NCBI RefSeq assembly: GCF_002161805.1
Contig: NZ_NFIP01000009.1
Location: 62,001 to 126,000 of the forward strand
Source: Collinsella sp. An307
GTDB lineage: Bacteria; Actinomycetota; Coriobacteriia; Coriobacteriales; Coriobacteriaceae
DNA: 64,000 bases
Reading direction: 5' to 3'
Under the pieces are notes generated by a model that was not told where the DNA came from, ran no database searches, and worked only from the letters and a program-made list of their open reading frames with translations. A program made the position numbers and the translations under genes. How positions within the stretch are numbered: position 1 is the first letter of the stretch; each line of letters opens with the position of its first letter. Of the stretch, positions 1 through 64,000 are shown one piece after another.

Positions 1-638
1 CGGCGTGCGCGGGCTTTGTCTATGCGCTTGCGGTGGCAGAGAGCCTGCTTGCCCGCGGTGGCAAGCGCTACGCCCTGGTGGTGGGTGCCGAGGAGCTCAG
101 CCGCGTGATGGATATGGCCGACCGCACCACCTGCGTGCTCTTTGGTGACGGCGCCGGCGCGTGCGTGCTTAAGGCCGCGGAGGGCTATCCCTCCCTGCAC
201 GCGGTCTGGGGCTCGCGCGGCAACGGCGAGGCGCTCGCCGCGCCGGGCGTGAACGCCGCGCGCGACGAGGCGGGTGCGGTGCGTCCGTCGTATCTCGCCA
301 TGGACGGCCGCGCGGTCTTTCGCTTTGCGACCGAGGTGCTGCCGCGCTGCTGCGCGGAGGTGCTCGAGCGCGCGGGCGCCTCTGCCGCAGACGTCGACCG
401 TTACGTATTCCACCAGGCAAACAAGCGCATCGTGGACGTTGCCGTGAGAAAGCTCGGGCTCGACTCCGCCAAGTGCGCCGGCAACATCGACCATACGGGC
501 AACACGAGCGCGGCGAGCGTGCCGATCCTTTTGGATGAGCTCGTGCGCGAGGGCGCCCTTGGCCCGGGCGACCGCGTGGTGCTCGCAGGCTTTGGCGCCG
601 GCCTCACCTGGGCGGGCTGCTTGGCCGAGCTCGCATAG
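1..638 (+). CDS. fabH: 3-oxoacyl-ACP synthase III (KAS III), 5' end outside the window
   Basis: FabH condenses acetyl-CoA with malonyl-ACP to start each fatty acid chain in the cytoplasm. The gene is already open at the window edge. The first readable in-frame residues, ACAGFVYALAVAE, carry the active-site cysteine of the family (consensus ACAGF). The other two catalytic residues are visible as the histidine in VFHQANKRI and the asparagine in HTGNTSAASVP, so the C-terminal two thirds is intact. The ORF can be opened at a GTG at base 33, but that lies downstream of the catalytic Cys and cannot be the true start. It is the first visible gene of a fab operon (fabH-fabK-fabD-fabG-fabF-fabZ-marR). 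It is separated from fabK by a long inverted repeat that could affect read-through. Confidence 0.95.
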   Translation, partial: ACAGFVYALAVAESLLARGGKRYALVVGAEELSRVMDMADRTTCVLFGDGAGACVLKAAEGYPSLHAVWGSRGNGEALAAPGVNAARDEAGAVRPSYLAMDGRAVFRFATEVLPRCCAEVLERAGASAADVDRYVFHQANKRIVDVAVRKLGLDSAKCAGNIDHTGNTSAASVPILLDELVREGALGPGDRVVLAGFGAGLTWAGCLAELA

Positions 639-645
639 ACGCTCA

Positions 646-729
646 TTTGGGGACGGGGTCGTTTTGCTCATGAAGCGGCCTGCCCCCAGCGTGACAGCAA
701 GGCATGAGCAAAACGACCCCGTCCCCAAA
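646..729. repeat. REP-like long inverted repeat inside the fab operon
   Basis: Bases 646-672 and 703-729 are perfect reverse complements of each other (27 bp arms, 30-base loop). Each arm contains GGGGACGGGGTCGTTTTGC or its complement. The G-tract motif (GGGGACGGGG) is the style of repeat spread by REP-associated or similar elements in many genomes. It lies between fabH and fabK, two co-directional genes. It is much longer than the terminator hairpins elsewhere in the window and has no T tract, so a dispersed repeat is more likely than a simple terminator. Its effect on expression is unknown. Confidence 0.75.
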
Positions 730-768
730 CAGGCGGCGGCAAAACGATAGAAAGGGTTGCGACTACCT

Positions 769-1701
769 ATGAAGAAGTTGAACGAGATTCTGGGGACCGA
801 GTTCCCCATCATCCAGGGAGGCATGGCCAATATCGCCACCGGCGCGTTTGCGGCCGCGTGCTCCAACGCCGGCGCGCTCGGCCTTGTGGCCGGCGGCGGC
901 CTCGACGGCGAGAGCCTGCGCAAAGAGATCCGCGCTGCCCGCGCCGCGACGGACAAGCCGTTTGGCGTGAACCTCATGCTCATGAACCCGCACATCGACG
1001 AGTGCGCGCGGGTCGTTATCGAGGAGGGTGTCTCGGTCATCACCACCGGCGCCGGCAACCCCGCTAAGTACATCGAGGCGTGGAAGGCGGCCGGCATCAA
1101 GGTGTTCCCCGTGGTTGCCGCGCCCATTCTTGCCAAGCGCCTCGCGCGCCTGCCCATCGACGGCATCATTGCCGAGGGTACCGAGTCCGGCGGGCACGTG
1201 GGCGAGGCCACCACGATGGCGCTCGTTCCCGCGGTGGTCGATGCCGTGCCGGGGCTTCCCGTCATCGCGGCGGGCGGCATTGCCGACGGCCGCGGCATGG
1301 CGGCTGCCTTTGCGCTCGGCGCCTGCGGTGTGCAGATTGGCACGTGCCTGCTCGCGAGCGAGGAGTGCCCCATCCACCAGAACTATAAGGAGAAGGTCGT
1401 CTCTGCGGGCGTGAACGACACCGTGGTCACGGGCCGTCCGGCGGGTGCCCCCGTGCGTTGCCTCAAGAACAAGATGACCAAGAAGTATCTGGAGCTCGAG
1501 CGCACCGACACCAAGCGCGATGAGCTCGAGGCCCTCACCCTCGGCAGCCTCCGCCGCGCGGTGTTTGACGGCGACGTGGACACCGGCAGCTTTATGTGCG
1601 GCCAGGTGGCGGGCATGGTGCACGAGGTGCGGCCCGTCCGCGCCATTCTGGAGGACATGATGGCCGGCTGCCGCTCGGTCATTGCCGGATTGGAGGCGTA
1701 A
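769..1701 (+). CDS. fabK: enoyl-ACP reductase II (FMN-dependent, FabK type)
   Basis: FabK carries out the last reduction of the elongation cycle using NAD(P)H and FMN; it replaces FabI in many anaerobes. The protein (310 aa) is a TIM-barrel of the nitronate monooxygenase/FabK superfamily. It starts MKKLNEILGTEFPIIQGGM and has the GTESGGHVGE stretch with the FMN-site histidine, then VIAAGGIADGRG and GVQIGTCLLASEE. ATG at 769 is chosen over the upstream TTG at 757 because an AAAGGG ribosome site lies 12 bases before it but abuts the TTG. The fab context supports FabK over nitronate monooxygenase. The start of fabD follows the stop by 5 bases. Confidence 0.92.
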   Translation: MKKLNEILGTEFPIIQGGMANIATGAFAAACSNAGALGLVAGGGLDGESLRKEIRAARAATDKPFGVNLMLMNPHIDECARVVIEEGVSVITTGAGNPAKYIEAWKAAGIKVFPVVAAPILAKRLARLPIDGIIAEGTESGGHVGEATTMALVPAVVDAVPGLPVIAAGGIADGRGMAAAFALGACGVQIGTCLLASEECPIHQNYKEKVVSAGVNDTVVTGRPAGAPVRCLKNKMTKKYLELERTDTKRDELEALTLGSLRRAVFDGDVDTGSFMCGQVAGMVHEVRPVRAILEDMMAGCRSVIAGLEA

Positions 1702-1706
1702 ACGTC

Positions 1707-2672
1707 ATGGCGTGCGCATTTCTCTTTGCCGGCCAGGGCTCGCAGCATGCGGGCATGGGCCGCGACCTGTACGAGGCCTACCCGACGTTTGCCCGCGTGA
1801 TTGACGCGGCGGACGAGGCCGTCGACTTTGACCTCAAGACCCTTATGTTTGAGGATCCCGAGGGCAAGATCTCCGATACCGCCTACACCCAACCGGCGAT
1901 GGTCGCCTTTGCCTGCGGCGTGGCGGCGGTGCTGGCGGAGCGCGGCATCGAGGCCGACTTTGCCGCCGGCCTTTCGCTGGGCGAGTACTCCGCCCTCGCT
2001 TACGCGGGCGTGTTCGAGCCGGCCCAGGCCGTGGCGCTTGCGGCGTTCCGCGGGCGCGCGATGGCCGACGCCGCCGCGGGGCGCGACACCGCGATGATCT
2101 CCATCTTGGGTGCGGACCGCGCCCAGGTGGAGCAGGCGGTCGAGGCGGCCCAGGCAGCGGCTGCCGCGGGCGAGGTCGTTGAAGTCTCCAACTACAACTG
2201 CCCTGGTCAGACGGTCATTGCCGGTGACGCCGCGCCTGTGGCCGACGCCGCGGCACGCGCCAAGGAGGCGGGTGCGCGCCGCTGCATCCCGCTCAAGGTC
2301 TCCGGCCCCTTCCACACCTCGCTTCTGGCTCCTGCGGGCGAGGCGCTCCGTGAGCGCTTTGTGACCGAGAGCTTTGGCGCCATGCGCGTGCCGGTGCTCT
2401 TTAACACCCTTGGGCGCGAGATGGGCGAGGCCGAGCTCGACGCCGCATCACTTACCGGCAACACGGCCGAGGTTGTGCCCGGCCTCCTTGTCCGCCAGGT
2501 GCAAAGCGCCGTGCGTATGGAGGAGACGATTCATCGCCTGGCCGAGCTCGGCGTCGACCGCGTGATCGAGATCGGTCCGGGCAAGGTGCTCTCGGGCCTT
2601 GTGCGCAAGACGGAGCCCGGCATTACCTGCACGCCTGTTGAGACGGTGGCAGACGTCGAGGCCCTCGCGTAG
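1707..2672 (+). CDS. fabD: malonyl-CoA:ACP malonyltransferase
   Basis: FabD moves malonyl groups from CoA to acyl carrier protein, supplying the extender for FabH and FabF. The 321-aa protein has the family landmarks in order: FLFAGQGSQHAGMG near the N-terminus, the nucleophile elbow GLSLGEYSAL with the catalytic serine, and the catalytic histidine in SGPFHTSLLAPAGEAL. It ends with IEIGPGKVLSGLVRK. The ATG at 1707 has a GGAGG site within the last codons of fabK, so the two are translationally close. No oddity is seen. Confidence 0.96.
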   Translation: MACAFLFAGQGSQHAGMGRDLYEAYPTFARVIDAADEAVDFDLKTLMFEDPEGKISDTAYTQPAMVAFACGVAAVLAERGIEADFAAGLSLGEYSALAYAGVFEPAQAVALAAFRGRAMADAAAGRDTAMISILGADRAQVEQAVEAAQAAAAAGEVVEVSNYNCPGQTVIAGDAAPVADAAARAKEAGARRCIPLKVSGPFHTSLLAPAGEALRERFVTESFGAMRVPVLFNTLGREMGEAELDAASLTGNTAEVVPGLLVRQVQSAVRMEETIHRLAELGVDRVIEIGPGKVLSGLVRKTEPGITCTPVETVADVEALA

Positions 2673-2732
2673 TAATCAACGGTGACTAAAGGGGCGGGGC
2701 GGCTTGCCGGCCCCGCGCAAGAAAGGATCGCC

Positions 2733-3488
2733 ATGCAGGACTATCCCAAGAACCTCGCCGGTAGGTGCGCCATCATCACCGGCGGCAGCCGCGGTATCGG
2801 CCGTGCCGTCGCACTCGAGCTTGCAGCGCGCGGGGCAAACATCGTCTTTAGCTACGCGGGCAACGCCGCCGCGGCAGAGAAGACCCGCGCAGATGTTGCG
2901 GCGTTCGGCGTCGAGGTCCGCGCTATCCAGGCCAACGCGACCGACCCGGAGGCGGCGGGCACCTTGGTGGATGCGGCCAAGGAGCTCGGCGGGGTGGATA
3001 TCCTCGTCAACAATGCCGGCATCACGCGCGACAAGCTCGCCGCGCGCATGAGCGCCGAGGATTTTGAGGCCGTCATCGCCACTAACCTCACGGGCGCATT
3101 CCTTATGACCAAGGCGGTCCTGCGCCCGATGATGCGCACCCGCGCCGGTGCCATCGTCAACCTGAGCTCGGTCGTGGGCCTGCGCGGCAACGCCGGCCAG
3201 GCCAACTACGCCGCTAGCAAGGCAGGCCTTATTGGCATGACCAAGTCCATCGCCCGCGAGGTCGCCGCTGTCGGCATCCGTGTGAACGCGGTCGCCCCCG
3301 GCTTCATTGCAACCGACATGACCGACGCTATGTCCGAGGCCGCGCGCACCGCAACGCTCGCCCAGATTCCGGCGGGCCACCTCGGCGAGCCCGAGGACGT
3401 GGCGCATGCTGTCGCGTTCCTCGTCTCCGACGAGTCCGCCTACATTACGGGGCAAGTTATAGCCATCGACGGCGGCATGTCCATGTAG
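2733..3488 (+). CDS. fabG: 3-oxoacyl-ACP reductase (NADPH, SDR family)
   Basis: FabG reduces 3-oxoacyl-ACP to 3-hydroxyacyl-ACP. The 251-aa protein is a classical short-chain dehydrogenase: the nucleotide-binding motif TGGSRGIGRA at the N-terminus, the NNAG motif, the catalytic serine in NLSSVVG, and YAASKAG carrying the catalytic Tyr and Lys. It ends in a typical IDGGMSM. ATG at 2733 follows GAAAGGATCGCC, a good ribosome site; frames open further upstream lack one. It is the fourth gene of the fab operon. About 157 bases containing a strong hairpin separate it from fabF. Confidence 0.96.
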   Translation: MQDYPKNLAGRCAIITGGSRGIGRAVALELAARGANIVFSYAGNAAAAEKTRADVAAFGVEVRAIQANATDPEAAGTLVDAAKELGGVDILVNNAGITRDKLAARMSAEDFEAVIATNLTGAFLMTKAVLRPMMRTRAGAIVNLSSVVGLRGNAGQANYAASKAGLIGMTKSIAREVAAVGIRVNAVAPGFIATDMTDAMSEAARTATLAQIPAGHLGEPEDVAHAVAFLVSDESAYITGQVIAIDGGMSM

Positions 3489-3528
3489 CCGGACGACTCG
3501 GGCACGCCGCCTCGCCGCTCAAGCGTTC

Positions 3529-3553
3529 GGGCATGGCCCTCGGGCCTATGCCC
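3529..3553 (+). other. strong hairpin between fabG and fabF
   Basis: A nested inverted repeat reads gggcat-ggccc-tc-gggcc-t-atgccc, giving an 11-bp stem with one bulge. No T tract follows, so it is not a classical terminator. It could be an RNA-processing or attenuating hairpin between the two halves of the fab operon. The rest of the 157-base gap shows nothing recognisable apart from the fabF ribosome site (GAAAGGAG). Confidence 0.5.
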
Positions 3554-3645
3554 TCCGCTTTCGTGGCGATCCGGCGCACCCGAGGCGCCCGGAGGTTTGT
3601 CGAAGGCTTTCGATTTTTATTGACCTCTCCCGAAAGGAGCCATCC

Positions 3646-4896
<1,251 letters not shown>

Positions 4897-4899
4897 CCC

Positions 4900-5385
4900 A
4901 TGGCTGATAACGCTGTTGCTACCGAGGCGAGCGCACAGCACCTTGTGCTCGACTCCAACCAGATCGCCCAGATCCTGCCGCACCGCTATCCCTTTGCGCT
5001 TGTCGACCGCATCACCGATGGCGAGGCGGGCGTATGGGCACGGGGGCGTCTCTGCGTGAGCACCTCGAGCCCGGTGTTTTGCGGCCACTTCCCGAGCTAC
5101 CACGTGCTTCCTGGCGTGCTCATCGTCGAGGCCCTCGCCCAGACGGCAGCCGTGGCCATGCTCTCGCTTCCCGAGAACACCGGTAAGCTCGGCTTCTTTG
5201 CCCAGATTAAGGACGCTCGCTTTAAGCAGCAGGTGCGCCCGGGCGACGTGCTCGAGCTCGAGGCGCGCGTGACCCGCACCCGCGGCGCCTTTGCCTTTAT
5301 CGACGCCGAGGCACGCGTCGACGGCAAGGTCGCGGCCACGGCCGAGCTCACGCTCGCGCTGGGCTCCGGTGAGGGTGTACGCTAG
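4900..5385 (+). CDS. fabZ: 3-hydroxyacyl-ACP dehydratase
   Basis: FabZ dehydrates 3-hydroxyacyl-ACP to trans-2-enoyl-ACP. The 161-aa hot-dog-fold protein shows ILPHRYPFALVDRI and the active-site stretch GHFPSYHVLPGVLIVEALAQ, holding the catalytic His and Glu. It starts 3 bases after fabF, with its ribosome site inside the end of fabF (GGGAGG). The length is slightly above the usual 140-150 aa because of an N-terminal extension of about 20 residues. Confidence 0.95.
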   Translation: MADNAVATEASAQHLVLDSNQIAQILPHRYPFALVDRITDGEAGVWARGRLCVSTSSPVFCGHFPSYHVLPGVLIVEALAQTAAVAMLSLPENTGKLGFFAQIKDARFKQQVRPGDVLELEARVTRTRGAFAFIDAEARVDGKVAATAELTLALGSGEGVR

Positions 5386-5411
5386 GCGCGACCGCGCACC
5401 TAGGGGGTTAT

Positions 5412-5861
5412 ATGCTCGAAGATCGGTTCAACGAGGTGTACAGCAAGTTCAAATTGCATTTCTACCGTGAGACGTTTGCGCGTTTCCAGAATCGCGAGGC
5501 GAGTCTCACCACGGTCGAGTCCTTTGCCATGGAGGCCATCTACGCGCTCGGTGCGCCGACGATCCATGAGTTTGCGGACTTCATGCGCATATCCTCATCA
5601 AACGCCGCCTACAAGATCGGCAGCCTCATCCGCAAGGGCTACGTCGAGAAGGTGCAGTCAGAGCTCGACGGGCGCGAGTACCACCTGCGCCCCACGCAGA
5701 AGTACCTCGACTACTACAACGTGAGCGCCTCGTACGTGCACGAGGTGATCGAGCGCATCAAGGAGCGCTTCTCGCCCGAGGACCTCGCTAAGCTCGAGGA
5801 GATGCTCACCGTCATGTCCGAGGAGCTCATGCCCGAGGTGACGCCGCAGCATTCCGTTTAA
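5412..5861 (+). CDS. MarR-family regulator, probably of the fab operon (FabT-like)
   Basis: A 149-aa winged-helix protein of the MarR type. Residues about 45-110 hold the DNA-binding domain, with a helix-turn-helix ([48 protein letters not shown]) ending in the wing with the DGRE(Y) motif characteristic of MarR proteins. A GGGGG site lies just before the ATG. It is the last gene of the fab cluster, the reverse of streptococcal FabT, which lies at the head. By position it may sense acyl-ACP and repress the operon; that is inference. It converges with the ABC transporter ATPase gene, the two stop regions overlapping at 5858-5861. Confidence 0.8.
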
Positions 5862-6622
5862 TCGGCGAGTCGGGAGAGAAATGCCTTGGTACGGGCCTCG
5901 CGCGGGCGGTCGATGACCTGCTCGGCGGGGCCTTCTTCTACAATCTGGCCGCCGTCGAGAAAGACGACTCGGTCGGCCACCTCGCGGGCAAACGACATCT
6001 CGTGCGTCACGATGACCATCGTCATGTGCTCGGCGGCAAGGCTTTTGATGACGCGCAGCACCTCGGCGGTGAGCTCGGGGTCAAGGGCGCTCGTGGGCTC
6101 GTCAAAGAAGAGGACCTCGGGGTGGAGGGCGAGGGCGCGCGCGATGCTCACGCGCTGCTGCTGGCCGCCGGAGAGCTGGCAGGGCACCTTGTCCTCGCAG
6201 CCGGCAAGCCCCATCTTGGCAATGAGCTCGCGCGCCTCGCGCTCGGCCTCCGCACGATCGCGCTTCTGCACGCGGCGCGGGGCATCGGCGATGTTTTGCA
6301 GGACCGTGCGGTGCGGGAAGAGGTTGTAGTTCTGGAACACGAGGCCAAAGCGGCTGCGCGCTGCCTTGAGGGCGTCGCCTTTGGCATATACCGTGCGCCC
6401 CGCCTCGTCGTGCGCCACCGTGAGGTCGCCAAAGGCGAGGCTGCCGCCGTCGAGGGTCTCAAGCAGGGTGGCGCAGCGCAAAAGCGTTGACTTGCCGCCG
6501 CCGGAGGGGCCGATGATGGCCACGACCTCGCCCGGGCTCACCTCGAGGGTGACGCCGCGCAGGACCTCGTTTGCGCCAAACGCCTTGCGGGCGCCGGCAA
6601 GCGACATTACGTACTCAGTCAT
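5858..6622 (-). CDS. polar amino acid ABC transporter ATPase (GlnQ/HisP type)
   Basis: Cytoplasmic ATPase that powers uptake of a polar amino acid. Walker A is GPSGGGKST, the signature is [16 protein letters not shown], and Walker B is [15 protein letters not shown], all canonical. The ATG at 6622 ([16 protein letters not shown]) overlaps the permease stop by 8 bases, indicating translational coupling. A longer frame opening near 6709 lies inside the permease and is not used. The sequence does not identify the substrate. Confidence 0.93.
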
Positions 6623-7268
6623 GGTAGTAATCCAGCCTCTTCTCGACCGCGCCGAGCACGATCTCGACGAGGAAGTTGAATACCCAGTAGAACGCGGCGG
6701 CGATGGCAAAGGGCACCATGCTCACCTGCGAGGCGACGAGCGCCTTGGCGGTGGAGAACATCTCGGCCACGCCGATGGAGAAGGCAAGCGAGGTGTCTTT
6801 CACGAGCGTGATGATCTCGTTGCCCATGGCGGGGAGAATGCGCTTTACCACCTGCGGAAGCACGATATAGCAGAAGGTCTGCGCGCGGGCGTAGCCAAGC
6901 ACCTCGGCTGCCTCGATCTGGCCGCGCGGAATCGACTGCAGACCGGAGCGGTAGATTTCGGCAAAATAAGCGGCGTAGTTGACGATGAATGCAACAATGG
7001 TCGCTTGCCACTTGGAGTCAGGTGTGAGCTGGATGCCAAAGACATAGTACGGTGCGAAGTAGATGGCAAACATCTGGAGCATAAGGGGCGTGCCGCGCAT
7101 GATGGAGATGTAGACGCGCACAATCCAGCGCACGGGCGCGATGCGGCTCATGCGCGCAAGCGCCACGGCCACGCCGAGCGGCACAGCGCCGAGAAGCGTG
7201 AAGAGAAATATCTGGAGGCTCACGAGGAAGCCCTCGGTGAGCATCGTCAGCATGACGGAGAAGGACAT
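6615..7268 (-). CDS. polar amino acid ABC transporter permease (HisM/GlnP family)
   Basis: Membrane subunit, 217 aa, with about five hydrophobic segments. The EAA loop that contacts the ATPase reads [20 protein letters not shown]. It also carries the family motif [15 protein letters not shown] single permease gene suggests a homodimer. The gene lies downstream of the binding protein gene, and a strong hairpin in the gap could lower permease and ATPase expression relative to the binding protein. Confidence 0.92.
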
Positions 7269-7309
7269 ACGCGGCCTTTCGGATGCAGCAAGACGCGGAT
7301 TTGCGCTGA

Positions 7310-7340
7310 GCGGCGCCCATGCCGGTTGGGCGGGCGCCGC
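7310..7340 (-). other. intercistronic hairpin between binding protein and permease genes
   Basis: Bases 7310-7318 (gcggcgccc) pair with 7332-7340 (gggcgccgc) in the 107-base gap between the two genes. Such hairpins commonly stabilise or partly terminate the upstream message so that the binding protein is made in excess. No T tract follows on the minus strand. The role is inferred from position. Confidence 0.55.
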
Positions 7341-7375
7341 AAGGAATGAGTGTATCGTGCCCGGTAGGGGAGGGT

Positions 7376-8254
7376 CTACTCGAGGACCCAGTTCTCAAAG
7401 GAGATGCCGTACTCGGCGTACTTGTCGCAGAGCTCCTGCGCCGTGCCGTCCTCAACGAGCGCACGCAGCGCCTCGTTGACGGCCTCGGCGGTGGCGTCGT
7501 CGCCCTTCTTGAAGCCGACGGCGTAGTGCTCCTCAGAAAGCATCTCGGGCAGCTGGGTGTAGGCGCCCTCGTTGGCGGCCATCTGGTACTCGGCGATGGA
7601 GAGGTCGCACGCCACCGCGTCGACCGCACCGCTCTCGAGCTGCATAAACGCGGTGTTGTACTCGCCTATGGTCTCGAGCGAGGCAAAGGTTGCGGTAAGG
7701 CTCGCCTGGTCGCCCTCGAGCACGTCGAGTGCGGCGGAGTCAACCTGGGTGATGACGGCCTTGCCGGCAAGGTCGTCGAGGCTCGCGATGCCGCTGTCGG
7801 CGCGCACGACCACGACCTGGCCGTTTAGCATGTAGGGCTCGGAGAACGTGTAGCCGTCCTCACGCCCCTCCATCGTGAAGCCGTTCCAGATGCAGTTGAT
7901 GGCACCAGAGCCCAAGAGGGCGTCCTTGGCGTCCCAGTCGATGGCCTCGAGCTGGACGTCCCAGCCCTCGCGGTCGGCAACGGCCTGGGCGAGGTCGAGA
8001 TCAAAGCCGGTGTACTCGCCGTCGTCGCCCACAAAGCCGTAGGGCGGATAGGACTGGTCAAAGCCAACGATCAGCGTACCGGTGGCAACGGCGCTCGTGT
8101 CGTCGCTAGAGGCCGGCGCGGACCCGGCGCCGGCAGAGCCTGTTGCCGTGCCGCCCGTGGAGCAGCCGGCGAGGAAGGCGACGGACCCCAGGGCGGCGGC
8201 GCTAAGGCCGAGGAACGCGCGACGGTCGAGGGAGAGGGCGGAGATGGTCTTCAT
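7376..8254 (-). CDS. extracellular amino acid-binding lipoprotein of the ABC transporter
   Basis: Substrate-binding protein, 292 aa, of bacterial solute-binding family 3. The N-terminus has an RR-containing signal (LDRRAFLGLSAAALGS) followed by a lipobox LAGC, so it should be a lipid-anchored and possibly Tat-exported protein. A Ser/Thr/Ala-rich linker leads into the mature domain, which begins at about residue 58 with GTLIVGFDQSYPPYGFVGDD, typical of family 3. The RR and the nearby tatAC genes make Tat export plausible but unproven. Transcription probably starts in 8255-8345, where two operator-like repeats lie. Confidence 0.92.
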   Translation of the reverse strand: MKTISALSLDRRAFLGLSAAALGSVAFLAGCSTGGTATGSAGAGSAPASSDDTSAVATGTLIVGFDQSYPPYGFVGDDGEYTGFDLDLAQAVADREGWDVQLEAIDWDAKDALLGSGAINCIWNGFTMEGREDGYTFSEPYMLNGQVVVVRADSGIASLDDLAGKAVITQVDSAALDVLEGDQASLTATFASLETIGEYNTAFMQLESGAVDAVACDLSIAEYQMAANEGAYTQLPEMLSEEHYAVGFKKGDDATAEAVNEALRALVEDGTAQELCDKYAEYGISFENWVLE

Positions 8255-8275
8255 GAGCTATCCTTCCAGAAAGTA

Positions 8276-8334
8276 CTTTACTAAACTAAAGTGAATTACG
8301 AAACGACAGCAGCATACTCTTTACCAAACTAAAG
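8276..8334 (-). promoter_or_regulatory. twin palindromic operators CTTTA-N6-TAAAG upstream of the ABC transporter
   Basis: Two near-identical 16-base palindromes, CTTTACTAAACTAAAG at 8276-8291 and CTTTACCAAACTAAAG at 8319-8334, start 43 bases apart, about four helical turns. They lie just upstream of the binding protein start in an unusually A+T-rich stretch. The arrangement fits a dimeric repressor binding two phased sites over the promoter. The regulator is not identified. Confidence 0.6.
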
Positions 8335-8432
8335 TGCAATACCTGTCTATCGGTTGTTAACAGGAAGGCGCGCGTCCGTCGTGGGGCTCTCCCTCGCCCG
8401 GAAGCAGCCATTTGTGGGCGAAGTGTGTGTGC

Positions 8433-8457
8433 ATATCCGTTACAATAATGCGGATAT
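8433..8457 (+). promoter_or_regulatory. palindrome overlapping the probable ech promoter
   Basis: ATATCCG (8433-8439) and CGGATAT (8451-8457) are perfect inverted arms around TTACAATAATG, which contains a good -10 hexamer, TACAAT (8441-8446). The start codon of the hydrogenase operon is about 60 bases downstream. An operator wrapped around a -10 box suggests repression of the operon. No clear -35 was found at the expected distance. Confidence 0.5.
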
Positions 8458-8461
8458 TGGC

Positions 8462-8481
8462 TCGAGCGCAGAGGCGCTCGA
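8462..8481 (+). other. 5' leader hairpin of the ech operon
   Basis: TCGAGCGC (8462-8469) pairs with GCGCTCGA (8474-8481), a short strong stem directly after the presumed transcription start. It may stabilise the long hydrogenase mRNA. It does not resemble a riboswitch. Confidence 0.4.
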
Positions 8482-8506
8482 ATCTCAGGTCAAGAGGGGA
8501 AAAGCT

Positions 8507-11371
8507 ATGGGTCTCATCGCATTTCTCGTCGCCGCACCTCTGGTGGCCGCGGTTGCGCTCATGCTCTTTAGGAGCGAGAGCCAGCGCGCTGTCATCACCA
8601 TCGCGGCTGCGGGCATCACGGGCGTTGCGTCCGCGATCTTCGCATTCCAGCACCTGCTCGGCGGTTACACCGTGTACGAGCTCCCGCAGGAGACGAGCTT
8701 CATCATCACGCTTGTGATGACGGCGGTCGACATCGTGCTCTGCGCGGTGATCCTCTGGTTCTCGATCCGCTATAAGAACAAGCTCGCGCTTGTTATCGGC
8801 CTCGTGCAGACGGTCGGCGTCATCTACTTCGCCAACCTTACGCTTCCGCACGGCGCCGAGCACATGCTCACCACGCCCATCTACTTTGACCAGCTTTCGG
8901 TCATCATGGTGCTTATCGTCGGCCTCGTCGGCAGCGCCATCTGCGTGTATGCGCTGGGCTACATGAAGGACTTCCAGCATCATGAGCCGGCAGGTGCTCC
9001 TGACCGCCGCCATTTCTTCGCGGCCCTCATGTTCCTGTTCCTCTCGGCGATGTTTGTCATCGTCCTCTCCGATAACCTCGAGTGGATGTTCACGGGCTGG
9101 GAGATCACCACGGTGTGCTCCTTCCTCATGATCGGCTACACCCGCACGCCCGAGGCCATCAAGAACTCCTTCCGTCAGATTATCTTGAACATGATTGGCG
9201 GCATCGCGTTCCTCGTGGCGCTCCTCATCATCCAGATCTGGGGTCTGCCGCTGTCGCTCGCCTCGCTCACCACGGTCGCGAACTCCTACCTCTCGCCGAC
9301 CCTCGTGCTGCCCATCATGCTGCTCTCCATCGCCGGCCTCACCAAGGCCGCGCAGATGCCGTTCCACAGCTGGCTGCTCGGCGCCATGGTGGCGCCCACG
9401 CCCACCTCGGCTCTGCTCCACTCCTCGACGATGGTCAAGGCAGGCGTCTTCCTTCTGGTGAAGCTCGCGCCGCTGTACCTCGTCTACCCGGCCGCGTCCG
9501 CTATGGTCGTGTCCATCGGTGGCGTCACCTTCGCGCTCTGCTCGTTCATGGCCATCACCCAGAGCAACGCCAAGCGCGTGCTCGCCTACTCCACGATCGC
9601 CAACCTCGGCCTCATCTCCGCCTGCGCGGGCGTGGGTACCGCCGAGGCGGTCTGGGCGGCCATCTTCCTCATCATCTTCCACACCGTTTCCAAGTCCGTT
9701 CTGTTCCTGTGCGTCGGTACGGTCGAGCACCGCATCGGCAGCCGTAACATCGAGGATATGGACGGCCTCTTCAGCCGCCTGCCGCGCCTCACGCGCTTCA
9801 TGATGCTCGGCATCATGGGCATGTTCGTGGCGCCCTTCGGCATGCTCATCTCCAAGTGGGCAACGCTCGTCTCCTTCGCCGAGACCGGCAACATCCTGTT
9901 CCTGATCCTGCTCGCCTTTGGCTCCGCCGCGACCTTCTTCTTCTGGGCCAAGTGGCTCGGCAAGCTCGCCGGCGTGGCGCAGAAGGCCGAGAACGTCGAG
10001 GGCGGCGTGCACAAGAGCGAGTGGGCCGCCATCGGCTTCATCTCCGTGCTGCTGCTCGCCTGCTGCGTGCTGCTCCCGGTTATCTCCCAGGTCGTCGTCG
10101 GCCCGTACCTCGAGGGCGTGTACCAGGTGGTGCCGCAGCTCATTGGCGTTGACAACCTGCTCATCATGGCCGCTATCGTGGTCTTCATCGCCATCGTGCT
10201 TCTGACCCCGTGGGGCCGCGCCACCGACAAGCGCCGCGTTGCGGTCTACCTCGGCGGCACCTGCACCGACCCCGATGGTCGCCAGTATCACGGCTCCATG
10301 GGCCGCACCATGACTTCGTCCAAGCGCAACTGGTACATGGCTGATGTCTTCCCGGAGTCCCGCCTGACCCCGCTCGGCGTGATTCTCTGCACGAGCATCA
10401 TCATCATGGCCTTCGCCGCGTGCTTCATCCTTTCCGTGCCCTTCCTTGTGGGCGGCTCGTTCTTTGTGGAGCGTACGGTGCTGCTCGTTGGCCCCAACCT
10501 CATCGGCATCCTCATCGGCGTCGTGGTCTTTGCCGTCGTCGCCCCCGTCCTGGGCTGCCTGCTCGATGGTTGCGACCGCAAGATCTCTGCCCACATGCAG
10601 GGTCGCGTTGGTCCGCGCATCCTCCAGCCCTACTATGACGTGCGCAAGCTCCTCGGTAAGGAGGACGCGAGCGTGAACGCGGTCGACGAGGCCTACGTCA
10701 CCTGCGCACTCATCTTTGCCATCCTCGCGGGCGGCATGTTCATCTCCGGTTCGAACCTGCTTTTGTGCGTCTTCCTCGTGACGCTCGCCACGCTCTTTAT
10801 GGTCATTGCCGCCTACTCGGCGCGCAGCCCCTACGCCGACACCGGCGCCGACCGTGAGTGCCTGCAGGTTATGTCCTACGAGCCGATGCTCATGATCATG
10901 ACGGTGGGCTTCTTCACCGCAACGCAGTCCTTCGATGTGGCGCGCCTCTTCCAGATCGAGTCGCCCATCATCATCCCGCTGCTCCCGATCTTCCTTGGCC
11001 TGATGTTCATCTTGACCATTAAGCTCCGCAAGTCGCCGTTTGACCTCTCCTACAGCCACCATGCGCACCAGGAGATCGTCAAGGGCGTCACCACCGAGAT
11101 GACCGGTCGCACCCTCGCTAAGGTCGAGATCATGCACTGGTGCGAGAGCGTGCTCTTCCTCATGTGGGTCGGCATGTTCTTTGTCTGGGACAACCCCATC
11201 TCGATCGTGATCGCCATTGTGGCGGCGCTCGCAGCGTGGTTCTTCGAGGTCTTCATCGACAACAACTTCGCGCGTATGAAGTGGCAGAACTGCCTGTCCG
11301 GCGCGTGGCTCGTGGCGCTCGTGGTGGGCGTCGTGAACCTGTTCTACGTCCTCATCACCCCGTTCATCTAA
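8507..11371 (+). CDS. Ech-type hydrogenase membrane subunit: EchA (NuoL-like)-EchB (NuoH-like) fusion
   Basis: A 954-aa polytopic membrane protein. Residues 1 to about 610 are a NuoL/MrpA-type ion-translocating subunit, with the signature HSSTMVKAGVFLL and the preceding MPFHSWLLGAM. After a linker (SMGRTMTSSKRNWYM) come further membrane helices. From about residue 690 the protein is a NuoH/HycD-type subunit: GRVGPRILQPYYDVRKLLGKED, then the conserved acidic loop regions. In Methanosarcina Ech these are two genes, echA and echB; here one frame spans both without a stop. ATG at 8507 is chosen (GAGGGGAAAAGC upstream); the frame stays open further upstream but without support. Ech complexes couple H2 formation from ferredoxin to ion pumping; the direction here is unknown. 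Confidence 0.88.
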   Translation: MGLIAFLVAAPLVAAVALMLFRSESQRAVITIAAAGITGVASAIFAFQHLLGGYTVYELPQETSFIITLVMTAVDIVLCAVILWFSIRYKNKLALVIGLVQTVGVIYFANLTLPHGAEHMLTTPIYFDQLSVIMVLIVGLVGSAICVYALGYMKDFQHHEPAGAPDRRHFFAALMFLFLSAMFVIVLSDNLEWMFTGWEITTVCSFLMIGYTRTPEAIKNSFRQIILNMIGGIAFLVALLIIQIWGLPLSLASLTTVANSYLSPTLVLPIMLLSIAGLTKAAQMPFHSWLLGAMVAPTPTSALLHSSTMVKAGVFLLVKLAPLYLVYPAASAMVVSIGGVTFALCSFMAITQSNAKRVLAYSTIANLGLISACAGVGTAEAVWAAIFLIIFHTVSKSVLFLCVGTVEHRIGSRNIEDMDGLFSRLPRLTRFMMLGIMGMFVAPFGMLISKWATLVSFAETGNILFLILLAFGSAATFFFWAKWLGKLAGVAQKAENVEGGVHKSEWAAIGFISVLLLACCVLLPVISQVVVGPYLEGVYQVVPQLIGVDNLLIMAAIVVFIAIVLLTPWGRATDKRRVAVYLGGTCTDPDGRQYHGSMGRTMTSSKRNWYMADVFPESRLTPLGVILCTSIIIMAFAACFILSVPFLVGGSFFVERTVLLVGPNLIGILIGVVVFAVVAPVLGCLLDGCDRKISAHMQGRVGPRILQPYYDVRKLLGKEDASVNAVDEAYVTCALIFAILAGGMFISGSNLLLCVFLVTLATLFMVIAAYSARSPYADTGADRECLQVMSYEPMLMIMTVGFFTATQSFDVARLFQIESPIIIPLLPIFLGLMFILTIKLRKSPFDLSYSHHAHQEIVKGVTTEMTGRTLAKVEIMHWCESVLFLMWVGMFFVWDNPISIVIAIVAALAAWFFEVFIDNNFARMKWQNCLSGAWLVALVVGVVNLFYVLITPFI

Positions 11372-11383
11372 GGGAGCGCAGCT

Positions 11384-11827
11384 ATGAGCTATTCATCTAA
11401 GTCACCGTGGCTCATCCATTACGATGGGTCGAGCTGCAACGGATGCGACATCGAGGTGCTCGACTCGATGATGCCGCTTTACGACGTGGAGCGCTTTGGC
11501 ATCATCAACACGGGCAACCCCAAGCATGCCGACATCTTCCTCATCACGGGCGCCATCAACCACCAGAACGTCAACGTGGTGAAGCACATCTACGAGCAGA
11601 TGCTCGAGCCCAAGGTCGTTGTGGCCTGCGGCATCTGCGCCTGCACGGGCGGCGTCTTTAAGGAGGCCTACAACGTCATCGGCGGCGCCGACAAGGCGAT
11701 CCCGGTCGACGTGTACGCCCCCGGCTGCGCCGTGCGTCCCGAGACCATCATCGACGCGGTGCTCAAGGCCGTGAAGATCCTCGACGAGAAGGCCGCCAAG
11801 ATGGGCGCCTCCGAGAAGAACCGTTAA
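11384..11827 (+). CDS. echC: Ech hydrogenase small subunit (NuoB-like)
   Basis: 147-aa subunit that carries the proximal [4Fe-4S] cluster next to the NiFe site. The ligands are visible: CNGC in DGSSCNGCDIEVLDS, a cysteine in VACGICACTGG, and the last in YAPGCAVRPETI. It is homologous to NuoB and HycG, and its small size fits Ech. It starts 12 bases after the fused membrane gene with a GGGAG site, and 11 bases separate its stop from echD. Confidence 0.93.
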   Translation: MSYSSKSPWLIHYDGSSCNGCDIEVLDSMMPLYDVERFGIINTGNPKHADIFLITGAINHQNVNVVKHIYEQMLEPKVVVACGICACTGGVFKEAYNVIGGADKAIPVDVYAPGCAVRPETIIDAVLKAVKILDEKAAKMGASEKNR

Positions 11828-11838
11828 GGAGGGCGCGG

Positions 11839-12510
11839 ATGTATACCACCGAGTTCGTTGACGTCCCGCTGGGCGAGCTGCTCTATCGCGTGCAGACGCT
11901 CAAGCATCAGGGCTTCCGCTTTGTCCAGATGTGCGCCGAGACCACCGAGGCCGGCATCGACCTGCTGTACACGTTCTACGACGAGACGGTCGACAACGCC
12001 TACAACCTCTGCGTTTACGGTATCGACGAGAAGAGCGAGGTTCCCTCGATCCAGGAGCTCTACTTCGCGGCGTTTAGCTACGAGAACGAGACGCACGACC
12101 TGTTTGGCGTGCACTTCACCAACATGAAGCTCGACTTTGGCGGCAACTTCTTCAACGTCGCCGAAGAGGCTCCTATGACGATCATCACGCCCGAGATGAA
12201 GGCCGAGCGCGACAAGCTCGCCAAGCAGCGCGCCGCCGCTGCCGCCAAGGCCCGCAAGGCCGCGGAGGAGAAGCAGGCTGCCGAGGCCGACGCCGCCGCC
12301 GACGCCAAGGTCGCTGCCGTCGAGGCCGGCAAGAGCGCCGGCGCCGTTGCCGACAAGGCCGACCCGGCTGCCGCCGCTGGCGACGCTGCTGCCAAGGAGG
12401 CCGAGCGCGCCGCCAAGATGGAGGCGAAGCTCGCCGCCATGGACCCCGAGAAAGCCGCTAAGGTTCGCGCCGCGCTTGCTGCCAAGGCCGCGCAAAAGGA
12501 TGGTGAGTAA
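11839..12510 (+). CDS. echD: Ech hydrogenase NuoC-like subunit with Ala/Lys-rich C-terminal extension
   Basis: Residues 1 to about 115 resemble NuoC/HycE-N (the EchD family), ending in the conserved ENETHDLFGVHFTNMKLDFGGNFF region. The remaining 100 or so residues are a low-complexity Ala/Lys/Glu stretch predicted helical, not part of the standard subunit. The last 36 residues (from EAERAAKMEAKLAAM to the end) nearly repeat the last 36 of EchF. echE begins 2 bases after the stop. The extension may be a structural or docking helix; its role is unknown. Confidence 0.88.
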   Translation: MYTTEFVDVPLGELLYRVQTLKHQGFRFVQMCAETTEAGIDLLYTFYDETVDNAYNLCVYGIDEKSEVPSIQELYFAAFSYENETHDLFGVHFTNMKLDFGGNFFNVAEEAPMTIITPEMKAERDKLAKQRAAAAAKARKAAEEKQAAEADAAADAKVAAVEAGKSAGAVADKADPAAAAGDAAAKEAERAAKMEAKLAAMDPEKAAKVRAALAAKAAQKDGE

Positions 12511-12512
12511 GC

Positions 12513-13601
12513 ATGGCAACCCGTTCCGTCATTCCGTTTGGCCCGCAGCACCCCGTGCTGCCGGAGCCCATTCACCTCGACCTCGTTGTCGAGGATGAGA
12601 AGGTCGTTGAGGCCATCCCCCAGATCGGCTTCATCCACCGCGGCCTCGAGAAGCTCACGCAGAAGCGTGACTACAACCAGTTTGTCTACGTTGCCGAGCG
12701 TACCTGCGGCATCTGCAGCCACGGTCACGGCTACGGCTACGTGAGCGCCACCGAGAAGCTCCTCGGCATCGAGGTCCCGCGCCGCGTCGTCTACATCCGC
12801 GACATCCTGGAGGAGCTCACGCGCCTGCACTCGCACCTGCTGTGGCTCGGCCTTCTTGCCGACGCCTTTGGCTTCGAGGCGCTCTTCAACCACTGCTGGC
12901 GCCTGCGCGAGACCATTCTCGACATCTTCCAGCGCACTTGCGGCGGCCGCATCATCCTCTCCATCCTCGTGGTGGGCGGCCTGGCGCACGATATCGACGA
13001 CGCCGACCTCAAGGCCATCTGCGACAAGCTTGACAGCATCAAGCGCGATTACCTCGAGATCATGGACACCATGATGAACGACGTCTCGGTCAAGAGCCGT
13101 CTGTGCGGCGTGGGCGTCATCAGCTTTGAGGACGCCATGGAGCTCTCGATGGTTGGCCCCTTTGCCAAGGGTTCCGGCATCGAGCACGATATCCGTTCGA
13201 CCGGTTACGGCGCCTACGGCGACCTCGACCACTTCGAGCCCATCATCTCCACCGAGTGCGACTGCTACGCGCGCTGCAAGGTCCGCGCCGAGGAGGTCAT
13301 CCAGTCCATCGACATCATCAAGGAGCTCGTCTCCAAGATCCCGCACGATGGTATTGGTCAGAAGTCCAAGGCCAAGGTCGTCCCCGAGGGCCAGAGCCAC
13401 GTGCTCATCGAGCAGCCGCGCGGCGAGGCGTTCTACTACGTCCGCGGCAACGGCACCAAGTACCTCGACCGCTTCCGCCTGCGCACGCCCACCTCGCAGA
13501 ACCTGGGCGGCCTGGTGAAGGCGCTGCAGGGCGTCGACCTTGCTGACGTCCCGATGATCATCCTTACGATCGACCCGTGCATCAGCTGCACGGAAAGGTA
13601 G
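12513..13601 (+). CDS. echE: Ech hydrogenase large subunit ([NiFe] catalytic)
   Basis: 362-aa catalytic subunit. Both metal-binding motifs are intact: ERTCGICSHGH near the N-terminus (CxxC) and DPCISCTER at the C-terminus (CxxC). The four cysteines that hold the NiFe centre are therefore present, and this is a true hydrogenase rather than a complex I subunit. The N-terminus FGPQHPVLPEPIHLDL is typical of group 4. The sequence ends three residues after the last Cys, so, as in other Ech enzymes, there may be no C-terminal peptide for a maturation protease. HypA and HypB for nickel loading are encoded at 44661-45737. Confidence 0.95.
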   Translation: MATRSVIPFGPQHPVLPEPIHLDLVVEDEKVVEAIPQIGFIHRGLEKLTQKRDYNQFVYVAERTCGICSHGHGYGYVSATEKLLGIEVPRRVVYIRDILEELTRLHSHLLWLGLLADAFGFEALFNHCWRLRETILDIFQRTCGGRIILSILVVGGLAHDIDDADLKAICDKLDSIKRDYLEIMDTMMNDVSVKSRLCGVGVISFEDAMELSMVGPFAKGSGIEHDIRSTGYGAYGDLDHFEPIISTECDCYARCKVRAEEVIQSIDIIKELVSKIPHDGIGQKSKAKVVPEGQSHVLIEQPRGEAFYYVRGNGTKYLDRFRLRTPTSQNLGGLVKALQGVDLADVPMIILTIDPCISCTER

Positions 13602-13607
13602 GCCGGC

Positions 13608-14279
13608 ATGGGAACTTTCAAACTGGGCAAGATGACGCTCCGCTCGCTGTTCCACAAACCGGTGACGGTGCGTTACCCCTATGAGAAGCGCGACATCGAG
13701 AACCTCTTCCCGAGCATGCGCGGACATCTTGAGAACGATATCGACGCCTGCATCCTCTGCGGCATGTGTCAGCGCGCCTGCCCGGTGGGCGCCATCACGG
13801 TCGACCGCAAGGCCGGCGATTGGGTGCTCGACCCGTATATGTGCATCGCCTGCGCGAGCTGCACGCATGAGTGCCCCAAGAACTGCCTGACGATGGGCCT
13901 CTGGCCGACGGAGCCCGCCGAGGAGCTCTCGACCATTACGCTTCACAAGGACATGCCGGCAAAGCCCGCTGCCAAGGCTGGCGCCGCCGCCGGTGCCGCT
14001 GCCGCCGCGAAGCCCAAGAAGGAGCTCACCCCCGAGCAGCAGGCTCGCGTTGAGGCAGCCAAGAAGGCCGCCGCTGCCAAGAAGGCCGCGAAGGCTGCTG
14101 AGGCCGGCAAGGCTCCCGCTGAGGCGGAGAAGCCCGCTGAGGCTCCTGCCGCCGACGTGGATCCGGCGGAGGCCGAGCGCAAGGCCAAGATGGAGGCCAA
14201 GCTCGCTGCCATGGACCCCGAGAAGGCCGCCAAGGTGCGCGCCGCCCTCGAGGCTCGCGCCAAGAAGGACGCCGAGTAG
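13608..14279 (+). CDS. echF: Ech hydrogenase ferredoxin-like subunit (NuoI-like) with Ala/Lys-rich tail
   Basis: Residues 1 to about 110 carry two 4Fe-4S motifs, CILCGMCQRACPVG and CIACASCTHECPKNC, that pass electrons from ferredoxin to the NiFe site. The rest is a low-complexity Ala/Lys/Glu/Pro tail of about 110 residues. Its end (MEAKLAAMDPEKAAKVRAAL then a short Lys/Ala/Glu end) matches the end of EchD almost residue for residue. It is the last gene of the operon and a perfect 14-bp terminator follows. Confidence 0.93.
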   Translation: MGTFKLGKMTLRSLFHKPVTVRYPYEKRDIENLFPSMRGHLENDIDACILCGMCQRACPVGAITVDRKAGDWVLDPYMCIACASCTHECPKNCLTMGLWPTEPAEELSTITLHKDMPAKPAAKAGAAAGAAAAAKPKKELTPEQQARVEAAKKAAAAKKAAKAAEAGKAPAEAEKPAEAPAADVDPAEAERKAKMEAKLAAMDPEKAAKVRAALEARAKKDAE

Positions 14280-14309
14280 CTTTGGCTGTTCTGCGATAGA
14301 ACGCTTGTG

Positions 14310-14344
14310 AGGCGCGCCGCCGGTACGAAGCCGGCGGCGCGCCT
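14310..14344 (+). terminator. terminator of the ech operon
   Basis: A perfect 14-bp stem, aggcgcgccgccgg (14310-14323) with ccggcggcgcgcct (14331-14344), loop of 7, followed by TTGTCTTCT. It closes the hydrogenase operon. The remaining 130 bases up to asnB hold its ribosome site (GAAAGGAAC) and no other recognised feature. Confidence 0.8.
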
Positions 14345-14475
14345 TTGTCTTCTAGATGCACAGTTGGTTACATAGCACGGAGATTACATGCACCCTAAGG
14401 CGCAGGCGGTGAGGCGTGGTACGCTTACTCAGATAGCGATTATGCGCGAGCACACCGCATGAAAGGAACGTCTCT

Positions 14476-16341
14476 ATGTGCGGATTCGTCGGCTTTACCG
14501 GCCAGATAGATAACAGGCAGCAGGTTCTTGACGCCATGATGGACCGCATTGTCCATCGCGGCCCCGATATGGGCGGTAGCCATCTCACCGACGAGGTGGC
14601 CCTGGGCTTCCGCCGTCTTTCCATCTTGGACCTCTCCGAGGCAGGCGCTCAGCCCATGGGCAACGAGGACGGCAGCGTATTTGTGACGTTCAACGGAGAG
14701 ATCTACAACTTCCAGGAGCTGCGCGTCGAGCTCGAGGCCGCCGGCCATACCTTCCACTGCCATGCCGACACCGAGGTCCTCGTCCACGGCTACGAGGAGT
14801 GGGGCGAGAAACTCGTCGACCGTCTGCGCGGCATGTACGGCTTTGTCATCTACGATGGCCGCGCCCACAAGCTCTTTGGCGCGCGCGATATCTTTGGCAT
14901 CAAGCCGTTCTATTACTATCGCGCCGACGGCCGCGACGGCCGCCCCAACACGGGCGCCTTCCTCTTTGGTAGCGAGATCAAGAGCTTCCTCGAGCACCCC
15001 GATTTCGTGAAGGCCGTGAACCCCCAGGCGCTGCGCCCCTACCTCACGCTGCAGTTCCCCGCCACCGACGAGACGTTCTTCGCCGGTGTCTACAAGCTGC
15101 CCGCGGCCCACTGCTTCACCTATGACCTTGCGAGCGGTTCCATCGACATCCGCCGCTATTGGGACGCCGATTTCTCCGACGACAACTCCAAGACCTTTGA
15201 GGAGTACGTCGAGGCGTGCGACCAGGTGGTCCACGAGAGCGTGGCCGCGCACCGCATCGCCGACGTTAAGGTGGGTTCGTTCCTCTCTGGCGGTGTCGAC
15301 TCGAGCTACATTGCCGCCTGCCTCATGCCCGATACCACCTTCTCGGTGGGTTTTGATTACAAGGACTTCAACGAGACCAACTACGCCGCCGAGCTCTCCG
15401 ATAAGCTCGGCATCAAGAACGTCCGCAAGATGATTACGGCAGACGAGTTCTTTGACGTGCTCCCGCAGATCCAGTACCACATGGACGAGCCGCAGTCGAA
15501 CCTCTCGAGCGTACCTCTGTGGTTCTTGGCCGAGCTTGCCGCCAAGGACGTCACGGTTGTGCTTTCGGGCGAGGGCGCCGACGAGCTCTTTGCCGGCTAC
15601 GCATGGTACGAGGACACCCGCGAGGTCGCGCGCTACAAGCGCATCGTGCCGCGCGCCATCCGTCGCGCGCTGGGCCGCTTTGTGGAGAACAAGCACTACT
15701 TCAAGGGCAGGAACTTCCTGCTCAAGGGCGCCGAGATGCCCGAGAAGTGGTTTGTGGGCCAGGCGTTTGTCTACCGCGAGGACGAGGCAAACGACGTGCT
15801 CAAGCCCGCGTACGCCAAGGGCCCGGACGCCTTTGAGCTCTGCGCGCCGGTCTACGGGCGCGTGAAGAACTTCTGCGCCCTCTCCAAACAGCAATACCTC
15901 GACATGAACATGTGGCTGCCGGGCGACATCCTGCTCAAGGCGGACAAGATGTGCATGGCACACTCGCTCGAGCTGCGCGTGCCCTTCCTCGACAAGAAGG
16001 TCATGGAGTTTGCCGAGCACGTGCCCGCGCGCTTCCGCGTGAACGAGAACGGCAACAAGCAGGTGCTTCGCCATGCGGCGAACCGCTGCCTGCCCGACGA
16101 GTGGGCGACGCGCCCCAAGAAGGGCTTCCCCGTGCCGCTCAAGTTCTGGCTGCGCGAGCAGAAGTACTACGACTACGTGAAGGAGTACTTCACAGCTCCG
16201 TGGGCGTCGGAGTTCTTCGATACGAGCAAGCTCATGCAGATGCTCGACGATCACTTTGAGGGTCGCGCACTCAACCAGCGCAAGATCTATACCGCGCTCA
16301 CGTTCCTCATCTGGTACAAGCGCTACTTTATCGACGAGTAA
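14476..16341 (+). CDS. asnB: glutamine-dependent asparagine synthase-type amidotransferase
   Basis: 621-aa two-domain enzyme. The N-terminal class II glutaminase starts MCGFVGFTG, with Cys2 the nucleophile after Met removal. The C-terminal ATP pyrophosphatase domain shows the loop SFLSGGVDSSYIAACL and later SGEGADELFAGYAWY. It could make asparagine. AsnB paralogues such as LtsA of Corynebacterium instead amidate the peptidoglycan stem peptide, and the two murE genes downstream on the same strand make that role worth considering. Start and length fit the family. Confidence 0.9.
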   Translation: MCGFVGFTGQIDNRQQVLDAMMDRIVHRGPDMGGSHLTDEVALGFRRLSILDLSEAGAQPMGNEDGSVFVTFNGEIYNFQELRVELEAAGHTFHCHADTEVLVHGYEEWGEKLVDRLRGMYGFVIYDGRAHKLFGARDIFGIKPFYYYRADGRDGRPNTGAFLFGSEIKSFLEHPDFVKAVNPQALRPYLTLQFPATDETFFAGVYKLPAAHCFTYDLASGSIDIRRYWDADFSDDNSKTFEEYVEACDQVVHESVAAHRIADVKVGSFLSGGVDSSYIAACLMPDTTFSVGFDYKDFNETNYAAELSDKLGIKNVRKMITADEFFDVLPQIQYHMDEPQSNLSSVPLWFLAELAAKDVTVVLSGEGADELFAGYAWYEDTREVARYKRIVPRAIRRALGRFVENKHYFKGRNFLLKGAEMPEKWFVGQAFVYREDEANDVLKPAYAKGPDAFELCAPVYGRVKNFCALSKQQYLDMNMWLPGDILLKADKMCMAHSLELRVPFLDKKVMEFAEHVPARFRVNENGNKQVLRHAANRCLPDEWATRPKKGFPVPLKFWLREQKYYDYVKEYFTAPWASEFFDTSKLMQMLDDHFEGRALNQRKIYTALTFLIWYKRYFIDE

Positions 16342-16351
16342 TCGCTCTCCG

Positions 16352-16368
16352 TTCCGCGATGTGCGGAA
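16352..16368 (+). other. small hairpin downstream of asnB
   Basis: TTCCGC (16352-16357) pairs with GCGGAA (16363-16368), and a second GCGGAAC copy lies at 16380-16386, so alternative pairings are possible. No T tract follows, so termination is uncertain. The 160-base gap to murE holds nothing else recognisable. Confidence 0.3.
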
Positions 16369-16503
16369 TGTGGTGATGTGCGGAACAATCGATGTACGGA
16401 TGCCATTCATGCGGTCGGGATACATTTCCGGCCGCATACTTCTATGTATAGCGAGGTCGCGTCCTGTCCGCGTTTCATGGTCAACAGCCATCTGGAGGCT
16501 ACC

Positions 16504-18111
16504 ATGGGTGAGCATCTGCCTGCTATCGATCGTTTTCCCGCCGTCTCGCTGCGTGCGGCCGCTTCCCTTCTTGGTGAGGGAGGCATGGGGGCACGCGTTT
16601 GTGGCGACGAAGGTACCGAGGTGCACGGGATGGCCATTGACTCGCGTGAGGTCTCCCCGGGCAACCTCTTTGTTTGCAAGGGCGCCGCGTTTTGTCCCGC
16701 GTTTCTTGCGGATGCCGTGCGCCACGGCGCCGCTGCGTATCTCTGTGAGGACGATGAGCGGGCCGAGGAGCTCTCCGCCCAAGCACCGGGCGTACCCTGC
16801 ATCGTAGTGTATCAGGGGAAGGTCCGCCGTGCCATGGCGCTCGTGGCGCCGCTCATCTACATGCATCCTGAGCATGACCTCACCATTGTGGGTATCACGG
16901 GTACCAAGGGAAAGTCGACCGTTGTCTACATGCTGCGCTCCATCCTGCGCGCGGCGGGCGTGACGCCGTCCATCTTGGGCTCGATTGAGACGGACGACGG
17001 CGTGTGCGCGTTTGAGAGCCACAACACTACACCCGAGGCACCCGACCTGTGGCTGCATCTGCGCAACACGGTGGATGCCGGGCGAGACGTGATGCTCATG
17101 GAGGTGTCGAGCCAGGGTCTCAAGTACGGCCGCGTGCTCGGTGTTCCCTTTGAAATCGCCTGCTTTTTGAACATCGGACGCGACCATATCTCGCCCATCG
17201 AACATCCCACGTTTGAGGACTACTTCCAGAGCAAGCTGCGTATCTTTGAGCAGTGCGAAACCGCCGTGGTGAACCTCGATACCGAGCGCGTAGAGGAGGT
17301 ACTTGCTGCTGCATCCGCCTCGGCAAAGCGGCTGGTAACCCTGCACACCGATCATGCACCCGCGGTCTCGGCTGAGGGCTCGGCGGCGTCCGCGCGCGGT
17401 TGCAATGCCGACTTTTGCGCAACTGAAATTGAGACGGTTGACGGGGGCATCGCCTTCACGGTGGAGGCGCGCGGTGCGGCGGGCACGATGCGCACGACGC
17501 GCCATGACATCGTGCTTGGCATGACGGGCTTCTTCAACGTCGACAACGCGCTTGCCGCCTGTGCCATCGCCCGCCTGATGGGATTTGACTACGATGCCAT
17601 CGCCCGCGGCCTCGCACATGTTCGCGTCCCCGGGCGCATGGAGCTCGTGAGCTCGGGCGACGGGCATGTGCTCGCCATTGTCGATTACGCGCACAACGAA
17701 CTTTCCTTTGACGCGCTGTTCTCGTCGGTCAAGCGCCAGTATCCAGATCGCCGGGTCATTGCGGTCTTTGGTGCGCCGGGCGATAAGGCGCAAGAGCGCC
17801 GCAGCACCTTGCCGCGCGTTGCCGGCGCCTATGCTGACCTGCTCATATACACCGAGGAAGACCCCGCGCACGAGGCGGTGGAGGACATCTGCGCCGAGCT
17901 TGCGGCAAACACGCCGGCAGGTGTTGCCTACAAGATAATCCCCGACCGCGAGGAGGCGGTCGCGCACGCTCTGCACGCGGCCCTTGCCGACGAGCGGCCC
18001 TCGGCCGTGCTCTTGCTTGCCAAGGGGGACGAGACGCGCCAGCACCGTGGCGACAGCTATCCTGAGGTAAAAAGCGATTTGAGTCTTGCCCGCGAGATTC
18101 TACGGGGGTAA
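16504..18111 (+). CDS. MurE-family UDP-MurNAc-peptide ligase, copy 1
   Basis: 535-aa Mur ligase. The N-terminal domain carries the substrate-recognition stretch GMAIDSREVSPGNLFVCKGAAF, the ATP loop is VGITGTKGKSTVVYM, and the central domain has HNTTPEAPDLW and VMLMEVSSQGLK. The C-terminal domain reads IYTEEDPAHEAVEDI where diaminopimelate-adding MurE enzymes have DNPR, so it should add another diamino acid such as lysine or ornithine, or act elsewhere in wall synthesis. ATG at 16504 has a GGAGG site (CTGGAGGCTACC); longer openings lack one. A second paralogue follows directly. Confidence 0.85.
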   Translation: MGEHLPAIDRFPAVSLRAAASLLGEGGMGARVCGDEGTEVHGMAIDSREVSPGNLFVCKGAAFCPAFLADAVRHGAAAYLCEDDERAEELSAQAPGVPCIVVYQGKVRRAMALVAPLIYMHPEHDLTIVGITGTKGKSTVVYMLRSILRAAGVTPSILGSIETDDGVCAFESHNTTPEAPDLWLHLRNTVDAGRDVMLMEVSSQGLKYGRVLGVPFEIACFLNIGRDHISPIEHPTFEDYFQSKLRIFEQCETAVVNLDTERVEEVLAAASASAKRLVTLHTDHAPAVSAEGSAASARGCNADFCATEIETVDGGIAFTVEARGAAGTMRTTRHDIVLGMTGFFNVDNALAACAIARLMGFDYDAIARGLAHVRVPGRMELVSSGDGHVLAIVDYAHNELSFDALFSSVKRQYPDRRVIAVFGAPGDKAQERRSTLPRVAGAYADLLIYTEEDPAHEAVEDICAELAANTPAGVAYKIIPDREEAVAHALHAALADERPSAVLLLAKGDETRQHRGDSYPEVKSDLSLAREILRG

Positions 18112-18228
18112 GGTAGCTCGCGAAGGTGTTTCTGGCTACCCGCTTGGCGCGCAATAGCTGCAGCGTCAGGCGCTGTGCGGCCGCAACGGCTGCGGCGTAT
18201 TGCCGGCAGACAAGAGGGGAGAGGCGCT

Positions 18229-19746
18229 GTGCCCGCATCTCAAAGAGTCCGCTCGCTGCGTGATTACCTAAAGATCCTCCGCGCGTACGACGCGCTGGTG
18301 ACAGAGCCCCCGGCGGGTCCGATTCTCGCCGATTTGCCCATCCGCTGGGTTTCGTGCGACTCCCATGCGGTAAAGCCCGGCACGCTCTTTATCTGCAAAG
18401 GCGCCTCCTTTAAGCGCGACTACCTGCTCGATGCCATCGAGGCGGGTGCGGTTGCCTACATCTCCGAGGTCGACTATGGGGTCAATATCCCCTTCATTCA
18501 TGCGTGCGATATCAGGCGTGCCCTCGGCATCCTTTCCGACGCAGCGTGGGACCACCCCTCGGGCCGCATCAAGGTCTGTGCGTTCACGGGCACCAAGGGC
18601 AAGACCACGAGCGTGTATTACCTGCGGAGCATTCTTGCGGCGCGCGCCAAGCGCACGGGTGCGCCCGAGGCCGCGTTCATTACCGGCGTGGAGTACGACG
18701 ACGGCGCGGAGCGCGGCGAGAGCGTGCTTACCACGCCCGAGGCGCCCGAACTCGAGCGGCGCCTTGCCAATGCGGTCTTTGCGGACCGCGACATCTTTGT
18801 GATGGAGGCGTCGAGCCAGGCCCTTAAGCTCCACCGCACGCTCGGCGTGGAGTTTGCCGTGGGCGCGTTTACCAACTTTGGCGAGGACCATATCTCGCCC
18901 ATCGAGCACCCGACGGTCGAGGACTACCTCGCAAGCAAGCTCATGCTCTTCCGCAACTGCCGTACCGCCGTGGTGAACCTCGACATGCAGGTAGCCCCGC
19001 AGGTGCTTGAGGCGGCGCAGTCCTGCGAGCGCGTGCTGACCTATTCGCTTGAGAACGATGCCGCCGATGTGGTGCTCACGCGCTGGGAGCGCGCGGGCTC
19101 GGGCATTTCCTTTACGGTCCGCACGCCGCGCTTTACCTGCGACGTTTACCTCCCCACCCCTGCTCACTTCAACCTTGCCAATGCGCTCGGGGCTATCTCG
19201 TGCGCAGAGGCGCTCGGCGTGGATGCTGAGGATATCGTCCAGGGTCTTGCCGAGGTTCGCGTCTCTGGTCGTATGGAGGTCTACCCGAGTGCGTCGGGCG
19301 AGATTGTGGGCGTGGTCGATTACGCGCACAACGGCATGAGCCTCACGGCGCTGCTTGGCGAGATGCGGGAGAGTTACCCCGACCGCGAGCTTACGGTGGT
19401 CTTTGGAGCCACCGGCGGCAAGGGCGTCGATCGTCGCGACACGATGGGCGAGGCAGCCGGCAAGCTCGCCGACCGCATCATCATCACGGAGGACGACCCC
19501 GGCCCCGAGGACCCGGCGGTCATCTGCGACGCTATCGCCCGCGCGGTGAGCGCACAGGGTCATAACAGGTGGGAGATTGTGCTCGATCGTCCTCAGGCTA
19601 TCGTGCGTGCCGTGGAAGGTGCAAAGCGCCCGGCCGTTGTAGTGGTGACCGGCAAGGGCAACGATGCCTTTATGCTGCGCCATGACGTGCGCGAGCCCTA
19701 CGAGCCGGACGGTAAGCAGCTCGCGCGGCTTTTGGCCGAGGCATAG
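18229..19746 (+). CDS. murE: MurE-family UDP-MurNAc-peptide ligase, copy 2
   Basis: 505-aa paralogue of the preceding gene with the same order of motifs: VSCDSHAVKPGTLFICKGASF, the P-loop FTGTKGKTTSVYYL, TTPEAPELE, VMEASSQALKLHRTLG and GVVDYAHNGMSL. At the substrate motif it has ITEDDPGPEDPAVICDAI, again not DNPR. GTG at 18229 is chosen because GAGGGGAGAGG precedes it; the in-frame ATG further upstream at 18175 has no ribosome site. Copy 2 keeps the DP-x-x-EDP pattern seen in non-DAP MurE enzymes more fully, so it is the likelier housekeeping MurE. The division of labour is unknown. Confidence 0.85.
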   Translation: MPASQRVRSLRDYLKILRAYDALVTEPPAGPILADLPIRWVSCDSHAVKPGTLFICKGASFKRDYLLDAIEAGAVAYISEVDYGVNIPFIHACDIRRALGILSDAAWDHPSGRIKVCAFTGTKGKTTSVYYLRSILAARAKRTGAPEAAFITGVEYDDGAERGESVLTTPEAPELERRLANAVFADRDIFVMEASSQALKLHRTLGVEFAVGAFTNFGEDHISPIEHPTVEDYLASKLMLFRNCRTAVVNLDMQVAPQVLEAAQSCERVLTYSLENDAADVVLTRWERAGSGISFTVRTPRFTCDVYLPTPAHFNLANALGAISCAEALGVDAEDIVQGLAEVRVSGRMEVYPSASGEIVGVVDYAHNGMSLTALLGEMRESYPDRELTVVFGATGGKGVDRRDTMGEAAGKLADRIIITEDDPGPEDPAVICDAIARAVSAQGHNRWEIVLDRPQAIVRAVEGAKRPAVVVVTGKGNDAFMLRHDVREPYEPDGKQLARLLAEA

Positions 19747-19880
19747 GGACTGCGACGCGCTCTGGCGCGGACGGGCGGTTTGCCCGTGTGGTTCCGCCTG
19801 AATGCTCGACGTGTTTGCGAAAGTTCCGCATGCAACTTGTGCAGCGGCGCGCAAGTACGGTATTATGTGATGCTGCTAAC

Positions 19881-19971
19881 GGAGAGCTGACCGAGAGGCC
19901 GAAGGTGCTCGCCTGCTAAGCGAGTATTCCCCCAAAGGGAATCTGGGGTTCGAATCCCCAGCTCTCCGCCA
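19881..19971 (+). tRNA. tRNA-Ser (anticodon GCU)
   Basis: Acceptor arms GGAGAGC (19881-19887) and GCTCTCC (19961-19967) pair perfectly, with discriminator G and encoded CCA (19969-19971). The anticodon stem-loop CTCGC-CTGCTAA-GCGAG exposes GCT. A long variable arm (tattcccccaaagggaat) marks it as a class II serine tRNA, and the T loop GGTTCGAATCC is normal. Confidence 0.97.
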
Positions 19972-19983
19972 GCCGAATTTGAT

Positions 19984-20018
19984 ACGCCCGTTTCCCTGCT
20001 GGGAGGCGGGCGTTTTTT
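19984..20018 (+). terminator. terminator after tRNA-Ser
   Basis: ACGCCCG (19984-19990) pairs with CGGGCGT (20007-20013), with inner TCCC/GGGA pairing, followed by a T6 run. It is a classical intrinsic terminator directly downstream of the tRNA. Confidence 0.9.
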
Positions 20019-20072
20019 GTTATCTGGCCGCAGCAAGGAGAAAGGACGGAGGGAGGCATGCGCTCATTTAAA

Positions 20073-20087
20073 TATTGTCTTACAATA
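20073..20087 (+). promoter_or_regulatory. palindrome at the promoter of the small toxin-antitoxin pair
   Basis: TATTGT-CTT-ACAATA is a perfect inverted repeat whose right arm includes a -10-like TACAAT, 14 bases before the first gene's ATG. This is the usual place for autoregulation by a ribbon-helix-helix antitoxin. The neighbourhood is A+T-rich compared with flanking DNA. Confidence 0.5.
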
Positions 20088-20100
20088 AAGGAGCAGGCAT

Positions 20101-20358
20101 ATGGTATTTGTTTTGGAAAGGATTCATGCTCGCCATCCCGAACTGAGAGCTGAGGACGTTGCGCACGCTTGGGAGCACGCCATTGTTTCGGCGGCACGTT
20201 CCGATGCAAGGCCATTTGAATATCTTGCGGTTGGTTACGATGCGCGCGGAAGGCTTATCGAAATGGTGGGCAGAGCAAACGAAAACGGCGACTGGGTTAT
20301 TTGGCATGCCTTTACACCGCCGACGCCCAAAGCACGCCGTGAATTGGGATTGGAGTGA
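20101..20358 (+). CDS. small RNase-like toxin (BrnT-like)
   Basis: 85-aa protein. The core RPFEYLAVGYDARGRLIEMVG followed by WVIWHAFTPPTPKARRELGL matches the layout of BrnT/RelE-fold toxins: a strand with GxDxxGRLLE, then an H/R-rich end. The gene is toxin-first, as in brnTA. An AAGGAG site precedes the ATG. The partner starts 5 bases after the stop. It lies directly after tRNA-Ser, a common insertion point for mobile cassettes. The toxin assignment rests on pattern and context, not on a search. Confidence 0.65.
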   Translation: MVFVLERIHARHPELRAEDVAHAWEHAIVSAARSDARPFEYLAVGYDARGRLIEMVGRANENGDWVIWHAFTPPTPKARRELGLE

Positions 20359-20363
20359 TTTCC

Positions 20364-20642
20364 ATGAGCGATGAAAGACTGCTGCAGAGTATCGGGATGA
20401 CCGAAGCCGAAGCCGATGCGCGTGGAACGTCGTACGAAGAGGACACGTGGGACGAAAAGACGCTCCGTAAACCTCGCCGAGGAAGGCCATCGCTTGCCCC
20501 TGAAGAAGTTCGGCCCTATACCGTGCGATTCCCCGTATCCCTCATGTCATTTGTAGATGAGCGCGCCCTCGCCCATGGCTGGACGCGCTCGGAAGAGCTT
20601 CGCAGTATCGTGCTCCAGGCAAAGGGGCAACACGTAGCGTAG
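20364..20642 (+). CDS. antitoxin with C-terminal ribbon-helix-helix-like domain (BrnA/CopG-like)
   Basis: 92-aa acidic-to-basic protein. The N-terminal 35 residues (GMTEAEADARGTSYEEDTWD) are acidic and may cover the toxin. The C-terminal part, RPYTVRFPVSLMSFVDERALAHGWTRSEELRSIV (residues about 52-85), fits a ribbon-helix-helix DNA-binding domain. ATG at 20364 is preferred over an ATT at 20355 because of a TTGGAG site. It is coupled to the upstream toxin gene. Confidence 0.65.
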   Translation: MSDERLLQSIGMTEAEADARGTSYEEDTWDEKTLRKPRRGRPSLAPEEVRPYTVRFPVSLMSFVDERALAHGWTRSEELRSIVLQAKGQHVA

Positions 20643-20670
20643 CGGTGCGCTTGCTGACAAGATCTGCTGG

Positions 20671-21633
20671 CTACTGACAGAAGTCGCTGGCTGTTGTTAC
20701 CGCGATATCGCCGCGATGCGCGCAGACGAGGTCCCAGCTGAAGAGCTCGGCAAGTCCGGATGCGCTGCGCGGCTCGGTATCCGGCGCAAGGCCAGCGGTG
20801 CCGGCGACCCACCCCAGCAGGCGCTCGGGTGTGCCAAAACGTTCACGCAGGCCCTCCATATCGAGATCCCGGTCGCGCTTGGAGAGGCGGCGTCCGTCGG
20901 GGGCAACCAGAAGCGGCACGTGGGCATAGGCGGGCTCTGGGTAGTCGAGCAGGCGCTGCAGATAGATCTGGCGTGCGGAGGAGCTGAGCAGGTCGTGTCC
21001 GCGGACAACCTCGGTGACACCCATCAGCGCGTCGTCAACTACCACGGCAAGCTGGTAGGCAAAGACGCCGTCGCTGCGGCGGACGAGGAAGTCGCCGCAA
21101 TCGCGGGCGAGGACCTCGGTTTGCGGGCCAAAGACACGGTCGATAAAGGAAATCGTGCCCGCGGGGTCATCATGGTCGGGCACCCTAAGGCGGAGCGCCG
21201 CGGGGCGTTCGGCAGAGCGTCGCGCGACCTCCTCGGGGGAGAGACCTCGGCAGGTGCCCGCGTAGATGGGCGTGCCGTCGCTCGCGTGGGGTGCGCTTGC
21301 GGCGTGGAGCTCGGCGCGTGTGCAGAAACACGGGTAGAGTAGTCCCGCGTCGCGGAGTTGCTCGAGGGCGGCTTGATACGCCTCAACACGGTCACGCTGG
21401 TAGTAGGGTCCCTCGTCCCAATCGAGACCAAGCCAGTGCAGGTCGGCGAGCAGGTAGTCTGTCCACGGTCCCGATTGGGTGCGCGGGTCGAGATCCTCTA
21501 TGCGCAGCACCATGCGCCCGCCGGCACTGCGGACCGATAGCCATGCCACGAGCGCGGCGTAGATGTTGCCCAAGTGCATGCGGCCGGAGGGCGTGGGGGC
21601 AAAGCGCCCGACTATGTTGGATGTGCTACTCAT
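20671..21633 (-). CDS. gluQ: glutamyl-Q tRNA(Asp) synthetase
   Basis: 320-aa paralogue of the glutamyl-tRNA synthetase catalytic domain that attaches glutamate to queuosine in tRNA-Asp. It has the class I motif GRFAPTPSGRMHLGN and the KMSKS-like SKRD (RRLSKRDRDLDM). The zinc-site cysteines lie in YPCFCTRAEL and YAGTC. It lacks the anticodon-binding C-terminal domain, which separates it from GltX. It ends about 30 bases from the antitoxin gene, with which it converges. Confidence 0.9.
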   Translation of the reverse strand: MSSTSNIVGRFAPTPSGRMHLGNIYAALVAWLSVRSAGGRMVLRIEDLDPRTQSGPWTDYLLADLHWLGLDWDEGPYYQRDRVEAYQAALEQLRDAGLLYPCFCTRAELHAASAPHASDGTPIYAGTCRGLSPEEVARRSAERPAALRLRVPDHDDPAGTISFIDRVFGPQTEVLARDCGDFLVRRSDGVFAYQLAVVVDDALMGVTEVVRGHDLLSSSARQIYLQRLLDYPEPAYAHVPLLVAPDGRRLSKRDRDLDMEGLRERFGTPERLLGWVAGTAGLAPDTEPRSASGLAELFSWDLVCAHRGDIAVTTASDFCQ

Positions 21634-21726
21634 GGTTAGAGAGTATAGGGGAGCTGCCGCGCTCGCGGCCAGAAAAGCGTGCCGTCATGGTATGCGGCGT
21701 GCCGGGCGTCTACCCGCAAACGGCTG

Positions 21727-21808
21727 GAGCCCCCGGGCCTGCATACCCGGGGGCTCCTGGAAAAGGGGGGACGGTTTGTGCGGGGCGGCTAGGGGGGAGC
21801 CGCCCCGC
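21727..21808 (-). terminator. two tandem hairpins downstream of the ferritin gene
   Basis: Stem 1: 21780-21790 with 21798-21808 (11 bp perfect). Stem 2: 21727-21737 with 21746-21756 (11 bp perfect). Both lie in the 188-base gap between gluQ (diverging leftwards) and the ferritin stop, and read on the minus strand they follow the ferritin gene. Neither has a strong T tract; as a pair they most likely end ferritin transcription. Confidence 0.6.
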
Positions 21809-21821
21809 AAAGGAAGGGAGG

Positions 21822-22340
21822 CTAGAGCGGAAGCGCGGTCATCTGGGTGTAGACGCGCGCCTGATACTCGCGGTCGAGGTCGTAGAGACCCTTGGGGTCG
21901 CACCCAAAGAGCTTCATGTTCGTGATCATGTCGCGGGCGTTGGTTTCCTCCTCGCCCTGCTCGCTTACAAACCAATCGAGGAACTTCATGGTGCGAACGT
22001 CGTGCTGCTCATGCGCGACCTCGTAGCAGTGGTGGATGAGGCTCGTCACATACTCCTCGTGTGCAAGACCCGCCTCAAGCGGCTGGAGGTCGTTCTCAAA
22101 GACCTTGTCGGGCTTGGCGATGGCTTCCATCGTGGGCGTGAAGTCGTTATCGAGGAGGTAACGGCGGATGGCCATGGCATGGTCCATCTCCTCCTTCGCC
22201 TGGATCTCGTACCAGTTGGCAAAGCCCTTGAGGCCGCGATCCTCGTAGTAATCGGCAAAGGTGAGATACAGGTAGGCGGAGTAGAGCTCCTTGTTGATCT
22301 GATCGTTCAGGACCGTCGTTACCTGTTCGGTGAGTGCCAT
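21822..22340 (-). CDS. ferritin (iron storage, non-haem)
   Basis: 172-aa ferritin-like four-helix protein. The start MALTEQVTTVLNDQINKELYSAYLYL shows the first ferroxidase Glu. WYEIQAKEEMDHAM carries the ExxH pair and FVSEQGEEETNARDM the third-helix ligands. ATG at 22340 follows GAAAGGAAC; a longer frame to 22466 has no site and would add unrelated residues. It stores iron and limits Fenton chemistry, useful for an anaerobe rich in Fe-S enzymes. Confidence 0.93.
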   Translation of the reverse strand: MALTEQVTTVLNDQINKELYSAYLYLTFADYYEDRGLKGFANWYEIQAKEEMDHAMAIRRYLLDNDFTPTMEAIAKPDKVFENDLQPLEAGLAHEEYVTSLIHHCYEVAHEQHDVRTMKFLDWFVSEQGEEETNARDMITNMKLFGCDPKGLYDLDREYQARVYTQMTALPL

Positions 22341-22549
22341 GAGTGTTCCTTTCCCATCCGTTGTGTGTGCGATTCCGAGTCGCACTGTCTGTATACCCGC
22401 GTGGCGCCGTTCAAACGCGTCCACAATTCCCCCACGTCCGCCCCATCTCCTCTCCGCAATTGCCACTCGCCCCGCAAGCGAGGGCGCGGCGTATAGGTGT
22501 CCGCACGCGACGGTACAATGGCTCTAACCAAAAGCGATGGGAGGTCCCC

Positions 22550-24526
22550 ATGCACGACATGAACGTCTCGATCCCTGCACGGGCGGCGCTGCGGCCCATC
22601 GTCACGCGAACCCTCGCTGTGATTGCCTGCCTTGTTGCGGCCTGCGCGCTTGCGGCCCTTACGCCACTGTCTGCGGAAGCTTACGAGATGCCGCGCGTGT
22701 GCATCGAGGCGACGGTGCTCGAGGACGGCGCCCTTCATGTGGAGGAGGAGCGCACATTCGCGTTTGATGACGAGGTGAACGGCGTCTTCTGGACGATTCC
22801 CATTGCCTCAAACGAGCAGGGGCGCCCCTCTTGGGTAGATGTGGCATCTCTGAGTGCCGCTATTGTGGACGAGGGCGGCGCCGAGCGCGCGCTTGAGCGC
22901 GTGGGCGAGGCGCAGCCGGGCGATGACGGGGTCTTTACCGTTACAGAAGAGGACGATGCGATTCGTATCCAGCTCTTCTCGCCGCACGCAGATGATACAC
23001 AGGCAACGTTTCGCCTGAGCTACGGCCTTACGGGTGCCGTTATGGCGTGGGCGGATACGGCCGAGCTGTACTGGAAGTTTGTGGGGCCGGACTGGGAGGA
23101 GAGCTCGGAGAACGTCGAGCTCACGGTCCGCTTTGCGGGCGCTGATGCCTCGGGTGAGGACGGCGTTGTGGGCGAGAACTTTCGTGCGTGGGCGCACGGC
23201 CCGCTTGAGGGCGAGGTCGCACTCGACGGGGCTGTCCCCAGCGTGACGGCAACCGTGCCGCGCGTGCGTGACGGCGAATATGCCGAGGTACGTGTGGTCT
23301 TCCCACGTAGCTGGGTGCCAGGACTGGCACCGGTGGGCGATGCCGCCCAGACGGAGCGCATGGACCGCGTCCTCTCCGAGGAGGCGGGTTTTGCGGAGGA
23401 TGCCAACGCGCGTCGCGCCCAGATGCAGGCGCTCATCTCCGTCGGCTCGGGCGCGCAGATTGCCCTTCCCGCGGTGCTCCTCGTAGTGGTCGCCGCCTAC
23501 CGCATCTTGTGCTGCCGTGCCCCTAAGGCGGATTTCCAGCAGGAGTATCTTCGCGAGGTGCCCACCGATGCCCATCCGGCAACCGTCGCGGCTTCTATGG
23601 ATGACGGGCGCGTGGGGCGTCGCTCGTTTGTTGTCACGCTGATGAAGCTGACCGACGAGGGCGTGATCGACGTATCCGATCACCCGGCTAAAGATGCCGC
23701 GGGCGAGGCATCCTACCGTCTCGTTTTGCGCGATCCCGCGCGCCTTGCGGAGTCGGGTATCGATGGTGCGGCGCTGCGTCTCTTCTTCCGCGAGGACGCG
23801 CAGTTGGCATCGTTTGCGGCGCTCTCTACCTGCACGTCGGGTGATGCCTCCACCGCGGAGGCGCTCACCTCGGGATTCACCGACGCCGTCGAGCGCGACC
23901 TCAAGGTGCGCGGCTTGGTCGCGTCTGTAGACACCTTCAAGTCCGTCGCAACCGTGGCGGCGGCTGTCCTGTTCTGCGCTTCGCTCATTCTCGCTCTTGC
24001 CACAGACGGGGCGACCCTCTTGCCCTTTGGCATCGGTCTCGCACTTACCATCGTCGCGTTGGTGATTGCGCTTACCGCCCGTATCGTCACGCGTGAGGCT
24101 GCCGAGCTCAGAGCGCGCTGCGAGGCATTTCGCCATTGGATCGAGCGCGCAGCACGGACGGGCGAGGCGGTTGACTTCGATTCTGAGGAGGGGCGTCTCA
24201 TGCTCGTTTACGCCTCAGCGGTCGGCGTGGGTGAGGGGGCGCTGCGCAGGCTTGTGGCCCAGACAGACGAGTCCTCTGCCCATGCCGCCGCTGGTGTGGC
24301 AGACGTTGCCTATGCGGGGGTCGCATCCTACCCCTATCCGCTCATGTGGTGGTTCTGGCCGCACTACGGTATGCACGCAAGCCCTATGCGCGACGCGAGC
24401 GATGCATACGGCAGCGCCGTGGCGAGCGTTGCTGTGAGCGCGGGAAGCCCCGCGGCGGGCACGGGCGGTGGCTTCTCCTTTGGCGGCGGAGGCGGCGTCG
24501 GTGGCGGAGGCGGCGGTACCTTTTAA
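22550..24526 (+). CDS. DUF2207 membrane protein
   Basis: 658-aa protein with an N-terminal signal sequence (residues about 17-45), an extracellular beta-rich domain to about residue 300 (LEDGALHVEEERTFAFDDEVNGVFWTI), and a transmembrane segment near 310-330. Then come a cytoplasmic region, a second hydrophobic pair, and a glycine-rich end GGGVGGGGGGTF typical of DUF2207. The function of the family is unknown. ATG at 22550 has GGGAGG upstream and TACAAT about 35 bases before it. Longer frames upstream have no support. Confidence 0.88.
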   Translation: MHDMNVSIPARAALRPIVTRTLAVIACLVAACALAALTPLSAEAYEMPRVCIEATVLEDGALHVEEERTFAFDDEVNGVFWTIPIASNEQGRPSWVDVASLSAAIVDEGGAERALERVGEAQPGDDGVFTVTEEDDAIRIQLFSPHADDTQATFRLSYGLTGAVMAWADTAELYWKFVGPDWEESSENVELTVRFAGADASGEDGVVGENFRAWAHGPLEGEVALDGAVPSVTATVPRVRDGEYAEVRVVFPRSWVPGLAPVGDAAQTERMDRVLSEEAGFAEDANARRAQMQALISVGSGAQIALPAVLLVVVAAYRILCCRAPKADFQQEYLREVPTDAHPATVAASMDDGRVGRRSFVVTLMKLTDEGVIDVSDHPAKDAAGEASYRLVLRDPARLAESGIDGAALRLFFREDAQLASFAALSTCTSGDASTAEALTSGFTDAVERDLKVRGLVASVDTFKSVATVAAAVLFCASLILALATDGATLLPFGIGLALTIVALVIALTARIVTREAAELRARCEAFRHWIERAARTGEAVDFDSEEGRLMLVYASAVGVGEGALRRLVAQTDESSAHAAAGVADVAYAGVASYPYPLMWWFWPHYGMHASPMRDASDAYGSAVASVAVSAGSPAAGTGGGFSFGGGGGVGGGGGGTF

Positions 24527-24635
24527 GGTGCCGGCGGCATCTCTCGCGTGCCGGATGTGCGCGGTTGCGCTACATTAGAGGGACTTCTTTCGCGGCGCCG
24601 CATCGGGCGGGGTCGGCAGGAGGCAAGGAGGATAT

Positions 24636-26279
24636 ATGGGAACTGAGCGTAAGATCGCGCGTGCGCTGATCTCGGTGACCGACAAGACGGGCGTTGTCGA
24701 TTTCGCCCGTGCGCTGGTCGAGGAGTTCGGGGTGGAGATTGTCTCCACGGGCGGTACGGCGAAGGCCATCGAGGAGGCGGGCGTTCCGGTACGTCCCATC
24801 GAGGACTTCACGGGTTACCCGGAGATGATGGACGGACGCGTGAAGACGCTTCACCCCAAGGTCCACGGCGCGCTGCTTGCCCGCCGCGACTCTGAGGAGC
24901 ACATGGCTCAGGCCGCCGAGCACGGCATCCAGCTCATCGACATGGTGGTTGTGAACCTCTATGAGTTCGAGAAGACGGTTGCCAACCCCGACGTCACCTT
25001 TGCCGATGCCATCGAACACATCGACATCGGTGGTCCCTCTATGCTCCGCTCTGCCGCCAAGAACAACGATGCCGTGACCGTTGTCTGCGATCCCAACGAC
25101 TACGAGGCCATCCTCGAGGAAATGCGCCTTCACGAGGGCAAGACGCTGCGCTCCACGCGCCGCCGCCTCGCTGCCAAGGTCTTCACCCGCACGGCTGCCT
25201 ACGACTCGGCCATCTCCACGTGGCTGAACGATTACCTGGCCGCTGAGGAGCCCGCTGTTGCCGCTGCGAGCGGGGACGAGGGCTTCCAGACGCCCGAGGT
25301 GCTCACCCTGAACCTCGCCAAGACGCAGGATCTTCGCTATGGCGAGAATCCGCATCAGGCTGCCGCGGTCTACCGCTTCTCCGAGGAGTTTGCAGCCTAC
25401 GGCAGCTCCGCCAACCCGCTGGTTGGTGCCGAGCAGATTCAGGGCAAGCCGCTCTCGTACAACAACTTCCTCGACGCCGACGCCGCATGGAACGCGGTGC
25501 GCGAGTTCGATGATCCCGCTGTGGTCATCCTGAAGCACCAGAACCCCTGCGGGTCCGCTACCGCCGAGGATGTCACCACCGCCTATGACCGCGCCTTTGC
25601 GTGCGACCCCAAGAGCGCCTTTGGCGGCATCATCGCGGTGAACCGTGAGGTTCCGCTCTCGCTTGTCGAGCACTTTGCCGATCAGAACAAGCAGTTTGTC
25701 GAGGTCCTTATCGCGCCGAGCTATTCGGCCGAGGCCCTCGAGCGCCTCTCCAAGCGCCAGAACCTGCGCGTGCTCGCCACGGGCGGTGCCGAGGGGCATG
25801 CCCGCCTCGAGGTCCGCTCTGTCGACGGCGGCATGCTCCTGCAGCAGGTCGACACGGTCGAGGAGGATCCCGCGAACTTCACGTATCCCACCGAGCGCAA
25901 GCCCACTGACGCCGAGATGCGCGACCTGCTCTTTGCCTGGCGCGTGGTCAAGACCGTCAAGTCCAACGCCATCCTCATCGCCAAGAACGAGGCCGGCATT
26001 GGTATGGGCCCCGGCCAGCCTAACCGTGTTGACTCGGCGCTCCTTGCGTGCGAGCGCGCGGAGGATGCGTGCGAGCGCATGGGCATCGAGAAGGGCGAGT
26101 TTGCCTGCGCAAGCGACGCCTTCTTCCCGTTCCGCGACAACGTTGACGTGCTCGCGGCCCACGGCGTGACGGCAATCATCCAGCCGGGCGGTTCGGTGCG
26201 CGACGACGAATCCATCGAGGCGTGCAACGAGCACAACATCGCCATGGTGTTCACTGGCACGCGCCACTTCCGCCACTAA
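24636..26279 (+). CDS. purH: bifunctional AICAR transformylase/IMP cyclohydrolase
   Basis: PurH performs the last two steps of IMP synthesis. The N-terminal IMP cyclohydrolase (about residues 1-150, MGS-like) has STGGTAKAIEEAGVPV, MMDGRVKTLHPKVHG and HIDIGGPSMLRSAAKN. The C-terminal transformylase has LRYGENPHQAAAVYRF, LKHQNPCGSA and the final RDDESIEACNEHNIAMVFTGTRHFRH. The length of 547 aa is slightly above the usual 510-530. An AAGGAGG site precedes the ATG. A strong hairpin follows the gene. Confidence 0.96.
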   Translation: MGTERKIARALISVTDKTGVVDFARALVEEFGVEIVSTGGTAKAIEEAGVPVRPIEDFTGYPEMMDGRVKTLHPKVHGALLARRDSEEHMAQAAEHGIQLIDMVVVNLYEFEKTVANPDVTFADAIEHIDIGGPSMLRSAAKNNDAVTVVCDPNDYEAILEEMRLHEGKTLRSTRRRLAAKVFTRTAAYDSAISTWLNDYLAAEEPAVAAASGDEGFQTPEVLTLNLAKTQDLRYGENPHQAAAVYRFSEEFAAYGSSANPLVGAEQIQGKPLSYNNFLDADAAWNAVREFDDPAVVILKHQNPCGSATAEDVTTAYDRAFACDPKSAFGGIIAVNREVPLSLVEHFADQNKQFVEVLIAPSYSAEALERLSKRQNLRVLATGGAEGHARLEVRSVDGGMLLQQVDTVEEDPANFTYPTERKPTDAEMRDLLFAWRVVKTVKSNAILIAKNEAGIGMGPGQPNRVDSALLACERAEDACERMGIEKGEFACASDAFFPFRDNVDVLAAHGVTAIIQPGGSVRDDESIEACNEHNIAMVFTGTRHFRH

Positions 26280-26321
26280 CGTCTGCCCTCTTATACGGGA
26301 GGCAGCCGCAGCGTGTGCAAC

Positions 26322-26356
26322 AGCGCCCCGAGCCCCATGAGGCGGCTCGGGGCGCT
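26322..26356 (+). terminator. hairpin terminator after purH
   Basis: AGCGCCCCGAGCC (26322-26334) pairs perfectly with GGCTCGGGGCGCT (26344-26356), a 13-bp stem with a 9-base loop. There is only a weak pyrimidine tail. It sits in the gap before the next gene. Confidence 0.65.
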
Positions 26357-26405
26357 CGTCCATCCGCCCTGTGTGCAGGGCCCGAGCGATTGGAAGCGAA
26401 GCAGT

Positions 26406-27074
26406 ATGGATACGCAGGAACCTACGCCCCAAGAAGAGGCCTTTACGCTGGGCGAGCCTGCGCTGGTGTGCCGCTGGCGCATGACGGCGCGTCGCGTGCC
26501 GCTGCTCAACCGGCATATTCGGGCGCTCGGTGCCCGGCGCCTCAACGGAGAGGCCGTGCCCCGTAGCCTGCTGTCGTGGGCAAAGCAGCATATCGAGTGG
26601 TCGCTTGCGGATGACACGACCGTTGCCGTGCCGGACGACGGCGTGCTCATGCTCGTTATCGACAAGGCGGGGCATGCCGCTATGTCGACCGGTGTCTACG
26701 AACCGCTTGCCAACATCGCGGCAGAGGCGCTTGCCTACCGCGCGCTCGGCGCCCGTCGTGAGGCGGACGAGACGGGCGTGGCGCCCGAGGTGCTTGCCTG
26801 CGCTGCGGACGGCGCGCTGGTGCTTGGCGTATCGGAGGACGATGCGCTTGCCGGGACGGCATCGCTTGCCCTCCAGCTTGCCGAGACGCGTGGCCTGCGC
26901 GTCGAGCGGGACCCGGCGCTCGCGTACCGTACGCTCTCGGGCGCCTGCGCGGGTGCGCTTGCGTTGCTGTCCGACGAGCACGGCGTCGTCATTGCAACCG
27001 ACGCTGCGCTCGCGGGCGAGGAATCGGCCTTTATCGAGATGCTCGCCCAAGGCTACGATAAGTTGCGTGTCTAG
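26406..27074 (+). CDS. hypothetical protein, 222 aa
   Basis: Not recognised. The protein has no signal peptide or membrane segment; it is soluble, with alternating hydrophobic strands. The N-terminus (EPALVCRWRMTARRVPLLNRHIRAL) and the segment MLVIDKAGHAAMSTGVYEPL recall part of an aminotransferase class IV or chorismate-binding-type fold, but no catalytic motif is clear. ATG at 26406 is the first start after the purH terminator. It lies 40 bases upstream of a two-component system on the same strand and may be co-transcribed with it. Confidence 0.6.
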   Translation: MDTQEPTPQEEAFTLGEPALVCRWRMTARRVPLLNRHIRALGARRLNGEAVPRSLLSWAKQHIEWSLADDTTVAVPDDGVLMLVIDKAGHAAMSTGVYEPLANIAAEALAYRALGARREADETGVAPEVLACAADGALVLGVSEDDALAGTASLALQLAETRGLRVERDPALAYRTLSGACAGALALLSDEHGVVIATDAALAGEESAFIEMLAQGYDKLRV

Positions 27075-27113
27075 CCGCGCTGTGGAACGGATGCCCACCG
27101 CAAAGGAGTTCTC

Positions 27114-27779
27114 ATGCCCCTCATCTACGTAGTGGAAGACGATGCCGCCATCCGCGGCGAGCTTATAGAGGTGCTCGAGCGCAACGGATTCGATACCGTG
27201 GCGACCACCGACTTTGCGCAGGTGACCGAGGACATCATCGCGGCGCATCCCGACCTCGTCCTGCTCGACCTCACGCTGCCCGGCACCGACGGACAGTTTA
27301 TCTGCCGTGAGCTGCGCGCCGCCTCCGACGTCCCCATCATCGTCCTCACCAGTCGTGTGACCGAGATTGACGAGGTCATGAGCATGACCATGGGGGCGGA
27401 CGACTTTATCCCTAAGCCCTACAGCGCACGGGTGCTCGTTGCGCGCATCCAGGCGCTGCTGCGCCGTGCCGCCGGCCCCGACACAAAAAGCGGGCTCGAG
27501 CACAAGGGACTTACCCTCGACTTGTCGCGCTCCGTTGCCGTCGCCGCGGGCGGTCAGGTGGAGCTCACCAAAAACGAGATGCGCATCTTGGCGTTGCTCA
27601 TGCGCCGCGCGGGCACGATCGTCTCGCGCGAGGCGCTCATGCGCGAGCTGTGGGATTCCGATGCCTTTGTCGACGACAACACGCTTACCGTAAACATCAA
27701 CCGTCTGCGCGCAACGCTCGAGAAGATCGGCGTCACCGGTTACCTCACCACGCATCGTGGGCGCGGGTATTCGGTATAG
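27114..27779 (+). CDS. response regulator, OmpR/PhoB family
   Basis: 221 aa. The receiver domain (residues 1-115) has the acidic pair EDD near the start, the phosphoacceptor in LVLLDLTLPGTDG, and the conserved Lys in DDFIPKPYSA. The C-terminal winged helix ends with NTLTVNINRLRATLEKIG and THRGRGYSV, diagnostic of the OmpR/PhoB class. A CAAAGGAG site precedes the ATG. It is paired with the sensor kinase 9 bases downstream. Confidence 0.95.
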   Translation: MPLIYVVEDDAAIRGELIEVLERNGFDTVATTDFAQVTEDIIAAHPDLVLLDLTLPGTDGQFICRELRAASDVPIIVLTSRVTEIDEVMSMTMGADDFIPKPYSARVLVARIQALLRRAAGPDTKSGLEHKGLTLDLSRSVAVAAGGQVELTKNEMRILALLMRRAGTIVSREALMRELWDSDAFVDDNTLTVNINRLRATLEKIGVTGYLTTHRGRGYSV

Positions 27780-27788
27780 GAGGGTGCC

Positions 27789-28841
27789 ATGACCGCTAGG
27801 GCATACCTTCGCGACACCGTTGTTTCGTGGGCACCGCTCGTTGCGGTAGATGCGCTCGCGGCGTTTATCCTTACCGTCGCCGGCGTGAACCCATACATAA
27901 CCGCGCTCGTGACGCTGCTCGTTTTTGCGGGTATTGTCGCTGCGTTTGCGCTTTCCTTCATGCGGAAGCGGGCCTTTTTCGGCGACCTTGCCCGGGCCAC
28001 CGCCGGGGACGCGGAGCCCCGTTGGGTTGCCGAAACCGTTGCGCGCCCCGATTTTCTCGAGGGCGAGCTCGTCTACGATGTAGTGCACGCGATCGCCAAG
28101 GCGGCAAGCGACGACGAGGCCGCCTGTCGCCGTCAGCTCATGGAATACCGCGAGTACATCGAGACCTGGGTGCACGAGGCAAAGTCCCCGCTTGCCGCGG
28201 CTCACCTTATGCTCGAGAACCTCGAGGAGCGCGCGGGCGATACGCTCGGCTACGAGCGTATCGAGGCGGTGGGCGACGAGCTGCGCCGCGTCGAGGGCTT
28301 TATCGATCAGGCGCTGTTCTACGCGCGTTCCGAGGCGGTTGAGCGCGATTACCTTATCCGCAAGTATCGTCTGACAAGCCTGGTGAACGCCGCCATCAAA
28401 GCGAACGCGCCGTCGCTGATTGCCGCACACGTGGCCCCGGTGGTCGACGGCCTAGACCTGGAGGTCTTTACCGACGAGAAGTGGTGCGCGTTCATCTTGG
28501 GCCAGATCATCCAAAACAGCGTCAAATACGCCGATGCCGAGCAGCCCACCATCTCCTTTTCCGCCCGCTTGGTTGACGAGGGGCTTGCGACCGAGGCCGT
28601 GGAGCTCACGGTTGCCGACAACGGCTGCGGCGTGTCGGAGGCGGATTTGCCCCGCGTCTTTGAGAAGGGCTTCACCGGGGAGAACGGGCGCACAGGCAAG
28701 CGCTCCACGGGTATTGGCCTTTACCTGGTGAAGCGGCTGTGCGACAAGATGGGCGTGGGTATTAGTGCGTCCTCGGTTCAAGGCGAAGGCTTCACCGTTA
28801 CGCTGCGGTTCTCCACCAATAAGTTCCAGTACTTCGAGTGA
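27789..28841 (+). CDS. sensor histidine kinase, intramembrane-sensing (BceS-like) type
   Basis: 350 aa. Two membrane helices (about residues 14-35 and 39-57) with almost no loop between them form the short sensing unit of BceS-type kinases. The phosphoacceptor box is YIETWVHEAKSPLAAAHLMLEN. The ATPase domain shows GQIIQNSVKYA (N box), VADNGCGVSEADLPRVFEKGF and KRSTGIGLYLVK. BceS kinases usually sit beside a BceAB-type peptide-resistance transporter, and none is present here. A bidirectional terminator follows. Confidence 0.9.
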   Translation: MTARAYLRDTVVSWAPLVAVDALAAFILTVAGVNPYITALVTLLVFAGIVAAFALSFMRKRAFFGDLARATAGDAEPRWVAETVARPDFLEGELVYDVVHAIAKAASDDEAACRRQLMEYREYIETWVHEAKSPLAAAHLMLENLEERAGDTLGYERIEAVGDELRRVEGFIDQALFYARSEAVERDYLIRKYRLTSLVNAAIKANAPSLIAAHVAPVVDGLDLEVFTDEKWCAFILGQIIQNSVKYADAEQPTISFSARLVDEGLATEAVELTVADNGCGVSEADLPRVFEKGFTGENGRTGKRSTGIGLYLVKRLCDKMGVGISASSVQGEGFTVTLRFSTNKFQYFE

Positions 28842-28853
28842 CGCCACAAAAGG

Positions 28854-28885
28854 GGAGGGAGGCCGCCGAGAGCCTCCCTCCCCAA
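28854..28885. terminator. bidirectional terminator between kinase and usp genes
   Basis: GGGGAGGGAGGC (28854-28865) pairs with GCCTCCCTCCCC (28874-28885), a 12-bp perfect stem flanked by A3 on the left and A3 on the right. It lies between two convergent genes. Confidence 0.75.
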
Positions 28886-28927
28886 AGATTGCCAGGCGGG
28901 GTTTGCAACCCCCTTGATGGGCAAAAC

Positions 28928-29365
28928 CTATTTCACGACCAGGATGTCGCACTCCGTGCAGCGCAGCAGGAACGTCGAGATCGAGCCCAAAAGCGCGTAC
29001 TTGATCGACGACAGGCCACGCGCGCCGCACATGACCAGGTCGGGCTGGACCACGTCGAGCATCTCGTCCTTAAGCGTCTCGCGAATGCGGCCGGCGCGAA
29101 TGAGGACGTCAACCTCGGGGATATCGGGGTTGGCGGTTGCCTCCTCAACCTGAGCGGCGATAGAGTCGCGGAACGCCTGCTCAAGCCCCTTCACCAGATC
29201 GGCGGGATAGGCGCCTGCGGACTCGAGCGCCGTCGAATCGATGACGTGCCCGATGATGAGCTTGGCGCCGTTGTTGGCAGCGACCTTGATGGCGCGCGCG
29301 AGGACAAAGTCCTGCTGCTCGGTACCGTCAAGCGCAACGAACACCTTCGAATAGCCTTCCTTCAT
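28928..29365 (-). CDS. universal stress protein (UspA family)
   Basis: 145-aa single Usp domain. It starts YSKVFVALDGTEQQDFVLARA and ends CGARGLSSIKYALLGSISTFLLRCTECDILVVK, which carries the G-x2-G-x9-GS ATP-binding pattern. It is probably an ATP-binding regulator of persistence or redox stress. AAGGGAGG precedes the ATG on the minus strand. It converges with the sensor kinase gene. Confidence 0.92.
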   Translation of the reverse strand: MKEGYSKVFVALDGTEQQDFVLARAIKVAANNGAKLIIGHVIDSTALESAGAYPADLVKGLEQAFRDSIAAQVEEATANPDIPEVDVLIRAGRIRETLKDEMLDVVQPDLVMCGARGLSSIKYALLGSISTFLLRCTECDILVVK

Positions 29366-29574
29366 ACGAGCCTCCCTTGTGTCGTGGCGGGCGTTTTGCC
29401 GCCGGACGTTTATGCCTCGCCCGAGTTATACCCGCAATGCCCCTAATCGTTCTTGGGTTTCCGTGAACGTAGGCCTGCGAGCTCCAGACGTTGTGCGCGC
29501 TGTCCGATAATGGTTCACAGCCGCGCCGCACGCTCGTGTTGCGCGCTTGCCGTATTGCGATAGGGGAGGCATCT

Positions 29575-30516
29575 TTGGATCCCATCGAACTTTTGAAATC
29601 CGCGTTCCTCGGCTTGGTCGAGGGCATCACCGAGTGGCTGCCGATCTCCTCGACGGGCCACATGATTCTCGTCGACGAGTTCATGAAGCTGAACGTCACC
29701 GAGGAATTCCTGAACATGTTCCTCGTGGTCATCCAGCTCGGCGCCATTCTCGCCGTCTGCGCGCTCTTCTTCCACGAGCTCAACCCCTTCAGCCCGAGCA
29801 AGGGCAAAGAGGGGCGCCGCGCCACCTGGGCGCTCTGGGGCAAGATCGTGCTGGCGTGCATACCCGCCGCTGTCATTGGCATCCCGCTCGACGACTTTAT
29901 GGAGGAGCACCTCTATAACGGCACGGTGGTCGCGCTCGCGCTCATCGCCTACGGTATTGCGTTCATCGTGATCGAGATGTGGCGCAAGCGCACGCTCGCG
30001 CGCCGCATCGCCTCGGGCGACGTTGCCCCCGCGGGCCGACCCGCTGGCTCGCACTTTGCGCATGCCGCGGCCGCCGAGCCCGCCGATGGCAACGACTTTG
30101 GCGCCATCACGCGCGTGGAGGACCTGCCGGTTTCCACGGCGTTTGGCATCGGCTGCTTCCAGGTGCTCTCGCTCATTCCGGGTACCTCGCGCTCCGGCTC
30201 CACCATCATCGGCGGTTTGCTCTTGGGCTGCACCCGCTCGGTCGCGTCCAAGTTCACCTTCTTCTTGGCTATCCCCGTCATGTTTGGCGCAAGTGCGCTC
30301 AAGCTCGTCAAGTACGTGGTGCTCGACGGCGGCACCTTTGGCATGAACGAGCTCGCCATCATGGGCGTGGGCTGCGTGGTTGCCTTTGTGGTGTCGCTCA
30401 TTGCCATCAAGTGGCTCATGGGCTTTGTCCGCAAGCACACCTTTATCGCCTTTGGCGTCTACCGCATCGTGCTCGGCGCCATTGTGCTCGCGTACTTTCT
30501 GTTTATCGCTGCGTAG
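29575..30516 (+). CDS. uppP: undecaprenyl-diphosphate phosphatase (BacA family)
   Basis: 313-aa membrane enzyme that recycles the lipid carrier of peptidoglycan synthesis. Motifs: EGITEWLPISSTGHMILVDEF near the N-terminus, and IPGTSRSGSTIIGGLLLG with the catalytic Ser/Arg. The family is normally about 270 aa. Here an Ala/Gly-rich cytoplasmic loop of about 45 residues (around AGRPAGSHFAHAAAAEPADG) is inserted between helices. The start is a TTG at 29575 placed after AGGGGAGG; no ATG in this frame is suitably positioned. Confidence 0.93.
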   Translation: MDPIELLKSAFLGLVEGITEWLPISSTGHMILVDEFMKLNVTEEFLNMFLVVIQLGAILAVCALFFHELNPFSPSKGKEGRRATWALWGKIVLACIPAAVIGIPLDDFMEEHLYNGTVVALALIAYGIAFIVIEMWRKRTLARRIASGDVAPAGRPAGSHFAHAAAAEPADGNDFGAITRVEDLPVSTAFGIGCFQVLSLIPGTSRSGSTIIGGLLLGCTRSVASKFTFFLAIPVMFGASALKLVKYVVLDGGTFGMNELAIMGVGCVVAFVVSLIAIKWLMGFVRKHTFIAFGVYRIVLGAIVLAYFLFIAA

Positions 30517-30551
30517 CTAGGCGCAACGCAAGGCTAACGACTCCAAAAGCC

Positions 30552-30582
30552 ACAGGGGCCGCGGCTCGACCGTGGCCCCTGT
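30552..30582 (+). terminator. terminator after uppP
   Basis: ACAGGGGCC (30552-30560) pairs with GGCCCCTGT (30574-30582), extended by partial GCGG/CCGT pairing. It lies in the 141-base gap before pcrA; a TATAC at 30596-30600 could be part of the pcrA promoter. Confidence 0.6.
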
Positions 30583-30657
30583 CCGTACGGGTCGGTATAC
30601 TAGGTAGGCTCAAACACACGCCGCCCCAAGGCGTCCGTCTGTGAGGAGATGCACTCC

Positions 30658-33351
30658 ATGGCTGCGTATGCCGTTGATATCGATTCGCTCAACCCCGCCC
30701 AGCGTGAGGCGGTCTTGACCACCGAGGGTCCGCTTCTGGTGCTTGCGGGCGCGGGCTCGGGCAAGACTCGCGTGCTCACCTACCGCATCGCGCACATGAT
30801 TGCGGATTTGGGCGTGCGCCCTTGGCAGGTGCTCGCCATCACCTTTACCAACAAGGCGGCGGCCGAGATGCGCGAGCGTCTCCAGGCGCTTCTGCCGGAC
30901 GGTACGCGTGGTATGTGGGTGTGCACCTTCCACGCTATGTGCGTGCGCATGCTCCGCGAGGATGCCGACCTGCTGGGCTACACCGGGCAGTTCACCATCT
31001 ACGATGATGACGATTCGCGTCGCATGGTGCGCGACATCATGCAGGCGCTCGGCATCGAGCAGAAGAGCTACCCCATCAACATGATCAGGAGCAAGATCAG
31101 CGCCGCCAAGAACGCCATGATCGGCCCCGACGAGTTCCAGGCAAAGGCCAGCTCCCCGCAAGAGCAGAAGGCGGCGCAGGTCTACCAAGAGCTCGAGCGT
31201 CGTTTGCGCGCGGCCAACGCCATGGACTTCGACGACCTGCTCGTGCGCGCCCTCGAGCTTTTGCGCACGCGCCCCGAGGTGCTCGACCGCTATCAGGAGC
31301 GCTTCCGCTACATCTCGGTGGACGAGTATCAGGACACCAACCATGTGCAGTACGAGATCGCAAACCTGCTTGCGGGCAAGTACCAGAACCTCATGGTCGT
31401 GGGCGACGACGACCAGTCCATTTACTCGTGGCGCGGTGCCGACATCACCAACATTCTCGACTTCGAGAAGGATTTCCCCGCGGCCAAGGTCGTCAAGCTC
31501 GAGCAGAACTACCGCTCTACGGGCCATATCCTCTCCGCGGCAAACGCGGTGGTGCGCCATAACTCGCAGCGCAAGGAGAAGCGCCTCTTTACCGCGGCGG
31601 GCGATGGCGACAAGATTCAGGCCTACCAAGCATCGGACGAGCGCGACGAGGGCCGCTGGATTGCCGGCGAGATCGAGAAGCTGCATGCAGGCGGCATGAG
31701 CTATGACGACATCGCCGTCTTCTACCGCACCAACGCGCAGTCGCGCATCCTAGAAGATATGTTCCTGCGTGCGGGCGTGCCGTACAAGATCGTGGGCGGC
31801 ACGCGTTTCTTCGACCGCGCAGAGATTCGCGACGTCATGGCGTACCTCAAGATGATCGTAAACCCGGCGGACGAGATGAGCGTCAAGCGCGTCATCAACA
31901 CGCCGCGCCGTGGCATTGGCTCCACCTCCATCCAAAAGATCGAGGAGCTCGCGCGCGAGAACCGCTGCAGCTTCTTCCAAGCGTGCGAGATCGCCACTGC
32001 AGAGACCGGTCGTTTTACCGCCAAGGTGCGCGCCGCCCTCGGCGACTTTGTCTCCATCGTGCGCGAGGGGCGCCGCATGGACGGCGAGCTTCAGAGCGTG
32101 GTCGAGGCCATTGTCGAGAAGACGGGCCTCATACAGGCGCTGCGTGCCGAGGGCACGGTAGAGTCCGAGGGACGCGTCGAGAACATTCAGGAATTCCTGG
32201 GCGTTGCCGCCGAGTTTGAGGAGACGCACGACGATATCGAGGGCACGCTCGAGAGCTTGGAGGAGCTGCGCGCCGCCGGCATCGCCGATGCTTCGTTGGG
32301 GACGGGTTCAAATCGTGCAGATCACGTTGCCGGTCCCGCCGCCGAGGCGGCGTCTGCGGCCGCAGCGCCCATGACCCCTGCGTCCGCCAGCGTCGAGATG
32401 TCCGTTTCCGCCGATACGCTGGATGCGGCGTTGACGGGCGCCCAAGCGGCGCTCGCCCAGCTCATCGCCGGCAACACCTTGGCCGCCGCCCCCGTGCCGC
32501 CACAGCATGCCGCCCAGACCGCCGCAGAGATCGAGCGCACCTATGGCGCCCTTGCCTGCCGTGCTCTGCCCGCGCTCCTCGAGTGGCTGGCGCTGCGCAG
32601 CGACCTTGACGCGCTTGCGGGGGAGAGCCACGCCATCACCATGATGACGGTGCACTCCGCTAAGGGCCTGGAGTTCCCCGCGGTGTTTGTGGCGGGCCTT
32701 GAGGAGGGCATCTTCCCGCACGTGGCCAACTTTGCCGCGGCGGACGACCCCGCCAAGCTCGAGGAGGAACGCCGTCTTGCCTACGTGGCCATCACGCGCG
32801 CCCGCCAGAGGCTCTTTCTCACCTACGCGGCCACGCGCCGCACCTACGGTTCCACTCAGGCAAACCCACGCAGCCGTTTTCTGAACGAGATTCCCGATGC
32901 GGATATCGAGTTCACGGGCGTAGGCTCGGCGGGCTTTGAGGGCATCGGTTGGGAGAAGCGCGGCGATCGCCGCGGCACCTATGGCTCCGGCGTGGGCGAG
33001 GACATGTACGGCGGCCGTGTCTTTGGCTCCTACACCCGCTCGACCGGTGGGAGCGTGTCCCGCCACACGGGCATCAGCCCCGATGCGGGGCGCAAGCCCG
33101 CGACCTTTGGCAGCGGCGTGCCGCGGCGGCGCACGCCTATGGGTGCGGACGGTCATGTGGTCGAGCAGCGCCGGCCCGACGCCGCCAAGCGCGCCGAGAC
33201 CTTTGCCGTGGGCGACAAGGTGAGCCATAAGACGTTTGGCACCGGTACGGTCATTGGCGTGGCGGGCGATATGCTCGAGGTCACCTTTGAGAAGAGCGGT
33301 CAGACCAAGAAGCTCATGAAGGGGTTTGCCCCCATCGTGAAGGTGGGATAG
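30658..33351 (+). CDS. pcrA: ATP-dependent 3'-5' DNA helicase, UvrD/PcrA family
   Basis: 897-aa superfamily 1A helicase for repair and plasmid/replication-fork processing. Motifs: LNPAQREAV (Q motif), AGAGSGKTRVL (Walker A), VDEYQDTNHVQY (Walker B), GDDDQSIYSWRGA, LEQNYRST, VHSAKGLEFPAVF and AITRARQRL. The C-terminal tail is PcrA-like (KVSHKTFGTGTVIG). Between residues about 545 and 630 there is an unusual Ala/Ser/Thr-rich insertion before motif V. ATG at 30658 is used (AGGAG 9 bases away); the ATG at 30649 is too close to that site. Confidence 0.95.
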   Translation: MAAYAVDIDSLNPAQREAVLTTEGPLLVLAGAGSGKTRVLTYRIAHMIADLGVRPWQVLAITFTNKAAAEMRERLQALLPDGTRGMWVCTFHAMCVRMLREDADLLGYTGQFTIYDDDDSRRMVRDIMQALGIEQKSYPINMIRSKISAAKNAMIGPDEFQAKASSPQEQKAAQVYQELERRLRAANAMDFDDLLVRALELLRTRPEVLDRYQERFRYISVDEYQDTNHVQYEIANLLAGKYQNLMVVGDDDQSIYSWRGADITNILDFEKDFPAAKVVKLEQNYRSTGHILSAANAVVRHNSQRKEKRLFTAAGDGDKIQAYQASDERDEGRWIAGEIEKLHAGGMSYDDIAVFYRTNAQSRILEDMFLRAGVPYKIVGGTRFFDRAEIRDVMAYLKMIVNPADEMSVKRVINTPRRGIGSTSIQKIEELARENRCSFFQACEIATAETGRFTAKVRAALGDFVSIVREGRRMDGELQSVVEAIVEKTGLIQALRAEGTVESEGRVENIQEFLGVAAEFEETHDDIEGTLESLEELRAAGIADASLGTGSNRADHVAGPAAEAASAAAAPMTPASASVEMSVSADTLDAALTGAQAALAQLIAGNTLAAAPVPPQHAAQTAAEIERTYGALACRALPALLEWLALRSDLDALAGESHAITMMTVHSAKGLEFPAVFVAGLEEGIFPHVANFAAADDPAKLEEERRLAYVAITRARQRLFLTYAATRRTYGSTQANPRSRFLNEIPDADIEFTGVGSAGFEGIGWEKRGDRRGTYGSGVGEDMYGGRVFGSYTRSTGGSVSRHTGISPDAGRKPATFGSGVPRRRTPMGADGHVVEQRRPDAAKRAETFAVGDKVSHKTFGTGTVIGVAGDMLEVTFEKSGQTKKLMKGFAPIVKVG

Positions 33352-33354
33352 ACC

Positions 33355-34680
33355 ATGGCCGGCAACGCAAAAGCTCTGAGCCCTAAAGCGACCCTTATGG
33401 TGGGCGCAACGCTCTTCTCGATGTTCTTTGGCGCGGGCAATCTCATCCTGCCACCGTTACTCGGCGTGCAGGCGGGCACAGCAACACTGCCCGCAACCAT
33501 AGGGTTCTTTATCACGGGTGTGGGACTGCCGGTGCTTGGCATCGTTGCGGTGGCGCTCGCCGGTACGGTGCGCGAGCTCGCCGACCGCGTGCATCCCGTG
33601 TTCTCCCGCGTGTTCGTGGCGGCGGTGTATCTTGCCATCGGGCCGTGCCTTGCCATCCCGCGTACCTCGTCCACGGCGTTTGAGATGCTCGCCCCGTTGC
33701 TGCCCGCCGGCATCTCCGTCGAGGTGGCGCGCCTCGTATTCTCCGTCGGGTTCTTTGCGCTCTCGTTTGCGCTCGCCATGCACCCTGGGCGCCTTACGCG
33801 CCTGTTGGGCCGCGTGACGGGCCCCGCGCTTATCCTGCTTATCGTTGGCGTGGTGGTGCCGTCGCTTGTGTCGCTCGCTACCGGGCAGGTCCAGGCGGCG
33901 CCCGCGCCGGTTGCGCCCTACGATGCCAACGCGGCGGTGCAGGGTTTTCTTACCGGGTACCAGACGATGGATCTACTCGCCTCACTCACCTTTGGCCTTG
34001 TGATCGCCACGAACATCCGCAACCTCGGCGTGACCGATACGGGCGGCGTCATGCGCGAGGTGTGCCGTGCGGGCGTCATCGCCGGCGTGCTCATGATGGC
34101 GATCTACGGTGGTCTTGCGGTGGTGGGCTTTGACCTTTCTGCCGCGCTTGCAGGGGCGACCAACGGTGCCGAGGTCATCACAGCGTCCGCCACGATGCAC
34201 TACGGCGTGCTCGGCACGGCGGTTGTTGCGGCGATTTTTCTGCTTGCGTGCCTGAACGTGTGCACCGGGCTCATCAGCTGCTGCGGCACCTATTTTGCTG
34301 AGGAGCTGCCCCGCGTGCCCTACCGCGTTTGGGCGATCGGGTTTGCAGCGTTTTCGTGCGTCATCTCCAACTTTGGGCTCGATGCCATTCTCGCCTTTTC
34401 CGTCCCGCTCCTAAACGCCCTCTACCCGGTGGCGATCGTGCTTGTCATTGGCGGCATGGCGCACCGCGTGCTCGACGCCTATCCGCTCACGTGGCCCGTG
34501 ACCGTTGGGCTTGTGGGCGTCTCGAGCGTTGTGGTGAGCCTGCGTGACGCCTTTGCGCCCGGCACGAGGGTCATCTTCGACGCCCTGCCGTTTGCCGATA
34601 TGGGGCTCGGCTGGGTTTTGCTCGCCGTTGTGGGAATGGTGCTCGGCATCTGCCTGTCGGCGCTTGGCAAGCGCCACTAA
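33355..34680 (+). CDS. brnQ: branched-chain amino acid:cation symporter (BrnQ/LIVCS family)
   Basis: 441-aa transporter with about 12 hydrophobic segments. The N-terminal signature SMFFGAGNLILPPLLGVQAG is diagnostic of the family. It takes up leucine, isoleucine and valine with Na+ or H+. It starts 3 bases after the pcrA stop, so it is probably co-transcribed, though the functions are unrelated. The following 220 bases contain G+C-rich inverted segments near 34696-34712 but no clear terminator. Confidence 0.93.
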   Translation: MAGNAKALSPKATLMVGATLFSMFFGAGNLILPPLLGVQAGTATLPATIGFFITGVGLPVLGIVAVALAGTVRELADRVHPVFSRVFVAAVYLAIGPCLAIPRTSSTAFEMLAPLLPAGISVEVARLVFSVGFFALSFALAMHPGRLTRLLGRVTGPALILLIVGVVVPSLVSLATGQVQAAPAPVAPYDANAAVQGFLTGYQTMDLLASLTFGLVIATNIRNLGVTDTGGVMREVCRAGVIAGVLMMAIYGGLAVVGFDLSAALAGATNGAEVITASATMHYGVLGTAVVAAIFLLACLNVCTGLISCCGTYFAEELPRVPYRVWAIGFAAFSCVISNFGLDAILAFSVPLLNALYPVAIVLVIGGMAHRVLDAYPLTWPVTVGLVGVSSVVVSLRDAFAPGTRVIFDALPFADMGLGWVLLAVVGMVLGICLSALGKRH

Positions 34681-34903
34681 GTAATTAGTAGAACCCGGGT
34701 GCCACCGGGCTCTCTAGTCGGGAATACCCGCGCCGCCCGCTCCGGTTAATAGCCCCGGGCTTCGCTGGTACCTCTTCAAGTATAGTTGAGAGCGTTCACC
34801 GGAAACATCTCCCGCTCATGCCGTGGCTGTGCCACAATCGGAGACGGCATACGGATGCGGGGTGCCGGATGTGCGGCGCCCTTGGCAATGAAAGGGGATT
34901 CAC

Positions 34904-35863
34904 ATGGCGGACGATATCAAGCTCTACATTGGTATCGACGTGGGAGGCACCTCCGTCAAGGAGGGTCTCTTCAACGAGAACGGCGAGCTTCTGGGCAAGA
35001 TCAGCGTGCCTACGCCGCCGCTTACCGATGAGGCGGGCTTTAACGCGGTCATCTCGGGCATCGATCAGCTCGTTGCCGGTGCGGACGCCACGGCGGCCGC
35101 GGTCAAGGGTGTCGGCCTTGCTGTGCCCTGCCCGGTTCCCTCTTCTGGCGAGATTACGCTTGCCGCCAACATCGAGATCGATCCGCCCGCGCTCAAGGCG
35201 GCACTCGAGGGTCATTGCCCGGAGGCGGCGGTCCGCTACGTCAACGACGCCAACGCCGCAGCGATGGGCGAGCTTTGGCGCGGCAGTGCCCAGGGTCGCG
35301 ACAGCATGGTCATGGTGACCATCGGCACCGGCCTCGGCGGTGGCGTGGTCGTCAACGGCGACGTCATCGGTGGTGCCTTTGGCGCAGGTGGCGAGATCGG
35401 CCACATTACGGTGAACCCCGACGAGACCGAGACCTGCGGATGCGGTCGCCGCGGCTGCCTCGAGCAGTACGCCTCTGCCTCCGGCGTGGTCACCAACTAC
35501 CTGCGCGCCTGCAAGGCCCACGGCGTCGAGCCGCACGAGCTCTCCGGCTCCAGCGATTCCCGCACCGTTTTCCAGCTTTGCCGCGAGGGTGACGAGGTCG
35601 CGCTCGAGGCCATGGAGACCATGACCGACTACCTCTCCCTTGGCCTCACGACCATCTCCGCCGTGGTCGACCCCGAGATCTACGTCCTCGGTGGTGGCGC
35701 CTCCGCCTCCTCCGACGTGTACCTGGAGACGCTGCGCAAGAAGTTTGCCGACCGCGCCCTCAAGGTGAGCAAGGACACGCCCATTGAGGTTGCGACCCTT
35801 GGCAACGACGCCGGCATCATCGGCGCGGCCTACGTTGCCCTTCGCGCGAGCCGCGAGGCCTAG
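34904..35863 (+). CDS. ROK-family sugar kinase, probably glucokinase
   Basis: 319 aa. ATP-binding YIGIDVGGTSVKEGLF at the N-terminus, EIGHITVNPDETE with the catalytic region, and the ROK zinc motif CGCGRRGCLEQYASA. These place it in ROK group glucokinases rather than repressors, since there is no N-terminal winged helix. It phosphorylates glucose or a related hexose with ATP. A GAAAGGGG site precedes the ATG. Confidence 0.9.
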   Translation: MADDIKLYIGIDVGGTSVKEGLFNENGELLGKISVPTPPLTDEAGFNAVISGIDQLVAGADATAAAVKGVGLAVPCPVPSSGEITLAANIEIDPPALKAALEGHCPEAAVRYVNDANAAAMGELWRGSAQGRDSMVMVTIGTGLGGGVVVNGDVIGGAFGAGGEIGHITVNPDETETCGCGRRGCLEQYASASGVVTNYLRACKAHGVEPHELSGSSDSRTVFQLCREGDEVALEAMETMTDYLSLGLTTISAVVDPEIYVLGGGASASSDVYLETLRKKFADRALKVSKDTPIEVATLGNDAGIIGAAYVALRASREA

Positions 35864-35914
35864 TAGCGTCTGTTCATGCGCGGCTTGCGCCTGCGCATAT
35901 CCGCATCGTTTTTG

Positions 35915-35942
35915 GCGCCGCCCTGTCCGGGGCGGCGCTTTT
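35915..35942 (+). terminator. terminator after the ROK kinase gene
   Basis: GCGCCGCCC (35915-35923) pairs with GGGCGGCGC (35930-35938) and is followed by TTTTC. It is a compact intrinsic terminator. Confidence 0.85.
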
Positions 35943-35990
35943 CGCTAAGATAGGGATATCTGGCGATACGCATCAGAAAGGGGCTCATCC

Positions 35991-36926
35991 ATGAGCAACG
36001 TTCTTGTCTTCGGACACCTCAACCCCGATAACGACGCCATCATGTCGGCGGTCGTTCTCTCCCAGCTTCTGAACCAGGTGAACTACAACGGTGATACCTA
36101 CGAGGCCCGCCGTCTGGGCCAGCTGCCGGCTGAGACCGCCAAGCTCCTTGGCGACCTCGGCATCGACGAGCCGGCGCTCCTTGAGGAGATCCCGGCTGCA
36201 GACGAGCCGCAGCAGGTAATCTTGACCGACCACAACGAGGTCGGTCAGACCGTTGCCGGCATCGAGAACGCTCAGGTTGTTGGCGTGGTCGATCACCATC
36301 GCTTTGGCGATTTCACCACGGCAGCCCCGCTCACCATTGTGGCCATGCCCTGGGGCTCGAGCTGCACCATCGTCACCAAGCTCTTTGACGTTTTGGGCCA
36401 GAAGCCCACGGACGCTCAAGCAAAGTGCCTGCTCGCTGCCATGATGACCGACACCCTCATGCTCAAGAGCCCCACCACCACCGCGGTTGATCGCGTTGTG
36501 GCGGCCGCGCTCGGCGAGCAGCTCGGCGTTGATCCGGTCAAGTTTGGCATGGAGGTTTTCCTCTCCCGCCCGTCCGGTTCCTTCACGCCCGAGCAGATGG
36601 TCGGCAACGACATCAAGCTCTTTGAGGTCGGCGGTAAGAAGCTCCTCATCGGTCAGTACGAGACGGTCGACAAGTCCCGCGCGCTCGGCATGGTGCCCGA
36701 GATTCGCGAGGCCATGCGCGCCTATCAGGCCGATAAGGGCGCCGACGGCATCGTGCTCTGCGTGACCGACATCATGGAGGAGGGCTCGCAGGTGCTTCTC
36801 GAGGGCGACACCGCCATCGCTCAGAAGGGCCTCGGCATCACCGACGAGGCCGAGGGCGTCTGGTGCCCCGGCGTGCTTTCGCGCAAGAAGCAGGTTGCAG
36901 CTCCCATCCTCGCTGCCGCCGAGTAG
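35991..36926 (+). CDS. ppaC: manganese-dependent inorganic pyrophosphatase (family II)
   Basis: 311-aa DHH-family enzyme that hydrolyses pyrophosphate and so drives biosynthesis. Metal-binding motifs: FGHLNPDNDAIMSA, LTDHNEVGQT and the DHH motif VVDHHRFGDF. The C-terminal DHHA2 part ends near ARKKQV-type SRKKQVAAPI. The family II enzyme is typical of Gram-positive anaerobes. AGAAAGGGG precedes the ATG. Confidence 0.95.
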   Translation: MSNVLVFGHLNPDNDAIMSAVVLSQLLNQVNYNGDTYEARRLGQLPAETAKLLGDLGIDEPALLEEIPAADEPQQVILTDHNEVGQTVAGIENAQVVGVVDHHRFGDFTTAAPLTIVAMPWGSSCTIVTKLFDVLGQKPTDAQAKCLLAAMMTDTLMLKSPTTTAVDRVVAAALGEQLGVDPVKFGMEVFLSRPSGSFTPEQMVGNDIKLFEVGGKKLLIGQYETVDKSRALGMVPEIREAMRAYQADKGADGIVLCVTDIMEEGSQVLLEGDTAIAQKGLGITDEAEGVWCPGVLSRKKQVAAPILAAAE

Positions 36927-37023
36927 TTTGCAGCGCGAGAGACCTGTGGATTTGGTCTGGATGCGCTCGGCAAGACCCTGCTGAAACGGCACGGGTTGGG
37001 TAACAATATATGCAACACAAAAA

Positions 37024-37054
37024 GGCGAGGCGCCCCGCGTGCCTCGTCTTTTTT
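37024..37054 (+). terminator. terminator upstream of nhaA
   Basis: GGCGAGGC (37024-37031) pairs with GCCTCGTC (37041-37048), including one G-U pair, followed by T6. It ends the ppaC transcript region. Confidence 0.85.
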
Positions 37055-37133
37055 GAAGCGCAGCCCTAATGGCGGCGCGATGTATGTAAAGGGGGCGCCA
37101 AGCCCCACCCAAGAAGAAAGGCGGCAGCTCGAC

Positions 37134-38573
37134 ATGGCCAAGCGTACCGTACGCAAGAACGCCCGTCCGACCGTGAAGGCGGTTGAGCGCAAGGCGCTTG
37201 CGGCGGAGCTTCCGGTTGGGGGTGTCACGGCGCCGGCGTCGCTTATCACGCCGCAGCAGCGCCGCCGTCTCGAGCGCCGCAGCACGTTTGAGCGCATTAC
37301 CGGAAACGGCACCATCTCGGCCCTCGTTATGATTGTTGCCGCTGTTGCGGCGGTCATCTGCGCCAACACGCCCGCCTTTGACGCCGTGCACGCGTTTTTG
37401 CAGGAGCCGGTTGCCATCACCTTTGGCCCGTGGAACTTCTCGCTATCGGTAGAGCTTTTTGTGAACGACTTTCTGATGGCGATCTTCTTCTTGCTCGTGG
37501 GCATCGAGCTCAAGTACGAGATGACGGTGGGCGAGCTCCGTCGCCCGCGCCAGGCGCTTCTGCCCATGCTCGCCGCGGTGGGCGGCGTGGTCGTGCCCGC
37601 GTGCATCTACGGTTTTATCAATCGGGGCGGCGCGGTCTACGGCTGGGCAATCCCCATGGCGACCGATATCGCTTTTGCCCTCGGCGTGCTCTCGCTTTTG
37701 GGCAGCCGCGTGCCGCCGGCGCTCAAGGTCTTCTTCTCGACGCTCGCCATCGCCGACGACCTTCTTGCCATCGCCGCGATCGCCCTGTTTTACGGTCACG
37801 CGCCGCATCTGGGCTGGCTCGCTGCTGCCGCGGTGGTGACGGGGCTTCTGGTTCTGCTCAACGTGCGACGCCATTTCCGCTTGGCGCCCTATCTGGTGCT
37901 CGGCCTGGTGCTGTGGCTCTGCCTGTTCCAGTCGGGCATCCACGCCACGCTCGCCGGCGTGATCTTGGCGTTTACCATTCCCGCCCGCTCCGACATCGTT
38001 GCCTCCGAGCTCGTCGGCTGGCTGGGCGCCAAGCTCCCCGAGCTCGAGGACCGCTTTGACGACGAGGCGCACATTCTCGGCCAGCACGACTTCACCCACG
38101 CGGCCCGCGGGGTGGAGCGCGTCGTGCACCGGGTGACGCCGCCCCTGCAGCGTCTTGAGCACTATATCGCCACACCGGTGAACTTCCTCATCCTGCCCAT
38201 TTTTGCTTTTGTGAACGCGCAGGTCCGCCTCGTGGGGGTCGATCCGCTCTCGCTCGTGTTCGACCCCGTTGCGATTGGCGTGTACGCGGGCATGCTGCTC
38301 GGCAAGCCGCTCGGCATCGCGGGCATGACGTTTCTTCTGGTCAAGACTCATGTGGCCGACCTTCCCACGGGTGTGGGGATGCGCCACATCGTAGGCGTGG
38401 GCATTCTGGGTGGTATTGGCTTCACCATGTCGATTCTTATCGCTGGCCTTGCCTTCACGCAGATCCCCGCCGAGCTTCTGGCTGCTAAGACCGCCATTCT
38501 TGCCGGTTCGGTCTCGGCCGCACTTATCGGGCTTGCCTATATGCGCGTCGCTTGCCGCAAGCACGCCGCCTAA
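37134..38573 (+). CDS. nhaA: Na+/H+ antiporter NhaA
   Basis: 479-aa membrane antiporter exporting Na+ for H+. The essential aspartates are visible in MATDIAFALGVL and in STLAIADDLLAI (the DD pair). The N-terminal 55 residues before the first helix are basic and low-complexity, and a hydrophilic loop of about 50 residues (ELEDRFDDEAHILGQHDFTH) sits between helices; both occur in actinobacterial NhaA. ATG at 37134 lies after GAAAGGCGG. The frame is open upstream across the preceding terminator, so longer starts are rejected. Confidence 0.93.
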   Translation: MAKRTVRKNARPTVKAVERKALAAELPVGGVTAPASLITPQQRRRLERRSTFERITGNGTISALVMIVAAVAAVICANTPAFDAVHAFLQEPVAITFGPWNFSLSVELFVNDFLMAIFFLLVGIELKYEMTVGELRRPRQALLPMLAAVGGVVVPACIYGFINRGGAVYGWAIPMATDIAFALGVLSLLGSRVPPALKVFFSTLAIADDLLAIAAIALFYGHAPHLGWLAAAAVVTGLLVLLNVRRHFRLAPYLVLGLVLWLCLFQSGIHATLAGVILAFTIPARSDIVASELVGWLGAKLPELEDRFDDEAHILGQHDFTHAARGVERVVHRVTPPLQRLEHYIATPVNFLILPIFAFVNAQVRLVGVDPLSLVFDPVAIGVYAGMLLGKPLGIAGMTFLLVKTHVADLPTGVGMRHIVGVGILGGIGFTMSILIAGLAFTQIPAELLAAKTAILAGSVSAALIGLAYMRVACRKHAA

Positions 38574-38619
38574 TCCCGTGGCGTAGTTCCGCCCGGCGTT
38601 TGCAGCGCTTGCCTTCACG

Positions 38620-38672
38620 AAACCACGCTTACCAGCGAAATAGGGCCAAAAATGCGCTGGTAAACGTGGTTT
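38620..38672. repeat. long imperfect inverted repeat downstream of nhaA
   Basis: Bases 38620-38637 and 38655-38672 (cgctggtaaacgtggttt) are reverse complements with a single mismatch over 18 bases, around a 17-base A-rich loop. It lies between the convergent nhaA and a small minus-strand gene, so it may act as a bidirectional terminator. Its length and flanking TTCG/CGAA ends also fit a dispersed palindromic element. Confidence 0.6.
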
Positions 38673-38699
38673 GCTCGAAGGCGCTTCCTCCGGGGCGCC

Positions 38700-38954
38700 T
38701 TACTCCACCGTTCCGTACGTGGCGCCCCAGCCGTGTGCGGCGAGCGCGGAGTTCAGTTGGTCGCAGAGACGCTGGCGGCTGTAGCGGCCGGGTGGCAGGA
38801 GGTTTACGACCTCGATAAGGTCGGCGTCGAGGTCCACAAGCTCGGCCTGCACCACTACGTCGAGGCGCTCCACGGCGTCGCGGCCGGTAAAGAGGCTGTC
38901 CACGAGGCGCTGGAGATCACCAAAGGCCTCTGCCTGAAAGTTCTGGAACTGCAT
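38700..38954 (-). CDS. hypothetical protein, 84 aa
   Basis: Small acidic soluble protein with no recognised domain. The stretch VVVQAELVDLDADLIEVVNLLPPGRYSRQRLCDQLNSAL is well formed and uses typical codons, so the gene is probably real. It may be a regulator or chaperone-like protein; no function can be assigned. It is followed on the same strand, after a 55-base gap, by a lipoprotein gene that lies upstream in transcription, so the two may form an operon. Confidence 0.6.
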   Translation of the reverse strand: MQFQNFQAEAFGDLQRLVDSLFTGRDAVERLDVVVQAELVDLDADLIEVVNLLPPGRYSRQRLCDQLNSALAAHGWGATYGTVE

Positions 38955-39009
38955 GATGGGCTCCCTGTGGGTCAGATGGGGTAGCTAGAGCGGCGGTCAG
39001 GTCGGGCGG

Positions 39010-39912
39010 CTAGGCAGCGGCGCCAGGGTCGACAACGGTGAAGGCGTACGTGACCTCGCCGTCGGCAAACTCTACCGTGAGCGCGTAGCGCCAGCCGGGT
39101 TCGATCGTGAGTGATGCGGCGCCGTCCGCGGTGGAGACGGCGACCTCCTCGTTGGGCTGGTTCTCTTCAAGCGCCGTGTAGCCGCCGGCCGCCTCGGCCG
39201 CACGGGCGAGGTCGCTCTCGTTCCAGCGCACCGCGCGCACCGCCGTCGCCGGGGTATCAAGCTCGACGGTTGCCTCGAGCGCGTGGGGAATCCGCGCGTC
39301 CGCAAGAGCGTCCGGCGCAAGTGCGACAGCAGGCGCGGGACGCTCGCCCGTCGCGTCCTCGCCGTCCTGCCACGTGGAGCTAACAAGCGTGAGCGCGACC
39401 GTTACCACAGCGTCATCGGTGCGGTAGGAGAGGGCGGCGTAGGGCGGCTCGGCCGGGTCCTTGGTAGGGCGCACCCGCGCCACGAGCTCATTGTAGGGAT
39501 CGGCGTCAGCAGCAGAGCCGGTCTTTAGCACCTCGACCTCAGAGATGCCGGGGTACTGCGCGGGGTAGCTCTCGAGCATGATGCCGTTGCCAACCACGCG
39601 CACCAGGTTGCCGCGCGCAAGGTCGGACGCAGAAATCTCCTCGCCGTCCGTGCCCACAATGCGCGCCTGCGCGAGGTCGCCGGGCGTATAGGGGGTCTCC
39701 GTCTCGGTATCAACAAACAGAAGGCCGGCCTCATCGGAGGCGATGACGAGGGCCTCGCTCTCAAACATGGCATCCTCCTCACTGATGTTGCGGGCGGCGC
39801 TGGCGGTGCCGCTCCCCGAGGTGGCCGGCGCCGCTGCCGAGCAGCCGGTTGCGCCTATAAGGCAGGCGAGGGCGAGCGCGGCGCCGATGCGTGCGGTGCT
39901 GCGGGCGGTCAT
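39010..39912 (-). CDS. hypothetical lipoprotein
   Basis: 300 aa. The signal peptide ends in a lipobox (IGATGCS), so the protein should be anchored on the outer face of the membrane through the cysteine. After an Ala/Ser/Thr linker it has two beta-rich parts: residues about 55-130 (VDTETETPYTPGDLAQARIVGTDG, OB-like spacing) and a C-terminal domain ending VEFADGEVTYAFTVVDPG. No enzymatic motif is seen. GAAAGGA precedes the ATG. Confidence 0.75.
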   Translation of the reverse strand: MTARSTARIGAALALACLIGATGCSAAAPATSGSGTASAARNISEEDAMFESEALVIASDEAGLLFVDTETETPYTPGDLAQARIVGTDGEEISASDLARGNLVRVVGNGIMLESYPAQYPGISEVEVLKTGSAADADPYNELVARVRPTKDPAEPPYAALSYRTDDAVVTVALTLVSSTWQDGEDATGERPAPAVALAPDALADARIPHALEATVELDTPATAVRAVRWNESDLARAAEAAGGYTALEENQPNEEVAVSTADGAASLTIEPGWRYALTVEFADGEVTYAFTVVDPGAAA

Positions 39913-40240
39913 AGGGGTCCTTTCGCCGTCGTTCGTATGCCGTCTTATCTTACCCGGTGCGCGCGGGCGATGCGCGCATCTTGCACGCCGCGGCTACGCG
40001 GAGGCCCCGCCGGCGCGCACCGCAACTCCCGTGCAGGGCGAGCGCGTTCGTGCTCAGATTATGTTCGTTCATGGGGATATCGTTACAACACCTGCGCGCA
40101 AAGCTGCCGGAGAGGCCCGGCAGAGGGGGTGCCGCTATACTGGTACAGATTGACCTTTTGACCCGGCTTTCCCGGGTGCGGGCACGCGCCCGCGGGCGGC
40201 ACCCGACGCCGCCGCATCATGAGCTGCAGGAGGTTTGCGC
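39913..40240. other. 328-base intergenic region between divergent genes
   Basis: No ORF is supported here. It holds the start region of the lipoprotein gene on the left. A hairpin CTGCCGG/CCGGCAG lies around 40104-40123. A probable promoter for the aminotransferase operon has -10 TATACT at 40136-40141. The roughly 100-base leader contains a GCGGGC-ACGC-GCCCGC stem near 40177-40192. The leader is structured but matches no riboswitch class that I recognise. Confidence 0.4.
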
Positions 40241-41563
40241 ATGCAGACGAGTTACGAGAAGGCAGAAGCCGAGCTTACCCGAAACGTATATGAGCGTATG
40301 GACGACGCCGAGCTTGCCCAGAGCATCGAGGCGCTGCGTGCTGAGGTTGAGGAGGTCAAGTCCCTCGGCCTCAAGCTCGACATGGCGCGCGGCAAGCCGA
40401 GCCCTGCTCAGGTGAACATCTCGCGCCCCATGCTCGACATCCTCACCCACGACTCCGACCTTACCGATGAGGGCATCGACTGCTCCAACTACGGCTGCTT
40501 CGACGGCATCCCCTCGGCGCGCCGCCTGGCAGGCGCCTTCCTCGGCGTGCCGGCCGAGCAGACCATCGTGCTCGGCTCCTCGAGCCTGAACATCATGCAG
40601 TCCGTCCTCATCCACTACTGGGAGAAGGGCGTGCCCGGCTACACCCCTTGGTGCAAGCTGCCCCGTGTCAAGTGGCTCTGCCCGAGCCCCGGTTACGACC
40701 GTCACTTTGGCCTCACGCAGGACCTCGGCATCGAGAACATCCCGGTGCGCATGACCGACGAGGGCCCCGACATGGATCAGGTCGAGTACCTCTGCGCCTC
40801 CGACGATTCGATCAAGGGCATGTTCTGCGTGCCCAAGTACTCCAACCCCACGGGCATCACCTATTCCGACGAGACGGTCCGCCGCCTTGCCGTCATGAAG
40901 GCGGCGCCGGATTTCCGCATCGTGTGGGACAACGCCTACGCCGTGCACGACCTCTTTGACGAGGGCGACCAGCTCCTGAACATCCACGACGTGGCGCGCG
41001 AGGTGGGTAACGAAGACCGCATCCTCGAGGTTGCCTCCACCTCCAAGATCACCTTCCCCGGCGCGGGCATTGCCTTCTTTGGCTCGAGCCCGGCCAACGT
41101 CGACGAGGTCGCGCGCACCCTGCAGGTCGGCCTCATCTCGGCCAACAAGCTCAACCAGCTCATGCATGCGCGTTTTCTGCCCGACATGGCGGCGGTCAAG
41201 GCGCACATGGCCAAGCATGCCGAGTTCCTTCGTCCGCGCTTTGAGGCGGTCGAGCGAAAACTCACCGAGGGCCTGGGCGGTCTGGGCTGCGCCCGCTGGA
41301 CGCATCCGCGCGGCGGCTACTTTGTTTCGTTCGATGGCCCCAAGGGTTCGGCCAAGCGCATCTGGCAGCTCTGCTCCGACATGGGGGTCACGCTCACGCC
41401 GGCGGGCGCCACGTGGCCGGGCGGCAACGACCCCGACGACACCAACCTGCGCATCGCGCCGACCTATCCCACGGTCGACGAGCTTGAGCAGGCACTCGAC
41501 ATCCTCGTGCTTGCAACCAAGCTCACCTCGGCCGAGCTCGCGCAAGGGGAGCGTGCCGCATGA
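40241..41563 (+). CDS. class I aminotransferase (aspartate aminotransferase Ic-like)
   Basis: 440-aa PLP enzyme. Substrate/cofactor regions: SNYGCFDGIPSARRLAGAFL, the PLP-phosphate stretch GSSSLNIMQ, YSNPTGITYS, and VWDNAYAVHDL with the aspartate that contacts the pyridine nitrogen. The Schiff-base lysine is in EVASTSKITFPGAGIAFFG. These features match the actinobacterial subgroup Ic aspartate aminotransferases. ATG at 40241 follows CAGGAGG by 9 bases. The next gene overlaps its stop by 4 bases, so translation is coupled. Confidence 0.85.
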   Translation: MQTSYEKAEAELTRNVYERMDDAELAQSIEALRAEVEEVKSLGLKLDMARGKPSPAQVNISRPMLDILTHDSDLTDEGIDCSNYGCFDGIPSARRLAGAFLGVPAEQTIVLGSSSLNIMQSVLIHYWEKGVPGYTPWCKLPRVKWLCPSPGYDRHFGLTQDLGIENIPVRMTDEGPDMDQVEYLCASDDSIKGMFCVPKYSNPTGITYSDETVRRLAVMKAAPDFRIVWDNAYAVHDLFDEGDQLLNIHDVAREVGNEDRILEVASTSKITFPGAGIAFFGSSPANVDEVARTLQVGLISANKLNQLMHARFLPDMAAVKAHMAKHAEFLRPRFEAVERKLTEGLGGLGCARWTHPRGGYFVSFDGPKGSAKRIWQLCSDMGVTLTPAGATWPGGNDPDDTNLRIAPTYPTVDELEQALDILVLATKLTSAELAQGERAA

Positions 41564-42000
41564 CGGACAAGGTGACCGACGAGTTCTTTGATGACGAGGT
41601 CGAGCTCGAGGCCGCTGCCGAGGGCCCCGCTCGCGACGTTGACCCCGATCACGCTGCTGTGCCCGAGCGCGATGTTGCCGCGGACGCCTCTGCGCGCCGC
41701 CCCAAGCGCACCGAGGCGCCGGCCGACGCGTCTTCTGCCAGCACCGGTCCCACACCGCCGCCCTTCTGGATGGTGCTCGTAATCACGGCAATCGCACTGC
41801 TTCTGGGCGTGATCATTGGCTACCTGCTCGGCTCCTCCTCCGCTATGAGCTCCATGATGGCTGCCCAGGAGGACGCACAGGCGGCCCAGACGACCGATAC
41901 CTCGAGTGACGCCTACGCCCTGCCCGCGGGGCACCCGCAGGTAGAGGTCGACGAGGACGGCACGGCGCATGTTGCCGAGGGCACCGAGGCGACGGAGTAG
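41560..42000 (+). CDS. single-pass membrane protein, unknown function
   Basis: 146 aa. An acidic, Ala-rich cytoplasmic N-terminus of about 68 residues precedes one transmembrane helix (FWMVLVITAIALLLGVIIGYL) and an extracellular acidic tail. No domain is recognised. It starts with ATGA overlapping the aminotransferase stop and ends 8 bases before a TPR protein gene, so all three probably form an operon. The next protein also has an N-terminal membrane helix, and the two could act together. Confidence 0.7.
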   Translation: MTDKVTDEFFDDEVELEAAAEGPARDVDPDHAAVPERDVAADASARRPKRTEAPADASSASTGPTPPPFWMVLVITAIALLLGVIIGYLLGSSSAMSSMMAAQEDAQAAQTTDTSSDAYALPAGHPQVEVDEDGTAHVAEGTEATE

Positions 42001-42008
42001 GAGGGCCC

Positions 42009-42677
42009 ATGGCGTTCAACACCCAACAGGCCTCGCGCGCACGCGCCGCGGTGCTCATTGCGGCCCTGGTGATTGTGGCCGGGCTCGCCGCCTTTGTGGT
42101 CATGGGCGGTCTTGCGCCCGCTACCTTGGGCGACGTTGCCGCGGACACGGCGGGCACTTCGTCTTCTGCAGACGCTGCCGAGGCGATGGAGACGGTCGAC
42201 GCCCAGTACGGCACGGCCGCGCAGGCGCTTCTTGCCCAGTACGAGCAGGATCCCACCAACCCCACGACGCTTCTCAACGTGGCAAACGGCTACTTTGACT
42301 GGGGCGTGGCTGCTCTCAACCACGCAACGGACGACGAGGGCTCTGCCCACGCGATCGAGCTCCTCAACCAGGCCGTTGGCTACTACGACGATTACCTCGC
42401 CGATAACCCGGAGGCCAAGTCCGCCATGGTGGACCGCGCCATCTGCGTTTTCTACGCGGGCGACCACACGTCCGCCATCGAGGCGCTCGAGGACCTCGTC
42501 CAGAACACCGACCCCGGCTTTGCTCCCGCCTGGGCAAACCTCGGCATGTTCTTGGAGAGCGAGGGCCGCACCAACGAGGCGCGAGACGCCTACGAGACCG
42601 CCATCGAGGCGGCGGGCGAGACCGACGCCTATGGCGTGCGCGACTACGCTCAGGGGCGCCTCGACGCACTCGGCTAG
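42009..42677 (+). CDS. membrane-anchored TPR-repeat protein
   Basis: 222 aa. One membrane helix near residues 15-38 (AAVLIAALVIVAGLAAFVVMGGLA) is followed by an extracytoplasmic helical region with TPR-like repeats (TTLLNVANGYFDWGVAALNH, then AWANLGMFLESEGRTNEARDAYETA). It is probably a scaffold for protein contacts at the cell surface. The assembly partner is unknown, though the upstream single-pass protein is a candidate. An AGGAGG site lies directly before the ATG. Confidence 0.75.
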   Translation: MAFNTQQASRARAAVLIAALVIVAGLAAFVVMGGLAPATLGDVAADTAGTSSSADAAEAMETVDAQYGTAAQALLAQYEQDPTNPTTLLNVANGYFDWGVAALNHATDDEGSAHAIELLNQAVGYYDDYLADNPEAKSAMVDRAICVFYAGDHTSAIEALEDLVQNTDPGFAPAWANLGMFLESEGRTNEARDAYETAIEAAGETDAYGVRDYAQGRLDALG

Positions 42678-42773
42678 GCACGGACGGTCCGCGTTGCTCG
42701 TCCCGGTATGACGGGCACGCCGACCACTCGGCCACCACGACGACCAGGGCATACGCCCCAAGATAGGAGAAAC

Positions 42774-43088
42774 ATGGAACTCAACATCAGCACCAGCCCC
42801 ACGCCGGAGCGCTACACCATCCGCGTGAGCGGCGAGGTGGACATCTCTAACGCCGACAAGCTGCGCGAGGCCATCGACTTCTCGCTCGAGCAGCCGACCG
42901 AGGAGATTTGCCTCGACCTTACGGACGTGGCCTACATCGACTCAACGGGCATTGGCGTGCTCGTGGGCGCGGCGCATCACGCGGCCGACCACGGCAAGGG
43001 CTTTAGCGCCATCAACGCTCAGGCGGGCGTTATGCGCGTGGCGCAGCTGCTCGGCGTTGACCAGGAGATTGCCATCTCCGCCCAGTAA
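42774..43088 (+). CDS. STAS-domain anti-anti-sigma factor
   Basis: 104-aa single STAS domain. The phosphorylatable serine is in DVAYIDSTGIGVLVGAA, and the N-terminus RYTIRVSGEVDISNADKLREAI is typical of SpoIIAA/RsbV. It would release a sigma factor from an RsbW-type kinase when unphosphorylated; no kinase or sigma gene is adjacent. AGGAGA precedes the ATG at 42774. The gap upstream is 96 bases with no other feature. Confidence 0.9.
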   Translation: MELNISTSPTPERYTIRVSGEVDISNADKLREAIDFSLEQPTEEICLDLTDVAYIDSTGIGVLVGAAHHAADHGKGFSAINAQAGVMRVAQLLGVDQEIAISAQ

Positions 43089-43100
43089 GTCCGTCTGTGC

Positions 43101-43130
43101 GTGACGCCCGGCGCGTGCGAACGCTATACT
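43101..43130 (+). promoter_or_regulatory. probable promoter of the tat operon
   Basis: -10 TATACT at 43125-43130 and a -35-like GTGACG at 43101-43106, 18 bases apart. It lies 68 bases before the tatA start with a good AGGAGG in between. The -35 match is moderate. Confidence 0.5.
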
Positions 43131-43197
43131 TAATCGGTTATGTCTCGCGCGGCGCTGCCGGCGCGGGACGCGATTCGCAACACCCAGGAGGTAACTC

Positions 43198-43875
43198 GTG
43201 AGTATCGGTGGTACCGAGCTGCTCATCATTGTGATCTTTGGATTCCTGCTTTTTGGCCCGGACAAGCTGCCTCAGATGGGCCGCACGATCGGTCGCGCCC
43301 TCAGGCAGTTCCGCGAGACCCAGCAGCGCATGACGTCCATGGTGCAGTCCGAGGTCATCGACCCCATGGCGGCGACCATCAACGCCTCCGCGCAGGCCTC
43401 GCCCGCCGCGAGCGCCGCCGCTGCGGACGACGCAGATGTCGATGCCGAGGACGGCGCGTCCGCCGCGCCCGCTCCGCGCAAGGAGACCTTTGCCGAGCGC
43501 CGTGCCCGCCTTGCTGCCGAGAAGGCTGCGGCCGAGGCCGAGGCTGCTCCGGCTGACGACGCTTCTGAGGCACCTGCCGCCGAGGCTGCTGCTTCGGCGA
43601 CCGAGCCCGCTGCCGCTGAGGCCGCCGCACCCGCTGCGGACGCCGCGCCCGCCGAGGCTGCCCCTGCCGCCGAAGACCAGGCCTCCGCGCCTGCTGAGGA
43701 CGCCGTCCGCACCACCGCCGACCTCTACGCTCGCCGTCCGCGCAAGCGCGCCAAGGCTGCGACCGCCGAGGATGCCGCGCCCACCGCGGACACTGCTGCG
43801 AGCGATGCCGCTGCAAGCGACGCCGCCCCGGAGGCGCCCACCCAGGACGCCGCCCAGGAAGGGGGTGAGCAGTAA
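43198..43875 (+). CDS. tatA: twin-arginine translocase TatA/TatB subunit with Ala-rich tail
   Basis: 225 aa. A short N-terminal membrane helix (ELLIIVIFGFLLF) with the following FGPDKLPQMGRTIGRALRQFRET is diagnostic of TatA/TatB proteins. The remaining 170 residues are acidic and Ala-rich, much longer than in typical TatA (about 90 aa). With only one TatA-family gene visible in this operon, it may serve both TatA and TatB roles. The start is GTG at 43198 after CAGGAGG. Its stop overlaps the tatC start by one base. Confidence 0.9.
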   Translation: MSIGGTELLIIVIFGFLLFGPDKLPQMGRTIGRALRQFRETQQRMTSMVQSEVIDPMAATINASAQASPAASAAAADDADVDAEDGASAAPAPRKETFAERRARLAAEKAAAEAEAAPADDASEAPAAEAAASATEPAAAEAAAPAADAAPAEAAPAAEDQASAPAEDAVRTTADLYARRPRKRAKAATAEDAAPTADTAASDAAASDAAPEAPTQDAAQEGGEQ

Positions 43876-44651
43876 TGCCCATCGGACCCGCGCGTATGCC
43901 GCTTATGGATCACCTGGGTGAGCTGCGTCGCCGCCTCACCATCGTGGTCGTGACGCTCATCGCCACCACGCTTGTTATGTACTTCGCCTCTTCCACGGTG
44001 ATTGACCTGCTCACCGATCCCATCAAGCCCTTTGTGGGCGACGAGTTCTACATTGGCTCGGCGCTCGGTGGCTTCACCACGCGCTTCACCATCGGCTTCC
44101 GCACGGCGCTCGTGATGTGCTCGCCCATGATCGTGTGGCAGCTGCTGGCGTTCTTCCTGCCGGCGCTCAAGCCCAACGAGCGCAAGTGGGTCGTCCCGAC
44201 GGTGCTCGCCGCTACGGCGCTCTTCTTTGTGGGTATGATCTTCTGCTACTTCTTCATCGTGCCGCCGGCGTTTGAGTGGCTCACGAGCGAGGTCGCGGCC
44301 ATCGCCAACCCGCTCGCCATGCTCGACGACTACATCGGCACCGAGATGCTCCTTATGATTGGCTTTGGCGTGGCCTTTGAGCTTCCGCTCATCGTCTTCT
44401 ACCTCGCCGTCTTCCACATTGTGCCCTACGCCGCGTTCCGCGCGTCCTGGCGCGTCATCTATGTGGTGCTTGCGGTGGTTGCCGCTTGCATCACGCCCGA
44501 CGCGAGCCCGGTCACGATGCTTCTCATGTTTGCCGTCCTCATCTCGCTCTACGAGATCGCGCTTGCGATCACGCGTTTTGTCATCGTGGCGCGCGAGGGC
44601 AAAGCCGGTCTCACCAAGCGCGGCGTGAGCCTGTTCGCCGACGACGAGTAG
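43875..44651 (+). CDS. tatC: Sec-independent protein translocase TatC
   Basis: 258-aa six-helix membrane protein, the receptor for twin-arginine signals. The conserved N-terminal LMDHLGELRRRL with the essential Glu, and FELPLIVFYLA and ITPDASPVTMLLM further on, are intact. The ATG overlaps the tatA stop (TAATG). hypA starts 9 bases after its stop, so tatAC and hypAB look like one operon, which fits a need to mature redox enzymes. Confidence 0.95.
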   Translation: MPIGPARMPLMDHLGELRRRLTIVVVTLIATTLVMYFASSTVIDLLTDPIKPFVGDEFYIGSALGGFTTRFTIGFRTALVMCSPMIVWQLLAFFLPALKPNERKWVVPTVLAATALFFVGMIFCYFFIVPPAFEWLTSEVAAIANPLAMLDDYIGTEMLLMIGFGVAFELPLIVFYLAVFHIVPYAAFRASWRVIYVVLAVVAACITPDASPVTMLLMFAVLISLYEIALAITRFVIVAREGKAGLTKRGVSLFADDE

Positions 44652-44660
44652 TCCCGCATC

Positions 44661-45014
44661 ATGCACGAGATGGGCATCGTCAGCGGTATCTTGGAGAGCG
44701 TGACGGCCGTGGCGCGCAACGCCGGGGCCTCGCGCATCTGCAAGGTGAACCTGCGCATTGGCGATATGCGCGAGGTTGTGCCCGAGGCGATGGCGCTTGC
44801 GTGGGAGGTCCTCTGCGAGGAGGACCCGCTCACAGACGGTTGCGAGCTTGCAACCGAGGACGTGCACCCCGAGAGCGTCTGCAACGCGTGCGGCACGGTG
44901 TTTTCCCACGACCGCTTTCATCTGCGTTGCCCTGTCTGCGGCAGCGCGGACACGCGTCTTGTGCACGGGCGCGAGCTCGATATCGTGTCCATCGAGGTCG
45001 AGCACCCCGACTAA
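44661..45014 (+). CDS. hypA: hydrogenase nickel insertion protein HypA
   Basis: 117 aa. The N-terminal MHEMGI supplies the nickel-binding His2 and Glu3, and the zinc ribbon CNACGTVF with CPVCGSAD stabilises the fold. It delivers nickel to the large subunit of [NiFe] hydrogenases; the Ech large subunit at 12513 is the obvious client. It is followed 42 bases later by hypB. Confidence 0.95.
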   Translation: MHEMGIVSGILESVTAVARNAGASRICKVNLRIGDMREVVPEAMALAWEVLCEEDPLTDGCELATEDVHPESVCNACGTVFSHDRFHLRCPVCGSADTRLVHGRELDIVSIEVEHPD

Positions 45015-45056
45015 TGCCTGACTCGGTTTGCGCAAACCGTTGGAAGGAGATAGCCC

Positions 45057-45737
45057 ATGTCCGAGGAGACCCTCACCATCGAAAGCCCCATCCTGAGCCG
45101 CAACGAGCGCCTCGCCGCCGAGCTGCGCGAGCGCTTCCGCGCAACGGGCACCTTTGTGGTGAATGTGCTCTCGAGCCCCGGCTCGGGCAAGACCTCCACG
45201 ATCCTCGCCACCGACGCGCGCCTGCGCGAGCGCGGCCTGCGCTCGGCGGTTATTGAGGGCGATATTGCCTCCGACGTCGACGCGCAGACCATGAAGGAGG
45301 CCGGGCTGCCGGCCGTACAGATCAACACGGGCGGCCTGTGTCACCTCGAGGGCAATATGATCCGCGACGCCATCGACGCGCTCGACCAGGGCGTGGGGCT
45401 CGAGAACATCGACGTCATCTTTATCGAGAACGTGGGCAACCTCGTATGTCCCGTCGATTTTGATCTGGGCGAGAACCTCTCTGTGATGATCCTCTCGGTT
45501 CCCGAGGGCGACGACAAGCCCGTTAAGTATCCGGGCATCTTCCAGCATGCGGGCGCGCAGCTGCTCAACAAGGTCGATGTGGCGCCGGCCTTCGATTTCG
45601 ACCGGGACGCCTACAACGCGGTGCTCGACGACCTCAATCCCACCGCGCCGCGCTTTGCCGTGTCCGCCCGCACCGGTGAGGGCATGGACGCGTGGAGCAC
45701 ATGGCTCGCCGACCAGATTGAGGCTGCCCGCGCTTAG
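45057..45737 (+). CDS. hypB: hydrogenase maturation GTPase HypB
   Basis: 226-aa SIMIBI GTPase. P-loop VLSSPGSGKTSTI, Switch regions in VIEGDIASDVDAQ, the zinc/nickel-binding CHLEG in INTGGLCHLEGNMI, FIENVGNLVCP and NKVDV. It lacks the His-rich N-terminal nickel store of some HypB proteins. With HypA it inserts nickel using GTP. HypC-F are not in this window. Confidence 0.95.
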   Translation: MSEETLTIESPILSRNERLAAELRERFRATGTFVVNVLSSPGSGKTSTILATDARLRERGLRSAVIEGDIASDVDAQTMKEAGLPAVQINTGGLCHLEGNMIRDAIDALDQGVGLENIDVIFIENVGNLVCPVDFDLGENLSVMILSVPEGDDKPVKYPGIFQHAGAQLLNKVDVAPAFDFDRDAYNAVLDDLNPTAPRFAVSARTGEGMDAWSTWLADQIEAARA

Positions 45738-45760
45738 CAAATAACCGCTGTTCAACGTGG

Positions 45761-45873
45761 CCGCAACCGAAAGTTGCGGAAATTCCCACCAGAGATGCTG
45801 GCATGTATAACCCCCGTTCCGTAGGGTGGAGACAAGCGGTACCGATACCATGTAGGAGCGACCGTCCGGACGG
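45761..45873. promoter_or_regulatory. hairpin and palindrome upstream of the XRE regulator gene
   Basis: CCGCAAC-CGAAA-GTTGCGG (45761-45779) is a hairpin that may end hypB transcription. A 12-base perfect palindrome, CCGTCCGGACGG, lies at 45862-45873, 24 bases before the regulator's ATG. It is flanked by two direct copies of CGTAGGGTGG (45821-45830 and 45880-45889). A -10-like TATAAC lies at 45806-45811. The arrangement suits autoregulation by the XRE protein. Confidence 0.45.
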
Positions 45874-45897
45874 GAGCGGCGTAGGGTGGGAGAGACC

Positions 45898-46572
45898 ATG
45901 AACGTAGAGATTGCACAGCGCTTGGCCGAGCTCAGGCGCAAGAAGGGCTACAGCCAGGAGGCGCTTGCCAACGCGCTGGGCCTCTCGCGCCAGGCGGTGT
46001 CCAAGTGGGAGCGGGCGGAGAGCTCGCCGGATACCGAGAACCTGATTGCGCTCGCAAAGCTATATGGCGTGAGCCTCGATGAGCTGATTCGCGTTGCCCC
46101 TGAGGTTGAGGACGATGTGGCGTTTGAGAACGCCGAGCGTGCCGAGCGTGAGGCGGCGATGGCTGCGGAGCGTATCGAGCGTGAGACAGCGGATGCCGAG
46201 GCGCGCGCCGCAGACCGCGCTACTGCCGCGCAGGCTGCCGAGGCTGCGGCCCAGGCGAGTCGTGCTGCCGCCAGGGCCGCCGAGGCTGCCGCCCAGGCAA
46301 GCCAGAACGCAGTGGAGGGCAAGCACCGTCGCGGCCCGTGGCGGTCGTTTCCCTATGGGGTGGTGGCGACCCTGTTGTTCTTCGTCTTGGGATTCTGGGG
46401 CTCGTTTGGGACGTCGTGGCTCATATTTCTAACTATTCCTTTGTACCACTGGCTTGCCAACATTATGGACGGCGCCCTCGCTCGCGAGGAACACACCGAG
46501 TTTGGCGGCGGGTGCAGTCCCTCACGGCCCTCAGTGGACAATAGCCCTGCGAGCGATAGCGGGGAGGAGTGA
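45898..46572 (+). CDS. XRE-family regulator with C-terminal membrane segments
   Basis: 224 aa. Residues 1-65 are a Cro/CI helix-turn-helix (IAQRLAELRRKKGYSQEALA then LSRQAVSKWERAESSPDTEN). An Ala/Glu/Arg-rich coiled-coil stretch follows (residues about 80-140), then two hydrophobic segments (GVVATLLFFVLGFWG and WLIFLTIPLYHWLANIM) and an acidic tail. It would be a membrane-tethered regulator. The next gene, 2 bases on, encodes a DUF4097 protein, a pairing often seen where the HTH protein signals from the envelope. Confidence 0.85.
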   Translation: MNVEIAQRLAELRRKKGYSQEALANALGLSRQAVSKWERAESSPDTENLIALAKLYGVSLDELIRVAPEVEDDVAFENAERAEREAAMAAERIERETADAEARAADRATAAQAAEAAAQASRAAARAAEAAAQASQNAVEGKHRRGPWRSFPYGVVATLLFFVLGFWGSFGTSWLIFLTIPLYHWLANIMDGALAREEHTEFGGGCSPSRPSVDNSPASDSGEE

Positions 46573-46574
46573 CC

Positions 46575-47483
46575 ATGGCAAAGCTCACCAAGTCCGAAAA
46601 GATTAAGGTCGCCGTTGCGGCTGCGCTCATCCTCGCGGTTGTTGCGGTGCCGGTCCTAGACGCCGTCACTGGCGGTTGGCGACTTCCCTTGTTTGGTATT
46701 CACCTTGATTCAGAAGGAACCCCGGGTTCCTCATATGATCCGACAACGCTGGAAGAGCCTGTAGAGCGCACCCATACGTTCGACGCGGCTTCTGTGCGCG
46801 ATTTCGATATCGCATGGCATGGTGGCACGGTTGAGATTAAGCGCGGCGCGGTTGACGAAGTAGTCGTGCGCGAAGAGATTCCGGCGGGCAGCTATATCAT
46901 GGACCCGACGCGCGCGACGGCCGATATCGTGCATGAGGGGGTTTTGCAGATCGACGATCGTCTCCCTGACGACGGTGGTGACACCTATCCTGCGTCGCAT
47001 CTCACCATTGAGCTACCTGAAGAGACAAGTAAGGCCCTTGGATCCATCTCGGTCGAGAGCATCGTGGCGGATATCTCCATCCAGAATGTGACGTGTGAAG
47101 AGGTGGGGATCGACTCAGCGTCGTCTGCGTGCACGCTACGTGGCTTCACGGCGGACGTTGTCTCCATCGATACCGTGCACGGGTCGGTTACGGTAAATGG
47201 CACGGTGACGTCGGTGCTAGAGATCAACACCGTTTCAGGAAAGCAAAACATCCAGTTGGTGGGCACGTTACCAGGGGATATCCTTCTCGATTCTGTAGGG
47301 GCAAATGCCACATTGAAGCTGCCCGAAGACGCTGGCTTTACCGTAAAGGCGGCAACTGTCTCGGGCGATGTATCGAGCAGCCGTACGATCGGCACCGTGC
47401 GGGATGATGGAGCCTACGTATACGGTGACGGCGCAACCGCTGTGACGTTCAATTCCGTAACGGGTTCCCTGAGTGTCGTTTAG
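46575..47483 (+). CDS. DUF4097-domain membrane-anchored protein
   Basis: 302 aa. One N-terminal membrane helix (KVAVAAALILAVVAVPVLDAV) is followed by a repetitive beta-helix-like domain with strands such as DIAWHGGTVEIKRG, VSIDTVHGSVTVNG and VSGDVSSSRTIG. This is the DUF4097 pattern found in cell-envelope stress proteins. Its codon choice is visibly less G+C-rich than that of neighbours. It starts 2 bases after the XRE gene and is probably regulated with it. Confidence 0.85.
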   Translation: MAKLTKSEKIKVAVAAALILAVVAVPVLDAVTGGWRLPLFGIHLDSEGTPGSSYDPTTLEEPVERTHTFDAASVRDFDIAWHGGTVEIKRGAVDEVVVREEIPAGSYIMDPTRATADIVHEGVLQIDDRLPDDGGDTYPASHLTIELPEETSKALGSISVESIVADISIQNVTCEEVGIDSASSACTLRGFTADVVSIDTVHGSVTVNGTVTSVLEINTVSGKQNIQLVGTLPGDILLDSVGANATLKLPEDAGFTVKAATVSGDVSSSRTIGTVRDDGAYVYGDGATAVTFNSVTGSLSVV

Positions 47484-47492
47484 GTCAAAGGT

Positions 47493-47525
47493 GGCGAGCC
47501 GCTCGATAATCTCGAGCGGCTCGCC
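47493..47525. terminator. bidirectional terminator between DUF4097 and alpha-amylase genes
   Basis: GGCGAGCCGCTCGA (47493-47506) pairs perfectly with TCGAGCGGCTCGCC (47512-47525), 14 bp with a 5-base loop, between two convergent genes. Confidence 0.8.
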
Positions 47526-47543
47526 TGTAGTTCGTGTTTGGCT

Positions 47544-49064
47544 CTACGCGCGCAGCTCCTCGGTATCCTCGGCCGTTTCGCGGACGATGCGATGGAGCTC
47601 GCGGTCGTGCTCGAGGGCATCGGCGGTCTTCTCCGGCAGATAGACCGAAAGGCGCCCGCCGAGAGTGTGGAACGTGCCCCAACCCTCCGCATCAATGGCA
47701 ACGTCGTCCTGCTCACCCACAACGCAGGTCCACGTCTCGCCCGCGTGCGCGCTGCCCACGAACATGCGCTTCTCGCCGCCGTCACGGTCGGTGAGCACCA
47801 CGGCAACGCCGCTGCCCGCATGCTCGGCATCGCCCTCGCGCGTCCAGCCAATGACGTCGGGCGCGTCGAGGTAGTCGTGCTGCGTGCCAAAGGCAAAGCG
47901 GCGGCGGATCTCCATCAGCAGTGGCAGCTCGCGCACGGCGGGAATGTTGTCGTCGTTGGGCATACCGTAGAGGTCGCCGTAGAAGACGCAGGGGTAGCCG
48001 GCCTCGCGCAAGAGGATGAGGGCGTAGGCCGCGGGCTTGAACCACGTCTGCACAAACGACTGCAGGGCCTGGCCGGGCTGCGTGTCGTGGTTCTCGGCAA
48101 AGGTCACGGAGTGCGCCGGGTCGCGCTCGACGAGCGTGTCCGTAAAGATCTTGGAGAGATCAAAGTTACCGTTGGAGCACGACGCCTGGTAGAGATGGTA
48201 GTGGAGCGGCACGTCAAAGAGCGAGAGTGCGCGCTCCTGGCCCAGGTACGTGTCGAGCTCGTCGATGCTGTCTTTCCAATACTCGCCAACGCAAAAGAGC
48301 TCGCGACCGGCGTGCTCGCGCATGGCGGCAAGCCAGCGCAGGTAGAAACCGCGGTCAATGTGCTTGAGGGCGTCCAGGCGGAAGCCGTCGAGCTTGCAGG
48401 CGTCCACGTACCATGTGCCCCAGCGCACGAGCTCCTCGTACACGCGCGGGTCGTTTACGTCCACGTCGGCGCCCATAAGGTAGTCGTAGTTGGCGTTCTC
48501 GGTATGGTCGACGGTGGCGTCCCAGTGCTTGCCGTCAAAAAGGAAGAGCGCCTTGCGCTTGGCTTTGTCGTCCCAGTCGACGCCGTGGAAGCACGTCCAG
48601 TCCCACGTAAAGTCCGAATAGGCGCCCGCGCGCCCCGGGAAGGTGAAGCGCGTCCAGGCGGAGATGGTCTGGGTGTTTTCGGCGACGGCGTTGCGGTCGT
48701 TCATTTGGACCTCGCGGGCAACCACGTCTTCGCAGGCGTCGGCGCCGAGCTTCTGGTTCAGGACAATGTCGGCGAGCGCCTGGATGCCGTTAGCGTGCAG
48801 TGCCTCAATGGCGGCCTCGTACTCGGCGCGCGTGCCGTACTTCGTGCCAACGCTGCCCTTCTGGTCAAACTCGCCCAGGTCGTACAGGTCGTAGACGCCG
48901 TAGCCCACGTCCTCGGCGCCGTGCTCGCCCTTGTAGGCGGGCGGCATCCACACCGCGGTGATGCCCTCGTAGGCAAAGGTGGGCGCTTGCTCGGCCAGGC
49001 GGCACCAGTGCGACCCGTCGGCGGGCAGGTACCAAGAGAAGCCCTGCAGCATGGTTCCGTTCAT
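47544..49064 (-). CDS. cytoplasmic alpha-amylase, GH13
   Basis: 506 aa with no signal peptide. GH13 motifs in order: ALADIVLNQKLGAD (region I), DGFRLDALKHID with the catalytic Asp, FCVGEYWKD with the catalytic Glu, and TFAENHDTQPG with the third acid. The N-terminus GTMLQGFSWYLPADGSHW resembles the intracellular GH13_5 enzymes. It degrades internal alpha-glucans or imported maltodextrins. AGGAGG precedes the ATG on the minus strand. The 164 bases upstream hold its promoter region and no other recognised feature. Confidence 0.93.
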   Translation of the reverse strand: MNGTMLQGFSWYLPADGSHWCRLAEQAPTFAYEGITAVWMPPAYKGEHGAEDVGYGVYDLYDLGEFDQKGSVGTKYGTRAEYEAAIEALHANGIQALADIVLNQKLGADACEDVVAREVQMNDRNAVAENTQTISAWTRFTFPGRAGAYSDFTWDWTCFHGVDWDDKAKRKALFLFDGKHWDATVDHTENANYDYLMGADVDVNDPRVYEELVRWGTWYVDACKLDGFRLDALKHIDRGFYLRWLAAMREHAGRELFCVGEYWKDSIDELDTYLGQERALSLFDVPLHYHLYQASCSNGNFDLSKIFTDTLVERDPAHSVTFAENHDTQPGQALQSFVQTWFKPAAYALILLREAGYPCVFYGDLYGMPNDDNIPAVRELPLLMEIRRRFAFGTQHDYLDAPDVIGWTREGDAEHAGSGVAVVLTDRDGGEKRMFVGSAHAGETWTCVVGEQDDVAIDAEGWGTFHTLGGRLSVYLPEKTADALEHDRELHRIVRETAEDTEELRA

Positions 49065-49228
49065 GAATGTCCTCCTATGATTGCGCGTCGTATGCGCTCG
49101 GCATATGATACGCGACCGGATTCACCTGCGTGTGCAGGGACGGTGGCGTGAGCTATGCGTTGAGGGCGGCCAAAGCAACGGACGATATAACGCGGATGTA
49201 GGCCGACACCGATGGGTGTGTTGGACGG

Positions 49229-51874
49229 CTACCACCAGGTGCTGTTCTCCTCTGGTGCAAAGGCGATCTGCAGCTGTGTGTCGGAGAGGACAGTGGGGCC
49301 TTGGTCGTCGGGAAGCACGGTCGCGCTACTGTCAGCTACAAGGCGCGCGACAAGCTGGCAAGGAACGCCGCTCTTACCAAGATATGCTGACCGAATATGA
49401 AGGGCAAACGCGAACGTGCGCTTGGTGGCGTCGGCACTCGTGCGATCGGCATGGATGGTCGCCACGTCGCTGATGAGCTCACCGCCAAGCGTTTGCAGGT
49501 AAACCTCGTAGGTGGCGGATAGCGCTTTCCCGCCTACCGGATCGTTCTGCAGAACCTCGAGCGAGCAGGTGAGATTGGTGATGGCCGAGAGCTGCGTGAC
49601 GAGTGAGAGCGTGACGTGCGAACGCTCGGCAAAACCGAGCATGCCAGCTCGATAGTTTTTGAAGTGGATAACGGGCACGCAGAGCTCCTGCAGCGAGATG
49701 CCACCGTGAACGTAGTTATCACCGCCGCCGGCTTTTTTGAGGCGCACCGCTTCGTGCGGGCAGAGGCCTGCAAGCTCGCCGTTGCTTACAAGATCGAGGG
49801 AGACGGGCAACATTACCGGGGAGGAAAGTGCGCGGTCGCCTACAACATAGCGTCTGCCGAGGGCGACGACCGACCCGCTGACTTCTTCTTGAGAGATTTT
49901 GTCGGTCTCCGCAAGCGGCCGATAGGTGTAAAGAAACCCGTGGTCCGCCGTTATGAGAATGTCAGATGCTCGAAAATCGCGAACGATAAGCGAGACAAGC
50001 TTGCAAAGCTCCTCAACGGTATCAGTGCATGCTCGGAATACATCGTTTTCGGTTGTTGCGTCGTCGCCCGTTGCATCGATGCGGTTGTGGTAGAGATAGA
50101 TAACAGCCGCTTCTCCAACGGTTTCCTTCCGCTCCGCCTTGCTGAGACGCGTAAAGTCTGCCGCCTGGAGGGCAAGACCCTGTGCGTTTGACTGATGCGT
50201 AGTGAGGTATTGATCAAGGATGGCACTGCGTGCGGGCGTGCCCTGGGTGGGCATGCCATCAACGGTCACTGTGATGCCGTTGTGGGCAGAGGTGCCGGAA
50301 GCCGATAATAGATAACTATCGTGTGGAAGCAGGGCCGCCATGCCGCAGAGCGTGATGGACGGAAAGGGCGCCTGCATACTTGTAAGATCCGTTTGTCCTT
50401 GGGTTGATGCTTCGAGCGCCTCAGCAAGTTCCCGTGCAACTTCGTAGCGCAGTGCGTCAGAAATGATGACCCATGTGCGCTTCTTTTTTCGGGCAAGGGA
50501 ATCAACGTGCGTGATATAGAAGTCGGTGAGCCGGGGAATGCCGGGGGCTGCGCCGTGTTGGGCGATGGGCTCTGCCACGCAGGTCTCCCAAGCGGATGAG
50601 ATCTTACGCAGGAACCAGCCGCGATACCAACTTTCGATTTGTTCGGCGAGGTCATGAAAAGGTGCATCGAGATCTCGAGGTGCGTTGAGCCGAATGTCGG
50701 CAAAAGCCGTGTGGAATCGACGATAGGCTGTGTCGACAAGCGACCAACTGGTCGTATATTCCCGCCAGACCGCAACGGCATCTTCTTGGGCGAGAGAGCC
50801 ACGATGTGCAACAGCGAATGTGCGCAGCGCGAGGGCAGCGTCGAGGGCAGCGTAGCACGTACGGAAGGTTTCGACCCAGATGCCTGCGCGACGGCGATCC
50901 AGTATGGTACGCAAGGCGTCCGAATCAAAGCTAGTGCGGCCAAGCTCGACAATGATGCGGCGGATGAGAAGTTCGTCAACGACCGGGAAGAAAGATATGT
51001 CCGCAAGCTCAGTGCTGGGCAATGGGCGTAGATGCTCCTTGAGAAAATATGTTGCCTCAAAAGAGGAGGCGGCGCGAAGAAGCGTGTTACGAACGGTGGG
51101 GTCACCTTGTGCGAGCCGCAGCCAGAGGCGTGCGATGTCGTTGGCATGGCGAAGGTCCATTTCGCTGCAGGCAGATGAGGGAAGATTTGGAATTGCGAGG
51201 GGCGTTAGCGTTGAGAGCAGCACGTGCGTAGCGAGGTCCTGCTCGCAAGCAACGTCGCCGGCATAGCCAACATAGTCCTCAAGCAATTGACAGAATGCCG
51301 GCAGTACGCCAGAACGCTTTAGCAGTTCTTGAGCCCCTTCGCCCCCTTGCTCATAGGCCCGACAAAGATAGGCAACGATGACGTAGCCGGGGTCTGCTGA
51401 AACATCTCGCCCAAGCGTTGTTGCCATAACGGCGAGAGCAAGCTGCTGCGGTGTGGCGTAGTGCGATCTAAGCTCCTGAACGTGGCGTAGGCGTCCTTTG
51501 GCCGATAGGAACGAGGAGAAGGTGGCAAGTGCCGAGCGCATCTCAGGCGTGTCGCTTGCCTGCAGCTCATCAAGAAGAAGCGTAACGCGGTCTGCGGCAA
51601 AAGCGGGGGCATAGCTTACGGCGTCCGCTAACCAGTCGGGTTCGTTTGCGGATGCATTTGGGCGATAGATCAAAAGGCGCGCGTTGGGTGCCAGGTTGTT
51701 AAGCGTCTCTTTGAGCACGAACCTATCGCCGTCTACATCGCTGAATACCTCAACGCCTGGCAAGTCGAGTTCCGCAAGGGTCTCGGCAAACTCAGCGCCG
51801 GCGTCATTCCAGATGATGACAGGACTTGTTTGGAAGAGGCTGTTCAAGCGCTTCTGTATCTCGATGGGCTTCAT
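49229..51874 (-). CDS. pglZ: BREX phosphatase-like protein PglZ (type A)
   Basis: 881 aa. The N-terminal domain (about residues 1-105) has VIIWNDAGAEFAETLAEL, then a stretch ending DWLADAVSYAPAFAADR. The alkaline-phosphatase-like core starts near residue 460 with TWVIISDALRYEVARELAEA. The metal site ILITADHGFLYTYRPL is near residue 640. PglZ partners PglX in BREX and is needed for methylation and restriction. It is the last gene of the BREX cluster here: the next gene in the direction of transcription is the unrelated amylase. The ATG lies after AAAGGA, 42 bases past the SNF2 gene. Confidence 0.92.
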   Translation of the reverse strand: MKPIEIQKRLNSLFQTSPVIIWNDAGAEFAETLAELDLPGVEVFSDVDGDRFVLKETLNNLAPNARLLIYRPNASANEPDWLADAVSYAPAFAADRVTLLLDELQASDTPEMRSALATFSSFLSAKGRLRHVQELRSHYATPQQLALAVMATTLGRDVSADPGYVIVAYLCRAYEQGGEGAQELLKRSGVLPAFCQLLEDYVGYAGDVACEQDLATHVLLSTLTPLAIPNLPSSACSEMDLRHANDIARLWLRLAQGDPTVRNTLLRAASSFEATYFLKEHLRPLPSTELADISFFPVVDELLIRRIIVELGRTSFDSDALRTILDRRRAGIWVETFRTCYAALDAALALRTFAVAHRGSLAQEDAVAVWREYTTSWSLVDTAYRRFHTAFADIRLNAPRDLDAPFHDLAEQIESWYRGWFLRKISSAWETCVAEPIAQHGAAPGIPRLTDFYITHVDSLARKKKRTWVIISDALRYEVARELAEALEASTQGQTDLTSMQAPFPSITLCGMAALLPHDSYLLSASGTSAHNGITVTVDGMPTQGTPARSAILDQYLTTHQSNAQGLALQAADFTRLSKAERKETVGEAAVIYLYHNRIDATGDDATTENDVFRACTDTVEELCKLVSLIVRDFRASDILITADHGFLYTYRPLAETDKISQEEVSGSVVALGRRYVVGDRALSSPVMLPVSLDLVSNGELAGLCPHEAVRLKKAGGGDNYVHGGISLQELCVPVIHFKNYRAGMLGFAERSHVTLSLVTQLSAITNLTCSLEVLQNDPVGGKALSATYEVYLQTLGGELISDVATIHADRTSADATKRTFAFALHIRSAYLGKSGVPCQLVARLVADSSATVLPDDQGPTVLSDTQLQIAFAPEENSTWW

Positions 51875-51916
51875 GCAGGGTCCTTTAGGCGATGGCAGGT
51901 CGGCTGTGGGGTGCGG

Positions 51917-53794
51917 TTAGTCGTCGAATAGGCCAGCGAAGATGGCGTCCAGGTCTTCTTCGGTGGTAGGCTGCGTCTCGATGAGCTCGGCGTCGATGGC
52001 GCGAAGCATCGTTTGTTCCTTCATCTGCAGCCTCTCGTAGATTTCCTGATCCATGGAGTAGGGCTTTCCTCCCTGGTCGTATGTCTCGCTCAGGAAATAA
52101 TAGCGAGTGTCCTGCCCGGCAGGCAGGCCGAGGCGATGGATGCGGTCTTTGGACTGCAGCAGATGCACAAGGTTGAAGCTGTACTCGTAGTAGACGGCAT
52201 CGTGGCATACGGAATGCAGCGACACCGATTCCGCGAGCGTGTGCGGGTTGGTAATGAGTACGGGGAAGCGGCCTGCGCGGAAGTCGTCCAGCACGCGCGT
52301 GCGGTCGTCCAAAATCACGTCGCCCGAGATCACATGCGCTTCGATGCCTTGCCGGGCAAGGTCACGCCGCAGGGCCTCCATGCTCTTGATGAAGATGCAC
52401 CATATGATGACGGGATGCCCGTCGCGTACGAGGTCCTGAATTAGACGCGTGCACTGAAGACGCTTCTCGGAGATGCCGGTGGTGCGGATCATCTCGACAA
52501 TGTCTTGCGAGTAGTCCGCCACATCAACGTCTCCCGTGTCCTCATCCACCTCGAGCACCCAACGGAACTCATTGGGGTCGAGGTCATCGAGCAGGTCCTC
52601 TGGATCGTTCTCGAGCTGGAGGATGCGCAGCATGAGGGTGAGTTTGTTCTTGCGGTAGTGGTTTTTGAGCACGCGGACGAGCTGGTTAGTGCGTGTGTCC
52701 GCGGATACCTCGAGCACCTTGTCCGGTGAGGCGGGCGGTACGCCCAGGTCGCGCTTGGTGGTGCGGCAGAAGAACGGCTGGATGCGCTCGTTGATGGCGA
52801 TCTGATCTTCCTCTTCGGCGCGACGGAGTTCGCCGCGCGTGAAGCCGAAGAACGAGTCGTACTCATGCGGGTAGAGGATGTGCAAGAAGTTGTAGAGGTC
52901 CTCGTAGGTGTTGGGGAGCGGTGTTCCCGTGAGGGCGAGCGTATAGGGCGCGTCTTGCGCGATGGTTAGCGCTGCCTCCGCCTGCTTGCCGCCCACGCGC
53001 TTCACGCGGTGGACCTCGTCGAAGACGAGCATGGTGTCATGCGCTGCAACTTGCGCGAGCTCGTCGGCGACGCTGGGCGCTGCCTCGTAGTTGACGAGGA
53101 TGAGGTTGTAAGCGCCAATCTGAGCGCGGATGAAGCGTTGGCGGTCCTTACGGCCGAGGCGTTTGTAGGCCTCATCCTGCGTGGAGATGCAGGAGAGTGG
53201 CCGGGTATCGCCAAAGCAGAGATGCCACTCGGTGCGCCAGGAATCGAAGGCGTTCTTGGGGCAGACCACCATGAGACGGCGGACCTTGCCCTGGGATGCG
53301 AGGAAGGCAAAGGCGCCGAGCACCGTTGCCGTCTTGCCGGAGCCCGGGACAGAGAAGTTGCCCGCGCGTGCCATGGTGGCGAGGAAGAACGCATCGCGCA
53401 TCTGGCGGTCCTTGAGGGGGCGCACCATCGAGCGATTTACCACGTCTGCAAATGCGGCAAGGCGCTCGTCGTACTTCGGGTCGCCTCGCTTGATTTCGTT
53501 ACCCGCGCGGTAGTGCTCCTCGGCGAGTTCGCGCATCGTATTGAAATGGGCGTCGAGGCCGGGGTCGATCTCGAGCACAGTGCCCAGCGCCTCGGCGACA
53601 TCGGACAGGCGTCCCGCGACGCGCTCGTAGTCGCTGTAGTTGCTGGGCATCTTGAGCGCGAGCATTCCGTTTGCGCCGTCACCGGTGACGTAGCGACGGC
53701 AGCGGATCTTGAATTTGGCGTTACGGCGAAGGGCGGCTGCATCAAGTGGAGCGGGGTCGAGCAGCAGCTGCTCGCCATCTAGATAAAGTCGCAT
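51917..53794 (-). CDS. SNF2-type DNA helicase/translocase in the BREX island
   Basis: 625 aa, superfamily 2. Walker A is in NFSVPGSGKTATVLGAF (near residue 150), motif II is VFDEVHRVKR (DEVH, near 258), motif III is LALTGTPLPNTYEDLY, and motifs V/VI are VLITNPHTLAESVSLH and LLQSKDRIHRLGLP (near 550). The N-terminal 140 residues are unrelated to the helicase core. ATG at 53794 overlaps the stop of the ParB-like gene (TGATG), so it is translationally coupled to it; an adjacent GTG is less likely. It probably moves on phage or modified DNA. It is not a standard BREX gene. Confidence 0.88.
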   Translation of the reverse strand: MRLYLDGEQLLLDPAPLDAAALRRNAKFKIRCRRYVTGDGANGMLALKMPSNYSDYERVAGRLSDVAEALGTVLEIDPGLDAHFNTMRELAEEHYRAGNEIKRGDPKYDERLAAFADVVNRSMVRPLKDRQMRDAFFLATMARAGNFSVPGSGKTATVLGAFAFLASQGKVRRLMVVCPKNAFDSWRTEWHLCFGDTRPLSCISTQDEAYKRLGRKDRQRFIRAQIGAYNLILVNYEAAPSVADELAQVAAHDTMLVFDEVHRVKRVGGKQAEAALTIAQDAPYTLALTGTPLPNTYEDLYNFLHILYPHEYDSFFGFTRGELRRAEEEDQIAINERIQPFFCRTTKRDLGVPPASPDKVLEVSADTRTNQLVRVLKNHYRKNKLTLMLRILQLENDPEDLLDDLDPNEFRWVLEVDEDTGDVDVADYSQDIVEMIRTTGISEKRLQCTRLIQDLVRDGHPVIIWCIFIKSMEALRRDLARQGIEAHVISGDVILDDRTRVLDDFRAGRFPVLITNPHTLAESVSLHSVCHDAVYYEYSFNLVHLLQSKDRIHRLGLPAGQDTRYYFLSETYDQGGKPYSMDQEIYERLQMKEQTMLRAIDAELIETQPTTEEDLDAIFAGLFDD

Positions 53795-55028
53795 CACAGC
53801 TCCCTCTGAAGGTTTTCAATCTTCACCTTGAGCTTGGCGGCAAGTTCAAGCACGCGGTCGAGGCCTGCGTTCATGTCATCGAGTTGCTCAGGCGAGAGCT
53901 TACTGAGCAGCGCCATGTCGACCCCCTCAAGGCTGCTGAGCGAATCATGCACGCTGCGCACCTGGCCGTTTTTGATCTTGCTGTTACCCGCCTTGGTGCG
54001 CGCTTTCTCATTGGAGGCCTTCTGCTCGTTCTTGAGGTCATCGTCAGCCGCAACATGGTCGCGGATGAACTCGGTGGAAACCGCGGTGTCCTGGGGCATG
54101 TCCTCGAGTTTCTCAAGGACCTGCTCGACGATATCCAGCTGTTCATCGACATACTCACCGTCGCCGTGCTGGGAGGCGTCGATGTAGTCGCACATGTCGC
54201 GGATAGCGCGCACGCGGTCGCCCAAGTTGCCCATAAGGATGTTGGCAAAGACGATGTTCTCCATATCTTGGCGGTCGTCATCGTCTTTGCACTTCTGCAG
54301 CTTGGTGGCGAGCGACTCAACAATGCCCTGAATCTTGAGGTCCTGTGCGATATGGTAGGCGCCGGGCGCGTTGACGAACTCGAGGAAGTCGTTCATGACA
54401 TCAATCTGGCGCAGGAACTTCTTCATATCGCTTTTCGAGATGTTGGCGTGGGCGCCGTACTCGTCGGCGGTCATCTTGCCGCCGTTGACCCAGGTGTTGA
54501 TATCCACCAGGCGCGAGATGGGGTCGTAGTCGACCTTCTCGTCGCGGCCGAGCTGGATTTCGAGCTCGAGGCCTTTAATCGCCTTCTCGTCGTAGGTGTC
54601 GGGGAAACGTAGCAGCGCAGAAAGCGCGGGCTTGCCTCTTCGCGTGAAAGCATGCGCAGGCACGTGAAGCGGCGATTACCGTCGATGACGATGCCGTTGG
54701 AGAGAATGATGGCAACTTCCTGCTGGCCCTTCGCCTTGATATCGAGCTTGGTGGTCTTGAGGCGCTGGGGATTGTCGTCCTCAATCATGCCCTCGATAAG
54801 ACGGTCGAGCTCCTCGGTATCGGTGGGCAGTGCGCCGTGCTCCATCTCGTACCGGGTGATGAACGTGGCGATACGACCGTTCTGCACGTTGTAGTGCAGT
54901 TTGTCGATACGCACCTCATAGACGCGCTGGTCTTGGTTTTGCCCGTTAACGCGAATCATGTTGACGTTGTCGGTCGCGTGCAGCCAACCCTCGGCCTCGC
55001 CCGTGCGGAAGAACTCGTTGATTTCCAT
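53794..55028 (-). pseudogene. ParB/DndB-like protein, interrupted by a -1 frameshift
   Basis: Two overlapping frames make one protein of about 410 aa. The 5' frame (from ATG at 55028) has a ParB-like N-terminal domain: VYEVRIDKLHYNVQNGRIAT and GIVIDGNRRFTCLRM. The 3' frame continues with FPDTYDEKAIKGLELEIQLG, then helices ending in a Leu-rich coiled region. The break lies near GTTTCCCC (plus strand 54597-54608). One extra base there would read RCYVFPDTYDEK and restore the family pattern. It may be a true mutation, a reversible homopolymer slip or a sequencing error. Start and stop abut the neighbouring genes, so it is the middle of a three-gene operon. Confidence 0.7.
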
Positions 55029-56234
55029 TTACTCCACCTCTCGTATGAATTGGTCATGACTAACATACACCCGGTCGAGCTCCGGGCTGTAGAACAGGTT
55101 TGTCGCGCGAATAAGTGAGACAAGCTGGGGGATTGTGATGTCGATGTCATACTCTTCAGTCAGAATCTCGCATAGTTCGTCGATGTCGAGTGAGCTTTCG
55201 CGCTCAAGAAGCGATGTCACCAAGTCTCGCCCTCGCGCCTGGGTGTGTGGTTCCGCAAAGATGCGGCGTCCGCCAAGGTGGCCGCGCGTGCAAAAGCGCT
55301 TGCGCGAGAGCAGGACGGACTCGTAAAAGATATCTGACAGGCCATATGCCAGAAGGGCAATGCCGGGGGCGTTCGCGCGCAACCACGGCACGGTGAACTG
55401 CGGGATGCCGGCGGCCACACTCGCTGCCACCGACTCCTTCGCGAACGCGTCGAGATCGGCCCGACTGATCTCTAGCTCCTGTAAGCCAGCGGTGGTAATC
55501 CAAGTGTCTTTGTCGTAGCCAAAGACAGTCCCGGCTGCCTGGGCGCTGGAAAGATAGGACTTGAACGAAGACGCCGAAAGCATGTCTGTAGGCAGGCTGT
55601 CATGCGTGACAAGCGGTGCTGCGAAGAGCATCCGATAGTATTCCGCGGGACTATCATGGTCGCCGCGGATGACGCAATCGGCAAAGAGCGTGTAACCAGC
55701 CGCGGTCGCAGCAGCAATCTCGCCGTCGGATGAAGCGGCGATACCCGCGCGTTTGAGTGCCTCGCGGAAGGCTTCGCGCGTATACCAAACGCCCGCCGGC
55801 TCTATCTGAGACGTCTGCAAGTCCTGCTCGGTCTGTTCGGCCTCAGCGGAGAGCTCAATATCGTGCGCGCACTCCTCCGGTGCGGTGGGGTCAGAGGGCG
55901 TGGCGGAGGGTTCGATATCGACGAGCGAGAGCCCTGCGAGGTCTGGCTCAAAGTTTTCGGCACGTGCTTCTATGTCGGCGAGCCAATCGTCTTCCTCGAC
56001 GCGGTGCCGGCGCGCGCGAATCACGAACGCGCGCTCATCGGGCGCAATGTTGTTGAGCGCACAAATCAGCTCGAAACGCGGTGTGTCAGTCTCGACATAG
56101 AGCTTGACGTCATCGGGTAGATTGAGACGACGTCCAAGCTCATAGGCGGCTCCTGTGAGATCATGCCAGACGAGCACGTCGCCGGTGGCGAATGCAAGGA
56201 AGTCGTCGAGTTGTTGTTGAAGCGAATGAGGCAT
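55029..56234 (-). CDS. PglZ N-domain-like accessory protein of the BREX island
   Basis: 401 aa, not a recognised family. Residues 1-108 align by eye with the N-terminus of the PglZ encoded nearby: DVLVWHDLTGAAYELGRRL against VIIWNDAGAEFAETLAEL, ALNNIAPDERAFVIRAR against TLNNLAPNARLLIYRPN, and DDWLADIEARAENF against PDWLADAVSYAPAF. The alkaline phosphatase core of PglZ is missing. The middle is helical. The last 60 residues (SLDIDELCEILTEEYDIDITI then QLVSLIRATNLFYSPELDRV) look like a winged helix. Its TAA stop is followed immediately by the ATG of the ParB-like gene. Function unknown; it may bind the PglX or BrxB surface that PglZ uses. Confidence 0.75.
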   Translation of the reverse strand: MPHSLQQQLDDFLAFATGDVLVWHDLTGAAYELGRRLNLPDDVKLYVETDTPRFELICALNNIAPDERAFVIRARRHRVEEDDWLADIEARAENFEPDLAGLSLVDIEPSATPSDPTAPEECAHDIELSAEAEQTEQDLQTSQIEPAGVWYTREAFREALKRAGIAASSDGEIAAATAAGYTLFADCVIRGDHDSPAEYYRMLFAAPLVTHDSLPTDMLSASSFKSYLSSAQAAGTVFGYDKDTWITTAGLQELEISRADLDAFAKESVAASVAAGIPQFTVPWLRANAPGIALLAYGLSDIFYESVLLSRKRFCTRGHLGGRRIFAEPHTQARGRDLVTSLLERESSLDIDELCEILTEEYDIDITIPQLVSLIRATNLFYSPELDRVYVSHDQFIREVE

Positions 56235-56268
56235 GTATCGGTTCCGTGTTCTGTATGCTAAACTTTCA

Positions 56269-56296
56269 TGTAGTAATACCTACAATAATATGTAGG
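56269..56296 (+). promoter_or_regulatory. operator of the Phd/RelE pair: three alternating half-sites
   Basis: TGTAG (56269-56273), CTACA (56280-56284) and TGTAG (56291-56295) alternate with 6-base spacers, so the middle site pairs as a palindrome with either neighbour. CCTACAATAATATGTAGG is the clearest 18-base palindrome. It lies 9 bases before the antitoxin ATG, overlapping its promoter and ribosome site, as in autoregulated toxin-antitoxin operons. Confidence 0.65.
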
Positions 56297-56304
56297 AGGT
56301 TCAT

Positions 56305-56604
56305 ATGCCTGTAGTACTGCCGGTTTCGGAATTGCAGAGAAATATGGGGAGCATTGCGGACCAGTGCCACGAGTCCAAGCAGCCCATCTACCTGACGAAG
56401 AACGGTAAAGCGTCTCTTGTGGTAATGGATGCCGCCGAGTTTGATAGTCGCTTTGCCGCCCTTGATGAACTTCGTGAGCGCGAGAAGCGCGTTGAGCGCG
56501 CCATCTCCCGCGGCTACGACGACCTCTTGAATGGCCGAGTACGTCCGCTTGACCAGGCGCGGCAAGACGCCGAACGCATTCGGAAGGCCCGCCATGGGGC
56601 ATAG
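56305..56604 (+). CDS. antitoxin, Phd/YefM family
   Basis: 99 aa. The N-terminal Phd/YefM DNA-binding fold reads VLPVSELQRNMGSIADQCHE and QPIYLTKNGKASLVVMDAAEFD. The C-terminal half (REREKRVERAISRGYDDLLNG) is the helix that neutralises the toxin. AGGAGG precedes the ATG. The toxin gene overlaps its 3' end by 11 bases. It is on the plus strand, opposite to the BREX genes on both sides. Confidence 0.9.
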   Translation: MPVVLPVSELQRNMGSIADQCHESKQPIYLTKNGKASLVVMDAAEFDSRFAALDELREREKRVERAISRGYDDLLNGRVRPLDQARQDAERIRKARHGA

Positions 56605-56917
56605 GGAGCTGGACGACAGGGCTGAATATGAGGTGCAGCTCACCGATGAGGCGGTCTACGGCTTGGCGGAAGTCATGCCAGATGTCGTCTACCAGCGCGT
56701 AAACGAGATGCTCTCTGTTCTGGCGACCTTTCCACGATATGGGGAGGAATACGATCCTTATTACGAGGCCGCTCGTCCTTCGGTGCCGTGCAGGGTGCTC
56801 TTCGTAGGCCGGTACGGCATCTACTACGCCATCGATGAGGAGAGGCAGAAGGTGACCGTGCTCGCTATCGAAGATTCTCGGCGTGATCCGCGCAATCGCT
56901 TCAGAGTGGTTGATTAG
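56594..56917 (+). CDS. toxin, RelE/ParE family
   Basis: 107 aa. YEVQLTDEAVYGLAEVMPDV gives the N-terminal helix, VPCRVLFVGRYGIYYAIDEE the central strands, and VTVLAIEDSRRDPRNRF the end with basic residues where RelE enzymes keep catalytic side chains. ATG at 56594, inside the antitoxin gene, is preferred over a start at 56531 that would extend far into it. It is probably an mRNA interferase or gyrase poison. It may act as an addiction module for the defence island. Confidence 0.85.
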   Translation: MGHRELDDRAEYEVQLTDEAVYGLAEVMPDVVYQRVNEMLSVLATFPRYGEEYDPYYEAARPSVPCRVLFVGRYGIYYAIDEERQKVTVLAIEDSRRDPRNRFRVVD

Positions 56918-56937
56918 CGTCTGCATCGCGTTAGCCC

Positions 56938-57912
56938 TTATTTGATCTTCGCGAGTACGCTCTGAAGTTTGGCGTAGTTGACCTTTACACCGTCATCGAG
57001 GTCGATGGCGATCATCTGGTCGGCAAGCTCGTGGATCTTCTCCTCGTAGGACTCGAGTTCCGCAGCCTGATCGGCAACGCGCTTGCGCTCCTTGGTAAGG
57101 GCGACTTTTTGACGGCCGTCCGCGTCTGCAACGGCATCATCAAGATGGGCGAGGCGACTGCGGTAACGCTCCTGCTGCTCGTGCACGTAGTCGGTGCGGA
57201 CGCGGGCCATAAGGTCCGGTTGGTAGCGGTGCATATAGATGAGCGCCTTGAAGCCGTTCTTCTTGCCGGAGTCGAGCAGCCAGTAGATGGGGCGCTTTTT
57301 ATACGTCTTACAGTGGTCGGCAAAGAACTCGCGCAGGAAGTACTGGCGGATGGTGTCGCGTGATGTGCCTTTGGCGCCGGGGTCAAGGGCGTCGGCTACG
57401 AAACGAAGGTTCTCCTCGAGCGTTTCGGCGCCGTATGCAGCGACAACGAACTGTTCAAAGCGGGCCACAATGTCGTCGGGGAAGTACACGTCATCGGTGA
57501 TGGGGAGCACGTTGTCTGCATCGGGCATAAAAGTCACGTGCTCAGGGTCGGGCATCTTGGCAAGGTATTCTGCGATCGTATCGCCCTGGTTGGCGAGTAC
57601 GAGTCCATCCACATCGAGCGAGTAGCGTCCGAACATGCAGCCTACCGCGTAGCTGATGAGCGAGACGATTTCATCGCGCTTGGTGCGCACGTAGTTGTTG
57701 CCCTTGAAGCTTTCAGGAATCTCTTCTTTGGTATCGAAGATGCGTGCGACCGAGACGTACTTGTCTTCGACCTCGATGGGAACCTCGCCCACCATGTTAT
57801 AGATTTCGGCGAAGATGCGGTTGAGCTCTTCTTCGTTGGCCTTGAGCTGGTCAAAGCGCGCGTTAACTTCGGCTTTGTGCGCTTCGTACTTGTCGCGGAT
57901 GAGAATCGCCAT
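56938..57912 (-). CDS. BREX PglX, C-terminal fragment encoded as a separate gene
   Basis: 324 aa. This matches the C-terminal domain of BREX-1 PglX: FDQLKANEEELNRIFAEIYN near the start, then LISYAVGCMFGRYSLDVDGL, YFLREFFADHCKTYKKRPIY, GFKALIYMHRYQPD and an end DLDDGVKVNYAKLQSVLAKI. The first residues match the linker that in intact PglX follows the target-recognition part, so nothing appears lost at the break. It has its own ATG and an AAAGG site (GAAAGGCGG). It probably reassembles with the other half into a working enzyme. Confidence 0.85.
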   Translation of the reverse strand: MAILIRDKYEAHKAEVNARFDQLKANEEELNRIFAEIYNMVGEVPIEVEDKYVSVARIFDTKEEIPESFKGNNYVRTKRDEIVSLISYAVGCMFGRYSLDVDGLVLANQGDTIAEYLAKMPDPEHVTFMPDADNVLPITDDVYFPDDIVARFEQFVVAAYGAETLEENLRFVADALDPGAKGTSRDTIRQYFLREFFADHCKTYKKRPIYWLLDSGKKNGFKALIYMHRYQPDLMARVRTDYVHEQQERYRSRLAHLDDAVADADGRQKVALTKERKRVADQAAELESYEEKIHELADQMIAIDLDDGVKVNYAKLQSVLAKIK

Positions 57913-57982
57913 TCATGCCGCCTTTCTATAAGAGTTCAGCGAGCTGGCAGCGCCGCCTCCTATGAGGGGAGGTGATCTGCCT

Positions 57983-58111
57983 ATGGACTGGTTGTACGGA
58001 TTCCTGAGATTGGTGGCCCTGGTTATCAAGCTCTTGAACGAGGCAATCGAGCTCGTATCCAAGGCTCGAGGCTACATACGTGAGGGGAGGAACCGGAGCC
58101 GCCGCCGATAA
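57983..58111 (+). CDS. 42-residue hydrophobic-basic small protein, toxin-like
   Basis: Plus-strand ORF in the gap between the two pglX halves. It starts MDWLYGFLRLVALVIKLLNE and ends with a basic tail YIREGRNRSRRR. The upstream GGGAGGTGATC is almost a perfect complement to the 16S 3' end, ideally spaced before the ATG. A single hydrophobic helix with a basic end recalls type I toxins and holin-like peptides. No partner RNA was identified. It is antisense to the BREX transcript. Confidence 0.5.
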   Translation: MDWLYGFLRLVALVIKLLNEAIELVSKARGYIREGRNRSRRR

Positions 58112-58170
58112 GCGGTAGGCGGCCCCAAGCGTGCTCCTAAGATTGGGACAATGCCCGAGGTTCGTTGCCA

Positions 58171-58674
58171 TCATACTGTTGTGCCCATAAGATCGGAAAT
58201 GATTTGTGAGGTAAATCGTCCAGCTACCGATGCACCAATCATGAGCGGTTGGGGAACATCGGCACCAGAATCTTTTGACCCCGTCCGTCCGAGCAAATGA
58301 AGCCCCTTATTGGTGATACGGTAATTCAGCGTTCGCCCAGCAACAGGTGCTGATGGGGTCTGCTCGATATAGCAGATATCAACAAGAGGTTCGATATATC
58401 GCGCCAGATCGGCCTGCTTGATGCCCCATTCGCTCAGATCGAAGCGCGTCACCGTTCCATTCTTCAGCTCAAGGAGTTGCCACAGTATCTCCCGAATGAG
58501 TTTCTTGTCGAACGGGCGCATGGCATCCTGCGGAATTGCCCAGGCCCTTTTCTCCTTCTGGGCGCCCTCAATGCTCCCGCTCTTGCACCAATCGTATATG
58601 TCGTTCGTTGAGCAATTCCATCGTTCCGCCGCTTCGAGCGCGGTGAGTGTCTTCGCCTTGCGTGTTTCACCCAT
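58171..58674 (-). CDS. helix-turn-helix protein inserted between the pglX halves
   Basis: 167 aa. Residues about 9-52 fit an excisionase/MerR-like helix-turn-helix: LTALEAAERWNCSTNDIYDW, then GSIEGAQKEKRAWAIPQDAM. Residues about 58-125 look like a winged helix (LIREILWQLLELKNGTVTRF and the following GIKQADLARYIEPLVDI). It starts 12 bases after the stop of the N-terminal pglX half, so it is probably read from the same message. ATG at 58674 is preferred to a longer frame that would run back through pglX. It may regulate the locus, be a remnant of a mobile element, or act with PglX. Confidence 0.7.
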   Translation of the reverse strand: MGETRKAKTLTALEAAERWNCSTNDIYDWCKSGSIEGAQKEKRAWAIPQDAMRPFDKKLIREILWQLLELKNGTVTRFDLSEWGIKQADLARYIEPLVDICYIEQTPSAPVAGRTLNYRITNKGLHLLGRTGSKDSGADVPQPLMIGASVAGRFTSQIISDLMGTTV

Positions 58675-58685
58675 CTCTGCACCGC

Positions 58686-61211
58686 CTAGACCAATGGATT
58701 GCGTTTGAAACCCCAAGAGGTTTCTTGGGAGTCCCAGTCGACGTGGGAGAGAGCGATGTTTGATGAAACGATTTGGGCAGTTGAAGAAGTCAGTGCGCCT
58801 TCTGGATAAAACACGGGTATTGCAGAAACATCTCCAACTTGGCAATTTAAGGTTGGGGCGATGATGCTCAAAATATGACGAGCTACGGAAGAATTAAGCA
58901 AACCGAGGATATAGTATCTAGATTCTGGCTTGTCTTCAGTGCGAATGACGAGAGCCGGACTCGCATCATCGAAGTAAACACTACCATCATTGAATCTAAA
59001 GCTGGAAATTGAAGATGTTATTTTTGACCAAGTAAATGTATAACTTCCATAATACTTGGAAGGCCCTAGCCCGCTCCCCGGGAAACTGCGCAGATCTTGT
59101 GCATCATTACGCCAATTGACAACATGTTCGATATTGCCGTACCAGCGTCTAAAGGCCCCTCCTTTGGTGTATAAAGCCCAGGAACTACGTTTTATTTCTT
59201 TGGAGGATACTTCATACCACAAACGAAGGAAACGTGCGTTATCCCCGGTGAAAATACCTTTGACTATTGCGAGAAACTGGTCGCGCATCGAAAGTCCCAT
59301 TTTAAATGCATGAAAAAGTCCACTTCCTGCCCAATAGGCGATTGGAGAGCCGGGAATGTCATGGAACCTCCCAGCATCAGCGCGATAGAACCACCCGCAA
59401 TCGGGATTCTGAATGGCTTCGAGGGCCTTGGGCGCCTGTGTGGCGGCGCCAACAAAATCTGACAGGCGCACGTAGCCGCCCTTGTAGCCGTCGATATGGG
59501 AGTTATGGTAAGTGAAAGTGCAGATAGGGACAGTTGCACCGGCGAAGCCTGAGTACTCAAGTTGGATAAGACTTGTAATTGTCTTTTCGTCGATTAGCTT
59601 ATTTCGTAGCTTCTCGTAACTGCCTATGAACATCCATACGAAGGGGCACATGATGCCGACTTCGCCATGGTCTTTTGCAATATCCATAATGCGAACGATG
59701 AAGGAGGCGAAGAGGTCGCTTTTTACATCGGGATAGTGCTTCTTCACCCACTTGCTCATGAACGGGTTGAAGCTGCTTGATCCCATGTAGGGCGGATTGG
59801 CAACCACTACATCGAAACGGCGAGTGAGCGCCTTGCATGCAGCGATTGCCTGCGCGACGTGCTCATTGGCGTTTGAGGAGAAGAGGTCGCCCGCGTTCGA
59901 TTCGACAAGATCCCCCTCAAGGGCTGCGATGTCTTCGGGGGTGGGCTGCATCAAGCTGCCGATCTCGCTTAGATGGGCAAGGTCTTGCAGGAGTTGCTCT
60001 TTGTTGCGGAGCGGGCTTGTGAGACTCAGCTCATCCATGTCGACATCGATGCTGTTCAGCACGCAGATGTTGGCTGTGATGTTGCGCGTAAAGAAACGTC
60101 GGTCGTACGCGCGGGCGCACATGGCAAGCGCGAGCTGCGCGATCTGCGCGGCGCGCTGGTCAATCTCAAAGCCCGAGAGATTCTTAGTGAGGATGAGCGC
60201 GGAGATTTCTCGCTCACGATAGCCGCATTCCTGATAGATGGCCATGAGCATCTTGAACGCATAGACCAAAATATGCCCCGAGCCGCAGGCGGGGTCGCAG
60301 AAGGTGATGTCTTCGGGGCTGTTGATGCGGATGAAGTCCTCATGTTCCTCATCTGGCTCGATGTAGTATTCCATGAGGCGGTCGGAGGGGTTCTCCGCGT
60401 GGGCGTGCTCGCGCAGTGTGCTCTCGGGGTGATTGAGCATCCAGAGGCGTCCGAGCGAATTGTCTACCATGTAGCGCACGATCCAGTCGGGCGTGAAGAG
60501 CTGTGTGGCGGGGGCAATGTCCTCTGCACCGGCTTTGCGCTTGGACTTGAAGAACTCGGCCTTCACTGCGGAGTTGTAGAACTGGTACATCCAGCCCAGA
60601 ATCTCAACGTCTACCCAAGCATCCTCCGGGATATTCGTCACCAGGCGGTAGAGCACGTTGAACTCGGTTTTGTTAAGCAGGTTCTGCGGCAAGGTGAGGG
60701 CGTCTGAGGTGACGGTACCAAAGACCGACGGCAGGAAGGCAGCGAGCTCGTTGCATTGCGCGATGAGGATGGCACGATAGAGCGCCTCGTCATCGCCCGT
60801 TTGAATGAGCTGGGCGACCTCCACCTGGTCGAGGCCGGGGAGATCGAGCGTGGTGGCTACGCGCAGACACTCAGGGTTAAAGCTGCCATCTGCGGCGGTA
60901 AGCATGCGCACGTGGCTTGGCAGGTAACCGGCAAGCTCCATGTAGCGGATGGCGGCAAAGCGGTTGAACCAGGTGTAGGCCATGGTGGTGATGAAAGGGA
61001 GCGTCCCCTCGCGCTCGATGCGTCGATAGAGCTCGGTGCGTTGAGCGTGCTCGGCGGGGGAGAGCACCACGCCGCGAATGGCGTCGGCATCCGCGGCGTA
61101 TTCCGCACGGCCCGCATCGTCGAGTGCATAGACATAGAGTTGTTGTTCCATGTCTTTCAGCAACTGCTCGCGCGCTTCGATGGAGAACTTCTCAATCGCC
61201 TTGGTGTCCAT
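58686..61211 (-). CDS. pglX: BREX adenine-specific DNA methyltransferase PglX, N-terminal fragment
   Basis: 841 aa; intact PglX is about 1,150-1,250 aa. The amino-methyltransferase motifs are complete: DPACGSGHILVYAFKM (motif I, near residue 307) and VVANPPYMGSSSFNP (motif IV, near 472). The last 350 residues are the variable target-recognition part. The frame stops right after SQETSWGFKRNPLV, exactly where intact PglX enters its C-terminal domain. That missing domain is encoded at 56938-57912. The final 700 bases are clearly more A+T-rich than the methyltransferase part. It starts 26 bases after brxC. Confidence 0.9.
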   Translation of the reverse strand: MDTKAIEKFSIEAREQLLKDMEQQLYVYALDDAGRAEYAADADAIRGVVLSPAEHAQRTELYRRIEREGTLPFITTMAYTWFNRFAAIRYMELAGYLPSHVRMLTAADGSFNPECLRVATTLDLPGLDQVEVAQLIQTGDDEALYRAILIAQCNELAAFLPSVFGTVTSDALTLPQNLLNKTEFNVLYRLVTNIPEDAWVDVEILGWMYQFYNSAVKAEFFKSKRKAGAEDIAPATQLFTPDWIVRYMVDNSLGRLWMLNHPESTLREHAHAENPSDRLMEYYIEPDEEHEDFIRINSPEDITFCDPACGSGHILVYAFKMLMAIYQECGYREREISALILTKNLSGFEIDQRAAQIAQLALAMCARAYDRRFFTRNITANICVLNSIDVDMDELSLTSPLRNKEQLLQDLAHLSEIGSLMQPTPEDIAALEGDLVESNAGDLFSSNANEHVAQAIAACKALTRRFDVVVANPPYMGSSSFNPFMSKWVKKHYPDVKSDLFASFIVRIMDIAKDHGEVGIMCPFVWMFIGSYEKLRNKLIDEKTITSLIQLEYSGFAGATVPICTFTYHNSHIDGYKGGYVRLSDFVGAATQAPKALEAIQNPDCGWFYRADAGRFHDIPGSPIAYWAGSGLFHAFKMGLSMRDQFLAIVKGIFTGDNARFLRLWYEVSSKEIKRSSWALYTKGGAFRRWYGNIEHVVNWRNDAQDLRSFPGSGLGPSKYYGSYTFTWSKITSSISSFRFNDGSVYFDDASPALVIRTEDKPESRYYILGLLNSSVARHILSIIAPTLNCQVGDVSAIPVFYPEGALTSSTAQIVSSNIALSHVDWDSQETSWGFKRNPLV

Positions 61212-61237
61212 GGATATCTCCTGCGGTGCCGGATGGG

Positions 61238-64000
61238 TTATTGGATGCGGATGCCGTCGTTACCTGCGAGGTCGCGGACGAGCTCGGCGCGTACGCGGTC
61301 GAGGTAGCGGTCGATGTCTGCCTCGGTGCGGAGCGTCTCGGGTTTGAAGACCAGGCTGCGCTCCACATGCTTGATGCGCGCGGGCTTGGGCGGCGCTGGG
61401 GGCGTATGGGTCTTGCTGTCGATGGCCGAAGGCTGTGGCTTGGGCTTGCGCCTCTCAACCTCGGCATCAATCTGGGTGTAGAAATCCGTCTGGTCGTTGT
61501 TGAGACGGATTGCGAGCGCGTCGAGGTCGCTGAGCGAGCGCGTGTCATGTGCCATGTCACGCCGCGTGAGCTTGCGCTGTCCGATGGCGGCGAGCTTGAC
61601 TTCGCTCCGCTCGGCTTTCGCTTCGATATCGGCGTACATGCTCTCGATGCGATCGAGGAGCTCGTTGCGCTTGACCTCGAGTTTCTCGTCATAGACATCC
61701 TCAACCGTCTGCATGGCGCCGGAGAGGAGGTTTATCTGGTTGTAGGGGGATGCCGCGTCAAGCACGCGTTCGATGGTGGCGAGCGCCTCGGTAGCGTCGG
61801 CGCTGCCCGCGAGGTACTCGCGCTCACGCTTCATGTCTTGGCGAAGTGTGGTTGCCTTATCCCAGATACGCTGCTGGTTGGGGAAGAACTTAAAGATGTC
61901 CTCCAGATCATCGGCAGCGTCGAGTAGGTCATCCTCGGCGTCGGCGATGCGCGGCAGCAGGTCAGATGGGTCGGACCCCGCGGAAAGAACGCCCTTGATG
62001 ACGGAGATGCCATGCTCCACGTTTTCGCGCCCCGGGTATCCTGCGCGGCGGTACTCTCGCTCGAGCAAGTTTTGGAGCTCCTCCAACTTCTCGCGCAGGG
62101 CGCTCACGGCGCGGGCGGCAAGGTCTCCCTCTTCCAAGGGGAGGTTTTGCTGGCCCGTTGCTTGGGTGATGATGTCACGTACGGCGCGGCGCACATGTTC
62201 CGGAACCTTTATACGCAACTCGATGAGGGTGTCTTTGGTTTCTGTTGCCTTGCGCAGGCGGTTGACCGCGCCTGCAGCAGTGATATCCACCGTGGATCCG
62301 GCATAGCTTAGCTTGGCGTCGCCCGCCGCGAGGAGCTCCGCAGCCACGGCGGCTACGTCGATTTCGCGCCAGCCGAAGGGACTATCTTGAAAGCGCTTCT
62401 GCACCTCCGCCATGGGGGTGTCTATATGTAGACGGCGCTGGTTTTCCAGGTAGCGCTTCATCTCGTCGACGGCGCCCTCATTAGGAGTAGTGCCGTCGAG
62501 TGTGCGACGCTGCCCGCACAGGATTTCGGTGAGCTCGGCGTCGGTGTGGTAGTTGGTAGTGATGAGGGAGAGCTTTGGGTAGACGCTCTCTACCGAGTTC
62601 TCCAGCACGCTGGAGAGTACGGCCTTGGCTGTGGTGCCTTGGGCCTTTACCTCGTAGCCGCCCGCGTAGAACGTTCCCTTGCGGATCCCCTCCTCTAAGA
62701 GGCTGCGCGCCTCGCGCAGCTCCGCCTGCGCATCGGAGCGGCGGTCGCGGATGATGCGTTGGACGTTCTCGGGCTGGCGACTGAGGTTCTGCGTATTGGC
62801 ATACCCCTCAATGCGCAGGGCATCTTGGATGAGGTCGTAGTAGCGCGCATCGTCAGAGAGCAGGCAGATGGCCTCATTGCGTTGCGACCGCGCGAGCAAC
62901 GCCTCATGCGAGGTGGCCTCAGGACCAGAGGCGGCGGTCATGACGCGCAGTACCATGCCGCCCGGGGCACCGTAGCGGGTTTCGTCGATGTACTTTTCCA
63001 CATCGAAATCGTTCTCGCCGTAGCGCAGTTTGTTGCTGTCAAAGATTTCGCCAAAAACAATCTGCCCCAGGCGTTCGGTGATGCGTGCGGGCTCCACCAC
63101 GGTGTTAGAGATTGCGCGAGCGATCTCCTGCTCGTCATCGGTCAAGAACTGGTACGCCTCGCCGCTGCGGCCCACGTAGTTCTGGCGCACCAGGCGCGCG
63201 AGTGAGTCGGTGACAGCGCTGCGTACCTCGCGCAGGTTGGCGTCGATGTCATCCACCATGAGGATGGCGATGTTTTCGGGGTTGGATTCGACGTCATTCA
63301 CCCAGCGGATGAGGAAGAGGAGCTTGAGCACCTCAACATCGACAGGCTCGAGCCCCTGGCCCTTGCGTGCCGCCTCGTCCGCACGGTTAATCACGCGGCG
63401 CACATGGCCCTCGAGGAAGGTCTCGATGGTGTCGTAGAAGCGCCAGAAAGGCACGAGTGCGCTCTCGTCCTTATCCTCGATCGCCTGTGCTGCCTCTTGG
63501 AAGCCGGAGAGCATGGAGCGCTCGCTGCCCGAGGTGTGCTTGCCCGAGCTGCCATGGCGACGAATCTCGTTGAGCGTTGTCTGAAGCAGCGTGAATTGGT
63601 AGGTGACAAACGGATAGGACTCGATGAAGTCCTCGGTGCTCGGGTAGCCGCCCAGGTCCTCTTTGGCAGTGCCGCTTTTGAAGTGGAAGAGGTTCTTGAG
63701 AGCGGACGCCTTCTGACCGTACACCATGGCGAGCAGGTCGCGCGCGTTCTCGTTCTTCTCCAGGATACGGCGCTTGATGACCTCATCGGCATCGATGCCC
63801 GAGAGCGACAGGCGGCATTTGAAGCGGCCAGTGATTTTTGAGAAGTCGTCGCTCTTGCCGGACATGCTCACCACCTCGTCGATGGCTTCTTGGCTCGTGA
63901 CCATGACCCAGACAAGGCCCTTGCCCTTGGCGCCGAGCTCCTCCACGATGGACTGCAGGTTGAGCATGCGGGCGGTGTCTTTGCCGTTGCCGATGAACTG
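61238..64000 (-). CDS. brxC: BREX P-loop ATPase BrxC, 5' end outside the window
   Basis: 920 residues are visible and the frame is still open at the window edge (QFIGNGKDTARMLNLQSIVEE), so the N-terminus with the Walker A site is missing. The stretch GKGLVWVMVTSQEAIDEV and the downstream helical and coiled-coil architecture match BrxC/PglY of BREX type 1. It is an AAA-type ATPase essential for BREX. It is followed by pglX with a 26-base gap. brxA and brxB would be expected just beyond the right edge of the window. Confidence 0.9.
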   Translation of the reverse strand, partial: QFIGNGKDTARMLNLQSIVEELGAKGKGLVWVMVTSQEAIDEVVSMSGKSDDFSKITGRFKCRLSLSGIDADEVIKRRILEKNENARDLLAMVYGQKASALKNLFHFKSGTAKEDLGGYPSTEDFIESYPFVTYQFTLLQTTLNEIRRHGSSGKHTSGSERSMLSGFQEAAQAIEDKDESALVPFWRFYDTIETFLEGHVRRVINRADEAARKGQGLEPVDVEVLKLLFLIRWVNDVESNPENIAILMVDDIDANLREVRSAVTDSLARLVRQNYVGRSGEAYQFLTDDEQEIARAISNTVVEPARITERLGQIVFGEIFDSNKLRYGENDFDVEKYIDETRYGAPGGMVLRVMTAASGPEATSHEALLARSQRNEAICLLSDDARYYDLIQDALRIEGYANTQNLSRQPENVQRIIRDRRSDAQAELREARSLLEEGIRKGTFYAGGYEVKAQGTTAKAVLSSVLENSVESVYPKLSLITTNYHTDAELTEILCGQRRTLDGTTPNEGAVDEMKRYLENQRRLHIDTPMAEVQKRFQDSPFGWREIDVAAVAAELLAAGDAKLSYAGSTVDITAAGAVNRLRKATETKDTLIELRIKVPEHVRRAVRDIITQATGQQNLPLEEGDLAARAVSALREKLEELQNLLEREYRRAGYPGRENVEHGISVIKGVLSAGSDPSDLLPRIADAEDDLLDAADDLEDIFKFFPNQQRIWDKATTLRQDMKREREYLAGSADATEALATIERVLDAASPYNQINLLSGAMQTVEDVYDEKLEVKRNELLDRIESMYADIEAKAERSEVKLAAIGQRKLTRRDMAHDTRSLSDLDALAIRLNNDQTDFYTQIDAEVERRKPKPQPSAIDSKTHTPPAPPKPARIKHVERSLVFKPETLRTEADIDRYLDRVRAELVRDLAGNDGIRIQ

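Follow-up and report, generated by a model that had tools for sequence, protein, structure and literature searches.

Why should two different subunits of one hydrogenase end in the same Ala/Lys-rich tail? The question is raised by an operon in a 64,000-nucleotide stretch of the Collinsella sp. An307 genome (hereafter, the window), for which ORF translations and Pfam give the gene order echAB (a single ORF), echC, echD, echE and echF, all on the + strand. The echA and echB homologues share the ORF at 8354..11371, with Proton_antipo_M over residues 216-501 and NADHdh over residues 700-976 (Pfam, numbered from 8423). echC (11384..11827, Oxidored_q6) encodes the small subunit, which bears no copy of the tail module described below. 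echD (11839..12510) combines a NuoC/30-kDa-like core, residues 1 to ~115 (Complex1_30kDa at residues 14-95, E 6.9e-8), with a C-terminal extension. echE (12513..13601) encodes the [NiFe]-hydrogenase large subunit, whose two CxxC pairs are RTCGIC, close to the N-terminus, and DPCISC, at the C-terminus; its nearest solved chain is the MBH large subunit 6cfw_L (E 7.8e-71). echF (13608..14279) joins a 2x[4Fe-4S] core, residues 1 to ~105 (Fer4/Fer4_7), to a second extension; its eight cysteines are invariant across 55 aligned sequences, and across 105 residues the core does not differ from that of an uncultured Collinsella sp.

The large-subunit CxxC nickel ligands, the two-[4Fe-4S] EchF and the antiporter-like and NuoH-like subunits place the complex with Ech, the group 4 [NiFe]-hydrogenase EchABCDEF, which it resembles in gene order, in domains, in both CxxC pairs of EchE and in the eight cysteines of EchF. 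Foldseek searches with the EchF and EchD models found NuoI-like and NuoC-like cores among the matches listed. Unlike in Ech, a single ORF of the window encodes the homologues of EchA and EchB, and both EchD and EchF are extended. The 982-1005 aa ORF is a fusion of an EchA-like (antiporter) and an EchB-like (NuoH) subunit that are usually separate. Downstream of the operon lie what we take to be an asparagine-synthetase-like ORF (14476-16341) and then two adjacent, presumably Mur-ligase-like ORFs (16378-18111 and 18175-19746), head to tail and both with GTKGK(S/T).

At 223 aa apiece, EchD and EchF exceed their NuoC-like and 2x[4Fe-4S] cores by ~107 aa, which bears out the initial annotation of added C-terminal extensions of about 100 residues. 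The near-identity it reported for the two ends is likewise seen, as an 86% match over 35 aa, and the DNA similarity it placed at 12405-12510 and 14172-14279 amounts to 82% over 101 nt (12376-12476 versus 14148-14248), so that its coordinates were close. What the ends have in common is a 29-residue module, consensus EAKLAxMDPEKAAKVRAALxAK, carried on Ala/Lys-rich tethers. In EchD the tether spans residues 116-191 (12184..12411, +) and the module residues 192-220 (12412..12498, +; AKMEAKLAAMDPEKAAKVRAALAAKAAQK); in EchF they span residues 116-192 (13953..14183, +) and 193-221 (14184..14270, +; AKMEAKLAAMDPEKAAKVRAALEARAKKD). Both copies are defined by a position matrix, a profile and AlphaFold2. 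EchC was considered as the source of the module and rejected: its C-terminus in the window, LDEKAAKMGA, is similar for a few residues, and the EchC C-termini of relatives, inspected by eye, are without the module.

A tail of this composition invites the explanation that it arose by low-complexity drift, or by a recent DNA duplication within the operon, and the 82% DNA identity could be read in the same way. A position matrix of 29 columns, run over 124 proteins, found 87 module copies, of which 75 score 46-73 and the lowest scores 20. Composition-preserving shuffles of the same tails (17,800 in total, 200 for each of the 89 proteins with long enough tails) scored no higher than 3.7, and reversed tails no higher than 1.4. 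With an HMMER profile used without composition correction, the shuffles reached a maximum of 17.3 bits (99% point, 11), clear copies scored roughly 35-70 bits, and the cut applied later, 25 bits, is higher than every shuffle. As for duplication, the two tails in the window use the same codon at 15 of 23 identical-residue positions, against 61% expected from the codon usage of the operon; their DNA is alike because the protein sequence is shared and codon usage does the rest, and no special explanation is needed. Drift is ruled out by the shuffle control together with conservation across genomes and two families, and drift and duplication together retain next to no probability. The random presence in unrelated proteins that the initial annotation had named as the sign of drift did not occur; the tail is specific and selected. 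A known enzyme carries a new module that is both real and specific.

How far does the module extend? In its own genome it is carried by EchD and EchF only (the third-best match, E = 0.53, lies inside a GTPase-like ORF), and the wider search that the initial annotation had proposed, through other Coriobacteriia, found it conserved in Coriobacteriales. Every one of the 44 genomes of the window's family that have this Ech has the tail, and none of the eight without this Ech does (37-aa query); one of the 44 holds a degenerate copy only (E 0.004). The module is found in 104 of 296 genomes of the class when two different queries are combined, and in the search of the phylum (296 genomes) all strong matches fall within the order, with four outside it at E 0.0047-0.0074. 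When 84,980 species genomes were scanned with the profile, 228 pattern stretches came up. Of these, 73 encode a relative, and they lie at 71 confirmed loci, assigned by their cores to EchD (59) or EchF (11), the last being unreadable and unplaced because a run of N interrupts it. By their record titles these loci belong to Coriobacteriia (Collinsella, Slackia, Adlercreutzia, Eggerthella, Gordonibacter, Senegalimassilia and others), except for a few whose titles give no class.

Across 60 genomes of one family, Eggerthellaceae by record titles, every profile match at E <= 1e-3 falls in EchD, EchF or, in five genomes (G223, G294, G168, G203 and G242), NfnA. A weak match outside Ech and Nfn (G213:C16, E 0.003) is antisense to a chloride-channel-like ORF and was taken as chance; G052 has a similar weak match. 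A plasmid collection searched with the tail gave no match, and neither window tail hit a family in Pfam (E up to 1) or NCBIfam (E up to 0.1). The PDB sequences matched by the profile, at E 0.025 or weaker, were a designed helical protein and others with short, partial matches, and all were set aside as chance. A full-text literature search, whose reach mostly excludes subscription papers, returned no title on such a tail. The module is thus specific to the Ech hydrogenase of Coriobacteriales and, in one clade, to NfnA.

Its sequence is also the most conserved part of the extension. Mean pairwise identity over 903 pairs from 43 rows is 75% for the module and 49.5% for the EchD core, so constraint is stronger on the module than on the core; the linker stands at 53% (182 pairs only). 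Among 108 copies, Pro12 and Glu13 are each kept in 102, Lys14 in 103 (the five others have Arg), Lys/Arg17 in 107 and Arg/Lys19 in 106; the net charge of the module runs from -2 to +5, with a mean of +2. AlphaFold2 models, built on alignments of 54 EchD and 55 EchF sequences, give the EchD core (residues 1-100) block pLDDT of 92-98, followed by a long Ala/Lys helix (118-165), a loose stretch at 169-178 with pLDDT <50, and module helices at 182-200 and 203-219 (block pLDDT 77-85). In EchF, the tether forms one helix (142-165) and is loose at 168-180 (pLDDT <50), and the module helices lie at 186-201 and 204-222, with block pLDDT of 94-96 over residues 191-220. Both models thus break at Met-Asp-Pro, after stretches of pLDDT <50, and we infer that the two predicted helices probably fold back as a hairpin. 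The EchF helix at residues ~139-165 (ELTPEQQARVEAARKAAAAKKAAKA) is an extra element common to most EchF in the window's family, module-less ones included; it is weakly module-like and scores under the cut used.

Basic, Ala-rich and helical sequences can also suggest an amphipathic helix that binds the membrane. The helices of the window have a hydrophobic moment of only 0.19-0.40 and a mean hydrophobicity below zero, and Lys14 is seldom exchanged with Arg (103 K, 5 R), which makes membrane binding highly improbable.

The tethers are long (median 56 residues in EchD and 80 in EchF), and EchD carries one to five copies of the module, up to five in tandem in Eggerthellaceae; the commonest spacing of tandem copies is 38 residues (10 of 30 intervals). 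The module is a helical element, by its predicted fold, on a loose tether and portable between proteins, as is expected of a docking module. Docking domains and peptide docking tails as a class likewise have a short helical element on a flexible tether, in tandem copies. This module differs from those described in having no Pfam or NCBIfam family and no PDB sequence match of note.

The carriers outside Ech are five FAD/NAD proteins, sulfide/dihydroorotate-dehydrogenase-like and each followed by a GltA-like partner (L123-L127). We take the carriers and their partners to be NfnA and NfnB; the library names NF004862 and TIGR01316 rest on a scan of both proteins at L126 and of NfnA alone at L123. 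The module stands at the C-terminus of NfnA in five of the 33 loci read (126 genomes have a match) and is missing from the other 28. The five NfnA with the module are roughly 70 to 120 residues longer than their neighbours' NfnA. On the EchE tree (81 genomes, IQ-TREE; the bootstrap has not settled and 21 forks are open), their genomes all fall within a single clade of 12, in which NfnA was otherwise matched only in G263, whose NfnA is without the module. The simplest reading of this pattern would be a single gain on NfnA. Elsewhere, G102 has an NfnA with a different, module-free C-terminal extension of ~125 residues.

NfnAB, a ferredoxin:NADP oxidoreductase, shares the module at the NfnA C-terminus in some Eggerthellaceae, but it is a different enzyme and most of the NfnA read do without. 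In the genome of the window, the NfnA match is a 284-aa open frame in which the module profile finds no copy. E. coli K-12 RsxC/RnfC (rsxC, b1629) offers a further comparison: it too is a subunit of an electron-transfer complex with Ala/Lys-rich C-terminal repeats, and these start with Asp-Pro-x-Lys-Ala-Ala (VDPRKAAVEAAIARAKARK). We rejected the repeats as homologues, the best module-profile score being 4.8 bits, matched by 21 of 500 shuffles, with no significant hit under bias correction; unlike the E. coli protein, the RnfC of the window's genome has no such tail. Since most of the NfnA read are without the module, and the profile search of the window's genome gave neither a third carrier nor, in RnfC, a tail to match, the module does not mark ferredoxin enzymes in general.

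Could the two tails simply hold each other? The initial annotation had proposed that they form paired helices tethering the peripheral arm, or that they dock a ferredoxin or partner enzyme. An intramolecular brace suits the window, where the tails stand side by side, and among the 76 complexes in which both subunits are readable, 14 have the module on both. Yet 46 carry it on EchD only and three on EchF only, 13 have neither, and exactly one module is present in 29 of the 76. With single-module complexes this frequent, tail-tail pairing within one complex is not the general role of the module; the pairing half of the proposal falls as a general function, and the docking half fits the portability between EchD, EchF and NfnA. 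A brace is contradicted as a general role and is very unlikely. These counts leave out five of the 81 genomes, namely G189 and G231 (N runs in EchD), G165 and G207 (contig ends) and G133 (best EchF match on the wrong side); they include doubtful EchF copies of 26-30 bits and lacking Asp-Pro in G072, G162 and G058, and they do not include the EchF of G271 (17 bits), though its residues resemble its own EchD.

The 13 complexes that have no module above 25 bits indicate that the module is dispensable. Its absence from some lineages and its placement at the extreme C-termini would agree with a tail that aids folding, maturation, stability or solubility of the peripheral subunits, with no redox partner involved. 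The conservation of Pro12, Glu13, Lys14 and Arg19 exceeds what a solubility tail needs, however, and the presence of the module on NfnA, which has no nickel site, speaks against a part in hydrogenase maturation. An assembly role is accordingly quite unlikely.

The history of the module adds a further line of evidence. On the EchE tree, EchD has no module in the deepest branches and carries it throughout most of the two families branching next, which makes EchD, as far as the tree goes, the probable ancestral carrier. The initial annotation held that standard EchD and EchF lack the tail; this is true of EchD in the deepest Ech branches sampled (five of five: G225, G022, G293, G295 and G256) and not of most EchD in the order. 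EchF copies occur in at least four lineages: the window clade (g1, g2 and g4), G249 with three copies, G271/G275, and G265/G283/G219. G231 has two EchF copies and an EchD interrupted by N, and three Slackia-like loci (L254, L255 and L259) have the module on another EchF form. When EchF copies are compared with 60 EchD proteins, the best match is the genome's own for G249 (first copy), G275 and G265, and such pairs share oddities (MPPEKAAKF in G249, AAKTAGLDP in G265); for the remaining EchF copies the own EchD ranks 1 to 27, in the window 15. EchF apparently gained the module several times, through copying from its own EchD or conversion between the two in some lineages. Within nine genomes of the window clade, EchD-EchF DNA identity is 0.836, versus 0.791 between genomes (permutation p ~5e-5), an excess carried by the g2 genomes; the window's genome has none (0.78 to itself, a mean of 0.79 to the others). 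Some genomes of genus g3, such as G243 and G148, have a diverged Ech with 68-69% EchE identity, a long branch and a 113-aa EchF, and several members of this group have a second large-subunit-like ORF of ~591 aa.

Such likeness within genomes is also what co-adapted partners would show. Hairpins of different complexes might associate with each other as four-helix bundles, clustering Ech, and Nfn where NfnA has the module, with no separate receptor. Carriage by Ech and Nfn only, the lineage-specific residues shared by EchF and EchD in G249, G275 and G265, and the higher DNA identity within genomes all agree with this, and self-association of hairpins would account for most of the facts that docking explains. 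Copying or conversion within a lineage, or adaptation to one shared receptor, gives the same pattern, however, and the g2 genomes drive it, with the genome of the window showing no excess. Homotypic association is unlikely.

The explanation that we favour, tentatively, is that the tail is a tethered docking module for a putative partner common to Ech and Nfn. A location on EchD, EchF or NfnA, one to five copies and a loose arm all fit a docking element. Under this proposal the 29-residue module (helix, Met-Asp-Pro break, helix), on the C-terminal tether of EchD and here also of EchF, would project as a hairpin from the peripheral arm, next to the iron-sulfur subunit EchF, and would engage a soluble partner, most simply ferredoxin or a ferredoxin-linked enzyme. 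Binding would raise the local concentration of the partner, and extra copies would serve as extra binding sites. The near-invariant Lys14, Lys/Arg17 and Arg19 may form the contacts, while hydrophobic positions 3, 7, 10, 18 and 22 would hold the hairpin together. The constant basic residues suggest an acidic partner, and ferredoxin would be the simplest one common to Ech and Nfn; a net charge ranging from -2 to +5 makes a purely electrostatic catch of ferredoxin a weak proposition. More speculatively, and in our estimate unlikely, the hairpin could be a portable address tag that gathers ferredoxin-linked enzymes, Ech and, in one Eggerthellaceae clade, the bifurcating Nfn, at a common partner. 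If so, low-potential electrons would be passed on within the cluster and not by free diffusion.

What distinguishes this module is that it is conserved and order-specific, that it sits on two Ech subunits and has been repeatedly copied between neighbouring genes, and that in one clade it stands on an unlinked ferredoxin enzyme. According to a 2025 survey, the group 4e hydrogenases of gut bacteria need to be characterised better (PMC12578642). The module offers a direct handle on the gut Ech, as a 29-residue peptide can be used to fish for the partner. A partner that proved to be a ferredoxin or some other enzyme would reveal the route by which Ech receives its electrons in Collinsella and Eggerthella relatives.

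Follow-up and report, generated by a model that had tools for sequence, protein, structure and literature searches.

Type-1 BREX is the closest described system to the locus analysed here. Its nuclease, PglZ (BrxZ), has an N-terminal domain (residues 1–96/98) that cryo-EM and crystallography of the Salmonella and Acinetobacter systems have identified as the BrxB-binding domain (PMC11974810, PMC13326643; PDB 9nv3, 9zll and 9zn5), together with a helical linker, a metal-dependent nuclease domain and a C-terminal beta domain. Complexes of BrxC, BrxB and PglZ of the form C2:(B:Z)2 have been observed, so there are two PglZ slots per BrxC dimer, and the BrxC ATPase is regulated by BrxB:PglZ (PMC13326643). 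A survey of BREX diversity, which deals with the N-domain of PglZ, the loss of BrxL and effectors of the ParB-HNH kind, puts BrxL as missing from 24% (present in 76%) of type-1 BREX taxa (PMC12839542). Two other arrangements are relevant: BREX types 2, 3, 5 and 6, in which an SF2 helicase (BrxHI, BrxHII) is found in an operon without BrxL, and GmrSD-family (ParB-HNH) proteins such as BrxU, which place a ParB-superfamily protein in a BREX locus.

The window, a 64,000-nucleotide stretch of a contig from a Collinsella, a gut bacterium, contains most of a BREX operon in which a 401-aa protein, here called X, starts with a domain resembling the N-terminus of PglZ and is followed by genes for a ParB-like protein and an SNF2-family helicase (Table 1). 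The three adjoining genes are referred to below as the cassette.

Table 1. Coordinates of the BREX and cassette features in the window, and loci elsewhere with the cassette or the ParB-SNF2 pair.
Feature	Position or locus	Strand	Remarks
PglZ, BREX nuclease, last operon gene	49229..51874	(-)	PF08665 5e-46; PADLOC PglZ 7e-180
SNF2-family helicase, 626 aa	51917..53797	(-)	motifs intact; PF00176 1.6e-18; Helicase_C 4e-9
ParB-like protein	53794..55028	(-)	frameshifted near 54600; ORFs 54471-55028 and 53794-54663
X, 401-aa adaptor-like protein	55029..56234	(-)	intact frame
X tail, residues ~176-399, C-terminal domain common to cassette X proteins	55038..55709	(-)	
X head, residues ~4-110, PglZ N-terminal (BrxB-docking) type domain	55905..56225	(-)	PglZ homology; dN/dS 0.06
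PglX C-terminal part, separate ORF	56938..57912	(-)	PADLOC PglX 878-1170 of 1174, 2e-119
PglX N-terminal part (methyltransferase)	58686..61211	(-)	PADLOC PglX 1-869 of 1174, 1e-260
BrxC	61238..64000	(-)	start beyond window; PADLOC BrxC 2e-234
Cassette beside methyltransferase/helicase restriction system	L031, L032, L038		
Cassette beside McrBC	L033		
Cassette beside type I RM and McrBC	L042		
ParB-SNF2 pair beside type III RM	L066		X absent
ParB-SNF2 pair beside cytosine methyltransferase, MutH/Sau3AI-like and Vsr genes	L065		X absent

A type-1 BREX operon without brxL

The genes run in the order brxA, brxB, brxC, pglX-N, a cargo gene, pglX-C, X, ParB, SNF2 and pglZ, with brxB and brxA found upstream of brxC on the contig (BrxB 2.5e-58, BrxA 7e-51). 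The full type-1 set of brxA, brxB, brxC, pglX and pglZ is therefore present, and in canonical order, but the operon differs from the described type in having X, ParB and SNF2 between pglX and pglZ, in its division of pglX into two ORFs, and in the absence of brxL, which in relatives without X comes after pglZ. The BrxL model TIGR02653 had no match in any of the three genomes whose X has a PglZ head (G000, G350 and G166), the 99.5%-complete window genome being one of them. Among the 47 genomes of the class sample that carry a type A PglZ, with BrxL presence called by TIGR02653, BrxL was found in 40 of the 44 others (Fisher's exact p ~0.002), an association that is not phylogenetically independent, as the three X genomes represent about two lineages. 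The remaining PglZ genomes without BrxL are G214, G240, G345 and G395, giving seven altogether. One further genome (G232) has a cassette X without a PglZ head, adjoining a BREX operon that keeps BrxL.

In Coriobacterial BREX operons PglX is divided over two ORFs of about 850 and 324 aa, namely at positions 56938-61211 of the window and in L036, L037, L045, L046, L047, L048, L051, L053, L054 and L057. The cargo between them differs by genome, being an HTH gene in the window and a SIR2-like gene in L037, and the split looks like a natural one with a cargo slot. Between pglX-C and X, the opposite strand encodes a Phd-like antitoxin and a RelE/ParE-like toxin (56305-56917, (+)); a relative occurs in L036, where it precedes the BREX operon on its upstream side, and in L035, where it is next to the cassette.

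The head of X is homologous to the N-terminal domain of PglZ

The initial annotation had aligned by eye the N-terminus of X with that of the PglZ encoded 3 kb away. This was borne out by phmmer (6e-13; X 4-117 on PglZ 5-114), and the W-x-D, LNN-x-AP and DWLAD motifs it had pointed to are indeed common to both proteins. The W, D, DWLAD, F and N residues vary little or not at all across PglZs, while LNN-x-AP is shared by X with only the closest of them. PADLOC PglZ profiles matched X residues 4-107 (E 2e-4), as did NCBIfam TIGR02687 (BREX-1 PglZ type A) residues 14-107 (E 4e-4), and in a search of 398 genomes of the class the X N-terminus matched its own PglZ (E 7e-11) and the N-termini of many other Coriobacterial PglZs. 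The profile comparison that had been suggested as a check came out in the same direction: hhalign of three X heads against 12 Coriobacterial PglZ heads gave a probability of 99.3% and an E of 4e-20 over 105 columns. Homology between the X head and the PglZ N-terminal domain is confirmed by these sequence comparisons.

The predicted structure, also put forward as a check, agrees with this. AlphaFold2 gave pLDDT values of ~66-84 for residues 1-100 (the overall pTM being only 0.29), and the four best PDB matches of the model were all PglZ N-domain chains (9zll_F: TM(target) 0.78, rmsd 2.2). PglZ rows were present in the alignment behind the model, so that it is consistent with homology rather than independent evidence for it.

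The absence of the PglZ catalytic core, as first annotated, is likewise correct. PF08665, the metal-dependent nuclease domain, has no match in X, and hence X is not filed as a PglZ; the helical linker and C-terminal beta domain are missing too, and the X tail is unrelated to PglZ. The idea that X is a PglZ in which the core has been replaced does not hold, since the rest of the protein belongs to a family found elsewhere, onto which a PglZ head has been grafted. The X heads of the three genomes group together as a single clade (support 0.96), suggesting a single capture. Comparison with a 93%-identical relative showed 2 nonsynonymous and 9 synonymous changes in the head (dN/dS ~0.06, on small counts), and the head is under purifying selection.

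The PglZ residues that contact BrxB in Salmonella (K58, E62 and D88) were mapped via chain 9nv3_C with a constant offset of one. They correspond to K55, N59 and D84 in the PglZ of the window, all invariant in the 12 PglZ heads, and to I57, N61 and D87 in X. X matches its own PglZ at two of these positions (Asn and Asp) but differs at the lysine, which is isoleucine in all three X heads, and this change may weaken or redirect BrxB binding. The BrxB encoded by the operon keeps the key Arg and has an aromatic residue in place of Trp.

Only two further genomes, both of Coriobacteriaceae, contained full-length relatives of X, at 93% and 40% identity. A scan of genome contigs, relying on short conserved patterns that distant cases may escape, recovered only the two Collinsella relatives. 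Viral contigs scanned with X, the PglZ heads and a 437-aa X relative gave no matches, the X tail had no match in phage records, and no promoter was detected when the region upstream of X was scanned.

The tail belongs to a ParB-SNF2 cassette shared with other restriction systems

The X tail (~176-399), which ends in a predicted winged helix (AlphaFold2 secondary structure), also occurs in proteins without any PglZ head. Such genes are found in Coriobacteria and on Enterococcus plasmids, with a ParB-like gene and then an SNF2 helicase gene directly downstream. X, ParB and SNF2 are adjacent in all three PglZ-headed genomes as well as in other contexts, and in two loci (L041 and L071) the X gene does not directly adjoin the pair. 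The cassette, or the ParB-SNF2 pair, neighbours restriction systems of types I, II and III as well as McrBC, and is also found on plasmids. In the genome-context survey of homologues proposed in the initial annotation, the tail family travels with ParB-like and SNF2 genes. A cassette of sigma-factor-like X, ParB and DEAD/SNF2 helicase is present in L064 and, beyond it, in about 50 records of Enterococcus plasmids; it is conserved and widespread on E. faecalis plasmids, is annotated only as hypothetical, and is possibly an undescribed defence module.

The ParB-like protein has weak ddrB-ParB and PD-Lambda-5_A matches. Its gene in the window lacks one base compared with the intact L039 copy, and it is also intact in L037 and L040. 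The dN/dS of ParB is 0.02, and since the part downstream of the frameshift still has this low value, the break is recent or a sequencing error. GmrSD and BrxU differ from it: no DUF262 or HNH (GmrSD/BrxU) Pfam match was seen in the ORFs at 53794-55028, and the ParB of the window has a different architecture, without HNH, and is here always paired with SNF2 and X. The SNF2 helicase (dN/dS 0.046) matches the BrxHI and BrxHII models only partly and is neither of these at full length; it resembles the helicases of BREX types 2, 3, 5 and 6 in belonging to an operon without BrxL, but comes in a unit with ParB and X that is also found outside BREX. SNF2 genes linked to Sau3AI/MutH (L065, L067 and L070) specify an N-terminal PLD-like domain, which BREX-linked SNF2 genes do not; PLDc_2 was matched in the L065 and L067 proteins, and the L070 protein aligns with those at full length.

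A parallel is provided by a Priestia plasmid (L070) with a Sau3AI type II system that has a MutH/Sau3AI-like second protein. Here an X relative of 512 aa adjoins a Sau3AI-family restriction enzyme and a cytosine methyltransferase, has the same tail as the X of the window, and lies next to SNF2 and ParB genes. Its head differs in matching residues 278-466 of the local Sau3AI (E 5e-44), and not the N-terminal half of that enzyme; it also matches Sau3AI in the PDB (270-478 of 4pxg, and the separate chain 2reu). We take this C-terminal half of Sau3AI to be non-catalytic, so that in two unrelated systems X bears a non-catalytic domain of the local nuclease. The heads of X proteins of 437, 860, 1030 and 1578 aa had no match to neighbouring restriction proteins, so that the copying of nuclease domains has been demonstrated in only two head types.

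Possible roles of X

On balance we think it probable that X is an adaptor that connects the ParB-SNF2 module to BREX by way of BrxB, with the module standing in for BrxL. The head would be a second copy of the BrxB-binding domain of PglZ, most likely docking on BrxB in the BrxC-BrxB complex, beside PglZ or in its place in some complexes; with two PglZ positions per complex, PglZ and X could each fill one of them in a mixed complex. The tail would carry ParB and SNF2, and X would in this way bring the pair onto DNA recognised by BREX, where the helicase might move or remodel the DNA while PglZ cuts it, the module substituting for BrxL in this operon. The suggestion that X is an accessory factor recruiting another effector through the PglZ docking surface gains from the head corresponding to the known BrxB-binding domain of PglZ and from ParB and SNF2 being encoded right behind it, but needs amending in that the cassette seems to replace BrxL, and not merely to add to BREX. 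Counting against the adaptor are the Lys-to-Ile change in the X heads, the frameshifted ParB of the window, the restriction of this X to three genomes in about two lineages, the X genes of L041 and L071 that do not directly adjoin ParB-SNF2, and the frequent lack of BrxL in type-1 systems in any case. A wider version, in which a portable module of ParB-like protein, SNF2 translocase and X joins unrelated restriction systems via a nuclease-copy head, and replaces BrxL where the system is BREX, is put forward more tentatively, its chances falling slightly short of even; the module is proposed to attach because the X head copies a non-catalytic domain of the resident nuclease.

Several other roles could be imagined. 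X may be a regulator or brake, its head competing with PglZ for BrxB and holding PglZ off until infection, or tuning methylation against restriction. A single brxB gene would have to serve both heads, X is without catalysis, the interface isoleucine could make it a weaker, displaceable competitor, and BrxC ATPase activity responds to BrxB:PglZ (PMC13326643), but a brake leaves unexplained both why X is constantly coupled to ParB and SNF2 and why there are relatives with a Sau3AI head, and we regard it as unlikely. Scarcely different in likelihood, if a shade lower, is that the cassette defends the cell independently as a backup, with the head, whether of PglZ or Sau3AI type, acting as bait or sensor and ParB-SNF2 as a guard, triggered by phage inhibitors of BrxB-PglZ docking or by loss of the complex. 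This would suit the many unrelated restriction systems, and the plasmids, in which the cassette or the ParB-SNF2 pair is found, as well as the backup modules, such as PARIS and GmrSD, that accompany BREX according to the diversity survey (PMC12839542); the loss of BrxL in X genomes suggests a core role instead, and the PLD nuclease domain seen in Sau3AI-linked SNF2 proteins is missing from the BREX-type one.

Improbable, in our view, is a DNA-binding protein that regulates transcription, either of the operon or of genes of the phage, and uses its PglZ-like part as a ligand sensor. Two tandem OmpR-type DNA-binding winged helices precede the PglZ head in the X of G166 (L036:7824-9776), and long X relatives are annotated as sigma-factor-like HTH proteins, but the X of the window has no recognised HTH apart from the predicted C-terminal winged helix, and its links are to helicase and nuclease genes. 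That X is a functionless chance fusion of a pglZ fragment is the least credible reading, and very improbable: although X is rare and the ParB gene next to it is frameshifted in the window genome, X has been kept across lineages in which it shares just 40% identity, the purifying selection seen in the head disfavours such a fusion, and the Sau3AI head is a second, independent graft.

Conclusions

The accessible sections of the diversity survey (PMC12839542) contain neither a separate protein with the PglZ N-domain nor a ParB-SNF2 cassette, and a PglZ-headed adaptor with ParB-SNF2 was not described in the open-licence literature searched, which is weak evidence of novelty. We regard the locus as a new version of BREX, and a wider rule of nuclease-mimicking adaptors is possible. 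A natural version lacking BrxL bears on the way in which BREX stops phage and on the contribution of BrxL, the loss of which reportedly costs restriction while leaving methylation in place. If the adaptor role of X is true, a ParB-SNF2 pair tethered via a copied PglZ domain would reveal the role of BrxL by substitution, and the BrxB surface would be a general recruitment port. More broadly, the parallel with Sau3AI suggests that restriction systems may gain helper motors through adaptors that mimic part of their nuclease.
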